Assembly (NCBI GenBank): GCA_022925895.1
Contig: JAKSYS010000260.1
Span: 1-64,000, forward strand
Direction: 5' to 3'
Origin: Fragilaria crotonensis
Taxonomy: Eukaryota > Bacillariophyta > Fragilariophyceae > Fragilariales > Fragilariaceae
DNA length: 64,000 bases
How positions within the stretch are numbered: the stretch's first letter is position 1; each line of letters begins with the position of its first letter. Position numbers and translations under genes: made by a program. This document shows, piece by piece, positions 1 through 64,000 of this stretch. The notes under the pieces are model-generated. The model was given only the letters and a program-made list of their open reading frames with translations, had not been told where the DNA came from and made no database searches.

Positions 1-2001
1 AGAGAGATCCTCTTTGCCTTTTTACAGTACAAAATTTTAGAACTCTGGACCCAGTACCGGTTCTGGGTCCTCAGCTTTGTAAAGTTGAGATTCTATTTTC
101 CCTTAACTTCATGAATTTTGGGGTCCTTTGGTAAATTTGAAGCCCAAATTTCCCTTCGACTTGACACTGAACAAATTCCGTTCCACGTGTTTACTTTGTT
201 CGGAAAGTACCTCCACGTGGAAAACAATATGTGTACATCAGCGTACGTTCTAGTAGTTTGTAGACTTTTCATCTTGCGGCGCGCTTTGGCATGTCACTGG
301 AAGTTCACTAACACAAAAACTGTATCTTGTATCATGTCCTCATCGGATCTCGACGATGACGTTTGCCATTCCGATGTGGTTGTTCTAGAACAACCACATC
401 GTGTGTCATCGATCCTCGCCTTGTTTCGGGTGATTCAACGGAAGAAACGACATCTTCCTCCGGCAACGTGGACACGAGAAACTTGGCGTCTTCGTCACGT
501 GCTCAATTGAGGTGGTTGCCCGCGTCAACAGTCTCAACTGTCAAGAATGGAAGGGTCATGCAGGTGGCTCCATTCTTGACAGATCCCACAAATTTGATGG
601 ACATCATGCTTGTGCGGCAGTTGATTGCAGACTTTCCGTTTGAGGCTCCTCATGGGAAGAGCATGGCAGCCCGGGCTACAAGTGCCAAGTATCTAAGAAT
701 ATCTGCGGCTCCGCATGGAAATGCAGTGTTCCCTTCAGTTTGCAATGGGCAATGGGCAATGGGCGTGAGCACTTGAAAAGTCGGTTCCTTGAACATGCCA
801 TTGAATTCTGGTTGCGATGAGGATCCATCAAGTGAGAAGCTAAATGCTGGCGGCACCAAAGAATGCAGCGATGACAAACACTCCTTGGCCGCTGCAAGAG
901 CCTATGATGAAGACGAGAAGGCAGACACCCGTCACAACGATTCACTTGGTTATCTAACTGTAGAGCAGCGTCGAGGTTTGAGAGGTTGAAAGAGGAAGGA
1001 TGTAGTACCCAACTGTGCGTGGCCAATGCCTGCTAACTATGACTTACTCATGGCTTTCAATCAAGCCATGGCCGAACGACGAAGGTAGCCGCAGTAGTAA
1101 TGAGTAGCCAATCTAGCTGTTCCTTTTTGTAATGTCTAAGAGTTAGGAGAGGGACAACTGATAGACTCTACACGTTGCATCTCCGCACTGATCAGGAGTG
1201 TTAGTAGGAGTTGGGAGTTGGAACTGGCATGCTTTAGGTGCAGCAGTCTCCATAGAAACGACGAACAATTGTACCGGTACCTACCGCTACTACTAGCTAC
1301 ACTCGGAGAATAGCAATCAGTGGTACTAGTACTGAGTACTGACACGAGAAATTTCGAAGGAATCTGAGTTGTGAAATTTATCTTATATTTTCTAAAAAGA
1401 GGACATCAATTTTACACTGTAAATTACAGGAACAAATTTACCCCAAATCTTCGTAAGGTTACGGGTTCCGTACTGTAAACAATAAAAAGAGGATCTCTCT
1501 ATCGTGGGGGGGCTTGCTAACGAAGGACATATCGGTCACTGACGAAGTATCACACCGCACACCGCTAAAAAATAAGCCCTGAAAGCTGTGGTATGATACT
1601 CCAATTGTTGCAGTAAGTATAGCCAAAACACATGTACGCATGCATGACCTCAGATAAATATGCATATATGCCGTCAAGTAATATTAGTAATATTAGTTAT
1701 ACTCGCCTTAACGAACGTTTATTTGTTATTTGGTCGAAAAAAGATATAATAGTATTTTTGCTACGACGAGTTCTGGAACACACTCCAGCTACTCTCTCTA
1801 GCTAGTAGAGTGCGTTGTGCGTTGTTTCTTGCTCCTCTAATATGCATGTGTGCTATGTGTTGAAATATAGATTCCAAATTTTTATTACCCTTTGCCAGCT
1901 CCCCACGCCTGTTGAAGGCTCCAGCGCGAGTGAAAAATCCCACATCCGACGAACCCTTACAACTAACAACTCGCACAACCTATTGCACCCTGATCATCAC
2001 G
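1..2001. other. Spacer upstream of the Hint gene with a decayed unknown reading frame
   Basis: No convincing host gene was found. Between about 334 and 989 the plus strand carries Ser/Thr/Asp-rich open stretches in shifting frames (334-510, 363-776, 789-989) that read like one decayed gene, with a recognisable phrase LTDPTNLMDIMLVRQLIADF near 570-640. I do not recognise a family; a repeat-borne gene fragment is possible. From about 1080 to 2000 the sequence is AT-rich and holds several GTAC-type short palindromes, for example around 1270-1340. A promoter for the gene starting at 2002 should lie in the last few hundred bases but no clear TATA or initiator element can be named. Confidence 0.35.
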
Positions 2002-4099
2002 ATGAAACGTACTTTCGCTAGGCTCTTCGTGGTGGGTCTTATTTGCAATGTAATTGCTGAAAACCCTCCGCCAATCACAACTTGCATCAAAGACATGTCT
2101 CTCGTTAGTCAGAGCGAAATGTTGGTAACAGACACAAGCATTCGGAGAGTTTACATTCTCTGCCCAAACACTGTCTTCAGCCCTGGTGTTAATGATCCTG
2201 AAACTGGAGGTATTACTGGTGGTCAGGAACCGCTTGCTTGCAAATCAAACTGTGTGATAAGATGCGGAGAGAATGGACTTTCTTCTAACAACTGTGTCAT
2301 CGACGGAACGGGAACGTTTGCGATTTTCCAGATGCCATTCATTCGGTTTGAGGATCACCCGGAAATCGCCGAAGATATCTTCTACCAGGGTATAACGATT
2401 GACTTCTTTGTATCGCAAGGACAATATCCCATCCTCGTTGGTTCCTTCTTTGGAGATGTGACGTTCCAAGACTGTGTTTTTTCGAACAACAGTGGCGACC
2501 CCCTTTTTACCATCACCCAGTTTCAGGCGATGGGAAGCGCTCGTACTGGTTCCATGGACGCTACTCAAGCCGGTTACTTTTGGAATGGTGGTGGCAAAAA
2601 TGGTGGCTTGAGGCGAAATCTCCTCGAGAATGTCGAACTCGTCAGCGGACCAACAATCGTCCACGACAATGCGGCCTCGAGCCGCCAACTTCGAGCCACC
2701 GATATTCTTCAAACTGAAGGAACTGAAGTTATCACGGATGGCGATCGCATTCTACAAACGACGGACGGCTTCAAAGTTTCCTTCCAAAAATGCCTTTTCG
2801 TAGTACGTTCTTCCATGTCGACAACGAATCCATTCATTTGAGTTTTTAGACTCTCACCATTATTCTGCAGAATAACTCTCCAGTTAGAAGGCCTGAATCT
2901 ACGGGTGGTTTGTCATTGGTATGGTTTTTGGGAACCGAATTCTATGGGACTCAGCAAGGTGACGAAATAGTGGGGCAGATAGCGGGAAGCTTCATCGATA
3001 GTAGATTCAAGGGAAACCAATTCTCCTTCGAAGGCGATGAAATCGTACGTAATTCCAGGTTCGAGGCCTCAATTGTGTGCCTATACGCATTGCAATCTCA
3101 CGCGATTGATTACAGGAATTCCGCGCATTAGTTGATTTTCATTCTTCGGGAGAACTAACTATGAAACGAAACTGCTTTCTTAACAGTACCGTCAAGAACT
3201 ACGGAGTCGTTGTGGTGACAGAAGGTGCCGACATTACGAACGAGGATAACTTTGTTGAGATCGAACAGCCTGAATTACTATGCAGTTTCATCGTGAGCAT
3301 GAACGAGTCGTACTATGATCCTCAATGCGGGCTCGCCGCCACTGGAACAAGCTGCGATTCGGATGGTTGTTTCCCTGGGGACGCCACATGCGACGTACAA
3401 GGGAAAGGCGAAGTTATGATGAGGAATCTCAAGCTTGGTGACAAGGTTCGCGTGCAAGGCGGCAAGTACGAGCCTGTCTACTCGTTCGGTCACCATGCGC
3501 CCGACATGACGAATCGGTACATCAAGTTGGTAACTTCCGACAGATCCTTGGAGGTATCCAAGGATCACCTTGTTTTCGTGGAAGGAGGACGCAGCGTGCC
3601 GGCTTCCTCTATCAAAGTTGGAGATAATGTGCAGCTTGCTGACGGCGAGCTTGCCTCCATAGTGGCAATTGCTCTCACTTCGAAGCAGGGAGCTTACGCA
3701 CCATTCACCGCGTCTGGGACAGTGGTTGTGAATGGCGTGACCACATCTAGTTTCATTTCACTTCAGGGCACTGACAACCTCAAGATCGGCGGAATCGACA
3801 CAGGCTTGTCATACCACTTCCTCTCACATGCGTTTGAAGCGCCACATCGCATGTGGTGTCAGTATGTATCTGCTTGTAGCGAGGAGGTGTACACACCGGA
3901 TGGAATATCGCTGTGGGCAGCGGCGCCTCACAAGTGGTTCCGATGGTATCTTGTGCAGGACATGATCACTATGTTGTTGCTCGGGGTACCAGTGATCTGC
4001 ATTTTGCTGTGCATCGCTCATCCCGCCACTGCCCTTGTGACAATTGCTGCCGTTCTTTTCGGGTTTCGCCATCACAGCTTGCGATGCAAGCGGCATTGA
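2002..4099 (+). CDS. Secreted beta-helix protein with C-terminal Hint (Hog-like) self-processing domain
   Basis: Three exons, 2002-2802, 2871-3044 and 3116-4099, give 652 residues; both introns (68 and 71 bp) have GTACGT donors, CAG acceptors and phase 0. The start is the ATG at 2002 because a signal peptide follows at once (KRTFARLFVVGLICNVIA). Residues about 40-400 are rich in Asn, Gly and short beta strands (CPNTVF, DCVFSNN), like right-handed parallel beta-helix proteins common in diatoms. At residue 410 GCFPGDATC matches the start of the Hedgehog Hog/Hint module, with Cys410 as the expected nucleophile; SKDHLVFV (His476) fits the conserved Hint histidine block, and GAYAPFTASGTVVVNG and SHAFEAPHR match the Hog end. 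A hydrophobic segment near 608-640 may anchor the tail. Inference: the secreted domain is released or lipidated by Hint autocleavage. Hint family call firm, beta-helix call moderate, ligand function unknown. Confidence 0.85.
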
Positions 4100-5050
4100 G
4101 AGAATCCACCTATGCATTTCATGTTTCATGTTTCTTTCCAAGTCCGTCAAAAGTCGGTCAGAATCTTGAGACCTTGCGCCTCATTATTCATTCCTCGTTG
4201 TTGGATTCCCATTTTTGTTGGCTTTGATCAGGGTTGAAATGTAGTCAACCATAACGCCTCTCTCTGTAAACACAACTCTGTTCCGATTCAACGAATTCAT
4301 TGAGTCTGCAGACTGGAGAGTGGAGGCTGGAGCAAATCAGGTTCGTACTGTAGTACTGTAGACCTCAGAATAGCATCCACATATCAGAGAGGAGTCGAGA
4401 CTCGAGACGATGCAAGAAGAGAAATGAAATGACCATTCATGCCCACAATGTCGCAATCTTGCTTCCAATGATGACGGTACTCGTACCAGGCTGTAATCGG
4501 AGAAAGATTATCTCCTCCTGCTCCAGAGTACGTAAGTTCTTTGTACGATATGGACCTACTGGAAGAACGTTCAGGAACCCGCTTTTTGCGCAACATCAAT
4601 GGCACATGGCATAACGGCATTCCAAGTATTAAGTCTACCGTGCTTCAAGTTTGGCGGTCAGTATTCCAAACACGCCAGATAGTAGAGGGCATAGCTAGAA
4701 ATTGTGCGACATAATACACTCATAGTAAACGTTGTATTCGGAGTATTACGGATCTAAAGTACGACATACTAGCGAGGATGTGCTTGTTCGTCGCTCGAGC
4801 ACTGATGCTTTCCACGGACGCATCAGTCACTAGTCCTATGACTCTCTCTATAATAAAAGTGACAAAATTGACGAGAAGCACGACTCCCGTAATTCGTTCT
4901 ATTTAACCCTTTAGTATCGGTACACCGGTTTCGGCTTCATGCAGCATATTCCGTGACGGAGTTGTGTGAAGATTCACACGCGAAATCAGATAAAGCACAG
5001 GGACTAACGACAAGGTCTTCGCGTTGTGTTGGCTTTCGCAGTATTGAACC
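4100..5050. other. Spacer between Hint gene and kinase gene
   Basis: About 950 bp with no supported gene. The only open frames are short and lack family resemblance. It contains GTAC-type palindromic stretches near 4340-4370. Both flanking genes point to the right, so it should hold the 3' end of the Hint transcript and the promoter of the kinase, but no signal stands out. Confidence 0.5.
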
Positions 5051-6624
5051 ATGTCGATTCCTCGCTCAAGGGCATTGAACACTGCTCCGCGTCGATCCTT
5101 ATCACAAGATTTGAAGGACATGAAGTTATCTCCGACTGGAACTGGAGCATCTGAGGATTCACGAACGATGGTGACAAAATCGCCAAGGAAACCGATTCCT
5201 GAGGTGTGCAAGATCGCTGGTAAAAACGCCTCCCTTTACGCCAAGGACTTTGACAAGAATTCAACACTTCGGCTGCAAATGCGTCAAGTCGATGGGCTGC
5301 GATGGTCGGACCTTGAGGTTGGTGAATTGTTGGGGACAGGTGCGTTCTGCATTGTCCGCGAAGTCCGCTTGAAGGACAAAGGAAATCGTTCACAGACACA
5401 AATGACAGGACAAGAGGATTCAGAAGCCAGTTTGGACACCACGGAGATCTTCAACGATTCGTCCATCTTCAACGAATCGTCCACCAGCCAAGATGCGGAT
5501 ATCCAAGACAGTGCACGTGCGGAAGTGGACACGAGCACGTCATTCGCGTTGAAATGTCTCGATCCTCAACATCTCAAAGGCGAACTTAACTTCTCAGATT
5601 GTGCTATCGATCTCGTCATGGAGGCTAAAATTTTGGCGTGCTTGAGTCATCCAAATATCATCAAGCTGCACGCAGTCACCGGTGGTTCCATATCACGGGC
5701 ATTCACTAGAAGGAAGGGCTATTTTCTAGTCCTAGATTGTCTCAACGGATCCCTGGAGGAAAGAATATGTACGTGGGCGAATGAGGAATTGTCGATGTCA
5801 AACGTGGAGCGGGTCGTTCGACTTGACGACCGACTCAAGTCAGTAATCATTGGAGTCGTGAGGGGGATGAGGTATCTGCACAAGAATAAGGTGATTTACA
5901 GGTACGCTTTCATCGAAAAATATTGACCGAAGGTAATACTCGTGCGCTAACATCATGCTACGTATTCTCGACAGAGATTTGAAGCCGTCCAACATTGGTT
6001 TTACCAATTCCGGAGAAGTGAAGCTTTTCGACTTCGGACTCGCGCGCGAAGTGCGTGATCCTCGACGGCGTCTTACTGGTTACACCGGCAGTGCCCGATA
6101 CATGGCGCCTGAAGGTAAGTCTAGTTGGGCACTCAGAGCGCGCTGTAGTTGTCAAGCAATATGCTGGAGATGAATTGTCGATATTGATGAACTGCTCCTT
6201 CCTTCCAGTTGCTCGCAGTGATTTTTATGGATTCCCCGCAGACGTATACAGTTTCGCAATTTTATTGTGGGAAGTGTGCACCCTTGACAAACCCTTTGCT
6301 GGCATGTCCAAACAAGAACACTTGGAGATGGTTGTTGGCGCTCAAGTTCGGCCCAAGCTAAGTGCTGTCATGGCGTCGTCTGGTCTAAAAAAACTCCTTC
6401 AATCCTGTTGGAGTGACGACCCAATTCGACGTCCGCCATTCGGTGAAATTCTCAACAGGGTTCGCTCTGAAATAGATCTTCGGGATGCTCCGCATAGATC
6501 TTTTAAGCGCGATCGTATTCGACAGCGAAGACACCGGGGAGAGTCCATAGACAGCAAGCTGAGTATGAGCATCCCTTCAGACCTCGATAGAACTGTTGCA
6601 CTCAATAGAGATACATCTCCATAG
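5051..6624 (+). CDS. Serine/threonine (TKL-like) protein kinase with acidic N-lobe insert
   Basis: Exons 5051-5901, 5975-6114 and 6209-6624 (introns 73 and 94 bp; donors GTACGC and GTAAGT) encode 468 residues. Start ATG at 5051 in ACCATG context. Residues 1-80 are basic and Ser-rich. The kinase core runs about 88-410: glycine loop GTGAFCIV (95-102), ALK lysine 168, alpha-C glutamate near 191, catalytic loop YRDLKPSN (Asp285), DFG at 303-305, and MAPE ending at 330, followed by DVYSFAILLWE. All catalytic residues are present, so it should be active. An Asp/Ser-rich insert of about 55 residues (108-163) with the near-repeat IFNDSS/IFNESS separates beta strands 2 and 3. DVYSFAILLWE and the QSCWSDDPIRRP block favour a TKL or tyrosine-kinase-like group. 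The substrate is unknown. Its stop lies 58 bp from that of the convergent DOA10 gene. Confidence 0.88.
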
Positions 6625-6682
6625 AGTCTCGCCGCGCGAGAGTACATCTGTAATGATTAAGTCCACCAAAGACTAAAAGTAT

Positions 6683-9600
6683 TTACTGAACTTGATCGTC
6701 TGGCGAATAGTTGAGAAGCACCTCTCCAATCAAATATCGATCGTCGCGAGCAGCGTCGTGAGCAATCTGAAACCAATTTACAAGATCATCCGCGAAGATT
6801 GCACAACCTTGCGCTGCAATGGCAAAAATGCAGAGACCCTGCAGGAGAAACGGAGATATCTCGTAAACAGCGTGCTGGGACTTCGTGAGATCCAGGAATA
6901 AGAGGATTGACCAACATCCCACCACTGGAAAACACAGCATCATTGTAAGCATTTGAGACAATGGAAAAACGCAGTCGACCAAAAGTACGTCGGGATCCAC
7001 GCGGTCCCATTGCCCACGAAGGATAGCACCTAGCAAGGCATTAAAGAAACGAGCGATGCGTCCCCGTTTCGACCCTTGCCATGAAACATGGCGGTTTCTG
7101 TCAGTATCCGCATCTGCGTCAGGCAAACCCTCATTGTCGTCATCGTCGTCTTCGAAAGCTGCGTTCCCAATACTTGACCAGAACTTTTTTGTGAAAACAC
7201 TCTCAATGCATAGGAAAGCCCAGAGGTTGAGGAAAATCGATCCCGACCCCCAATTTCTTAAAAGAGTGGTCGCCGTCAGTGACGAAGCACCTGCAAACAG
7301 ATCTAATGACCTAATGACCAAGATGTCGTAAACCACACCCAAGATGAAAGGGATGAAAACGAACCACAGAAAGAGGGCAGTTGCTACAGTGTTGACCTTT
7401 CGCCTCGGCAGGGACCTCAATCGCGTTGTGATAGCAAACAAACGCAAATCGACAGCAGCATGTTGCGATCCAGCGGCAAGCATGGTCGAAAGGGTTGTCA
7501 GACCGATTCCGAAGGCCACAGGATCGTGGAGATAAACTTCCGGGAGTTGAAGGAGATGGAGGGCAAAACGCCCCGTCAGCAGTGGTGCGCTCACACCGAC
7601 AATGACAAGTAGTACAATTGCCACCCATGACAAAAGGATCAAAAGCACAAGCTTGCTTATGAGTAGAGTAGAAGTGATCGCGGACGTTCCATGACCAACA
7701 AAGAAGTTCCTTGCAGCGACCTCTTCCTCAACGGTTGATTTCTTCTCCTTCCCCCAAGCCCAACGGCCCTGAACTTCCGCACCGCCATGACCTAGGTCAT
7801 CCCACCCTTCCGGTGGTCGAGGTAGGAGTTCAGCACGGCACTCTTTCCAGAACTCGACAATCATCGTACCATCGGCGCCCACACTTCGACGCAGTCGGTA
7901 TGCACCAAGTGTCGAGGATATGAGGTTTTTGGTACTCTCTGCTGGTGCATTTCTACTGGGTCGTCGTCGCCGACGGTCAACTTGGTCTTGTTCCGACAAG
8001 GGCAGCGGCACGCGAATATACTCTCTGCAACCTTCCAGAGCCACTTTTCCGTTCTCTCTTGCTTTTGCGGGCTCGAAGCGAGGTGCCATGTCTGGAGGAA
8101 CACTATTCATATGCGCCTCAATAAATTGTTCAGCCTCCGCTTCCTTCTTGGCAAGCTCGTACCAGAACGAATCGACTTGAATGTTCCTGTAATTGTGACG
8201 GCCTCTGTCCACGCCACCCCCCTGTTTTGCATCCTCCCTCGTCACTGCTTCAGTAGCACAGGAGGTGGTTTCAGTCAAAGAGGGCGTGGACTCACTGAAG
8301 TCATCCATGATGACGGGTTCAAGTTCGTCTCCCCGAATAAAAATCCCTTTCCAACCTACGAAAACGAAACGCTTAATCCTTCTCGGCAGCATATAATCTG
8401 TTAAACCCAAGGGTTCGCACACCAGCGCCAGCCACCTATGCTGCAGCCCTCCAATGCCATTCTTGTATTTTTCCAGGAAACCAAGCATGGTGAGGTGGAA
8501 AAGTAGCAGCTCAAGCGGAACTTGGAGCTGTGGCGTGATGAGATACCAGAACTTGGGCCGAAAAATGGGAATGTATGACTCTGCGCCAAGACGGACAAGT
8601 ATTCGTGCTGGCAACCAGATGTATATCATCAGCAAGACTGCGTATATTCCAAATGAAAGCACCATCCGTTTTGTGTGCGTTACTGCACTCTCGTTCAACA
8701 AATTTCCAAGCAAATCAGGCTGCGGCTCCTGAGGGCGAATAGCGTGAGCCAATAGTCCAGGGTGGAGAACTTCGCGAAGCTGTAACACAGAGACGGTCAC
8801 CAACAACATGAAGGTGATACCGATGACCCAATGGACCACGATGGAAGAAAATATATCATCCCCGGCGTACAAAATTCGAACAGATGGGCGATGGCCAAAA
8901 GCCTGCAGAGTTGCGGCGTCAAGCCAAACCCCGAGCAGCAATGGCAGTAGCAGCATTTTAAGAAATAACAGAGTGCCGACTTTCACGAAGGCATTCGAAC
9001 AGTCCAATGCCGTGGATAAAAATTGCCCAAGAGTCATCCTGATTTCGATCGCATCTTCGTTCAGTACGCGAGCGTCGAAATTGTTAGGATTATCCCAATT
9101 ATCTTGATGAAAGTCCCGGTTTCCTATCCGTACGCCATCGCCAGCTCCATTTCCGTTGTTCTCAACAACTTCGGCATCAACAGCATCCATGCGTTTGCGT
9201 ATTGAGACAAGCAAATGAATTACGACAATCGTGAGAGCCATGGCTATGTACCCAAGGAGGATTAGGACGATATCATTCAATTTCAGAGTCCTTTCCAGTC
9301 TTTCCGTTTCCGAGTTGACTTCATGAACCATCCTCAGGACCCCGATCTCAAACATGTCTGTCTTCGTCCTGTTGGACCACCAACTGATAGTTGTCAGCAA
9401 TCGTTTGTATACAGACGATCCGACGAAGCGAGGAACGAACGCGAAAACGCCCAGATAGGTCATCACGAACGCCATGAACCACAAAATGTTCCGGATTAGG
9501 GCACCGAAGGGTCCCCTGAGGCCAAGCAGCTCATCAAGCGCTAAGTTCATTTCCATGTCGTCTTGAAAGGCGTCTTGATCAACTGGTTCGTTCATCGGCT

Positions 9601-11027
9601 CAAACTGAGGTTCGAAATTGTTTTGCCTCTGAGGTATAGCGAAGTCGGCATCTTCATCAGCGAGGTCCTCCATTGCTTGAAACAAATCAGCGATGCCTTC
9701 CTCGTCGTCTTGCAAAGGAATTGGCCCCATATGCGCAATTTCCTCCTCTTGTTCCCTGACCTCTTCATCTTCCATGGCATCAAGGCGCCTTTGGAGGGCT
9801 GCCGCAGCTCTGATTCTTCGCTGCAAGACAACGCGTTGAGCGTGAGGATCAACTGGTATTCCCCCCCTTAATCCGTCGTTGTCATGCTGCCGATCATCAT
9901 CCTCTTCAAATCGATGATTTTCTGCGATTATTGGCTGTCTTTGATCCATTACACCCACAGCATTGACGTTTCGTTGTCTGCGAGCAATGTGATGGATGTC
10001 CAGAACAACATCATCAATGTCGCCGTCTTGAACATGCACATCAGCTGCCTGCTCGTTGTTGTCTCTGTTACGGGCCCCTTGCTGAATGTTGAAGCGGAGG
10101 AAATCGGCGAAGCTCATAAGACTCAAAAAGCTAACGACAATGATCCCTGCAATCACAGCGCCACTGATGGTATCACTAAGCAGGAAATTCCGTCTCAGCC
10201 TCGTTGCAATGGTTGCTGGACTGTGCAGCCAGCCAATGTAAGCGTACGAAGTAACGAGCGGCACCAAGAGAAGCCACATCCCAAGCGCAAGCGCTATTCG
10301 CATCACCCAAGGAAGCCACCTAGCAATGGCGGCTCGAGAGAGCCCCAGAACGACCTCATGTAACGGTAATTGCACAGGGGCGCCTTCTGAGTAACACGGA
10401 GCAAAGCGGAATTTAGTCCCACAAAGTTCGCATCTACCATCCAATCGTTGCACTTCCAACCACGACGCAAGGCAATCTTGATGAGTGAGGCCGATTGATC
10501 CCGAACACTTGCACGGAGAATACAGGGGATATCTAAACGGAAAGGTGAGACTAAACAATTATGACATACGACTCAACAACGACACAAAAGGGCACGGTCA
10601 TCAAAACACATAACAGGATCGGGGAATAACGCGAGAAAATCGGATAAAAAGCGACAAATGCAGCCTCACCCTGGGTCATGCTAATTGCTAATGACCGCGT
10701 GACCTCGGCATCCTTCCTAAAAGGAGACTCCAGACTCAGAGACCGTGCTGCAAATGATCGTTTCAAGCCCGCAAAAATAGACCAATATTGCAAGCTTCGA
10801 TAGACCCTCCCGACGATGAAGACAACCGGCAAAGGTGACGCAAATATGTGACTTATTGATTTGAGTCTTGTAGCGATGCCTCGTGGCGTTCACAAATGGA
10901 TTACGACGAAAAAGGGTCGACCTTTGTCTACTCACCCTTCTTCAGCTGGTCCTCTACAGACGCGACATTCTTCTTCCTCGTCGAAAGGTGGGGGCGACGG
11001 TGATAGTTGGGCATTGTGATTCTCCAT
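6683..11027 (-). CDS. DOA10: DOA10/MARCH6-type RING-CH E3 ubiquitin ligase
   Basis: Complement of exons 10936-11027 and 6683-10532 (403-bp intron, donor GTGAGT, acceptor TTTAG), 1313 residues. Start ATG at 11025-11027 places the RING at residue 21, as in MARCH6. The RING-CH ligands are Cys21, Cys24, Cys38, Cys40, His48, Cys51, Cys65 and Cys68; Cys24-Cys38 spacing after splicing equals that of MARCH6, which supports the long intron. Then come a dozen or more hydrophobic segments, with acidic loops around residues 170-330 (many Asp/Glu) between membrane spans. The extreme C terminus DDRYLIGEVLLNY resembles the conserved C-terminal element of Doa10/MARCH6 needed for activity. Role from the family: ER and inner nuclear membrane ligase for ERAD and N-degron substrates. 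Length is close to yeast Doa10 (1319). The RING is cut by the intron, so unspliced RNA gives no RING. Confidence 0.93.
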
Positions 11028-11495
11028 TATCCTTTTGGTTACACTATAGAGAAAAGGAGAGAAGCCGAGCCGAATGAGGTTGATTGAAATGACACCTGCA
11101 AGGACTAACGGTGTGGCCTGTGTCACGATCCCAGAGCCCTAAGTGGTCCTGAGTCCTGAGTTTGGGACGTTAAAGTGTGTTTTTCTTTCTTTCTACAACG
11201 AGTATCATACCTCGTTCGAGTACTGGAGTGGTACGTACTCCGTATATTCTATCCGGAGTGCTGGTACTGTAGTGGGAGTACCATTTATCATTACACTTCT
11301 ACTACCGGTATGATAGCACGCGTACGCCAAACGATTCAAACACTACAGACCATTAGAAAATTAATTGGGTGGCACGATCCAGCCGGCCATGCGTTATTCG
11401 AACGTTTGACTCTTGAATTCAGAATACTCCCCCACCATACTGCACAATAGAGTGATAACGGTAAAATCGATCCTTTGAACCATTGTAACTTGACG

Positions 11496-11588
11496 AGAAC
11501 TTCGAATTACTCAACAGGCGTGCACTATGTTGTCACTGGTGCATTGAAGAATAGCATAGTGCACGCTTGTTGAGTAATTCGAAGTTCT
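11496..11588. repeat. Foldback hairpin with 34-bp arms
   Basis: Left arm 11496-11529 and right arm 11555-11588 are reverse complements over 34 bp with one internal mismatch (a G:T-type pair in RNA, plus perfect pairing elsewhere), enclosing a 25-nt loop. The arms begin AGAACTTCGAATTACTC. Such a stem could be a small MITE or foldback element, or give an RNA hairpin like a small-RNA precursor if transcribed. The flanks (TTGACGA left, TGACCGA right) are weakly similar and could be an eroded target duplication. Function is not known. Confidence 0.8.
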
Positions 11589-12092
11589 GACCGAGCCCCT
11601 TTTGTGTACTGGTAGTCGTGTAGATACCACGTACGAAATCAGTTTCTCGATTGTGTTTCATCGTTGCAGGTCATGTGGATCACTCAAGTGCCAAGGCAAT
11701 ACTTAAGGATAATTTTTTAAATCATTCATTTCGTTGATATAGTCTTCAATATCAGAAATGACGTTAAACATCGGCCGTGCCGCCTTGAAAATACGGCCCA
11801 TAACCAAAAATCGTTCCACCCAATTAAAGGTCGAATGGTCTCTAGTGAAAGGTGTCCGTTTCCGCTGTCCGACGTGCGTCTCAAGTCACGACATACACGC
11901 TCGTCAGATTTATCAATTCTTCAGTTCTGTGCAAGTCAGTGTATGATATGAATAGGCCTATCATACGAATATCATATATAGTGGTACCAGGTGCAAGTAC
12001 AACAGTACAACATGCAACGTAATCCGTAATCTGAACTCTGAACTGTGAATACGTCACATCCTAGTAGTAGATTGCTACCGGTAGGCTAATAG

Positions 12093-12119
12093 GTCGTACT
12101 CCGTAATACGGAGTACGAC
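12093..12119. repeat. Perfect 27-bp palindrome
   Basis: Thirteen-base arms (GTCGTACTCCGTA and its exact reverse complement) flank a single central A. The core ACTCCGTA/TACGGAGT also occurs near 11236, 16055, 16381 and 16507, all in spacers. It could be a protein-binding site or a by-product of the local GTAC-rich repeat chemistry. Confidence 0.75.
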
Positions 12120-12425
12120 TATTTTATGTATGGCTTGTTTCACCATGAGGCAATATATGGTAGGAGCACGTAGACTCAGTATTCTAAAATTTTAGTTGAA
12201 CTGAGAAACTGCCTCCAATCCTCCGGCAGTCTCCTCAAAATAGAACAAGAATTCGGTATGATCCATAAATCTATATCTTCGACAATCTGTTTCATTCGCA
12301 TCTATTTGCACTACGAGGCCGAAACGATGAAGAAGCAACGAGAATAATTGAAGGTGAGCTGCACGTTGAACAGATTCGTCTTTATCGGTCTTGCATTTCC
12401 GAAAGTACCGATAGCGTCTCAGACG

Positions 12426-15400
12426 TTATACTCCTGCTGCTGGCGTTTCATTCTTTGCTGCCATCAGAACAACGTCCTCTATTGCAGGCGAGACAAAGCT
12501 TTGCACAAAGCCAGCATCAAAGTCAACTACAGCTCGGTGGGTTTTGAATTCCTTCCTGACGCGTTCAATCCGAGGCAAGGTGAGTGCTGTAGGAATACTG
12601 TCCTCGCAACTGTTCAGGTTTTGTTGATGAAGGACAAAGTATGCACATATGTATGATCGTGCCCGTCGTGAAAGCTTTCGCACTGTCACTGTTTTGAGGA
12701 CATCTCTGCTTGTACATTCTTTCACTAACGCCTTGAAAGATGTCTTTCCCTTTTTAGAATCCAGTGGCATTTTGCGGTAGACACTCTTCGACACCCCCCA
12801 ACTGTATTCAATTCCCTCGCCGGCCATTTCGGCGTGGAACTTTGGAGTGATGAGGACCGAAACTCCAAGTGCATGTCCCACATGCTGCAACGCTGTCATC
12901 TCTTCAGCAAAGTCAAGACACGATGCCATCAGATATTTTAAGCTCCAATTTTCGGCATCCTCCATATCTTCACCATCATTCTTGTCCTTCGCAATATCCA
13001 TTGTATACTTGTCAATATTGCCTTCATCTATCCATCCTCGCTCCCAAAGGACTTGCATGAGACCTTTCGGCTGGCCTAACCAACCTTTTTCTCCCTTGTC
13101 CTTTCCACTTTTGGATCCAAATTGTTATCCCTTGCAATCTGTTGTAATTCGGTCAGGCGATATTGGCGGCGATTGCTCAAGATATTGAGTGGAGCGAGCT
13201 CCGATTTGAGTTCAGCGATGGTTTTGTTTCGCATTCGCGGAATGCCTGCCGGAGATGGGAGTATGCGGTCATCACGGTTAAGTTCCCGTTCTTGTGGTGA
13301 CATCCAGAATGGACCATCATCCTCCGAGGTAAACACAAAAGATTGTGTGTCGCCAACGTTTAAGGTTCGTGCAGCATGCATCCCGAGGTACCCATCGTGT
13401 TCCTTTATTTTTGACTCACGCATTATTGGTTGTGCTCCTCCATAGCTTCTATTCATACTGTAAGCATCTAGACCGCCCGTCAATTTCTTTGAATGTCCCT
13501 GCGAATGATCAAACAGAAAAACGAAGTCAAATTGGGGGTATATAACTTTGATGCAGTCGACGCAGTCCTCAAACTGCATGCTCATGTGATTGTAAGTCCA
13601 ATACCCTTCGTTGTTTGCTCCCAATTCGAAACTCACAACAAATGGCGATTCTTCCAGGTCTTTCTTGGACACTTGGCCATGAACTGCAATCGCTGCATCA
13701 AGGTCAACATAGTTATGACCACGACGAGTCTCATTTATTTCTTCCATCTGAATCCGACTGATCGGAACTCCGAATCCGGTTTCACGCGATTGAATTGCGG
13801 AGAGCATGAGGCTCATTCCGTCCGTCTTTGGCAAAAGTGGACGTTGACCTAGTGGCCCAACCCATTGGCGTGATTTGAGCAGAAACTGGTTGAACACGCT
13901 TTCATCTTGGCCGAAGATCATCAGTGGTTTCAGACCTAGCGGCTTGCGAACGCTGAGGTTCCCTCCAAACATACCAAAGCCCATTTCCTCCGCAACCGAA
14001 TGAAGAAAATCAAAATCGTCCACGTGGAATTCAATCATTTCTTTGCCCGAAGGCTGCTCTTGGTAAGAATATCCTTGACCTCCGACGTCGTCTGAAATTC
14101 TTTTCTCTGACTTCCACTTTTCCACAGTTTCTCTTCTCACTTGAATCCATCGATGGGTTCGAGGTTCAAGCTTCGATAGGTATTTCGTGCAGAACTCGTT
14201 CCGGTGGAATACGACATTGGGTCTCATGCCCATCAACAAAGAAGGATTTCTTGCGACTGTCGTAATGAAAGCCGAGACGTCGAAGCCATCGCCAGGTTGT
14301 CGTCAATGAGATAGGAGAATCTAGATACGTCTGAAGGAGTGGGCAGCAGTCTTTAATTGTAGTACTAGATTCACCGTTCTCGTTTGTTGCATTCTCCTCC
14401 GTGTCATCGTCATTCACCTGCGAACAATAGTTAGGAATTATCTTAGTGATCAGCTCGTTACGTGCCGATTCCACTGTTAGGTCAGCAAGGCTTCCAATAC
14501 AGTAGTCAATCCATGGTAATGTGATTTCTTCACGGAAGTACTCTAGAAGATCAGGGAGTGGTTTCTTTTGTTTATGTATCTTCGGGTCTGGTAACGGAAA
14601 GTGCTCGCGATTCGCTCGCAGTAGGATATTCCAGCCTGCAACTGTAAGCTTGCTGGTTGCGGCTTCAATGCCCATCCTATTGCTATCATAGACAGCCTGG
14701 GAGCAGCAATCTTCTACCCACCGAGCAGAGTTCATCTCCTCCAAGGCCATGATATATGCTAAGCAAAGAATGGAGCATCGCTGTCGTATTATGAAGATAT
14801 CATACGGAGAACAGAGATTGTCTACATCATGCTTATCAATGAGGTCTCTCCACCCGTCAGGACTTCTATTGACTTGCTGCAGCCTTTCTATACGTTGCTG
14901 AAGAACATCAACAACGCTTCGGTTGTCGGTTGAGCTCCCAAGGAAGAGCTTTTTTGCCTCCGGACTGTCCCAGTAGCTCTCTACCGAGATAATTGCCGAA
15001 TCAGATCCAGAAGCAAGTTGAGAAGCCTTTGCTTTCTTCTGACTACCAGGAGATTGTGCCGCAACAGCTGCACCTGCTTCAGCTTTCCTCTTTGCTCTCG
15101 ATTGGATATGAATTTCCGTCGTCAGATCCACAATTTCCGATGAACCACGTGCCACACTATAGCGATCATTTATTCCTGCGTCTTGCAACAGAGACAAGAA
15201 ACATTTCTTTCCATCTGGCGGACGTTCGACCAATCCTCCGGGATCTGTTACGTAGTATCCCCAGATCTTTCGTTTTGGATTGCCGAAGATATCAAGGCCT
15301 TTGGCTGACCTCCGGAATCGGCCAGTATCATTCAATTCTGTGAAGTCATCAAGTGTTGCGCCTTCGCATGATGAAATTGCTTTGTTCAACATGCCTCTAT

Positions 15401-15539
15401 CGAATCCAAGGGCCTTGAGAGTTGGAAACTGGGCATTGATTGCACGGAAATAGAGTTCGTCTGACAGCCATTTGTCTCGGTATCGTTGTTGCTTGGTGAT
15501 TTCAAGCCAACACTGATAATACGTTGCGAGCGTCTTCAT
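12426..15539 (-). mobile_element. Decayed DNA transposon: DDE transposase (Tc1/mariner-related, GIEYSWG type)
   Basis: Three overlapping minus-strand open stretches form one transposase in pieces: 15539-14166 (N-terminal part, 457 codons, with a basic KRKAEAG/KKAKA patch), 14239-13076 (catalytic core), and 13058-12426 (C-terminal part). The acidic triad is visible as GQDESVF, FLFDHSQGH and GEGIEYSWG, the last corresponding to the NPIE-W block of Tc1-type enzymes. The frame changes near 14230 between FFVDGHE and RPNVVFHRNEF, and again near 13070 between REKKVG and WLGQPKGL, so at least two frameshifts disable it. The N-terminal ATG at 15537-15539 is in good position. I could not find terminal inverted repeats or a target duplication by eye. 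It lies in a gene-poor spacer with no host gene interrupted. Confidence 0.8.
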
Positions 15540-16859
15540 TATGTCTCAACTGCCGACCCTCGCAAGTTAAACTCTGCCTTGAAGTATATTATTGATCCAG
15601 TCGCAACAAAAGGCTCGGCAGTTACGAAGTGTAAGTTGGTGAAGTTGTCGTTACAATATCATGGTCCGAACAACTTTTTTTGGTGTGGTTTCGATCGTCT
15701 TGTTTCGATGTGCGAGGCTGCCATCCCCTGGCATAAAACGAAGACGTCACGGATTTTGTACTGATCCTACACGAGTTGCACTATATTTTGCTACGAAGCG
15801 AAACAAGCCATATGTGTCATTGTACTTGTACGAGAGGAGGCCTAATGTAGATGTGCACCGCAGTACATGTATCATATTTTGTGTGATTGTAACGAACACA
15901 CCCAGTATTCTCACCTTCATGGTCGGCTGAAGGCACATAAAAACTTGTATGCATATTTCAGGATTTATCATATTATCATATACTAGTGGGTACCTCACAT
16001 TTGATCGGAGTGTCTACTATAGGAAACTGGACGTACAGTACACCCAACCTGGTCTTACTCCGTACCATTACTTTTTTCCCCTACAGTATGCAGTACCATG
16101 GTACCAACGTAGGAAACTTCATGAAGTACAGTACCAGGTACTTATCATGCCCCAGTATTGCAGTTCATCGCACGGTATATTTTACAGTAGCATTTGTCAA
16201 GCAACCAGTTCACAGCAAATTCAATGAGTATTCCATCCAGTAACTTTGAATTCGTACAGTATTGTAGTTCAGTAACGTAACACACTGTCGTTTCAACATA
16301 AATTACCGTCCGTTTATGTACTGTAGACCTGTAGTACATGTAATCCACGTAACAGTGCAACAGTACCCCAGAGTGGTCATACTCCGTAACAGGCGGACGC
16401 ACGCACACAATTAATTTATAATATAGTAGGCCGTCCGTTTATGTACTGTAGACCTGTAGTACATGTAATCCACGTAACAGTGCAACAGTACCCCAGAGTG
16501 GTCATACTCCGTAACAGACGGACGCACGCACACAATTAATTTATAATATAGTAGGATATAATAAAAAACTGTACAGTATGTAATATGTGTCATACTGATT
16601 TCATACCTGTGTCCTCATATGAGCGTAGTCGACAACACAAGTCGCATATGCGCATCATTTCATTGCAGGTTTCAAACCATTTTCTATACTGAATACTGTG
16701 CTTGTCACTGGATTCCGGTTATGCATACGATAACAACGTGTATGGTTATATTACATGCAATCGAAAACAGCCGTTGCTAGCCCATGCGGCTGTCACCCTG
16801 TGAGGTGAAAGACACAACAAACAACTTTCTCACATCTGTCAAAAGTCAAAAGAGAGATC
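15540..16859. other. Spacer between transposon relic and first microprotein gene
   Basis: About 1.3 kb, AT-rich, without a supported gene. It contains many GTAC palindromes (16015-16140) and the 125-bp tandem duplication at 16306-16555. The last 100 bp should hold the promoter and leader of the microprotein gene at 16860. Confidence 0.5.
16306..16555. repeat. 125-bp tandem duplication, two copies
   Basis: Copies at 16306-16430 and 16431-16555 are identical except for one base (AGGCGG against AGACGG near positions 16392 and 16517). Each unit starts CCGTCCGTTTATG and has the complementary GGACG near its right end. The near identity shows a very recent duplication. No coding function is seen. 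Confidence 0.92.
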
Positions 16860-17296
16860 ATGGCTAGCAATCCTCTTTACGCTATTATCTGGCTCGTGTT
16901 GTTGGTCTTCATCGCCTGGCCAATCGCAGGCTTGTTGGCATTCGTTTGGATCATCCTTCAGGTACGTATTGCAAGTAACATGTAACTAAAATGGATGACA
17001 CGGATGCCGGAACGGTGCATGGAAATGAAGACAGTCAGGTAGCAGGAAGACTTTCGACTTTCGTCTCCCGCGTATCGGTTGACACGATGTCCTCCTCGTC
17101 CTTTCGACTCTTGCTTTTCGCGTATGATCTATTGATTATCGGCTGACACGGTGTCCTTCTCGTCCTCAAGCCATTCGAGGCCGTTGCCCCTTTCTTCAAG
17201 CAAATCAACAACTTCTTGGAGAAGCTTATCACTTGGCCTCGCGACTGTGGGAAGGCTATCTGGACCTGCCAAACATCTTTCCCTAGTCCAACATAA
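16860..17296 (+). CDS. Membrane microprotein A (75 residues), tandem paralogue
   Basis: Two exons, 16860-16961 and 17171-17296, with a 209-bp phase-0 intron (donor GTACGT, acceptor CTCAAG). Exon 1 encodes residues 1-34, a start followed by one long hydrophobic stretch (IIWLVLLVFIAWPIAGLLAF); exon 2 encodes residues 35-75, beginning QPFEAVAPFF and carrying an amphipathic block INNFLEKLITWPRD, then two Cys and FPSPT. Exon order, intron phase and 53 of 75 residues match the gene at 18134, so both are real and under protein-level constraint. Neither ORF half alone would be called by length filters. I do not recognise a named family; FIAWP-AG plus WPRD and CQT-FP-P are the marks. Likely a single- or double-pass membrane protein; function unknown. 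The intron carries an imperfect internal duplication just before the acceptor. Confidence 0.85.
17073..17165. repeat. Imperfect direct repeat inside the microprotein A intron
   Basis: A 29-nt unit at 17073-17101 (starting TATCGGTTGACACG) recurs at 17137-17165 with about three changes. The second copy runs straight into the CTCAAG splice acceptor at 17165-17170. The longer intron of gene A compared with gene B (209 against 170 bp) may partly reflect this duplication. Confidence 0.75.
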
Positions 17297-18133
17297 GTGG
17301 CAGATTATTCCATCACGCTTGCAACATAGCCAAGTTGTATTCTCGTAAATGCCGAAACGGTATATAGTTGAGTTATAAGGGTTAGAGATGAATCCTATCT
17401 ATCTGCGCCTTGACTTCTCCTTCGCAATGTTAGTATGTTCTTCATCTTCTACCGGTAGTCATCGTTCCTTCAGGTTGTTCCTGTGAATCTTCTATTAGGT
17501 TGACTCAGGGGCCCTCACACCTCACAGTGCCAAGATTTCATAAGGGTTAAGCGAATATGGTCCCTTGTCGGCCAGTGTACAGTGTACAGTATGCGCAATG
17601 TGCGTGCAGTTGTCGGATTTACGATTCATGGCCTGTCAAGTGATGGTACCGGTAGAGTAGTACTCCAGTAGTATTTGGTACGGTGCGGTCATTGCAAGTA
17701 CGACGTCCATCGCGACGCCAGCCGATCTTTCTACACATGCTTACAACATACAACTAAGATTCTGTATAAGGGATAATTAAGCGCTACTACTACTACCGGT
17801 AGAAAGACAGCACGTTAAACTGAGTTCTCTAGTTTTTTACTACTAGTAGAAAGACAGCAATTCATACTATATACGGGTAAGTATATATCATGCTCAGAGT
17901 ACTGCGATACTTTTCTTGGAGTAGCACTTGTGCTCCCGCTTCCCGCTCACTGCATACATACCAAAAATGACAAAACAGAATTTGTTCTTAAAGTTTTGGC
18001 GCCATCCGATCGTTCTTCTACGGTTACTTATGTGATCATGTGGTATTACCACCACAAGTCCTTGATTCTTGTTTCTGTTCCCTTTCGTAGTTACAAGTCG
18101 CGTGCATTGCCAATACAAACCCACTATCTCACC
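17297..18133. other. Spacer between the two microprotein genes
   Basis: About 840 bp with no supported gene. A short direct repeat containing TAGAAAGACAGCA occurs near 17798-17811 and 17847-17860. GTAC palindromes are present around 17640-17700. It should hold the 3' end of gene A and the promoter of gene B. Confidence 0.5.
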
Positions 18134-18534
18134 ATGGCCAACAGTCCACTCTACGCCGTTGTCTGGATCTTATTGCTCATCTTCATTGCCTGGCCAGTTG
18201 CTGGTTTTCTGGCAGGCATTTGGATCTTGATCCAGGTGAGTTCGAATGACAGATTGGTGTCATTCTGGTCTAAAAGATCTCGTCCCGAGTGGTGTCGAAG
18301 AGTTGTTGTTGTATCAGATGGAAGTCTGCTGACAAGCGAGTTGTCGCGGTCTTGTATCGAGTCAATCCAATTACTAACCCTGCTCTTGTCCCCTATATCT
18401 TTCAGCCTTTCGAGTCATTGGCCCCGTTTTTCAAGCAAATCAACGATTTCTTGGAGAAACTCATCACATGGCCGCGTGATGTTGGCCTAGCCATCAAGAA
18501 TTGCCAGACAACGTTCCCTGCACCAACAATGTAA
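18134..18534 (+). CDS. Membrane microprotein B (76 residues), tandem paralogue
   Basis: Exons 18134-18235 and 18406-18534 flank a 170-bp phase-0 intron with donor GTGAGT, acceptor TTTCAG and a textbook branch site TTACTAAC at 18371-18378. The start ATG sits in CACCATGG context. Residues 7-34 are hydrophobic (VVWILLLIFIAWPVAGFLAG), then QPFESLAPFF, an amphipathic INDFLEKLITWPRD block, and NCQTTFPAPTM at the end. Exon 2 is 32 of 41 residues identical to gene A, exon 1 only 21 of 34, so the cytosolic or lumenal tail is better conserved than the membrane part. One of two Cys of gene A (in WPRDC) is Val here. Function unknown; the pair looks like an old tandem duplication kept by selection. Confidence 0.87.
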
Positions 18535-19450
18535 TGCGGGTATCGACGCCGTAAAAGTGCAACTTTGGAACAAACCGTCTGCGTCGCACGTTGGTCAATG
18601 CATGAGTGTGGATTATGCGACTGTTGAAACCGGTGCAGTTATGATAACAATCAAGGTTAAAGAGAATTTCATGTCAACTCCTCCGAGTAGTCTTGCTTGA
18701 ACACTGCTCTAAGTTTTAATGCCGAGAGCCCCTTGTCGTCATTGTCTGGACGTTTTGTTGAGTCAAGTTCGTCCAAAGTTCGCCCGAATGGTGCGTCCAA
18801 ATTGTAGGAGTACAGTACTAGCAAGTACAAGTCAATACAGTACTCGTACAAGTCAAGGGGTACAAGTACTAGTCATACTGGGTCTCAGCCGGGAAGTTGC
18901 AGCTTCGTACAGTATGATACTTCAGTATTGGAGTACTAGCACTGTGCTATGTGCATACTGCAGCACCGGTAATTTCGGTACTGTACCTACTGTGTGTACT
19001 CGGTACTCGGTACTACACTACGATATGGTGTCTTGCGTCGCCTTGTGACAATGTGTTCTACTGGAACGATATCGTACCAGGTACTGTCCTAGTAAACCTG
19101 CCCGCTGCGCACAGTGCGGTCTGCACGTGTCCCTCTTCCCTCTCAGAGTTTCGCATCGGTGTATCGGGGACCGTAGATTGGCCAGCTCTTGTGATGATTC
19201 TACGTAGGTATGTATGAACGCTATAGCGAGAGTGACGGACTCGGACGGCCCCGCCCGCCACCCGCAACCCGCAACTCGGAAAGGCTACTCGGATTATTCG
19301 ATTTGATGAGCTTGACTGACTCCTGACTGACAACCATCATCGGTCGCAGTGCAGTTACCATTTTGTCTTGTACTACCAGCAGTGCTAGGTGGGGGCTACA
19401 ATCTACAATACACCATAGGCCGCAAGTCGTTCGACAGCAAAGCCATTACC
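18535..19450. other. Spacer upstream of protein phosphatase 5
   Basis: About 900 bp with no supported gene. Its centre is the GTAC cluster at 18808-19084 described separately. The PP5 promoter and leader should lie in the right half; a short GC-rich stretch occurs at 19235-19275. Confidence 0.5.
18808..19084. repeat. Dense GTAC palindrome cluster
   Basis: I count 16 GTAC tetramers in about 277 bp, where roughly one would be expected by chance. Many are embedded in AGTACT, GGTACT or CGTACA and in short reiterations such as CTCGGTACTCGGTACTAC near 19000-19015. No open frame crosses it. It may be a decayed simple repeat or an array of binding sites with a GTAC core. Confidence 0.75.
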
Positions 19451-21210
19451 ATGTCGTCGCCAGAGTCTGAGGGATCAGTCCCTGGTGCTGCCCCAAGCGA
19501 GGGCAGCGACTCGTCATTGTCATTCGTCGAAGCACCTGCTCGTTCTTCCGATCCAGATGCCGAGAAAAAATCAAATGAACTCAAGCTCCAGGCTAATGAC
19601 TTTCTGACGGCTGGAAAATACCTGGAAGCAATTCGTCTTTACTCGGAAGCTCTCGAATACACCCCTACGAATGCAATTGTTCTCGCCAACAGAGCTCAAT
19701 CGTTCCTCAAGGTGGAGAATTACGGTCTGGCCATTGTTGACGCAGACGCTGCAATTCTATCCGATCCAACCTACGCAAAGGGATTCTATCGACGAGCATC
19801 AGCCAACTTTGCGCTGAACAAGTTCAAGGCAGCTCGCAAGGATTTTCGACAAGTTTGCAAACTCAAACCGAAGGATCGTGATGCGCGCGCTAAGCTATCT
19901 GAATGTGAGAAGGCGATCAAGGAGGAACTGTTTGCAATGGCCATAATGTCCGATCACTCGGACCCGCTGTCCTCAACTTATGATCCAAATACTATCACCA
20001 TTGACGCGGGATATGAAGGACCACATCCTCTCCCGGATGGCGTTTCCAACGATATGGAAGTTGAGGAAGACATCTTTACTCCGGGCAAGCTACCGATGGA
20101 GTTTGTTATGGTAAGGCCCATTTGCATCATTTGCACATTCGTCGTCATGTTACAATCATGGACACTTACTATTTGCCCTGATGGCAGGCTGCAGTCGAGC
20201 AGTTTACAAGTGAAAAACGAATTCATAGACGATACGTGGCTCGTCTCTTGATCTCCTGTAAGAGGTATTTTGAAACCTTGTCTAGCTTGATGGAAATTTC
20301 GATACCGTCCGAAGGCCCGAGTCCAGGTGTTCCTGCCCGTGTTACCGTTTGTGGTGATACGCACGGTCAGTTCTATGAGTAAGTGAAACGTGTGTGTGTG
20401 AAAAGATGTGCTGAATCTTCCAAAAGCAACGAGCACGCTCACGTCTTGAAATTCAATAGCGTCCTGAATATCTTCAAGCTCAACGGGTTTCCAAGCCCAA
20501 ACAATCCTTACCTTTTTAACGGCGACTTTGTCGACCGCGGTTCCTTCTCCGTCGAAGTCATTCTTACCTTCCTCCTTTTCAAGATTTCTTCGCCTGAGTG
20601 TATCTACTTGACGCGCGGCAACCACGAAACCAAAAATATGAATCGCATATATGGGTTCGAAGGAGAAGTCAAGGCCAAATACGATGACAAGATCTTCGAA
20701 CTCTTTTTGGAAGTGTTTAGTTTCTTGCCTCTTGCAGCGCTCATTGAGAGCAAGGTTTTTGTGACGCACGGCGGTATCCCCACTGACGACAAGGTTACGC
20801 TCAGTGACGTCCGCAAGGTCAAGCGTGGAATGGAACCCAAAGACTCTGGACTCATGAGTGATTTGTTGTGGTCGGATCCACAACCGTTCCCTGGGAAAAG
20901 TCCTTCCAAACGCGGAGTCGGCTTTGCGTTCGGTCCTGACATTACAGAAGCTTTTTTGAAGCGCAACAATTTAGATCTGTTGGTGCGGTCGCATGAAGTC
21001 AAGGATGAGGGATATTTGGTTGAACACGGTGGCAAGACAATTACTGTCTTTTCGGCTCCGAACTATTGCGACACCATGGGTAACAAGGGTGCCTTCATCC
21101 ATTTTGAAAAGGATAATTTGTCGCCCAAGTTCACTCAGTTTGAGGCTGTCCCGCACCCCAACGTTCGTCCTATGGCGTATGCCGCTGGCATGGGGGGACT
21201 TTTCGCATAG
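19451..21210 (+). CDS. PP5: Serine/threonine protein phosphatase 5 (TPR plus PP2A-like catalytic domain)
   Basis: Exons 19451-20110, 20188-20378 and 20460-21210 (introns 77 and 81 bp) encode 533 residues; human PP5 has 499. The ATG at 19451 (ACCATG) starts an acidic Ser/Glu-rich tail of about 40 residues, followed by three TPR units at about 42-155 (ANDFLTAGKYLEAIRLYSEA, then SFLKVENYGLAIVDADAAI). The catalytic domain shows GDTHGQ (276-281), GDFVDRG (305-311), RGNHE, VTHGGI and SAPNYCD, so all metal ligands of the PPP family are present. The C terminus PHPNVRPMAYA matches the autoinhibitory end of PP5. Known role: Hsp90-bound phosphatase acting on signalling clients, normally held inactive by the TPR domain. 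An in-frame GTG further upstream is not a credible start. Confidence 0.95.
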
Positions 21211-21445
21211 CGACATAGAAGATCATAAAGATCCGAAAAATATAGCGCCACAACCATAACACATTCTTAGAACGCCTACGACGATGGGAAACGAGACGAC
21301 CAACCATAGAGTAGAAGGTGTGCAGTTGGATCAACATCACGAGGTACGTCCGCCAACAAATCAATTGAAATGTCAGGGATGCGCAGGCTGGGCAAGGTAC
21401 ATGCGAGAGCCAAAGTCCATAGTTCACACCAATAAAAGAATTAGT

Positions 21446-22110
21446 TTAACGGTATGATTTTTGGAAGCGAGAACGGGCAGAACGACCACCGTATTTCTTT
21501 GGCTCGCATCTACGTGGGTCACTGACCAACAAGTTACGGTCGTATTCCATCAAGGTCTTACGAAGCTCATTCTTGGAGCTTTCGTCAACGTACTTGGCAT
21601 GGTAAGCAACCACCGACTTGGCAATGGCAGATCGGATAGCATAAATTTGTGACGTGATACCTCCGCCCTTGACACGAATGCGGATATCAAGGTTTGCAAA
21701 CTTGTCCTGGCCGACAATCAAAACAGGCTCGAACACCTTCAATCGGAGCTGTTCTGGCTCAATGTTCTCAATTGGCTGACCATTCACCTTGATGAGACCA
21801 CGTCCCTGCTTTGCGAAAGCGCAAGCAGTGGCAGTCTTTTTCCTGAATAGCGGGAGAAGAGGTGAGATCGATGCGTATTGATTGATGAAGCGCAAGAGAG
21901 CGTATCCACGACGATCCACGTTGATTAACGGGGCCTTAGCGGGGTATCAGCCGTCACTGTCGCCATCAAATTCCGTATGGATGACATTTTGCTCGAGCAA
22001 CGACACTTTCAACTCTTCTCTTCAGATCCACCACTACCTCGACATAGATCTGCACATCACTATTGTGAAACTCACTTTCCAAACACTTGAACGGACTGAG
22101 ACTCTGGCAT
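21446..22110 (-). CDS. RPS16: 40S ribosomal protein S16 (uS9)
   Basis: Complement of exons 22076-22110 and 21446-21842 around a 233-bp intron (donor GTGAGT, acceptor TTCAG) gives 143 residues. The short first exon encodes [11 protein letters not shown] plus two bases of a Lys codon; splicing continues [21 protein letters not shown], the universal start of S16. Conserved blocks [34 protein letters not shown] and the C-terminal [12 protein letters not shown]...RFQKSYR tail are complete; the final Arg reaches the decoding centre in known ribosomes. The long first intron directly behind the start is usual for ribosomal protein genes. It is transcribed toward PP5 and divergent from RNR2, with 1.27 kb between the starts. 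Confidence 0.96.
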
Positions 22111-23377
22111 GGTAAAGGATTAAGAAGGCTCTACAAAGGAGTTTGCTCGACGATGGGGAAGGTGCCGAGGTATTGAGGGTGTGGTACAAAAGATACGTGA
22201 GAATGTAGGAGCGTGAGTAAGCGGTAGATGCGCACGTGCGACGTACGGACCGCATTTCCAAGACTACTGTGCCAGCGCTGATACAGTAGCAGTACTGTGT
22301 CGACTGGATCGACTTGATTTCATCGAGACATCTACATGTACACATGTACTGTACCGATATGATGACAGACGGAAACATCCGACACGAACGTACGCTGTAT
22401 GCTCACACCAGGTACTCAGTACTGCAAACCAGCCAGTACGTCCCTCTCTGCGATATGAGCGATGCAGACAGAATGCAGATCACAGAGGCTGTATAGACTC
22501 ACTATTCTCCGACTCACGACAAACTAGAGCAGAGACAACCAGCTACAACAATCACACCAGCAGTGCACATGATTCCACAAGATTGCGTTGACGAGGGGGG
22601 TGGCTACGACGTTTTTTGGTAGTGTTTGTTCTATTGCCCATCTAGAAGAAGCACCTCCAGCAGGGTAATCTGAGGCTGTGCACTCTCCCGATGATAAAGC
22701 AGCTAACAGAGATAGAAACCTTGCTATTGAATGCAGTTTGGTTATATTTCTATGTTTCTTGTCTTGGAACAACAGGTGACAGAAATACTTCTAAGAAGCA
22801 TTCTTGTAGTAGCCTCATCCAACCTATCACACTGTTGCAACATCAGATTTCCCATTCCTGAAACTAAGGTGTGAGCAGTGAGTGCCCGAGACTCCAGAGT
22901 TCAGTAGGATAGTCAGAGTGCCATAGTGCCATAGTCCATAGGCCACAGGCTCTACTCCAAGCCGAGTGCTCCGTTTGAGGTTTGAGAGCATAGTATCTAC
23001 TGGTACTTGTAGTACAGGACAAGATCGCTACCGGTACTGTAATCTAGACGGCCAGCGGCCAGCGGCCAGTTGAAAGAGAGGTTATGGGCCACGTGCGATT
23101 TCGGTTGAGGGTTGAACTTCATCCTGTCAGCGAGCTGCCCGAAGCTAGCCACCGTCCAATCAAGTGACAACCCCGGGCTCAAGGGCCCCCTCACTTCGCT
23201 CACCCACTCAGAGGTCGACGATTCTGAGCCATTCTGCAGAATCACCTCATCCATCATTCAACAAAACTGTGCTTCTGACAAAACGTCGGTTGAAGGAAGA
23301 GACGGCGTAAACGTCGTAAATTTGCACAGCCCTTTCCCAGAAGAACAACAAGTTAATTGTTCGATATCCAGACGATC
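22111..23377. other. Divergent spacer between RPS16 and RNR2
   Basis: No supported gene in 1.27 kb. GTAC palindromes cluster at 22330-22445. A short tandem (CGGCCAG three times) lies at 23050-23069. The spacer must contain the promoters of both flanking genes; I could not identify a canonical E2F-type site upstream of RNR2. Confidence 0.5.
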
Positions 23378-24730
23378 ATGACACTGGAAGGAGTTCTTCG
23401 AGCCGCTGCGTGCTCGCTTTTGCTGCTGACTGCCACTGACTCAGTTCCTAATCCTATAATTCGCGATTCAAGATTAATAAATGGGGTGACAACGCTGCGG
23501 CCCCATCGATTGTCGTCCGCATGGCTCAGCGTCCGAGGTGGCGCATCATCGTCGACTACGGAACACTCCGAGCCGACGACTCTCCCTCGAGGAGGAAGCG
23601 CCGCAGTTAAGAAAACAACCGTCACCATGCAAAACCAGCCGGTGCAAGAGGACGATAACTTTGTTGAACCAATTTGCCAATCAGATGATGACGGTTCACG
23701 ATTCTCGCTCTTTCCCATTGAGCATGACGATTTGTGGAGCATGTACAAGCAACACGTGGCGTCGTTTTGGACTGCGGATGAAATCGATCTGTCTTCTGAT
23801 CTGGTCGACTGGCAAGAAAAATTAAACGACAGTGAGCGTCATTTCATATCCATGGTACTGGCTTTCTTTGCTGGGGCTGATGGTATTGTTGTGGAGAATT
23901 TGGCAGAACGATTCTGCCGAGAAGTTACGGTCCCAGAAGCAAGATGCTTCTATGGATTCCAAATGGCCATGGAGAGTATCCATCAAGAAACGTACTGTTT
24001 ATTGATTGATACTTATATCACGGATCCGAAAGACCGTGATGTATTGTTCAAGGCTCACACGCGAGTACCCTCTGTAGAAAGGAAGGCACGATGGGCCCAA
24101 CAATACATTGGCTCTACAGCTTCTTTTGCCGAACGTCTCGTCGCTTTTGCCGCCGTGGAGGGCATTTTTTTCTCTGGTGCCTTTTGCGCAATTTTCTGGC
24201 TTAAGAAGCGTGGTCTCATGCCTGGCCTCACCTTTTCGAACGAACTCATTAGTCGCGATGAAGGTCTCCACTGCTCGTTCGCGTGTCAACTTTATTCAAA
24301 ACTGGAGCGAAAACCATCAGAGGCGGAAATTCAAAGGATTATTGGGGAAGCAGTAGATGTGGAAAAGGGTTTCATATGTGATGCGCTGCCCGTGAGTCTC
24401 ATCGGCATGAATGCATCGCTCATGTCTGAGTATATTGAATTTGTTGCAGATAGACTCTTGCAGGACCTGGGTTACCGACCTTTGTATGGGAGCAAGAACC
24501 CATTTGATTGTAAGTACAGACAGTATTTTCGTGCGATCCGTTGCGATTACTCCACGACCTCACAACCTTGCGTTTCTATCCTTCGTCAATGAATAGGGAT
24601 GGACATGATCAGCCTGGAGGGCAAAACAAATTTCTTTGAGAAACGAGTGGCAGAATACCAAAAATCTGGGGTGATGGCATCTTTAAACAATCACGGAAGC
24701 CAACCTCTCAACTTTGACGCTGATTTCTAA
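23378..24730 (+). CDS. RNR2: Ribonucleoside-diphosphate reductase small subunit (class Ia R2)
   Basis: Exons 23378-24509 and 24597-24730 (87-bp intron, GTAAGT donor, AATAG acceptor) encode 421 residues from the first ATG. The core carries the di-iron and radical residues: Asp in the SSDLVDW block, E-x2-H-x3-Y in [10 protein letters not shown], Glu in [10 protein letters not shown], and E-x2-H in RDEGLHC. The C-terminal FDADF tail that docks on the large subunit is complete, and [20 protein letters not shown] is rebuilt exactly by splicing. Reaction: supplies the tyrosyl radical for NDP to dNDP reduction. Unusual is a roughly 83-residue N-terminal extension with a hydrophobic stretch ([11 protein letters not shown]) that looks like a signal or transit sequence. 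A second ATG at 23627 in ACCATG context would give a 338-residue protein, the usual plant length. Either or both starts may be used. Confidence 0.95.
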
Positions 24731-24976
24731 CGCGGTTATCGAAATTCAGTTGGATGTTATTAATAGTACTAGGCTAGCTAGATTGAAGCTAAACAATGGC
24801 ATGATCAACTATCTTGCACTTCGTTACCGATAGGCGCACAGCAAACGCGTGGGGCTTACGTTTGACGTAACGCTGCTTAAGACCCCGAGAGTCAAAAAGA
24901 ATCGCGTAGTGGTACGTCGTATAATCGAGGGAAAGATGGAGCATAAGTAGAAAGTCACTCATTTTTATGTTGAAGC
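24731..24976. other. Short spacer between RNR2 and tRNA-Glu
   Basis: About 250 bp without a gene; it holds the 3' end of RNR2. Nothing else is seen. Confidence 0.5.
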
Positions 24977-24981
24977 AAAAA
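24977..24981 (-). terminator. Pol III T5 terminator of tRNA-Glu copy 1
   Basis: Five consecutive Ts on the minus strand begin one base after the tRNA 3' end, as expected for RNA polymerase III termination. Confidence 0.8.
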
Positions 24982-24982
24982 C

Positions 24983-25055
24983 TTCCGATACCGGGACTCG
25001 AACCCGGGTATCCTGCGTGAAAGGCAAGTATGCTAACCACCTACATCATATCGGA
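24983..25055 (-). tRNA. tRNA-Glu(TTC): tRNA-Glu (TTC), copy 1
   Basis: The complement folds into a full 73-nt cloverleaf: acceptor stem TCCGATA/TATCGGA, anticodon stem CTTGC/GCAGG with loop CTTTCAC giving anticodon TTC, and T-arm with GGTTCGAGTCC (B box). The A box lies in TGATGTAGGTGG. No intron. A Pol III terminator of five Ts follows directly (24977-24981 on the complement). It is identical base for base to the copy at 46407. Confidence 0.96.
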
Positions 25056-27384
25056 TTCCTATTGCAGGGTTACTTAATTTCATTATATAAATTCTCGTGA
25101 CATCCGTTGGACTCCAAACTTAGCCAAGCACTTTGGAGCAGTGAAAGGCTTTGGTGGTAAATATAGAAGATTGCTCGATGATGTTATTATTGAGTTAATC
25201 TTTTCATTACCAGGGGGATTTTGGCCTTTGCCGGGGGGTTGCTAATCATGGACATGTTTCATACTATGTGAAACTAGCTAGAGTAGAGGGTGGGGGTGGC
25301 ATGGTCCGGAAGTGAGATCTGAAGGCCTGAAAGTTGGTTTTGTTCCACTCCCAGTCAGTCCATTGATGCTTCTCCTGCACATACGACTAGAGGTGACATC
25401 CGTTGATGTGAAATTTGATGCACTCATCAAATGGAACTGTAAGCCGGGTTCCATTGATTGAGATTGCTTTGCTTGTGTGGTGAAGGTCGAGATGGTATCA
25501 CCATGTGGAGATGAAACAAGGAGTCTTGTCAACACCGGCCGCTCAAGTTAATTGACTGCCACTCATGTCTGCACCCCGCATCCTTGGTGTCCATCTTTCA
25601 AAACCACTTGGAGATTTCTCACAACAAGCAAGATATCCAGGTCTAATGCCATGCAAGAAATGCAGAAGGCTGTGTTGGCTGCCAAAATTATGTCGACCAA
25701 AGTCACTGACGAAGCGGACATTCGGATCATCTTACTGCCTCTGATCCATCTAGTACTTCAGGCCTTTAATGGGATTCTCCTTGTTGCTCTGGCACCAGTC
25801 AGTTGATGAAGAATCCCTCCAGCAATCCATTCCATCTAAGATGGTTTTGATATTGCTTTCCAGCAAAACATCTGCCAATTGACACCAAAAAGACCATTTG
25901 ATATGGTCCAACACATTTTGGTACACAAGGCGGCCCCCAATGACCTAATTTATAATCCCAATCCAATACAGGCAAGATCCAACTATCAACCTAATAGCTA
26001 CAATCCTCTGGCATACCTTTTCCAATTCTCGGCGAGTGCACAAATCTTGCAATGGCTTATAACAAATATCTCTTACTTACTAAATCCCACCTGGCGGGTG
26101 ACATCATAAGGGTTCCAATACCTCTTCAGGCATAACCACGCAATCACCCATTTGGATCAATATAAGATGAAGTTTCATGGAGAGGATGACCAAAGTCATC
26201 ATAATGCAAACTGATCACCTCCTCAGGAAACAAATTGACGTCATGCTCATTTCTCTCTACCTGCAACAACAAATGCGCACCCTAGCAGACCTCAATGATA
26301 TTCCACTACTAAATCCCATTGCCCTCGATGTGGTTGTCAGCCAACAGATTGGAACCCCAATGCAATGGTCAGTCACCTCTGAATGCGCCAATTGGAAGAA
26401 CCCAATAATGCTCAATGATATTGGAAAAATCAACCTACTAGACTACTAGCTACATTCACTAAAAGCTGCTATCACATCCACCCAGAACAAATTAAAGTCC
26501 CTTTACAAATCAATTTGACCAAAGTCATGGTGCCTGCCTTGGCACAAAACAAAGACTGCTCCTTAAAACCGCCGCCGGACAAGAAAGCATTCCGTTGATA
26601 AAGTTTGGGCAGCATTTTGATCTCATCAATGCCTTTAGCAATCACTTCAAAAGGGAGGCCTCAGTTGTAAGGAAGGCACTGTCAGATGGATGCCTGCAAT
26701 GTCAATCATATATGCCTTGTTTCTGCATGCTCAGGTCCAGTTTTAGATGGCTGGTCCGATGATGCCGCATCATCCATACAGAGAAAAAGCGGCTGTGTGT
26801 GACCACTACTACTGCTGGCTGCTCACCATAACACTGTGAATCCAGACCTTCTAAGGCATACACCCCAATGCTGATCCAGCTGGGGAGTGGTGGGGTGAAA
26901 TGCACACGACAGATGACAGAGTTTGATCAATAAGTAAATCAGTTAGTAACAACACAAGAGCAAAATAGTATGAAGGCAAGGCACATTTAGTTTCAAGGAA
27001 AAGAAGTCTGGGATCATATTTACCAGCAGCATTTCCCTCTTCACCTGTACAATCAACACATTCCAACCAGCAATGATGCAGATGATGGTGAATGGCAAGG
27101 CAATGGCAAGGCAAAGATAAGTTTTGAGTGTTGGAGTACAAAAAGATACTTGATTACTAGTGTCTAAAGGCCCGGACCACTTGCCTTAATTGACCCCGTC
27201 ACTTGCCTTGATTAACCCCGTCAATATTTTCCGAGATTATGTAGAGATATTACATCCTTGCACTCAAAAATGGTGTTGACCATGACGGTCAATATGAACA
27301 TGTTGACTCAAATGAAAGCACATAGAACTAATTATATTAGGCTTAGAACTCATCAAGGTGTGAATGGTTGCAAGCCAGGTGGTT
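25056..27384. other. Unassigned repeat-like sequence, left part of the tRNA-bounded island
   Basis: About 2.3 kb without a recognisable host gene. Open stretches at 25552-25806, 25879-26109 and 26177-26449 on the plus strand have coding-like composition but no family I can name; they may be pieces of one decayed mobile-element gene. A 21-nt unit starting TTGCCTTAATTGACC is repeated at 27181-27201 and 27203-27223; the second copy contains TTAACCCCGTC, which would suit a piggyBac end at a TTAA site, but the opposite end was not found. Confidence 0.4.
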
Positions 27385-29495
27385 CTAAAAGCACCATTTC
27401 CCATTTTTGGTAGCACAAAGATAGATGATTTTTTCATCATGATCACAATCCGAGCATTGCCATGCCGTCTTCTTCTGACACTCCTTGCACCTCCCTTGAT
27501 ACCTAAATGTGGTTTTCTCACCTTTACTATTGTTAAGGCGCTTCACAGGAGTTAAATGAGTGAGCACCCGCCCCGCGGCGCTCCGCTTTCAAGTGCCCTC
27601 ATACAGGCATCTTGAAACAACATTGAATTTGGTGAGGATCGGGGTTGAGCTGATGGACGGCCTCTACTACCATACATGTTGTCAATCAATTCCTCAGCCA
27701 GCACTAAATAGAACTCTTTTTGATTCAGTTGGACTCTTGGAGTGTTACTCATTGCAGAAAACACCAACTACGTATCAACAACAATCATCAAAAAATTCGA
27801 CAAGTTCACACGCGTTGACCAATCTTTTGTTTCAATCTTCTTCTCCATACAAAGGTCATCTTGACGGAGTCTATTGTGCATGTCAATTGCCCCACAGGTA
27901 GTGTAATAAATTTCTGCAATTTTTGGTTGTGCAATTGTAAACATCACTTGCTCTGGAGGTGCATTCGGGGTCGCATCAACTTGCCTCCATCGGTAACGTT
28001 CTCGGTACGGAGATCCAGCTTCGAAAGACCCAGCAGTGGAAATAAAGTACCAACGCTCCCAATCCATCCACACCATTGCCCCCAATTCCGGACTGTTTTC
28101 TGTTGAATTGCACCAAAGAGCAAGAAAGTCTCCACGGTTTTGGAACTCCACACTTGTCAGGAAGGTTTTGGGGTAGCCACGTGTTGCAGTTTTAACAACT
28201 CCAATGAATCGCAGGCCATTGCGACACAATTCCTTAGCAGCACCAACAAGAGCAAAGTAGGAATCAGCACAAACAATACGATTCGTTCCAAACCAAGACA
28301 ATACAACATGTTTAAGCACATTGGTACCGTGAAGCAGACTTTCTTCGTTGTCCCCAAGCACCTCATCCTCCGAACCCGGCAGGTTAACACCTTTGACAAG
28401 TTTGAGTCGCAGCATGACTTCACTTCTGCCGCACGCTGCGTTTTGGATCTCGCAGCCATTTTCAGCAGGCTTTCGGTCAATAGCAACATATTGAGGGAGG
28501 CCATGGTTGATCCAATGGCCTCCCTGCCCATACCAGCAACTCATACTCTCATCAACACAGATGAGCTCGGACGGATTGAAATAGTTGGCTCGATGCTCGT
28601 TAAAGTTTTTAACGAAGTCATCCACCAGCTTCCACCTATACTCCTCGGACGACTCACCTTCACCAGGAGCATCAGGCTGATTACTCCACCTCATGGAGCT
28701 GAAGAGGTCTATGAACCTGTGTTTTGACGTACCAGTCAACCCAAACTGATGATCTTGTCGTGAACTCAATTTTTGTCATGAGAATGAGGATGCCAAAGAA
28801 TTGAGGAGCTCGCTTGCGGTTGTCTCTTTCAGTGAAGCTCTATTAAGCTCAACATTTGTCCGGTGGACCCCCATATCTGACAACTGCTTTGGCGGAAACA
28901 AAAGCAAAAAATTCGAGCGGCAAAATATCTTGTATTAAACTGTATTTCCTCCAGGAACCAAAACATCACCGATAGAATTGCGGATGCTCCACATTCGAGC
29001 AGCAGCAGGAACATTACCATTCAGTGGTAGGTCGTTTGTTGATACCCTGACCCATTCCATGCCATGAACACTGGCAACAATCTGAGATGATGCAGCAATA
29101 TTGTCATGCTTGGTGCCTGCTTGCTCCTTTATATCCTCTTGAGGGAATTCTTCCGCACCAACAGCAAAACCAGCCGGCGCAACTATTTCACTTACATTGT
29201 TCTCATCAACGTTCAAAGGTGTTGGGTTGGGATCATTCGCTTCAGGGGCTGCAGAAGTTGGATTTGTTGCTGCAACTGAAACGGAGTTTTGATTCACGCT
29301 TTCAGTCCCGAGTCCATTACGTTCGTTGGGAACGCTTGTAACGTGTCCGGCCTTCACTGACCTTGAATTCAATACAGTTGTCTTTGTTGTATTGCCACCA
29401 AGGTAATAGTTTGCCGTGATCAAAGTCACGGCATGCTTCTTGCCGGATGATGGGGTCGTATCAATGCAACAGACCACTCCGTTGAGGAACTTCAT
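27385..29495 (-). mobile_element. Broken piggyBac-type DNA transposon
   Basis: Minus-strand pieces in order: 29495-28935 (N-terminal, start ATG, ending MWSIRNSIGDVLVPGG), 28769-27768 (catalytic domain), 27767-27552, and 27567-27385 (Cys-rich end). The core shows the piggyBac transposase hallmarks: LICVDESMSCWYG, RIVCADSYFALVGAAKEL and MVWMDWERWYF for the catalytic Asp residues, then IDMHNRLRQDDL. The last piece RCKECQKKTAWQCSDC is the C-terminal Cys-rich zinc-binding domain. The frame is broken by a stop between VVDT and LVFSAM (27768-27770), by a frameshift near 27567 and by a gap between 28769 and 28935. Terminal repeats were not identified. Inactive in trans as it stands. Confidence 0.82.
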
Positions 29496-32400
29496 CTAAG
29501 GGTGCTTATCCGAACACAAGGCGTAGTAATGAAAAAAATTAGCTCAGGCTTAAGGTAATTATTTTCAAGTATCCCTGAGATAAACAACTCAGCTATCTTC
29601 TCCACCTACGAGCCTTTTTCTCATATTTCCGTAAGGTGGACTGCCGTACATTTGATGTACAGCAATCTTATTTCTGTAACGGGAAATTCCAGGATTGCAG
29701 TGGTCGGACTTCAATATTACCTTGCTCACTAGAGGTTTTTATCCTAATCATTTTAGTAAATATTGCTGGTCTATTTCTTATTCCCAACCTTTTCTCTTCT
29801 TAATTTCCGCACTACCTGTTCGTGTTTACTAAATTTCCAAAATGGAAGTATGTCTTAACACGGGTGCCCTTTACATGCATTCTTCACATTAATTACAACG
29901 AATGCAGGCTCCTACTAATTTTATTTGGCAAAGTACATCATACAATGATCGCATTTCCCAAAAATGTATTGTTCGTACTGGGAACTCACAATTTGTCATT
30001 TTTGGTCCATGTCATAGTATTCATCTTGTGTGCACGTTGATTCTTGTCTCCAATGATGCTATTCATACTTTTGTGTGCATTTTGATTTGTTCCCAGCAGT
30101 TCAGCAGTTACTTACAACTTGTACATTCAGCATTTGCGGTCTGCAATATCATCTCCTGCCTGCAAGAGCAGGGTTTTTTCCATTAGTTCAGGGGTGGTAA
30201 GTGCCGTGTATTGAAAAAAAATTGCCGACAGTGCTATCTCAGTACTTACCGCTTGTGGTTTTTTCACTTTGCTGTACTCGCTCCAATATGTGTAATTAGT
30301 CAATTGTTCAAGAAGAAGGTTACGTCTTGACGCAGCAAAGCAGGTGATGACTGACGATAACTGGATGATGTGCATGGCAAACAAAAAACAACGAAACAAA
30401 TTGATAAAACAAACACAAGAAAAATTGCAATTGAGGATGTCGCAAAAGGATGGACGCACCTGTGAATTTGGGCAACATATGCACTTTCTTCTGCTCAGGT
30501 TTGTTTAATTTGCGAAGCTGTTACAGGAGAAGGACAGGGATCAGTTTAATCAACAAATGTACAAACAAAAATAACAGTGGCAATAATATATCAGACGAAT
30601 CCATTCATCATCACTGTGACAAATACAATGTTCATTGCTTGCTACATACTACTGTAGCACACATCACCAACTTCTGACAGTGATCTTGTTTGATCCTCCT
30701 TGCAAACAGGGTGATTGCAGTCAAATGCGATGGAAATCAAAGTGGTAACCAAAAGCCGACTTTGTTGTTGTTGTCAGAATATCATCATTTGCTGAACATT
30801 TGTGAAAATATTTGTAATACTACTAGCCCGCCCTTCTTGATTTTTGAATGTATGATTTGAAAGCCTGCCCTACTTGATTTTTTGAATGTAATGATAATTA
30901 AAAGCAGTCACGTATACAATTTTCTGGAAATACGATAGGGGCTCCTTATTAACTCCCAACAAAATTGATGGCAAGTTTGACCGTTGAAAAAACAAGGTTA
31001 TTTTTGAAGTATGCATTGGTCTGCATATTGTATAAATGTATGTTTTGTAGAATTTTGAAATTTGAATGCTTTCCCACAAACAAATTAGAAAACAGGAGCG
31101 TACAAGTACACTTTCACGTATACATGGACTACAGGCAAATTCTCTACCAGGGGGAAATCATTATGCACACAATTTGAATTGCGTACTACACTTCTAGTAC
31201 TTCATCTACGTATCAGTAATAACTGAAATAGGTATCACCTTGAATACATTTTATTCCATTTACTAGTCAAAGATGATATCGCATGAGATGACTTTTGTGA
31301 CTTGATTCAGATTCCAACGAAACATCCACAGCTCTTGCCCACCACATTGTCATAGTCGGCCGACCATTGTTCAAAGACAAGACTGCTTCGAACATTCAGT
31401 CCTCATCTCACACACTTCATAAATGTGTTGATGAATGGAATATCATCTCCATGAGTGCATGTGAGTAGTTCACTGGGTGCACATTTTGCAATGTTTTGAC
31501 TTCGTGTTTTTTCTGCTGAACGTAAAACGAGTTTGTAGTATTCCGAGCGTAGTGCTTCAAGGAACAGTACGAGTACCAACACACACGGTGTGTGCGAAAG
31601 TGCTGGGGTATAAAATTGCAGGTTTCCAGCAGTTTACTGTAGCACACTTCTTACCAGTGCCAGTAATGCCCTTTTCGTCATTTGTCTGAGAACGTACTGC
31701 TGTACACCAGTACAAAAACTAGAATACTTACTGCATGGTGGTGTTGTTGTCGATGTTGTGAACTATCTTCTTACAATATTCTATTGTTTACTTCTACTCA
31801 GGTGAAGGAATAACCATCCTTTCATGAGGGATAATGGGGTTTTTGGTTTGAAAGCCACCAGGGTCCTTGTCGCTTTCTGAAGTGTTTTCACCTGGTCACC
31901 TGCGAGAGGTTGCGCAGTAATAGCGTTTTCCGAACCAGTCGTGCCTTACCAGTGAATCACCAAGATCGTATTGTCTCTACAGAGTTCATAGGCAGCGAAA
32001 CTAGATTCATCTGAATCTACACACAGATAAAAAATGTGTGCTGGTATTTCATAAACCACCATCTTTGCATGCAAAGGCTGGAACACTGGAATAAAAAATG
32101 TAGTGAGTGCGTCAGCACCAGCCACATCACACACATATGATACACTAGTCCTTAATTCCAAGGCAAGAATTCTCAACCACCAGACTTGAGTGACTTTTTG
32201 TCCGTCAGGATTAAATTATGGTACTGTTCTGGAAAAGATCACCAAGCCTTCAGCCAATTGCAATCTACTCAGGAGCTTTCCTCCTCTCGGTGTAAGTCCT
32301 TCCATCCTGAAGCAAGGTAATTGCCGCAAAGGTTGGGAAGCACAAGCCAAGTCTTGACATGCCTCAGTTCACAGATGTTGTGCATTCATTGCCTCCGCGA

Positions 32401-33035
32401 TACCGTTCACTTCACAAGGTCTTTGTGCATCCTGGATGTGGGTTTGCAATCCTCAACTCCAGTTGCAAGGGTCAACATTGCAATGAGGGAATATGCAATT
32501 CTTTTTGTGCTTAAATTTGAATCTCTCGTAATAGTTCTGCAACGTGAGGTTCCTGCACTGTGAACATCACGCCTTTCAGATTGAGCTTCGAGCTCTTTGC
32601 TATTCGCACTATTTGAAATGATTGCAAAGCCTACGGCAAAAAAATTATTTCAATCACGTGCTGAAAAACCAGAATTTGCAATACGACAAGGCCGCTTGGC
32701 AATAAGAGATTGCGTTCGTACAAATGTTTTGCAATTGCGATTATTGGCAGCAATGTATTACATTTGTTTGTCTAACAATGATCTTACCAGTGTATTGTCT
32801 TGGTTTGTTAAACAACACCAATGTACTAATGGTTTGCTCCGATGACAAAATACCAACCTACATAGTTGCTTTGCTGGGTCACTATGTCACAAAGCAATAA
32901 ATTTCATAGCCCCGTAGTTCGTACTGGCATCACCAATTTAATAAAAATTGTTTTTCGCGGAGTACTCCCGGTAGTAGATTACCAGCATTTGGTGCTCGGA
33001 TGTAATATGTAGTACATTACTAGTCATGACTCCGG
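29496..33035. other. AT-rich unassigned sequence between piggyBac relic and retrotransposon
   Basis: About 3.5 kb of AT-rich sequence. Short open frames (for example 29822-30040 and 30965-31177) are hydrophobic, poorly supported and probably chance. No splice-joined gene, RNA gene or clear repeat could be assigned by eye. Confidence 0.5.
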
Positions 33036-33333
33036 ACGAAATAAATTCCGAGTCTTGTCCAAATTTCTCTAAGTCCGTTTAGTCGGATGAGTCGTCTGCT
33101 TTGTGGTTTCGTCGTACCGTTGTCTCGCGCACTGTCGCGTCGATTCGTGTGTTGTCTGTGGTCATTCTCGTTTCTCTTTTGTGCTCGTGAGACTAGTAGA
33201 AATAAATAGATGGCATCGGAATCTGGTCCTAATAGTTTTGTCTCTCTCTCCTGGTTCGTCTCGCGGTGTCGGTCCCGTGATAGTTATCTAGCGGGGGTCC
33301 GTCGCGCGATTGTGAGTCGACCTGGTTTCCGCC
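33036..33333. repeat. Split direct repeat B, outer copy
   Basis: 298-bp repeat, paired with 33578-33875 and about 99.7 percent identical to it. It forms one outer end of the tyrosine-recombinase retrotransposon. Confidence 0.92.
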
Positions 33334-33421
33334 CCATGCAGAGCATGGCCAGGAGGTAACCGGCGCCAGGGGCGCCGATGAACCTAGGCATCGGGCCAGG
33401 AGAGGAGGTGTGGGTGGGTGG

Positions 33422-33579
33422 GATTAACTAGAGTAGTGTCTTTGTCGATTCGAGTTCGTTCGGATTGTGAGCAATTCGTATCTTGTGTTGTGTTGTGTCG
33501 TGGTGTTCGTCTGTCTGTGTCTCGTGTTCGTCTGTCTGATGGCGACTGCCCGTCCTTTCCCGATCTTCGGACATGCCAC
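33422..33579. repeat. Split direct repeat A, inner copy
   Basis: 158-bp repeat paired with 39780-39937, about one mismatch. It abuts the inner B copy (two-base overlap AC at 33578-33579), the junction expected of a recombined circular intermediate in this family. Confidence 0.92.
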
Positions 33580-33875
33580 GAAATAAATTCCGAGTCTTGT
33601 CCAAATTTCTCTAAGTCCGTTTAGTCGGATGAGTCGTCTGCTTCGTGGTTTCGTCGTACCGTTGTCTCGCGCACTGTCGCGTCGATTCGTGTGTTGTCTG
33701 TGGTCATTCTCGTTTCTCTTTTGTGCTCGTGAGACTAGTAGAAATAAATAGATGGCATCGGAATCTGGTCCTAATAGTTTTGTCTCTCTCTCCTGGTTCG
33801 TCTCGCGGTGTCGGTCCCGTGATAGTTATCTAGCGGGGGTCCGTCGCGCGATTGTGAGTCGACCTGGTTTCCGCC
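33578..33875. repeat. Split direct repeat B, inner copy
   Basis: 298-bp repeat paired with 33036-33333. It borders the recombinase end of the coding part and overlaps the end of that reading frame. Confidence 0.92.
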
Positions 33876-36800
33876 ATTTTCCGGTTGTCGTTCGTCCGCA
33901 GAATCTGGGGCGATCGTGTAGAAAGATTGTCGACTCGTCATGCGTGCGGCTACTCCGAGTGTCGAGTCCGGCACTTGAATTCGGAGGTATCTCATGAACG
34001 TCTGGCCGCCACCTCCCCACCATCTGAATCGTCTCACTTGGAACTCCGGCGAGGTGCATGGCCATCGCGGCGCCTGATCTGATCAGTGAGTGCCGATGCC
34101 ACTCGCCTGGAGGCCAAGCCTCTCCTCCCCTGCGAGTCGTCGCCATCCTGAGCTGCCTCAGTATGGACTTGGAAGAGATGTGTTGGGGTTCGTCTGAGTC
34201 CTGCGTCCTGACGGCGTTAATCTTCGGGTTCGTCCGTGAATGGCAATCGTAACTCCGTACCCTCGTCGTCAGGTCCGCTAGCACGCGGACGGGGCAGATG
34301 TCCGTTTGTCCCTGCCTGTCGTTTCGATGCTGAGTCACTGTCGCGCCTTTGTCCCCGTTCTTTTGTCGCCGGAAGGTGATCGACACGGTGTCGGCATTCT
34401 CCAGTTGTCCTCGGTCGGTTGTCTGCAGGTCCTGTCCCTTCTGTCGGAAACGAACGTCGTCCACTCTGATCACTGATGTCGTCCGTCGGCTTCCGACATC
34501 GGAATATTCGCACGACCTCATGGCGAAAAAGAACGCGACCACCACAAGTTGTCCAATAGCGATGTCCGTCTCGTTTCTTGCCCAGGATCGAACCTTTCGA
34601 ATCACCTCTAACGGCAGCGCCTGCTGTGGGGTAGGTCCTGGGTCCTCGTCGGCGTAACGTTTCAGTTGTAAAGCCAGAAGGGGGTCGAGTCGTCCGGCGG
34701 CGTCGTGGATTGGGCTCTCAAATTTGTTAAGCCTGAAGGCCTGAGCCACACCGTCGAGGGTGGCACGAATGGAACCGGACAAGGGTCCATTGCCAGCTTC
34801 CTGAGGTTGTCGGGAGCGAAGCCGTCCGTCCCGAAGGGCGGCGGCGAAGCAGGCGAACGTTTCTGCTTTCGCTTCTCGTCCGAGTCCTTGGAGAAAAGGC
34901 TCCCTCCCGACTCCGTCGATTCGTCCGAGGAATCTTTCGTAACAGCGCCAGCTGCTATCGCGCTTGGCACGGGTTGAGTCGGCAAGAGCTGCGTTTTGGG
35001 CAGCAGCTGCAGCCAGCCTCCAATCTGCGAAATAAGGGCTGGCCGCAAAGGGATGATCCTGAAGTTCTGTGGAACAAACGGTGAGCAGTTTTTCGTGATC
35101 AAGTCTGTCAGTGCCGCGTCGTCTAGAGCGAAATCTCGGGAGAGCATGTCCGCCACCTTGTTCTCTTTCCCGGGGAACCACTGCGTGTAGTGGTCTATCT
35201 CGTGCGTGAGGCAGAAATCAGCGAACGCTCGGGCTATCGTCAGGTGAAGCGGACAATCGTCGTTGAAGTTCGACTTAGCAAGCCATCCCGCTGCTGAGGT
35301 GCTGTCTCCTGACTGAGCAGAACGTCTTCGTCCGTCCACGCGGCCCCTTCGTGGAATTCCACGATCATCCCCACAAAGGCAGCAAGGAACTCGAGAGTGT
35401 TTAGGGTCGCTCGCCCCAGCAGGTGCTCTGGTAGCTGATATCGCCACGCCAGGCCGCTCTTGAGGCAGTAGCCTCCGATGCCTTGTGGGCATGCGTCCAC
35501 CCTCACTATGCGCGTCGGCCACCGGCAAACCAGCCTGTTGATCGAGATACCTCGCGACGCCTTCTGAAGGAAAGCCTTCCACAGAATCAGGTCGTCCAGT
35601 TGGGGTTTGGTCAGTCTCGCCTTCCCGGCCTGCTTCGAACGCTCGCAGGCCTTGTATAGCCTTCCCATAAAGTGTCTTGCGTAAGGGATGACGTAGGCGG
35701 CGTGGCTAAAACGTCCGAGGGTCGTCTCTAGGTCTCTCGTCGTCACGAAGGCATGTCTGTGCGTCAGCATCCTGTCAACGGCTTGCGTCCAGCTCATGTG
35801 CTTATCGTGAGGCAGTGCGACGACGAAGCGGCGTGTGTCCACGATCCATCCGAGGATCATCTTCCTCTCGGATGGTTTGGCCTCGGCCAGGAACTTTGGG
35901 ATCGCAAGGATATCGTCTCTGGGAAAAGTCTCCTTAACCTCGGGGTCGCAAGGCCTCCCGACCAGGTGGAGCGCCAGCGGGATCGCGGCAGCGCTCTTTT
36001 CGTCGCGGGGTTGAAGGCCCCAAAATGTCGTCCAGGTAGCAGTCGAAGCGAGGGAGGTCGTCGTAGGGTGGATAGTTCACTGCGAAGTAGTCCGCCTTGC
36101 CGAAAACACTCATTTTGTCGACCGACCCTTTGTCATTGTCCACTGCCCCTTCGGTGTCCAGGAGGTGCTGGTGCGGCGAGTGGTAGACGCTCGGATCCCA
36201 GTCGTCCCTGCGGACAAGGTCGTTTGCCAAGTCCGTGATCATCTCCGACACGTCGCTCCATTGCGATGGGTTTGGCGCTCCACCGAACGTCATCCTCAGC
36301 GCCACTAACAGCAGGTCGTCGATACTCGTGCAGGACTTCATGGCTGTGGCTGCTTTGAGATGGATTCGTCTGTAGGCGGATTTGCAGTCGACCTTCGTCA
36401 TCCAGATAGGCTCGTCTGGCCATAGTTGGCGCAGGAACGAGATGTGGTACATGAGTCTGCTGAATGCTTTTCGAAACGTGCTTCTGTCAGTTGGGATGTG
36501 TCCACGCGTTCATTTACGCTTCGTCCTGCCACTCCGCTCGGGCTGAATGACTGGTCATGTGTCAGTCGGAGTTTCTCTATTGAATTTCCTTTCTCGTCGA
36601 TCGACGTCTGCGCGACCATCCCCAGAGGCGCGACCTCGCATCCCTTGATCTCTAAGGCGGCTTCTCGCGGCAGTGGTAGCTGCCAACCCCTTGAGGCTTC
36701 GTCCTTCAGCATGGATATCAACTTTGCCTCGTGGCCTCGGGCCGATTTGTGATTGCCGCGAGCTAAGTTGGCGCGCACGTCCGCGAGGCGGTCAGAATCC

Positions 36801-39779
36801 GAGATCTCGCGAAGCGGGAACTCGGCCCCTTCGGAGATGCGCTCCTGAAAACGCGGCCAGAGGGGTGGGCGGACAGGAGCGGGGCGAGAAGTTCGGTGGG
36901 GCGAAACTCGGATCCCGGCGTCAGGGCGCTGAACGGCTGGGCCCGAAGGGCGGCGTCGAGGTCGAGGCGTACCGTTTGAGCACCGCGAGGTTGTGGCGGG
37001 CGGCGTCGTGCGTCCAGTCGAAGCGAAACTCCGTCGCGTGGGTGCGCGGTTGGCCGGAGTGCAAAATAGTGGCAAGGGCATCGGCCAGGCGTGGTTCGGG
37101 AGTCGTGGGAACGGCGAGTCGACGTTCGGGAGCGGGATCGTCGGCAATGGCACCAACGATGGGAACTTACCGGGAAGCGGGCGTGGCGTGTCTGCGAGGG
37201 CTGATGTCGGCGCGTCGTGGGCGTCTCCGGGCGACAATGCGCGCGCCACGGGTGGTCGGTCGGTGGCGAGTCGAGGGCGGAGCGTAGCGCTCCAGGCCCG
37301 ACTTCGTTTCGTGACGGGTCGTCGCGGGCTGGCGAGAGATGCGGGGCGTCGGCGACGTGGCGGGGGCGAGAAGGTTCGTGCGCGTGGGTTCCCGCGGGAC
37401 TGTCTCGGGCGGCAGATTCCGATAAAGTCCGGGGCGTCCTACGTGGCGTCTGTTGTGGAACTCGGCCGTCGACCGTTCCTGGTCGAACGCCCATTGCGAC
37501 GGCTGTGCGACGAAGGCGGGCTGGAAGTAAGCAGATGCAGAGGGTCCTAATTTTGTTTTCTTGCTGGGCGGCGTCGCGTCGGACGAGGGCGGCGCATGCG
37601 CGCCCGGCACTGCTCTATCCACGCTCGTACGGCGGTCGTCTGTTCGGTCGTGAGGGCGACGTGCGAGGCGCTCAAGAAACAGCTCTTGACGCACTTCCCG
37701 TTTAGGTGCCACCTGCAGCACATGTTCGGGATCGGTCCACTTCGGACGTGATCGAGGAACACCTGCCAAGTGTCGTTCGCGTCTCTCGGGAAAAGGTCCT
37801 GCTGTGGGTTTGTGACTGCGTCCGCGGGTTGCCCGCGACGTCCGGCTCGAGCGCTCCCGGCGGCGGCTACAGGCTGCGAGTCGCCCTTTGGTCGACTCCA
37901 CGTCCCAGCCGCTCCTTGAGGAAGTCGCAGGCCGGGAAGACAAAGGCGCCGTCCTCCAACTGCTGCCGGGTGGACCTGAATTCTAGGAGTGCTGGGTTGA
38001 TCTCGTCCTCGTGTTCGACTCCAGCGCAGAGAACTAGGTATTGTTGCATGCGTTTTCGATGAACCAACCTAACCTGCACGCGGCTGAGGGTCAGCGTGCG
38101 CTAGCTGGCGGAGCGTCGCCAGTGTGGAGCCGACCGCCCTGGTCAGGAAACGGCTCCACTCGTCCAACATGTGTGTGAGCGGGAATTGGCTCCGAAAGGA
38201 GCTCCAGCACTCCGCTCATGTTCTCGATAAGCCGCGCGAGTTCGTGAAAATCTTTCGGCACCGTGAAGTTGAGTTTCGTCATGCTCTTGATGTCCTTCTC
38301 CGAGAAGCCCGTGGTCGTGTCGGTCGTCTTGAGTTGCATTTGCACAAGGGTGCTGGCGTGATCAGAGGCTTCTCGCCCGATCGCTGCTGCTCGGGCGAAC
38401 GTCTGGGGACCGCAACAGAAGAGGCTGAAGGCCCTGGCCGGTCAGGTGTGTCGGCCGTGAAAGAAGCGGTGCGGATTGCGGCGCAGAAGCCCATGGGAAT
38501 GAACGCGTCTCGACCTTTGGTGTTCCTCAAGAAGTGGTGGATGTGGTTTTGTACGTAGGCCACGTTGCTAAGCGTCAGGATGTCCGAGAAAGACTGGACC
38601 GGGCGGCTGCGAATCATCCTGTCGGCGTCCCTTTCGGACACGAAAAGGACCATTCGTTTCGTCGACGGCGGGAAAGAGTCAAAGCCTGTCTTCGACGTTT
38701 GGGGGGACGAGGTCGCTGCGTTTGCTGCCTGTCGCTCCAGTAACGTTGACAGGTTTCGAATGGCGTCCTCTGTGCGTCCTGGCGTGCTGGCATGGTCGTC
38801 CGTCCGAATGAGGCTCCTAGCTCTGACCGCCAGATGCTTGAGGTGTAGCGATTTCGCCCATTCGTCCGATCGTTTGGAGTATGCGTTTGATGCCGCCACC
38901 CCTCGCTTTGTCGGTCCCGGGTCCTCCTCGAGTTTACCGCTACGCTGAGGACCCACCGCGGGATGTAGAGGCTGCCTCCGCGCGGATGGTTGCTCTGGAC
39001 GGGTCTGGGTCCTCGCTCGCTCTCTGTTTAATGGCGTTGACGATCAGTAGGGCGAGCTCCTCTGGCGCGGTGACGTAAGTGTCCATGATGGCGGCTGCGA
39101 TGAAGGCCGGCACCGGGACGGTGGGCTTCATCGTGAACCCGACGACCGTGACGTCGTCTGTGTCGTCCTCGCTCGCTTCGACTGGCTTGCTTGGCTTCGC
39201 CCGGTGCTTCGTTCCGCTTCCTTTCTTCGGTCGTCCTCTGGTTGCAGTCGGCAGGGTGCCGGCTGGCTCGGCTTCGCGCGTGGCTCCGGTGCTGACGCCT
39301 GACACCTGGGCACGTGTCGTCAGAGATTCATTGATCGCCGCCAGTACGTCCGACGTAGAATTCCACGAGAGCATCCTCGACCAATCAAAAGGCGTTCCGA
39401 TGTGTCGCTCTACGACCTGTTTCGTGTCGACCGCCATGGCGGCGGCGAAGCCGCCAGCCCCATCAGTGCCCAAAGGGCGTTCGTCCCGTCGTTGAGTCCA
39501 TCGTCAGCGTCGTGGTGGAAGTGGTGAAAGAGTCGGATGACTCCGTGCGTGTTTACCATAAGGTGGGCGACTTCCGGAGAGCACAAGTGTACGAATCCTG
39601 TAGAATTTGTACTGACCGAGTTCGTCTTCGAATTCAAAGCGCTGAGCTTTTCGACGACCTCCCACTGGTCGAGCTTCCTGAAAACGTCCAACCACGTCAA
39701 GGTCATCGTCATCGGTGAGCGAGCGTCGTCTGACCCCTCCATTGCGTCTGTGGTTCAAGTCGGGTCGGGGGAGAGGCCA

Positions 39780-39937
39780 GATTAACTAGAGTAGTGTCTT
39801 TGTCGATTCGAGTTCGTTCGGATTGTGAGCAATTCGTATCTTGTGTTGTGTTGTGTCGTGGTGTTCGTCTGTCTGTGTCTCGTGTTCGTCTGTCTGATGG
39901 TGACTGCCCGTCCTTTCCCGATCTTCGGACATGCCAC
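39780..39937. repeat. Split direct repeat A, outer copy
   Basis: 158-bp repeat paired with 33422-33579. It is the outer end next to the gag-like region, on the side where transcription of the element should start. Confidence 0.92.
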
Positions 39938-41751
39938 TCACGAACAGCCATGAGGTGCGACGTATGGATTACACATTTTTTACTTCGAGTAGCTGACAAT
40001 TGCAGCATACTGTACGTGGAGTACAGTGTACAATCAACAATCAATAAAAGCATAGTACGCATACTCCTTCCTCCAAGTACACACAAGATCTGCACAACAT
40101 TCCACTGGGACAACCGAGAGTTCATAGCTTATTAATTCGGATTACAAAAGCATTTACCTAGTACTACTAGTCTACCGTAGACCTCAAATCGGGACTTGAC
40201 ATTTATTTGTTTTTTGTGAGGCATGTGGCAACGTAAATGTATTGTATTCTAAGTATGTTACTATAAACTGTCGTACAGTAGTTTGGATTGTGTTTAAATT
40301 GCAAAGTGATCCAGTACTACTGTACCACTGGGGTACTGAGCAACACCATACAACGCAAGACTTAAACTTGTACCCGGGCACAACAATGGAACACAATCAC
40401 TTTGAAACTAATCACATGCACAAAGCAAGGCTCCCGCTGCTTCTTCCTCATTTCCCTCCTCTTCATTTCCTTTGCAACAAAAAAGTGGAGTAAGGCATTG
40501 ATTGGTAAGAGATTTCTCATGCAAACAACATTTGCAGATTGGTTGGTCGTTGTCAAGAAATTGGTGCGAAAAAGTTAGCAGTACAAAATGTCAGTAGAGA
40601 ATAAAATGATTGTACGGCGAACCACGCTATGAACTCCGATGAACTTTCAGCATTCTTGTCTCAATGAAGGACTTACCATTTTGACAGCATCATGGATGCT
40701 GTACTCTCACAAAGGTCTCTCATTTTAAATGCTGAGTGGCAAAAAAATTGGGGCATGCCTTTCTGTTTCCTGACATATTGGACATCAGTTTTTTTGTTGT
40801 CATCACAAACTGCTGTGAAGGAAGAAAAATTACGGCTGAAAATGAATGCCAGTAGTTGGTGGAGTACTCGGAGTACCCCACAAAATTTGTGAATGTCATC
40901 ACCTAGTACAGAGTAAGGTAAAATAGGGTTCAGAGGATTTCTTTAAAACTGCATGAGTACAAGTGCTGGTACCAGGTATACCTGTTGTTTTTGATACTAC
41001 GTTCAATAAATTGCTGGTGCAGAGGCTTGAAAACACACACGTGCCATTCCAATACAGCCTGATCAGAAAACTGAGGAGTGGCTTAGGCATAAATCTGACC
41101 ACAAATAAATTGTAAATCAATAAATGCTAAGGTAACTGTACTACGTAATTACGCAAGTTGGTAAAATGTTGATTTACGAACTTGGTTGACACAAATCAGA
41201 TAATATTTCTATGGGATTCACCTACTTTTCATGTAAATTGCAAATGGGAGATATTTTTGGTTCCCAAAAGTTGTATGGAAATGGGCTACGATGCATGCAT
41301 ACCTGAGGTTTTTAATAAAATTCCTGAACTTTGTAATGGGATTACAAGGAAAAATTCTACTAAAAACGCCACAACCTCGGATCGGCGCCCTTAGATGTTG
41401 GTTTTGCGTTGCTTCCGTATCTTCGATGACACTCAATCTGGGAAGTCACATGGATAGCTTTCGCGTGCACCTTTGCACCAAACTGGAAACGAGGATCAGT
41501 TGCGCATTTCAATTTTGAATCCTTTTCCCCAGGACTTGAAATCAAAATACATTGATAGTTTGTTGCCACGTGTTTCTCTTGTTGACAATGCTGGTCATGC
41601 TGGACCACAAAACTTGACCTCAAAGGCGTTAGAGCAAAATCTGCACCATCACTCTTCTGGACCCATTATCTTGAAGAAGACGATGTCCTCCACATTGCAG
41701 ACGATGACGACGACGATCATGACGACAATGATGACATCAATGATGACGATA

Positions 41752-41820
<69 letters not shown>
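41752..41820. repeat. (ATG/GAT)23 trinucleotide microsatellite
   Basis: Sixty-nine bases of uninterrupted ATG repeats, preceded by impure GAC/GAT repeats from about 41700. In one plus frame this encodes a poly-Asp run that continues an acidic open stretch ending near 41857, so it may have grown inside a once-coding acidic region. The poly-Met and poly-His frames are artefacts. Confidence 0.95.
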
Positions 41821-41822
<2 letters not shown>

Positions 41823-42100
41823 ATAAACAGCAACTATGTCCTCTTTGATGACCTCTGAGAAATGGAGGACATTGCTCCAATCGGTGTTGTGCGGTCAACC
41901 AAGGACCAAAAGCGATAAGCACAAGAATGCGTGGCTGATCCATTGGTGGTCACGCATGTAAGGGAAAGAAATGAGTGGCTGAACTCCATGGCGTGGCATA
42001 GTTTTGTACAAGCATTATGGAACGAAGACTATCTTTGGTGCCTACCTTATTTGCAACGGTAGTTATCACCCGTGGCCATGTCTTCTGTGTGCATCCAAAA

Positions 42101-42321
42101 AAGGAATTCCCAACAGTCTCAAAATGCGTTGGTCAAAGAGTCTTGAGTCCGTACTATGTAAGGCCATTTAGGGCGTGTTTGGTATTCGCCGCCTCCGTTG
42201 CATGGCTTAATATTTTAAAGGGATTCCCAACAGTCCCAAAATGCGTTGGTCAAAGAGTCCTGAGTCCGTATGCAAGGACATGTAGGGCGTGTTTGGTATT
42301 CGCTTCCGTTTCTTGGCTGAA
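42101..42321. repeat. Diverged direct duplication, about 105-110 bp per copy
   Basis: Copies at about 42101-42210 and 42218-42321 share ATTCCCAACAGTC, ATGCGTTGGTCAAAGAGTC and TAGGGCGTGTTTGGTATTCGC in order, with scattered changes and a small indel. Purpose unknown; likely part of a repeat element. Confidence 0.8.
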
Positions 42322-45300
42322 AACTTCAATACTCTTCGCACGGAATCTTCGATCGACTTTGCATTCACCGTTGTTGTATCTTACACAACACAAGAAGAAT
42401 GTTACAGAGATACATTTACTTGGAGGAATACCTTGGGCCATACCCGACTAGAGGCCTTGAGGAATGCCTGCAAAGAAATTTGGTAAGAACAGATGGAATG
42501 TTTTGATGAAGATGAGGAATCAACTGATGAACCGAGCGATGCAAGCCAACTGGGAAGATGCATCTTACCAGCACTTGTTGCCCTTTCCAACTCCAGTTTT
42601 TTCAGCCCTTCCAACTCCATGTTTTTTCAGAAGCCGCCAAGAAAGCTTTGAAGAAAAGGCATGGTGGTAAATGAGTTTAAAATGCCCTGGTGCGTGGAGC
42701 GTTTTGAGTACTGAACTAGCTAGTAGCTAGCTAAGAACTAAGTGGTAGGATGATATGACGATTTGCTACTACTAGCTAGGTCATTCCTTTTTCTTACTAT
42801 ATATCAAAGCAACTTCGGCAGCTATTCCACTTACTACTTCATGTATTCACCAAAAAACCTGTCAACCACATTACCATTGCTGTCCTTCATATCCTTGACA
42901 AACAAGCGAATATGTTCGTTAACTGCAGCATCCGCTGGTGCATCGAGAGTCAACAGCATGGTGGACCGCTACCACTTTACCTTTGCAGTCGACGATGGCA
43001 TAGTACGTCACGTACTGCTCGTCGTAGTTGTCGGTAAATTCTTCCTCGTCCTCATCTGTGCTTCCAAGGGTACTACTACTTGTACCTTTGGCAAACACAA
43101 TGAGTGGTGCATTCTTGGTCGACATGCTGGTGATTGTCGTTATTTAAATCCCAATATCCTTCAGCAGCACTGAACTAGACGATACTAATTCCGGTGTGTC
43201 TTGGGCAACGACACGACCATCAAACCGTGGTCTGACGTCAACGAATAGTTCTAAAGTATGTGTTCTTTTCAACAGATAGTGTCCGCGCTAAGATGGCCGG
43301 GCCTTAAGGCGCATAAAGGCGATGCCGCCGGTAAGTACTACTACTAGTGAGTACCGAGGAGCAGCAGAGATACCATCGTGGCAACGGACTGTGAGTGAAG
43401 TTCATATGCTGACACGCACATCCTTGTTGCTTGGCTGCTCCAGCAGCAAAAGCCACAGATGCAAATTATGATGCAATACAGACAGCAAAGCAGCCTTCAG
43501 AAGTCTCTGTCACACACGTCACTACTACGAGCAATGGAAAGAAAAACAACCCAGCAACCTGGATCTTACAATGATGATGACCGTGATCATTGAATACAGT
43601 CAAGAGAGAGTCAAACAATTGATTAAAATCAACTTGGTCGCAGGACACCAGCATGAAATCTCCTGTATGTACATAGACTTCTCTTCCCACCCATTTGAAG
43701 TGCTTCTGCTTGCTGACACCCATGCAGCAGCAGCCATCCCAGCCACATGAAGCATGTACATGACCATCAACTGCTCAGGAACCAACAGGCAGGCAAGCAT
43801 CAATACCTCTTTCCCCCTTGAACTGTGCCCCCCTCCTCCGTGCAGCAAACCCTGACACATGCACCCGAAATCCTCCTGACCATTTTCCTGCACTGCTAAC
43901 ACAAATGCCTCCTCACTCATGGATTCCTCCCTATTCCTTGCTTTGTCATTTGCTTGCCAAGAAGCAAAGGAATACAGCACTCCAGAGGATGATCCAATAG
44001 AATTTGACATCACATCCTTCCCACCCCATCTTCATGATTTTTCTATCAGTGCAATCCATTCCCTAGTTCAGTTTGAGTGGGAGCGAGCACACCACCCTTT
44101 GGGTTATCCTTGTTGGCACAGAATGAGACACGACCACATCATCCAAAAGTCATCCTGCCAGAGGCCCTCATTGAGCCAGAATCTTGTGAAAGGTCTCATG
44201 ATTTCTACATTGAAAAGTTGGTGTGCTGTCGTATTGTGCATTGTTCCAAGCATTCAAATAGACTTACATACACCATACCTACATTCGGGAATTACAGGGT
44301 ATCATTAGCTATAGGCAGGTGAACCCAAGCTACAAACCACATTCTTTTAAAGACAATTGCACTTTGTCTGCATGCATCCACATACTATTGGAGGCTCTCC
44401 TCACATCCTACCACATGCATTCTGATGGATGATACTGCCCTTCAATGCATTATTTGTTCATGTGTTACTTGTACCAGCAGTAGAAATGTGGATAATGCAT
44501 TGACAGCAGCAGGTGCTGGTGCCCTGCAACCTATTCCAGCACAAGAGTCATGTCACAGTATCCAAAGTTTTGCACGTAAGGAGCATCATTATGGAAGGGA
44601 GTACAGCAAATTCCTTAACGGGGTATAGTGTGAGAACAGTTCTCCTTTTAACGCATCATAATGAGTTGCAAATATGCTTGTGAATTCTTAGAGGCCATGT
44701 CACGCCTTTCCAAATAGTGGGGTCTGTTAGACCCGATAGATGTCATGTCCATCCAACACCATCAGACCATCCATTGTACCAACAAATGCTGATTGACTAT
44801 TTAAGTGACATACATTTCATCAAGAGGACGTGAACAATTGGAGGGTTTAATTATGGCGACATTCTTTGCGTCTAAGTAAATTGTGATAGTACCTACAAGC
44901 TGTCATCTCCTTTGGACGCCGCAAGAGCACTTTGATACCCGACATATAATGTGATTAAATTTTTGAGCATTTTATGAACAACAAAGCCAGGACTTTGCCA
45001 ACTTTCTCCATGGACAGGCAATGCGTAGTCAGTGTTGACCCAAGTTGTCGTACATTTTCACTCAGTGCCTGCACACAAACTCGGTCGGTGCATCAAGTAT
45101 TTGAAATCGATCTAGATTGGTGAAGTTTAAGATGTGTATGCTACTAGCTAGTGTTGTTTCACTTCTTTCAAATAACCACCTGTTTTTAGCATCTTGTTGT
45201 TGCTCTCAAAGTTTTTAGCCTTCAAATCCTAGGATGTTGAGTGGCAAGGATGAGAAATTAGCGTCTGATGTACAACAACGAATAGCGACAGTCACCATTT

Positions 45301-46398
45301 TGTCCACCTTGGAGAACAAGGACGGCATCTCATCTCTTAGTATAAGTGCTATAACCAGCAGATGCACCATATTTTGGGTCATAGAAACACATTAACAAGA
45401 AGTCGTAGAGCATCCCCTCAACCCCACCTGCAGTCATGCTGGATAATATGAAGCGCTACTGCTGGTGGTAAGCATTTTTGACATTTGTTTGGAGTATTTG
45501 TCTGTCTTGCACGATTTGAGAATTACTTCTTCAATGATAATGTGCGAAAACTGGTTCTGGTCAATCTTCAACAACTGCTGATGTTGCAAACACTTGAGTC
45601 CAAGGGCAAGCTGGCAGTTGGCAGTCGGCACCAGCTGATGAGTCTTGGTCAATGATGGGATCAAATGGATCAATAACAACATTTTGAACAACCACGCTAT
45701 TGATGTGACCAATGATGTCTTCCATTTTGTGTTGCTGCTTATAGCATTTAATTCTTCTGCAAAATGCTTCAACAAGGCCAGCATACCGGTGGGACACGTT
45801 TTGGATATGCTGATTGCCATATATTAGCCCAAAATGAAATGACAGCACCACGGGTGGGGATGATCTAAGGATCTCGGACAGGAGAATGAGATTCAAGAAA
45901 CATAAAGCTAGGGGGACTTCATTTAGAATTAGTTGCTCTACAATAAGGAAGGTGGGCCTTACCATAAAACACTGGAGTGATTAAGGAGGGCACATATGAA
46001 GACATTGCCGAAGGGATTGCTGGTTTTGGCATGTCCATTGATACATGCATCCGCAATAAAAGTATGCACCTTCATCCCCTTATTGATAAGCGCCATCCTC
46101 CAATGAGATACTTTTGAGTAATTCTTCTCTGAGTAAACGTAGGACAATCATAACAAACAAATCATGAGTTAACAGTTCTCTCTCTCTCTCTCTCTTTCTT
46201 CTGACTTATAACATTGTAACTCCCTCTTTCTGTCCGTCCTCAAAACGAAAAAATACGAGTTGCGTCAACAAAATCAGGCGATGAAAACTGGAGGTGTTTA
46301 GGTATAGGTCTCAGTAGTGGGTCGAACATCGGCTCGGCCGTCTGTAAGAAATCATGTGGGCATGAGATATGATGGTGCATCTCGGAAGCTCGAAAGAC

Positions 46399-46402
46399 AA
46401 AA
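46399..46402 (-). terminator. Pol III T4 terminator of tRNA-Glu copy 2
   Basis: Four Ts on the minus strand start five bases past the tRNA 3' end. Confidence 0.6.
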
Positions 46403-46406
46403 GGTA

Positions 46407-46479
46407 TTCCGATACCGGGACTCGAACCCGGGTATCCTGCGTGAAAGGCAAGTATGCTAACCACCTACATCATATCGGA
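46407..46479 (-). tRNA. tRNA-Glu(TTC): tRNA-Glu (TTC), copy 2
   Basis: Identical over all 73 nt to the tRNA at 24983-25055 and in the same orientation: same acceptor stem, anticodon TTC and B box. Flanking sequences of the two copies are unrelated, so the match is limited to the gene itself. It closes the right side of the gene-poor block. Confidence 0.96.
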
Positions 46480-46897
46480 ATTGCATATACCTTCCTCCTG
46501 CCAAAAACAAATCTAAAAGTTAACAATGTTTCGTTGCACAATGTCTTCTTTTACGTCGCTACCAGGCTACCAGGTATCGCGATGTGTCGACGATATATGA
46601 CAGATATAGTGAGGCAAAGCTTGCAATGCATTGAACACCTCCAGTGTATTCTTTGGTCGACTTGCACTGACTTTATCAGATCAATTGAATGCAAACAGAT
46701 CTACTCGGATCATATCGTCCACTGTAACAATCCGTACCTGGTAGTTTTCCATCAGAAATTCATCCAGCATTATAACTCGTGCTCAGGGATATCAGCGAGT
46801 GACGGCAAGGAGACCGCGATTCTCCTTGAAAGTGGTTGTCTCCTTGTTCTTGCTGCTCATCATCGCGTTGGTTCGAATCTTCTCTAGAACTGCAAGT
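46480..46897. other. Spacer and possible 5' exon region of the PHPT1-like gene
   Basis: No independent gene. From 46745 a plus frame stays open into the downstream gene and includes a hydrophobic stretch (VVVSLFLLLIIALV, about 46832-46873) but contains no ATG. It is either leader sequence or a membrane anchor joined to an upstream exon that I could not place. Confidence 0.4.
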
Positions 46898-47392
46898 ATG
46901 GACTCATATGAATCATCATTCGCAACAACAAATGCTGAAGATCAAGCGGAAGCTTCCGCACTGAAGGCTAGGCTCGCAGATCGGAGGAGGGACGAGTCTG
47001 TTGGACATCAAAACAAGAGTCGCAACCAGAATTTTCAACCTGTGACATCTGTTCGGATTGCTCCAGGAGCTCACAAGTATGTTCTAATTAGCGCCCGCGT
47101 ACCAAACGACATCCATGGCAAGGAGCAGTACTTTGTCACGTCCAAACGAGGAGCAAGTTACCATCGTAATGCCGCAGGACCGTTTGTACATGATTTGGAA
47201 GAACATGGCTATCAAGATATTCAAATTGTTGGTGGAGGTCGACTTCTCTTGGATGAAGACGCTAAGAAGATTTCCATATTTGGCTTTAGTTACAGCTTTG
47301 GTCAACCGGACCATGAAATTTCAAAACGAGTGGTCCTAGAGGATTCGAGGTATGCCGACTATGATATCACAACGTCCAATGAAGGATATTAG
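46898..47392 (+). CDS. PHPT1: Janus/Ocnus family phosphohistidine phosphatase (PHPT1-like)
   Basis: From the first ATG (46898) the frame encodes 164 residues; human PHPT1 has 125. After a polar Glu/Lys/Arg-rich N-terminal part (1-50) come the family blocks KYVLI (60-64), ASYHRNAA with the catalytic-type His89, IVGGGRL, KKISIFGFSYSFGQPDHEIS and the end DYDITTSNEGY, matching the human GGGRI, HVYGYSMAYG, AISTEK and ANDGY blocks. Known role: removal of phosphate from protein phosphohistidine. The frame is open for about 50 codons upstream without ATG and reads as a positively charged stretch followed by one membrane span, so a spliced membrane-anchored form is possible. It is convergent with the CXC gene, 270 bp between stops. 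Confidence 0.85.
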   Translation: MDSYESSFATTNAEDQAEASALKARLADRRRDESVGHQNKSRNQNFQPVTSVRIAPGAHKYVLISARVPNDIHGKEQYFVTSKRGASYHRNAAGPFVHDLEEHGYQDIQIVGGGRLLLDEDAKKISIFGFSYSFGQPDHEISKRVVLEDSRYADYDITTSNEGY

Positions 47393-47662
47393 CGATGCTT
47401 CAAGAGACAGGTGCACTCCGGAACCTATAGAGTGACCCGTCGAAAGATACTTTATACCCTGAACGACTATCGTTCAACTCGCCTTACTGTAGACGGTCTT
47501 ATTGCGCGAGCCGTGGATAAAAGGAAAAAATCCCGACTCGGTAATCCATGCCACAAAACGACAACGTACCCGCTTTGAGTACCGACCCTTCACAAGCATC
47601 TTGCCCTGTATTAGTGTATTTTTATTTTGTTGTTATTTCGATTCGAAAAGAGAAGATATGAG

Positions 47663-50038
47663 CTATGCAGTTGCCATATCCTCCTCCTTCTTCTCGTCCA
47701 TATCTGCGGCCTCTGCCATGCCCATATGCTGAAAGTCAATGCAGCGCGCAGTGACGGGAGTGAGACCACCCACCACAGAAGAAGACTTTTTCGTCGTTTG
47801 GGGGGTCATCGCCGAAGTCGCTTGGATCGATTCCTCAGGACTCGGCTGTGTACTGTTGTCCGGCGACAAATCTCCTTCTTCTTCTTCGGAATCCGACGGG
47901 GGTTTCTCAAGTCGCGGAGTCGTGTCGAGAGTAGCGGGTAACTCACCAGTCTTTGGAGGTTTTCGTTCGACAGTTCCGACTCGAGTGCGTTTCACTTGAC
48001 GCATGTCATTTGGCGTCATTAGTCGGGCACCCTTTGTGTCCATGCGATCTTCCTCGGTGTCGTCAGACTCCTCCGAGCACTCGACATCATCGGCATCGTC
48101 GAATTGATGCTCCAACGGTGTTGGATGTGATTTGCGCTTGGGGGATTTGAATGGGACAGATGACTTGATTTTTTTGGGAGTCATAGGAGCCTCCGACACC
48201 TCTTGGAGTTCGGTCATGGCGTACGCTGCCATGAGAAGTGAGTCTACACCAATCGCAGCGGTGGAAGGGGGCATCGACGCATTCTTGGTGTGATCGTCGT
48301 CTGGCGATGATGACATTGTGCCCGAGGAACTATCCGTGAGAGAAGGAATCGACGCCGATATTGGTCGAGCCCCAAAAGCAGGCTCCTTAACCGGGCGTGC
48401 AGGTGATGAATGTTTTAAGAACGCCTGAAACATTAATGTGAGGATCCATTCCAGTTATAATTGAATCCGCCACCTTCTTATCAAACACGTACCAAATGTG
48501 TTGCTGCGTCTCTCATTTTGTGTTCCGAGTTAGGTGGAAGCGTTGCAGCGGTTTCTGCCACGGAATTGACTCTATTAACGTCTGTCGGAAAAGATCGAGG
48601 TGCAATGGCACTGTCTCCCTGATCACTACCAAAACCACCGGGTGGCATATTCTTGCAACCTACGCAACGACAGCTCCCGCTGCATTTGACACCCGCGTTG
48701 TAGCATTCGCAATACTTTTATTTGAGAGAATGAGGTTGTGTGAGAAATGGGACAGTGCTGCAGTGTAGGGCAGAGGCGAACGGCTTGCTATGAGAGTCTT
48801 ACCTTTTTGGTACAAAAGCTCTTGCGGCATTTGCATCCCAACCTGTGAGCAATCGCTTTGTCCGCTGGTTGGTGTATGGCTCTGGCTTCAGGCGTCTTTT
48901 TAAATTTGGTATCAAACGCCGAAGGATTGCGTGCCAGAATCGAGCGGATGGCGTCCTTTCGAGCCTGTTCGTGGACAGGGGTATTGTGGCAAATGAGACA
49001 TCTGCAGCTTACACCACACATGACGCTGGCACCAAAGCACACGCAATACAATTTGAGGCATTTTGTCTTTTTGCACGTGCATCCCATGATGGAAACGTCT
49101 TCCCTGCGATTGGAGTCAATCTGAGACGGAGACGTTGCTCCGTCTCGGCCCTCAACGGCTTTATACGCCATGGCATCGGCATCAACGGCTCGTGGCAAAA
49201 CGCTGCTGTGTGTCTGCGGTGGTTGGTGATACGTGTACGGTTTCTGCATCAGCTGCAATGGCTGAAGCGGTTGTTGTTGCTGTTGAGGCGGTGGTCCGTT
49301 CGATCCGAGCATGCCGAATGGTGCGATTTCGTCGTTCTGAGTCTCTCCATCTAACCTGCCTTCTGAACTATTCCTTTGTGCGCTGGTGTATGGACCTCCA
49401 TTATGATAGGTGCGATCGGCATTTGCCCAACTTTGCGATCTGGCAATAGTGTATGGAGAACCATACGGAGGGGGACGCTGACTCGGCGATCCAGGCCTTT
49501 GTGGAGGAGGATGAGAATCAAATCTTCCATCGGGATGAGAGGCATGCACAACGTGCTGAGGAGGAGGAGGCGGAGGAACTCCACCTGATGGGTACGAAGG
49601 AGGTTGCAATTGCTGGGCATAATGAACATACGACGAAGCTCGTGGTCGTTGAAACGGAGCCGTATTTGATTGCGTTGGCATAGCGCTTCTATCAAAGCGA
49701 GCATCTCTGTCATCTCGGTTGAGCATTAGCTCCTGCCCTGGAGCGGCAAATGGTTGTCGCAGAGGGTGTGGTGGATGCGGGTGTGTGTGTGGGGGCCCGT
49801 ACCCGGCGAATCTTTGAGGAGGAGGCCCAGGCCTGTGCCCTCTTCCTGGATAATGCGAATGCGGAAAGAAACTTGGACCAGGAGGTCCATGCTGAGGTCT
49901 CTGAGTCGGCGCAGGTGGCTGAGTTACTTGTTGAGTATTTGACTGAGACTGATTCTGAGACTGATTCTGAGACTGAGACGGCTGGTTATTCCCCTTAGCC
50001 ACGGCCTTTTCCCCTATTTGGTTCACCTTACTCTGCAT
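47663..50038 (-). CDS. CXC/tesmin-domain (TSO1/LIN54-like, CPP family) DNA-binding protein
   Basis: Complement of exons 48803-50038, 48493-48714 and 47663-48424 (introns 88 and 68 bp, donors GTAAGA and GTACGT, both phase 0) gives 739 residues. Residues 1-315 are low-complexity Gln/Pro/His-rich with poly-Pro and poly-Gln runs. Two Cys-rich CXC repeats follow: CTCKKTKC...CRCLIC at 320-350 and CKCRKSFCTKKYCEC...CRCVGCKN at about 402-436, the second cut by intron 1. The linker RNPSAF (370-375) is the classic signature between the two repeats. The C-terminal third is acidic with SPKRK and TPKK motifs that suit CDK sites and nuclear import. Family role: binds CHR-type TTTGAA-like promoter elements in cell-cycle gene control (DREAM/MuvB complex). 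Specific targets here are inference. Confidence 0.92.
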
Positions 50039-51042
50039 CGTATCCGCTTATTTGCGTACACCAAGGCTCGCAAGCGTCGAAGATCAAAACCAAAGAGTTG
50101 TAACCAGATAGTCTAGTCGATGGTACTTGTCGTATAGAACAATCAATGTTTAGCTCCGTCCCTTTCTCATGAGGCACGAGACTACTCTGTATTTCGACCT
50201 GTAAAACACACACAGCACACAGCCCTTTATTCCTACCTGCGTCGAACGCAGAGTTTCCAGCCTCTCGCACTCTTCAAAATTCAAATCCAAAATGGTAAAG
50301 CAACTCCTCCTCGGAAATCCATGTGCTTTCCAACAGCGGAATCACTATTCCCTTACGTAACTGCAGCGGCCATATCGTTGTTAACGTTTCTTCAACGGCT
50401 AACGCCCCTCCCTCCACCTTGTCACACAAAAACCCCAACGGTGCTGGCGAAACGGCGACCACAACGACTGGTGCTGTGTTTGTGACCGGAATTCATAGTT
50501 CCGACTGACACACGGACAAAGTCAAAAATTCAAATTTGGATCGTGGCAGAGTATCCCATCATTGGTTTGTGTGTGGGTCTGTATTGGTACTGGTAGTACA
50601 CGTACAAGGGGTACTAGTACTCGAAGCTCGCAGTAGTATTGTACTCCAGTACTCAAGGACAACACTAAAGACATTATACGTCATCGGTTGGAGGAGCATT
50701 CCATAGACTATGTAGACTACTCTAGAGTCTAGAGTAGTATAGACTCTATAGCTGCTAAAGACCAAATAAGGATGAAAACCTACCGCGGTAGACGAGCGAA
50801 GGTCAAAACTCTTCTGCTGGCATCGTTCTTGGAGCATGTTGTGACCTACAAAATGCTTAGTTGTATGCTTGCCGTTGACCGTAAGTCCTATACGCCGAGT
50901 ACTGGATGGCATGTGGTACGTCAAAGACGTCTTAACCCTTCATGATACGAACTACGGATAGTCAACCCGAGTATTGGTGTTTATAGCCGATTCTGTTAGC
51001 ATTAGAGCATAGCCCCCGCTCGTCATCAACTCCGTCCTAATG
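50039..51042. other. Spacer between CXC gene and CPSF1
   Basis: About 1 kb, no supported gene. It contains GTAC palindromes at 50585-50665 and a 23-bp palindrome (50716-50738). It holds the CXC promoter and the CPSF1 3' end. Confidence 0.5.
50716..50738. repeat. 23-bp palindrome
   Basis: Eleven-base perfect arms (ACTACTCTAGA and complement) around one central G. Probably part of the same simple palindrome-rich spacer chemistry. Confidence 0.75.
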
Positions 51043-54000
51043 CTAGATTACCATACTAGAACACCGCAATTCGACTAGATTGTCCATGATGAGTTCCACA
51101 GTTGAACCGATAGCACTTGCCAAATCCTCTTGATCGGCGGTAGGCAAGTCGCAGAACTGGATCACCAGATCGCCATCAATGACACCCTTGCGTCTGTCGT
51201 TGCTGCGGCATCCACCGCGCCGAGGACTTCTCCGATACAGTCTCCAGGCGCGTGCGTTCAAGGCGCAATCCGACTCCAACGCATTGGCCAGAACGGATTG
51301 CAGGGCGGCAAGTCGCCAATAGTCGGGCTCGTTCAGTGGCAAGATCGTGCCGAACCCGCCATCAGACGTTCCAAAGTGGACGCCCAGTCGTTGGTCGTCG
51401 TCGCCTCGTCCATACAGCGCATCTTGAGATTTTAATGCCGCCATTGTGCTCGAAGGCGTCGCTGAGTTCACCAAAATGCTGGACCGGCAAAAATGGTTCT
51501 CCAAGGAAACAGTCTGACCACCCAAGTGAACGTCGGCGCGACACACGAGTTTGTTACCTCCTCTCGCCGCCGCGTCACCCGGTGCATACTGGAAAAATTG
51601 AAGGTTCTCGCGATCGTCGTGACACACAAACGTCATGGCTGCTCCGCGACTCATCAATCCAGCCGCAAACACAGCAATGGGCTCGTAGTCCTTCGCTAAC
51701 AGGGTAAGTGATTTATCCGATTCTCTCCACACTAAGAAGTAGAGAGAATCGTACGCGTCGCTCAGAATGAAGAAATTCTTGAACAGCTTAATGTCCAGGA
51801 TTTGCATCGTGGCGCGGAAGAAACCAACCTGGGTGAGCTTTCCCATACCCCATTGTTCGACGTTGACGTCGGCACCCGTCCCCATGACAAGGCGGCTCTT
51901 GCCCTCAACCGTCAGACAACTGAGAGTTGTAATCGGGCCATTCAAAATATCTTTTTCGTACACAACGGACAGCACAGCTACCTGTCCTAACGCTGCTGCA
52001 GCCTCATCTCTCGTCACTTGGAAGAGCCGAACGCGACCTTTTGCGCTGACATCTTCTCCGTCGCCGTCCACAATACCTGTACCAACCGCCACAAAAAGAC
52101 TGTCGACACCAACATTGTCGCCAATGGCAGAATTACTTCCAAGCTCAATACTGAGCTCCGTCAAGTACATGACATTCATTACCAACCCATGCTCGAACTC
52201 CCCCAGTTCGTATGAGTCAACGACATTCCAACTGTTTGCAGCATCAACAATCCACAGAGAGTATGCGCTATTTCGAATGGGAGGAGCACCGCCCAAGGAA
52301 GAGTCGACATCAAAACAATCTTCCCGCTCAATTTCCTCCACCCACTCCTGTTCCATATCAAAGCCGCCCAAGTCAGCTTCGACTTGGCGCTTGATCTTGG
52401 CATCTTGCCTCTCGTCCTTCCTACGCTGTCGCTCTTCCGGTGACAAACCATCGTCATTAAGGTTGCTCTGGTCGGCTTCAATTTCACGGGAGATCAGTAC
52501 GGCATAGAGAGGGTGGTCGTTGGTGGAAACGTCGGCATCGTTGATGAATTGAACTCGGTGGACTGTAACTCCCATGGGGATCTTTTCCACGCAATAGCCC
52601 CCGCCAGGCATGAGTCCCAGCGGAGGAAAGAAGCTGGAAATACCCTTGAAGATGGTGATCCGCTGACTCCCGACCCGACCAATACGTTCATGAAGAGTCA
52701 TGAAACCAGAAGAACCCGAGCTCGATGACTTGACACCTGTACAAAAGCCGGATACCGGTCGTGATTTTCCTCCTCCTGGAGCGACATGTCTGGATCGATG
52801 ACTCAGTGCTACAAGAGATCGCCTTTCGGTCAGAAACCACATTGGCCTCGCAGTCGCTGCGAATAGCCCGCTTTGACCCGATATGTCGTCAAAACGGGAG
52901 AGCTGATTGTGGCAAAATAAATTTGCATTCACAACACTGTCGTCAATTGCGTCTGGGGGTAAGATATTTTTCCGTCGGAGCTTTGCGCGGTGTTCCGATA
53001 GTTTCTTACTCGGACGAGAAGGAAGACGAACTGAGACACGCACCAGATCTCCGCCCTTCACTTTGTACAGTTGGACGTCGCCTAGGTTGGTACTGACAGC
53101 TAAGAAGTGATCTTGCACGCCACCTTGGAGCCCGGCGGAAAAGAATCGAATTTCCCGAGAATAAACCTTGTGCATTTTGGGGCGACGTGGATGCTGTACG
53201 GCGGAAGGGGACAGCTTTGCCACTCCTTGACCACATCCTACAGCTTCCCAAACCGGCACCTCAAGGTCGTCGATCTTGAAGATCTGTAGCTGGGCGTTTT
53301 GGCGCGACACAGCGACAAAAACGGATTCTGGCGCGACGTCAGAAGGCGAATCACGAGCTACAGTATCCGATACGCTGTTAACCGCATTCTTCTCCGCATC
53401 AAAGCCTTGATAAAGCTCGCGATCTTCGTCATCAAGATCATCCAGCATCCGTCCTCCAGTCATATGCAGACTGCTTTCCGAAAAATTCCGGTCCTGATTA
53501 AACACAGTGCTGGGAGCCTTGAAGACATCGATTGCAGTGACTCGATCACTCTCGTAGAAGACCTCCTCGTCATCGTCGTCTGTTGCAACCAAGCTCGACG
53601 TTCCTTCGATAATTCTTTCTTCAACCTCTCCTTCGCTATCAATGACATAAACTATGGCACAGCCCATGGACCAGACAGTCCCAAACACGGCACCCTGGTT
53701 CAGTTTTTGAAAAGGGGAGCATTGTACCAGAGTGCTTGGAAATCCGGTTGAGAGGATTTGATTGGAAATTGTCTTCAACTGTCCACCCTCGTCGTTGTAC
53801 GTCGCAAGGACGTAGCCTCCTTCACCATTGAGGAGTCGAACGACAACGCAGAAGTAGCTGCTATTAAGCGCCGCGGCCGCAAGGAGTTGTGACTTGGTAA
53901 AGATAAAGGACGGATCGCTGGTGTTCTCGTCGGTATCCATTTGCGTGCCGTCTGATTTATACCAAGTAGCCAAATCCACCTGCGTCATCTCAAGACTATT

Positions 54001-56013
54001 ATCATTGCACTCGATGCGGAGGACGTTGATTCCAGCCCCTTCGTCCTTCGGAAACATGCCCAGCAGGACGAGACCACCGATGCAGAAGACTGATTCCACG
54101 TTCAAGCAATCCTCTTCGACAAGAATTGACCGGTCATCGCTGCCGGGAGCAGTCACCAGAGCGAGGCCGCCACTCGAGCCGTGGCCACAGGGCATGATTT
54201 TTGCAATCGTACCGAGGGATGCTGTGCTAGCTCCCGGCATGGCAGCAAAATTCGCAGACGCGGTCCGGTCAGTGGAGCCACGCAGGGGACCTTCGCAACC
54301 AGGGCCCAGCGGACCAATGCCTGTCAAGGAATCCAAAGCATTCAATGAACGAATGACAGACATTCGGGTCAATTTGGCGCGCTTGTTTCTGGTGCGACGC
54401 CTACTACCTGACACTTCCTCGCTTTCTTCATCGCTGGGAGGAATAACATCCGGGAGAGCCTTTTCGATCTCGGAAGCCTCGTCATTGACATCATCAGGAG
54501 CATAAAGAGCGTCTTCCTCGCTTCGAAGGATCATTTCGTATTCATCAACAGCGTGTGCCGGTTCATCCGATTGCTCGTCTTCTTGCTTGATCGCTCCCTG
54601 AATGATGACATTGCCTTTTCCTTGCATCGCATCGACAAGCTCGACGTTACCCTCAAGAGTATATCCCAGAAGCGACGAATCCCCCAAGCGGCTTCCGCAG
54701 AAAACAAGGCCCACGCTGACACCCAAGACTTTTGCCGGCAAGAGTTTGTCCAGGGCACCCGCGTCGCCGAGGGGTAGAACCAAAAGCGATGCGATTTGCC
54801 CAAGACTTCCCAGAGTTTGTCCGACAGGAATCATACTCCAATTTTCATGTAGTTGCTGGAGCAAATAGACAGCTCCGTGCCTTAAGACGACTAATCCCAA
54901 ACTATCTGATATCATGGCAACACGAGCCCCATCCAATTGGACTGCTAGCTTCGGAAGTGGCCAAGGATTTGGACTGAGATGAAGCCCGGCAGAGGTGGCA
55001 CCAGCCCATCCATTTACCGCCAAAGCTCCCTGTGCGCTGATTCGGCCACCGTTGCTGATGGAGAAAATAGAGTTGGTACACACAACCAAACAGCCTGTTG
55101 TACCCGTGGGTCTCAAAAATTGAGCATCGGCTGGGACTGTCACGGACCACAAGACAGCGGCCTGATGGTGCGGCACCGTGACGCTCATTGCGGTAACTTG
55201 ACAGCTTCCTGACGAGGTTGCCAATCGACCACTCCAAGGCTGACCAGCCGGTGCGTGAAGGAGGACTAATGTGGGTTCGAGGTATCCTGGAAGGAAACAG
55301 GCGCTCCAAATGTCACCGTAGCCATGAGCGATTGTTTGCTGGTATGCAGATATGTTTGGCGTGGCCGCTGCTGCAGCGGCAGCCGTCGCGTTCTTTTGAA
55401 AATTGATAGGCAAAGCCAACGTTGACAGCGGTAATAAGAAGGGTTCACTTGCATGCCAGGCGTTGGCAGCAAAATGCAAGGCAACTGCAGCCACGGCAAC
55501 GCCTCCTCCCAAAATAATTGCCACAGTCTTATCAGGGCCATCTCCTCGATCCAACACAGTCGCGATTAAATCCTGCTCTAAAGGGGTGACTGATCCCACA
55601 CAGGCATCCATGAGCGCGGGCGTCAAATCCAACAAGGAAGTTGCCAATAGGAGCTGGGAACGACTCGCCATAACATCGGATGCTGGTTCTTGAAGTGAAC
55701 ACACTGCAAGGCGTGGGTGCCCGTCAAAGCCGATAAGTAAGGAATCCGCACCTGATGGTGATTTAAGTGTCTCCAAAAACACAATCGTGCCAGCTAAATG
55801 CGAAAAGGTTTCCGTCAATTCCAATCTTGCTGTGTCGGTCGATATTGTGTAAATGCACAGTGTTGACGCTTGGGCTGTAATCAAGTTTGGCAGTTCATTT
55901 TTGTTCGCCGTAATATGAGCCCATGTCGAGTACTCAGCCCCTTGGTTTGAATCAAAGACTGACAAGAGACAGGGGTGCACAGGACGTGCTGATGGCAACG
56001 CTTTGCGTGACAT
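51043..56013 (-). CDS. CPSF1: Cleavage and polyadenylation specificity factor subunit 1 (CPSF160)
   Basis: One uninterrupted minus-strand frame of 1656 codons from the ATG at 56011-56013. The layout matches CPSF160/DDB1-type triple beta-propeller proteins: N-terminal propeller (from residue 1, LTETFSHLAG...SLLIGFDGHPRLAVCSL), middle propellers, and a C-terminal CPSF_A domain with VVDSYELGEFEHGLVMNVMY, KGRVRLFQV, FFRATMQILDIKLFKNFFI, SLYFLVWRES and CHDDRENLQFFQY. Between propellers sits an acidic insert (about 470-540) followed by RRRTRNKRAKL, a likely nuclear localisation signal. Length exceeds human CPSF1 (1443) mainly through such inserts. Role: scaffold of the mPSF that recognises the polyadenylation signal. 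The start lies 527 bp from the divergent ROD gene. Confidence 0.93.
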   Translation of the reverse strand: MSRKALPSARPVHPCLLSVFDSNQGAEYSTWAHITANKNELPNLITAQASTLCIYTISTDTARLELTETFSHLAGTIVFLETLKSPSGADSLLIGFDGHPRLAVCSLQEPASDVMASRSQLLLATSLLDLTPALMDACVGSVTPLEQDLIATVLDRGDGPDKTVAIILGGGVAVAAVALHFAANAWHASEPFLLPLSTLALPINFQKNATAAAAAAATPNISAYQQTIAHGYGDIWSACFLPGYLEPTLVLLHAPAGQPWSGRLATSSGSCQVTAMSVTVPHHQAAVLWSVTVPADAQFLRPTGTTGCLVVCTNSIFSISNGGRISAQGALAVNGWAGATSAGLHLSPNPWPLPKLAVQLDGARVAMISDSLGLVVLRHGAVYLLQQLHENWSMIPVGQTLGSLGQIASLLVLPLGDAGALDKLLPAKVLGVSVGLVFCGSRLGDSSLLGYTLEGNVELVDAMQGKGNVIIQGAIKQEDEQSDEPAHAVDEYEMILRSEEDALYAPDDVNDEASEIEKALPDVIPPSDEESEEVSGSRRRTRNKRAKLTRMSVIRSLNALDSLTGIGPLGPGCEGPLRGSTDRTASANFAAMPGASTASLGTIAKIMPCGHGSSGGLALVTAPGSDDRSILVEEDCLNVESVFCIGGLVLLGMFPKDEGAGINVLRIECNDNSLEMTQVDLATWYKSDGTQMDTDENTSDPSFIFTKSQLLAAAALNSSYFCVVVRLLNGEGGYVLATYNDEGGQLKTISNQILSTGFPSTLVQCSPFQKLNQGAVFGTVWSMGCAIVYVIDSEGEVEERIIEGTSSLVATDDDDEEVFYESDRVTAIDVFKAPSTVFNQDRNFSESSLHMTGGRMLDDLDDEDRELYQGFDAEKNAVNSVSDTVARDSPSDVAPESVFVAVSRQNAQLQIFKIDDLEVPVWEAVGCGQGVAKLSPSAVQHPRRPKMHKVYSREIRFFSAGLQGGVQDHFLAVSTNLGDVQLYKVKGGDLVRVSVRLPSRPSKKLSEHRAKLRRKNILPPDAIDDSVVNANLFCHNQLSRFDDISGQSGLFAATARPMWFLTERRSLVALSHRSRHVAPGGGKSRPVSGFCTGVKSSSSGSSGFMTLHERIGRVGSQRITIFKGISSFFPPLGLMPGGGYCVEKIPMGVTVHRVQFINDADVSTNDHPLYAVLISREIEADQSNLNDDGLSPEERQRRKDERQDAKIKRQVEADLGGFDMEQEWVEEIEREDCFDVDSSLGGAPPIRNSAYSLWIVDAANSWNVVDSYELGEFEHGLVMNVMYLTELSIELGSNSAIGDNVGVDSLFVAVGTGIVDGDGEDVSAKGRVRLFQVTRDEAAAALGQVAVLSVVYEKDILNGPITTLSCLTVEGKSRLVMGTGADVNVEQWGMGKLTQVGFFRATMQILDIKLFKNFFILSDAYDSLYFLVWRESDKSLTLLAKDYEPIAVFAAGLMSRGAAMTFVCHDDRENLQFFQYAPGDAAARGGNKLVCRADVHLGGQTVSLENHFCRSSILVNSATPSSTMAALKSQDALYGRGDDDQRLGVHFGTSDGGFGTILPLNEPDYWRLAALQSVLANALESDCALNARAWRLYRRSPRRGGCRSNDRRKGVIDGDLVIQFCDLPTADQEDLASAIGSTVELIMDNLVELRCSSMVI

Positions 56014-56540
56014 GGTCTGAAGATCTTAATGCTTCCGATGTTACAGAGAAGGTTGCAGGTGAAGTGCTTGCGGAGTGGAGCGCGCTGCGTGCGGAGGGTG
56101 GACTGACGGAACCCATACCGGTATTCTACTATACCGGTAGAGTACAGGACTCGTACATGGACTCTTGGACACGTGCACCGTTCTGTACTGGGAAATGTGA
56201 ATGTTACTGCGAAAGATCACTGTTGTTGTTGTACAAGTATTTCAAGTACTACAGTAAGTGTAGATTGATCCTACGGGTAGCGGAGTAGAGTTGGACCACT
56301 GCCTTGCCAACAGTAGTCCAGTACTCGTAGCTCGTAGCCACTTTGAGCTGAAGTAGAGACGGGACTGTGTACTGATGTCGTCCAACGTACCGGTCAACAG
56401 GACGAGTACTGTACTTCATACAAAACATATATAAATTACTCGATGCTGCATGTTTTGAATTCTGAATTCAAATCTCGGCGTGCGAGACTCGAGAAAAGCG
56501 CAACGACAGTGAACATCATACTGTCCAACTCCATTGCATC
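56014..56540. promoter_or_regulatory. Putative bidirectional promoter region CPSF1/ROD
   Basis: The 527 bp between two divergent start codons must contain both promoters. It is rich in GTAC palindromes (TACCGGTA at about 56147, several AGTACT sites to 56415). No TATA box can be assigned with confidence. That it acts as a single bidirectional promoter is inference from the layout. Confidence 0.4.
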
Positions 56541-59500
56541 ATGTCGATGGCCTCGACGTCGTCGTCTTCCACGATGCGGCTGTTGCATCTTCCTAACGAC
56601 GAAAAAGAAAACCTATGGGACAGCACTCACGTCGATGGGACGGAGGAGAGCCTTTTGTGTTCACACGCCATGGCGCAGGGGAAAACGGTCTACGGAACCA
56701 CTACGGCGTCGGAAGGGGAAGATTGGATTTCCTGGCGAACGACCTTGGATCATCCCGTCGGCCAACTTTGTTCAAATGACGACGGAAGTATTGTGGTTGC
56801 ATCAACTACGGCAGGGACAGTGTCGTTACTTGCTGGGAAAGATGGAACCTTACTTGCAACTCGTATGGTTAGCAAGAGCCAGGGCGTGGCAAATGTTGTC
56901 TTTTCTTCGTCGTCTGGGAACGACGCGTTATCGATTGTCGTCCCTGACCTTTCTCAGACGATCACTCAAATTGTGCTGGTATCCAACATTGATGGTCCCG
57001 CCTTAAACAGCGAGGAAACGGTGACAGAAGCGACAAGAAGTATGGCGATTGACGCACTGTCCTTTCCATTGTCGAACGTCGTTCACATCAAAGCTGTTCA
57101 TCACGGAAGCGGATTGCGTTTCGCACTTGTCACAACGGAAGGGAACTTATTTTTCTTTTATTACGCGAACAAACAAGTGACATTGGTTGGGAAATCTGAC
57201 CTTGCCGTACAAGTCGGTGCTGGATTGAGGGTTCAGCGTCATGCGCCGACCAACACTACATACTTTGTCTTCAGCACCGCAAAAAAGAAGGGCATATCCT
57301 CGATAGTCTGGCTTGAGACTTCCCAGCTGACCGCTGTTTGTGAAATTGCCTTGAAAAACAAGGTTATCGCACTTGAGCCGCTGCGAAGCTGTTCGTGTCA
57401 GTCTGCCATGGCATTGGCCGTCGCTACCAAGGACGTCATCCAAGTGGTGCAAGCCTGCGTTGATGAAACTATGGGACTGACCATTCTCCAAAGGGTGCAA
57501 GTTGTTTATCAAATTCCAATGACTGGCAGAACGATCTCCTCCATTGCCATGCCTTATGCCTTTCGATTCATAGGTCAGGGAGACATGATTCGAGAATTCA
57601 AGCCATCACCGTTTGCCGGCCGGATTCGACTCCTTTTGCAGCAAGATCGATTTGACGAGGCTATGGATGTTGTCCAAGAATTAGTCGCTGCTGATCAAGA
57701 CTATTCTGACTTTCATCCGTCCGAACTCCACCTTCGGAGACTCCAACACGTGTTGAAAAACCAAGTCACGGCCGACACCATGGGTATTGCACAATCCTGC
57801 TTGCAGCAGCTGGTGCGACTGGATGGCAGTATGTTGGCGGTCGATAACCTCTTGTGTGCAGCCGATGATATCCTACAGTGGCATGCTCCGTCGATCGCCT
57901 CCTATCGACTTGCACTTTCGAGCATGTCGCAAACTCTTGGTTGTGCTGAAGCACCACCGGCGGTGAGCGATCGACTTCACAGCAAGCAGCTACAGCTAGA
58001 CAGCGCCAGTGAAGCGATGGAAGCTCTCTTGGCGCTTCTTGGCAATGAAGATGCTCCAATAGAAGGTCCATTTCTGCAAGTCCGAAACATGTCGGATTTG
58101 TTGAAAACCATACTCTCAGAAGGCCTGTATGGAGCCGCCTTCACGCTGCACCAGTCGATCAAGACATTGACACCGGAGACCATTGTGTCTGCGATTGTTT
58201 CCCTGCCCCCAGGAGCCGCCATAGATCCACGACACTACATCCCGCTCCTCGAATCTGGAATATTGGGCCTCAGTGTCAAACATGGCCTCTTGCCAACGAT
58301 AAATGCCTGGGCATGTCAAACTGCCAATGCTTTAGTGCCTGATCTGAAGTCAGCCATATACTTGTTACAACATGTGCACAACGCAATGATCCAGCTGCAC
58401 GCACGCATTTTTTCAAGCTTTGCCTCCTTTTGTCCGTTTGTAGATGCCAGTCCTCGGATCTCATCTCCTCGAAATACTGATGCATCCATCAGCTTTCGCT
58501 CTGGTGATTCTACGTCATGTCCACCCAGCAAGAAGAAAACCAACTTTGAACAACCAGTCCCAACTATACTCGAACTGGGTAAGCTCAAGGGGGGTGCTAT
58601 CAAAAGCCACCGACTGGCACTTCACGAGGACGATGATGACTGTGAAGATATTGAAGTCAAACTACGCCATGCCCAGCTGTTGTGCAAGGCCGGCGACTTG
58701 GGACTGGCGACTGGAGATCTGCGACACTTCGTTAGAAGAGGAGGTGCAATGTTTCTAGCTCGAGAACTAGTGCAACTCTTTTCACGCAAGGCAACGACTC
58801 CTGAATCGCGAATCGAACTACTTCAGTCCAAGGTTATGCCCTTTTGTGTCGAATCGGAAGTTAGTTTCGACGAGGTTTTGGTCTGCTATGGTGAGGAGAT
58901 TTGTGAATCAAAGCAAATGAGTCTTTCTATGGTCTCAGAAGCCTCGTCGTTGGCGCGGTGCTGCGTTGGTGACAGTGCGAAATGCAGAATTACCCTCACC
59001 GTTTTGCGCGCAGCTCTCCTATGTGGAGCAGCGACCCCTTGCTTGGCAGCGCTCTCTTGTGATGCCATTCAGTGGGCTGGCGGCGACCTAACCATGCGTT
59101 CGGAGTTGACAGAAGCGAGTCGTCTTCTGGTCATTAGCAGCATCGTCGTCACATATTGCGGCAAGGATGCGGCCCTGGAGCTCTTTCGAGTTGACAATCC
59201 CTCGCATGCAAGCAAGCTTTTGGCGCATGTCTGCCGACACATATCTCACCCGGAAGCGCTCGCTGATGCCTTGAAGCTCTGCGACGCCTTCGCACATCTG
59301 ACTAAGGAGCATGCTTCTATTCAGATGTTGGAAGTATCCATTCTTTCTGGGTCAGTCGATTCTTGTTCGAACGTCATGGCTGCCATCTTTACCAAGGACA
59401 TGAGTGTGGCGCAGTCAATTTGGGAGAGAGGCCTTGAATTCTGTTCCATCCTGATGCTCGATAAATGCGAAACTTTGCGATCTTCAAACTTTCGTCCCGT

Positions 59501-62500
59501 TGAGCGGGACCATGCGATGCTGCTTTGCTCCAAGGCATTGGCGCTCCTCGAAATTGTTCAAGATCACATCCCGACGAGCTTGCTTGCATCGACTAACTTT
59601 CAATATCTTTTGGATTCCTATCAACGTGTTCAGCGCTTGCAGAGGCACCACGACATTTTTGTCTCGCCCTTGGAGATGGATTGTCGCCATGTCACATTGA
59701 CGATTATAGGGTCGCTAGTAGCTTCAATTCGAAACCAATTCGAAGGGGCAGACGGCGACACTTTGTCGCATTTTGAGAAGGCCCGACGTGCTGCACAATT
59801 GCTGGTTGGCGCGGACGAGGTCTCATCGGTCTGGTTTGGCGCTGTCGAGCGAGAGGCTTGTCAACTTGTCTGGTCTAGCAACGATGGAAAATGCGTCCAA
59901 TTCTTGGTCGAAAGCGGGACTCTCAACAATCTTTCCAGCAACGAAGCCGCGCAGGCTGTCTTGGCGGTGGTTCTCAATTACTGCAAGCGGGCATCAAAGG
60001 GAACTCACCAGTCAAATGACAACAATATCGTTTCACAAATGAAGTTTGTATTGAGAGCCTCTCAGTTGCTCCACGACTATGTCCTGGTTGGATGTCCCTT
60101 TAAGCTGATCGCTGCTGTTTCATCTTTATCAAGTTTGACCGAAACCATAGGCCGCGTTCTTCTGATGGCCGACAATGGAGTAGGTGATGAGCTTCAAAAG
60201 CATCGGCGACAATTGAGACTTTGGAATTGCGCTGCGTTGCCAACCGAAGAGAATCCTTCAAAAATGGCGCATAGCGTTTGCAAGAAACCTATCCTTCATA
60301 GTGAGTGGTATGTCGGTGATGGACTATTGCTGCCGCTTGACGAGACCCATGGTGGTTGTGTGGAGTTCTGCATGGATCTGGTTGGGTTGATCTTATGCAA
60401 CGAGTCTCCTAATCTCCGCGGATCAGAGCAGCTCCACGGCCTTCTAGACGAACGCGGAGCCCACGCGACTGCACTTCGTGTTGGCTGTCTCACGATGGCC
60501 AACGTTCTGTCATTCTCCATTTTCAGTCCAGGAGCAAATTATCAAAATTTGATCTCGTTCGCAAACTCTTACCAGACAACGTTGAAATCGCTTGCCGAAA
60601 GAAGTTTGGGAGGTAGCGGCAATGGCATTACAAATCCCAAGGTGGACTGCGGTCTTGCTCTTTCATACATTCATTTGCTTCCTACAAAAATGGCGTTCCA
60701 GGTCTACAAAGCCTCACTTCCAAGCGCGGTCACTCAGCGTGACTTTAAGCGGGTACGGACTCTATCCATCATCGGTATCGTCGCCGGAAAAGGTTTGCAG
60801 TCAGTAGCGGGCTTCGTGCCTGCGAGCTGGAAGAAGCAAGGCATGTTTGTCGAACAGTGTGAGCGGCTGTCAATGAGAGCCTGTTGGTGGATCGCCTTGC
60901 AACGCTTTGAAGTCGACTTTGAGCCTCGAAGGTTTGACGAGTCGAGCACGTCCGATCCAGCTACTCCGGACCCTGCAAACGGTGCGCGACAAGAAAGTCA
61001 CTATGCGGCAACCTTGCTTTTGCCTTTGATCACAAATTGTTGCGCAGAGCTCAAAGACGCAGATATGGCAAGAAATGTCGCGTTCAGTTACGCCGGCTCA
61101 TTTGGGGTCGACAAACAACTTGCAGCACAGAAGCACGTTGAAGTGCTCGTAACGTGCCCCGCGGTCGCACGCGGATTCACTTTTGACGTACGTTTCGACT
61201 TGCCTGCATGCGAAAAAGCTGCTCGAGTGTCCTTGAAGGAAATTCTGTCGCCAATGAAGAGATCGGCAGTGCTCCGAAAGGCTCTCGTTGGACTTGAATC
61301 GACCGATGAGTATGACTTCGACTACGAAAGGTATGGCCTTCTCCTGTCCTTATACTATGATGACTTGGCCCTTGTTGTCGGAAGTGACGCGATTAAAAGG
61401 AAGATTGACGTCGCACCTTTCGCCGCGGAGCTTGAGTCGATAGCGAGACGTCGAGATGCCCTTTCCGTACTGATGTCCTTTTTCGAAGGTGAACTTCTGA
61501 AACACAGGCCAGCATTTCCGAAATTCTTCAATGCACTGCCAATTGTCTTTGGGCTAGACACGACGGGAAAAGAGCAGCCGAGGGTAGGTCTGCTGGGGCC
61601 TATTGAATCATCCCCAACTGAAGCCTTCGACCCGCTGGGGCCTCTGCATCAATTCTTGTCTGTTCACTCAGACGCATCAACTGCAACGGCTTTGGCGCCC
61701 CTGTGCATCCCGCTGAACTTGCCGCCAGGATACGTTCATGCACGCGTTCTCGTTTCACGATTCCTGATTTCCGCTTCAAGTCAGACCGCCTTGCCGTCCC
61801 TCGAAACAGAGGTTGTGCCTGTTCTGAATCGTTTGAAGTCTTCCACCGGCCAGTCAACTCTCGCCGAGTGGTGCGCATCCATGTACGATGAGAATGACAT
61901 TCAGAAGGTGAAGTGCTTAGACATTGCGTTGGAGCATGCCATGAACGCGTCAAGCGAGATTGAGTGTAGAATGAGCCGCGACAAGTCGTGCGATCGTACC
62001 AGGGAACACCAAGATGCGTTGGAAAGGGTTCGACGCGTCTCCAACGAGAAATCTATCCTTGCCGACAAGAACCAAGTTAAGAATATTCTAATCATGAGCA
62101 AGTACGGCGATGCTGATCATTACCGTGCAGCAAAACGGATGATCGACGATTTGACGACTCGGTTGAATGACGATTTGTGGCGTCGGGCCGACGCCGCACC
62201 CGACAAGTTTGTGGAGTTGTTTTTGACTGAGGCCTCTGCTATCGCCGCTGCAGCTTGTTTATCAACAAGTGACTTATTTGCACTGGACCATCTTCGATAC
62301 ATGGCATCAGTTGTCCATAAAGCATGCAAGGAAATTTCCGATCAGTACTCCCACGTTCACGCTAGTGCCTTGTGTCGCAAACTTGCTAGAAAGTGGCTTG
62401 TGCACGGAGACTCGGCTTCAGACTCTAGTGACTTTGACACGAAAGTAATCAAGACTCGGGCTCTTCCATCTCCAAGCTTCGATGACGATGAGAACGAGAC

Positions 62501-63794
62501 CATGAACTTCGTGATGGACTTGAGCGAAATCGGGGACGGCTTGGAAATGTGGTCAAACGACATCCGCTCGGCTTTGCGTGATCAAAAGGATGAAGGTCTC
62601 GTCACTCGAGAAGAAGAACCAAATGCATTAGATGACCTTGGATCTGCGCGCGAAGTATCCGAATCCGACTGCGCTAAGGTGGCCCTCCGAATCGCGTTTG
62701 TAATGTCATTCGCCGAGGGTTACCACCCAAAAAATACGGAATTCCCTGTGCTAGATAGCGAAAACTCGGGTGATACAAACAACAAAACGTCGAAAGCGCG
62801 TGACGGACAGATCAAGAAACGGCGGGGGCTGTTGTCTCGCATCCCGGCAGGCGAATCGAACCACGACGCCATTGTGATGGATCACGGAAGAGAGCTTCTT
62901 CGTATCGTCTTCGCTAAGTCGGGTGCCAACACGGAAAGACTGAATGAACAATCTACGTCGTTCTACGGTGCGACAGGGAACAACCTCGGAGTCAAGGCCA
63001 CGACTTTCGCAATGCGATATCGGGCGTTGCGAACTGCTGCGATCCTCTGTCCACAGGAAGCGTTGGAAAGAATCATCAAGGATGAAGGATTTCTTCTCAA
63101 CGTCAACGGTGATACCCTTGGCAGTTTGCGTCAGTGTGCATTTGGTGCCTTTGTCGCGAAGGAGATCGAGGAAATGGGACTCGCCCTTCCGCATTCGGAC
63201 CTGTCTCAATTAAGCACGATGCAATTCTCATCGTATGCTCGAGCCTTACGCCGAAACCACGACACCAACAGCCTCAAAGGGAAAGGACGACTCTTGCTTT
63301 TGCTTATTGAGATGAGCACAGTGCCTGGACACACTTGGGACCTAGAGCTTGTGAAGACTGTCCTGATGGAAATGCGAGTGTCAAATTTACCGCGCAGCTT
63401 GTTGTGCGCATGCGAGCGATGTCTGCAGTTCATAGACACAGGCAGCGGCGCAATGAATCCCGATGCCCTCGGTGCAATCGCGGATAGTATCACGGTTCTC
63501 GTTGACTGTTGTTTGAAGCAAGCGAGTACAGCATTGAGTATTAAGGGAGTAGCAACTCTTTCCAGAGTAGCGGCATTGGTCCAGAGGCTTCACGACACAA
63601 AACCGGACTTAGCTCGTATGTTCGCTGATGTACTCCAAGGCATGTTGGCATCATCGAAGGAAGTGAGTATGAAAATTGAGCTATCCGAGGTCTTGGCTAA
63701 GGTTGGATCGCCCAATGAACCAAAGGGAGAGACCTCATCATCCACGATTGATACAGGCACTTTGAAAGGTCGTCTAGCTGCGTTGCATCAATAG
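56541..63794 (+). CDS. KNTC1: ROD/KNTC1-like kinetochore protein (RZZ complex subunit)
   Basis: A single frame of 2417 codons from an ATG at 56541 (ATCATG); human KNTC1 has 2209. Residues 1-350 look like a beta-propeller (IVVASTTAGTVSLLAGKDGT and similar strands); the rest is an alpha-helical repeat array. Landmarks in register with human KNTC1: RLLLQQDRFDEAMDVVQEL (human HKHRFAEAESFAIQ), VGDGLLLP (human EGDGLVLP), CGLALSYIHLLP (human LDLALGYCTLLP), LSMRACWWIALQRFEVDFEP (human LSTDAQWGIRLGKLGISFQP), YDFDYERYGLLL (human LDPYDYEMIEVVL) and RYRALRTAAILCPQEALERI (human HRTRALQCLFYLADKETIESL). Known role: with Zw10 and Zwilch it recruits Mad1-Mad2 and dynein to kinetochores; ROD belongs to the tethering-factor-like family that includes NBAS/Sec39. 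NBAS was considered, but the listed blocks favour ROD. No introns. Confidence 0.82.
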   Translation: MSMASTSSSSTMRLLHLPNDEKENLWDSTHVDGTEESLLCSHAMAQGKTVYGTTTASEGEDWISWRTTLDHPVGQLCSNDDGSIVVASTTAGTVSLLAGKDGTLLATRMVSKSQGVANVVFSSSSGNDALSIVVPDLSQTITQIVLVSNIDGPALNSEETVTEATRSMAIDALSFPLSNVVHIKAVHHGSGLRFALVTTEGNLFFFYYANKQVTLVGKSDLAVQVGAGLRVQRHAPTNTTYFVFSTAKKKGISSIVWLETSQLTAVCEIALKNKVIALEPLRSCSCQSAMALAVATKDVIQVVQACVDETMGLTILQRVQVVYQIPMTGRTISSIAMPYAFRFIGQGDMIREFKPSPFAGRIRLLLQQDRFDEAMDVVQELVAADQDYSDFHPSELHLRRLQHVLKNQVTADTMGIAQSCLQQLVRLDGSMLAVDNLLCAADDILQWHAPSIASYRLALSSMSQTLGCAEAPPAVSDRLHSKQLQLDSASEAMEALLALLGNEDAPIEGPFLQVRNMSDLLKTILSEGLYGAAFTLHQSIKTLTPETIVSAIVSLPPGAAIDPRHYIPLLESGILGLSVKHGLLPTINAWACQTANALVPDLKSAIYLLQHVHNAMIQLHARIFSSFASFCPFVDASPRISSPRNTDASISFRSGDSTSCPPSKKKTNFEQPVPTILELGKLKGGAIKSHRLALHEDDDDCEDIEVKLRHAQLLCKAGDLGLATGDLRHFVRRGGAMFLARELVQLFSRKATTPESRIELLQSKVMPFCVESEVSFDEVLVCYGEEICESKQMSLSMVSEASSLARCCVGDSAKCRITLTVLRAALLCGAATPCLAALSCDAIQWAGGDLTMRSELTEASRLLVISSIVVTYCGKDAALELFRVDNPSHASKLLAHVCRHISHPEALADALKLCDAFAHLTKEHASIQMLEVSILSGSVDSCSNVMAAIFTKDMSVAQSIWERGLEFCSILMLDKCETLRSSNFRPVERDHAMLLCSKALALLEIVQDHIPTSLLASTNFQYLLDSYQRVQRLQRHHDIFVSPLEMDCRHVTLTIIGSLVASIRNQFEGADGDTLSHFEKARRAAQLLVGADEVSSVWFGAVEREACQLVWSSNDGKCVQFLVESGTLNNLSSNEAAQAVLAVVLNYCKRASKGTHQSNDNNIVSQMKFVLRASQLLHDYVLVGCPFKLIAAVSSLSSLTETIGRVLLMADNGVGDELQKHRRQLRLWNCAALPTEENPSKMAHSVCKKPILHSEWYVGDGLLLPLDETHGGCVEFCMDLVGLILCNESPNLRGSEQLHGLLDERGAHATALRVGCLTMANVLSFSIFSPGANYQNLISFANSYQTTLKSLAERSLGGSGNGITNPKVDCGLALSYIHLLPTKMAFQVYKASLPSAVTQRDFKRVRTLSIIGIVAGKGLQSVAGFVPASWKKQGMFVEQCERLSMRACWWIALQRFEVDFEPRRFDESSTSDPATPDPANGARQESHYAATLLLPLITNCCAELKDADMARNVAFSYAGSFGVDKQLAAQKHVEVLVTCPAVARGFTFDVRFDLPACEKAARVSLKEILSPMKRSAVLRKALVGLESTDEYDFDYERYGLLLSLYYDDLALVVGSDAIKRKIDVAPFAAELESIARRRDALSVLMSFFEGELLKHRPAFPKFFNALPIVFGLDTTGKEQPRVGLLGPIESSPTEAFDPLGPLHQFLSVHSDASTATALAPLCIPLNLPPGYVHARVLVSRFLISASSQTALPSLETEVVPVLNRLKSSTGQSTLAEWCASMYDENDIQKVKCLDIALEHAMNASSEIECRMSRDKSCDRTREHQDALERVRRVSNEKSILADKNQVKNILIMSKYGDADHYRAAKRMIDDLTTRLNDDLWRRADAAPDKFVELFLTEASAIAAAACLSTSDLFALDHLRYMASVVHKACKEISDQYSHVHASALCRKLARKWLVHGDSASDSSDFDTKVIKTRALPSPSFDDDENETMNFVMDLSEIGDGLEMWSNDIRSALRDQKDEGLVTREEEPNALDDLGSAREVSESDCAKVALRIAFVMSFAEGYHPKNTEFPVLDSENSGDTNNKTSKARDGQIKKRRGLLSRIPAGESNHDAIVMDHGRELLRIVFAKSGANTERLNEQSTSFYGATGNNLGVKATTFAMRYRALRTAAILCPQEALERIIKDEGFLLNVNGDTLGSLRQCAFGAFVAKEIEEMGLALPHSDLSQLSTMQFSSYARALRRNHDTNSLKGKGRLLLLLIEMSTVPGHTWDLELVKTVLMEMRVSNLPRSLLCACERCLQFIDTGSGAMNPDALGAIADSITVLVDCCLKQASTALSIKGVATLSRVAALVQRLHDTKPDLARMFADVLQGMLASSKEVSMKIELSEVLAKVGSPNEPKGETSSSTIDTGTLKGRLAALHQ

Positions 63795-64000
63795 AGAAAG
63801 GTTGTTGCTGCCCAACCTGCTGACTGACTTCCTGGAAGTTCAGCAGAAACTGCTCAACTGCTAGTCGTGGATGTGGCCTTGGGACAGGATATGTAATGTA
63901 AGAAATAAGTCAATTATAGGCGATCAACGCAACACGCCATCCATGTCGACTTTGCAATTTGCAAGAAGTTGCTCTTTAAACCAATGATTGACGTATATTA
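63795..64000. other. 3' flank of the ROD gene to the window end
   Basis: About 200 bp, AT-rich toward the end, no gene seen. It includes the 3' untranslated region of the ROD transcript. Confidence 0.5.

Follow-up and report, generated by a model that had tools for sequence, protein, structure and literature searches.

The locus described here is a gene on the plus strand of the window, by which we mean the whole stretch of 64,000 nucleotides analysed, and its predicted product is a putatively secreted protein that carries a Hedgehog-type Hint module. The features of the gene, with the evidence for each of them, are as follows.

2002..2802, plus strand: exon 1, residues 1-267, with a putative signal peptide and the beginning of the ectodomain (open frame and coding bias; splice donor GTACGT at 2803)
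2803..2870, plus strand: intron 1, 68 nt, GTACGT...CTGCAG (splice sites and frame join)
2871..3044, plus strand: exon 2, residues 268-325, ectodomain (frame join and coding bias)
3045..3115, plus strand: intron 2, 71 nt, GTACGT...TTACAG (splice sites and frame join)
3116..4099, plus strand: exon 3, residues 326-652 and stop, with the end of the ectodomain, the entire Hint module and the C-terminal region (frame join, coding bias, Pfam)
3368..3766, plus strand: Hint module, residues 410-542 (PF01079, E 4.4e-24; alignment to Drosophila HhC)
3827..3853, plus strand: HAFEAPHRM, residues 563-571, similar to helix 1 of the sterol recognition region of Hedgehog (pattern H-x4-P-x-R-L/M, which occurs once)
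3944..4066, plus strand: C-terminal hydrophobic segment or segments, about residues 602-642 (19-residue hydropathy means of 1.6-2.8), followed by the basic tail RHHSLRCKRH

Once its two short GT-AG introns are removed, the frame runs without an internal stop from the ATG at 2002 to a stop codon ending at 4099 and encodes 652 amino acids. Both introns are required, because the unspliced frame of exon 1 terminates at 2841 and that of exon 2 at 3131. A codon model was built from four long open reading frames of the window, those for the ribonucleotide reductase small chain and for MARCHF6-like, CPSF-A-like and KNTC1-like products; in every one of the three exons it scores the used frame positive and the other two forward frames negative. 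The GT-AG sites, the frame join and the coding bias confirm the two small introns, the start and the stop proposed in an earlier note on this DNA, and the gene for the Hint protein is real in its predicted three-exon form. No paralogue of it was found within the 64-kb window.

Several other features are found in the window. Just upstream of the Hint gene, perfect 15-nt inverted repeats, AGAGAGATCCTCTTT and AAAGAGGATCTCTCT, lie at 1-15 and 1486-1500, which suggests that 1-1500 is a DNA transposon; no transposase is recognised in it, and its true left end may fall outside the window. Inside this putative transposon, a perfect 30-bp palindrome of two 15-nt arms with no spacer occupies 372-401. 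Direct repeats of 158 bp (33422-33579 and 39780-39937, 99.4% identical) flank about 6.2 kb, in which several minus-strand open reading frames of 254-463 aa match no Pfam family, and 33422-39937 may be a mobile element, LTR-like or of some other unclassified type. A 298-bp direct repeat (33036-33333 and 33578-33875, 99.7% identical) adjoins the left copy of the 158-bp repeat. A DDE_Tnp_1_7 transposase domain (E 4e-25) is encoded in the minus-strand open reading frame at 27771-28775, near which no long inverted termini were found. Two minus-strand tRNA-Glu(TTC) genes, at 24983-25055 and 46407-46479, are 100% identical over 73 nt and lie 21 kb apart.

In animals, the Hint module trims Hedgehog signals and tags them with lipid by cutting itself. 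Our Pfam search reveals that residues 402-542 of the present protein match PF01079, the Hedgehog-type Hint family, with a score of 85.7 bits, the cut-off being 29.7. The top solved-structure matches of the module are Sonic hedgehog (E 2e-5) and then Drosophila Hedgehog, and the alignment to Drosophila HhC scores at a z of about 11 above shuffles. The similarity is far beyond chance, and membership in the Hedgehog-type Hint (Hog) family is near certain. Hint modules and inteins have a common fold (PMC9163320), which would be in line with a splicing mini-intein or a bacterial-type Hint module at this place. However, it is the Hedgehog model that matches, Hint_2 appears in the Pfam search only below its cut-off, not a single intein model is matched, and no C-terminal His-Asn with Cys, Ser or Thr of a splice junction is seen at the end of the Hint fold. 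An intein identity is largely refuted, and we give this reading hardly any credence. This profile search against Hint/Hog and intein models, which the earlier note had suggested, and the mapping of residues support its claim of a Hedgehog-type Hint module. Scans of viral and prokaryote contigs, queried with the spliced protein, with its exon 3 part and with an alignment of two Hint sequences, confirmed no relatives.

The residues that carry out the Hedgehog reaction can be placed one by one. Cys410, in GCFPGDATC and preceded by Gly409, corresponds to Hedgehog Cys1; His476, in SKDHLV, corresponds to the catalytic His72; and the GAYAPFTASGT block is present at residue 517, all of them confirmed in the spliced protein as the earlier note had described them. 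Conserved alongside Gly409-Cys410 and the motif with His476 is GAYAPFTASGTVVVN. The broader claim that every core residue is intact holds for Cys410, Gly409 and His476 but fails at three other positions. In the alignment to Drosophila HhC, Ser473 stands at the position of Hedgehog Thr69, so that the TxxH motif reads SxxH; Ser537 stands at the position of Cys143, the second Cys and that of motif J; and His451 occupies position 46, where Hedgehog has its general base Asp46 (Drosophila Asp303), an assignment on which phmmer alignments to Drosophila chains agree and to which the adjacent His452 and a nearby four-residue gap attach a small uncertainty.

The two serines bear on whether the module still cuts. 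A Hint module that has lost cleavage and remains as a folded stalk anchoring the ectodomain to the membrane would be consistent with the serines that replace Thr in TxxH and Cys in motif J, and in Drosophila Hh both T326A and mutation of C400 impair the protein (PMC9163320, PMC4695875). Against such a stalk, the Gly-Cys junction and the catalytic His are kept, Ser would plausibly substitute for Thr, and Ser, Thr or Asp also replaces the motif J Cys in Hog domains of red algae and mosses (PMC2362128), so that we regard a loss of cleavage as improbable. Self-cleavage at Gly409/Cys410 is likely, because the Gly-Cys pair and the His are kept. The histidine at position 46 bears on what would follow the cut. 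In Drosophila Hh, the D303A substitution abolishes cholesterol transfer and leaves cleavage by DTT in place, whereas the engineered D303H (D46H) protein stays active with its structure preserved and takes a wider range of sterols, coprostanol and epicoprostanol among them (PMC9163320). The natural His451 is compatible with sterol ligation because D303H remains active, and by analogy with this mutant it may be a sign of a wider or a different choice of substrate.

Upstream of the Hint module, a putative signal peptide, MKRTFARLFVVGLICNVIA, is read by eye at the N-terminus and is followed by an ectodomain of about 390 aa (residues 20-409) with 12 Cys and four N-glycosylation sequons. Pfam and PDB searches of the region before residue 394 gave no family, no convincing chain and no Hedge domain; a Hedge-domain reading of the N-terminus is rejected on these grounds. 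The profile search and residue mapping thus support the earlier view that the N-terminal domain is unrelated to Hedgehog and that the protein is putatively secreted and probably self-processing. The beta-helix ectodomain of the same note was not confirmed. The repeats VTFQDCVFSNNS, VSFQKCLFVNNS and LTMKRNCFLNST look like beta-helix rungs, and from these few repeats of the VTFQDCVFSNNS kind a right-handed beta helix is a plausible guess; neither a Pfam nor a PDB match accompanies it, and the alignment-free AlphaFold models (mean pLDDT 31 for exon 1 and 35 for exon 3) are unusable.

Downstream of the Hint module, the evidence on sterol recognition is mixed. The residues of H563-x4-P568-x-R570-M571 are spaced like H374, P379, R381 and L382 of human Sonic hedgehog (hSHH), which lie in helix 1 of its sterol recognition region (SRR) (PMC7242414). 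The H-x4-P-x-R-L/M pattern, which was chosen after the sequence had been seen, arises in 879 of 200,000 shuffles of the C-terminus (0.44%). The PF01079 match and the PDB matches stop short of residues 563-571, and a PDB search with the C-terminal region, whose query had TIVVN for TVVVN (unlikely to matter), returned no Hedgehog SRR. In hSHH, cholesterol transfer depends on the His and Tyr of an HWY motif in the second SRR helix (PMC7242414), and HWY is absent from the present protein. The claim of a hydrophobic C-terminus is borne out from about residue 602, where the AlphaFold model also places two helices at about 602-642 (block pLDDT 64-71, the rest of the model being of very low confidence). 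The strong hydrophobicity and the basic tail behind it suggest that the C-terminus forms one or two membrane helices and that the Hint part would stay membrane-bound after cleavage.

From the sequence we infer a cleavage, a ligated nucleophile, a topology and a cell-surface role of the following kind. The signal peptide would be removed and the ectodomain would enter the lumen or the extracellular space, with the C-terminal hydrophobic segment keeping the Hint module at the membrane. Cys410, aided by His476, would attack the carbonyl of Gly409 to form an internal thioester; an alcohol, most probably a membrane sterol, would next displace the thioester as a nucleophile, with His451 serving as its general base; and the C-terminally modified ectodomain (about residues 20-409) would be freed from the membrane-bound Hint part. 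We judge it slightly more probable than its opposite that the protein is a Hog-family secreted precursor that undergoes cleavage with transfer of an alcohol, most likely a membrane sterol, to the released ectodomain. The match to PF01079, the Hedgehog structure matches, the kept Gly409-Cys410 and His476, His451 in the light of D303H, the H-x4-P-x-R-M spacing and the lack of an intein match all speak for this reading; Ser in TxxH and in motif J, the missing HWY and a strongly hydrophobic C-terminus unlike that of hSHH point away from it. Because the evidence from the recognition region is mixed, sterol attachment itself stands at perhaps an even chance. The thioester might instead be resolved by water or a small thiol, so that the ectodomain is released free of lipid and the Hint module is a shedding device only. 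Such hydrolysis would fit the loss of Asp46 and of the HWY motif and is harder to reconcile with the kept first-helix pattern and with the competence of His at position 46 as a general base for sterols in Drosophila Hh, and we consider it rather unlikely. Returning to sterol ligation, we speculate, as a tentative possibility, that a membrane-anchored algal Hog protein with a natural His for Asp46 ligates a non-cholesterol sterol, or another alcohol, to a large surface ectodomain, which would be a case of sterylation outside animals.

That such a protein would be surprising in a unicellular alga is a view that the literature does not support. A paper of 2008 reported Hog proteins from protists, alveolates, red algae and mosses, with secreted N-terminal parts of many kinds, and postulated an ancestral sterol-adding Ur-Hog gene (Burglin 2008, PMC2362128). 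In diatoms, more than 290 Hint (IPR001767) genes are given for Pleurosigma pacificum and 112 for Seminavis robusta (PMC12803021); they share the domain class of the present gene and possibly its group of organisms. Hint-domain proteins have also been noted in the sexual reproduction of Seminavis, and gametes of Ectocarpus have one (PMC3879662). That the gene exists is in itself no surprise; it is a good example with precedents, and its most interesting features are the natural His at position 46 and the probably membrane-anchored C-terminus. Sterol attachment by non-animal Hog proteins is postulated and not demonstrated in the literature cited here, and this gene offers a candidate, complete and seemingly well preserved, that makes a concrete chemical prediction: its natural His stands where the laboratory Asp-to-His exchange broadens the choice of sterol. 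Like the Hog proteins of Burglin 2008, the present protein combines a putative signal peptide and a non-Hedgehog N-terminus with a Hedgehog-type Hint module, has Ser for the motif J Cys and keeps a motif K-like region; unlike them, it has a hydrophobic, probably membrane-spanning C-terminus and an ectodomain that matches no Pfam or PDB family. The kelch-Hint fusions of Cyanidiales red algae likewise join a non-Hedgehog N-terminal domain to a Hedgehog-type Hint module in a unicellular alga, but they have a Kelch domain and a Thr/Pro/Ala-rich linker (PMC9812998), whereas our protein has no such linker and its ectodomain has no family match. With Sonic and Drosophila Hedgehog it shares Cys1, His72 and the Hint core and has a resemblance in the SRR first-helix spacing, and it differs from them in having no Hedge domain, His for Asp46, SxxH for TxxH, Ser for Cys143 and no HWY. 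The SRR helices of hSHH are described as peripheral (PMC7242414), whereas the strongly hydrophobic C-terminus of the present protein apparently spans the membrane.
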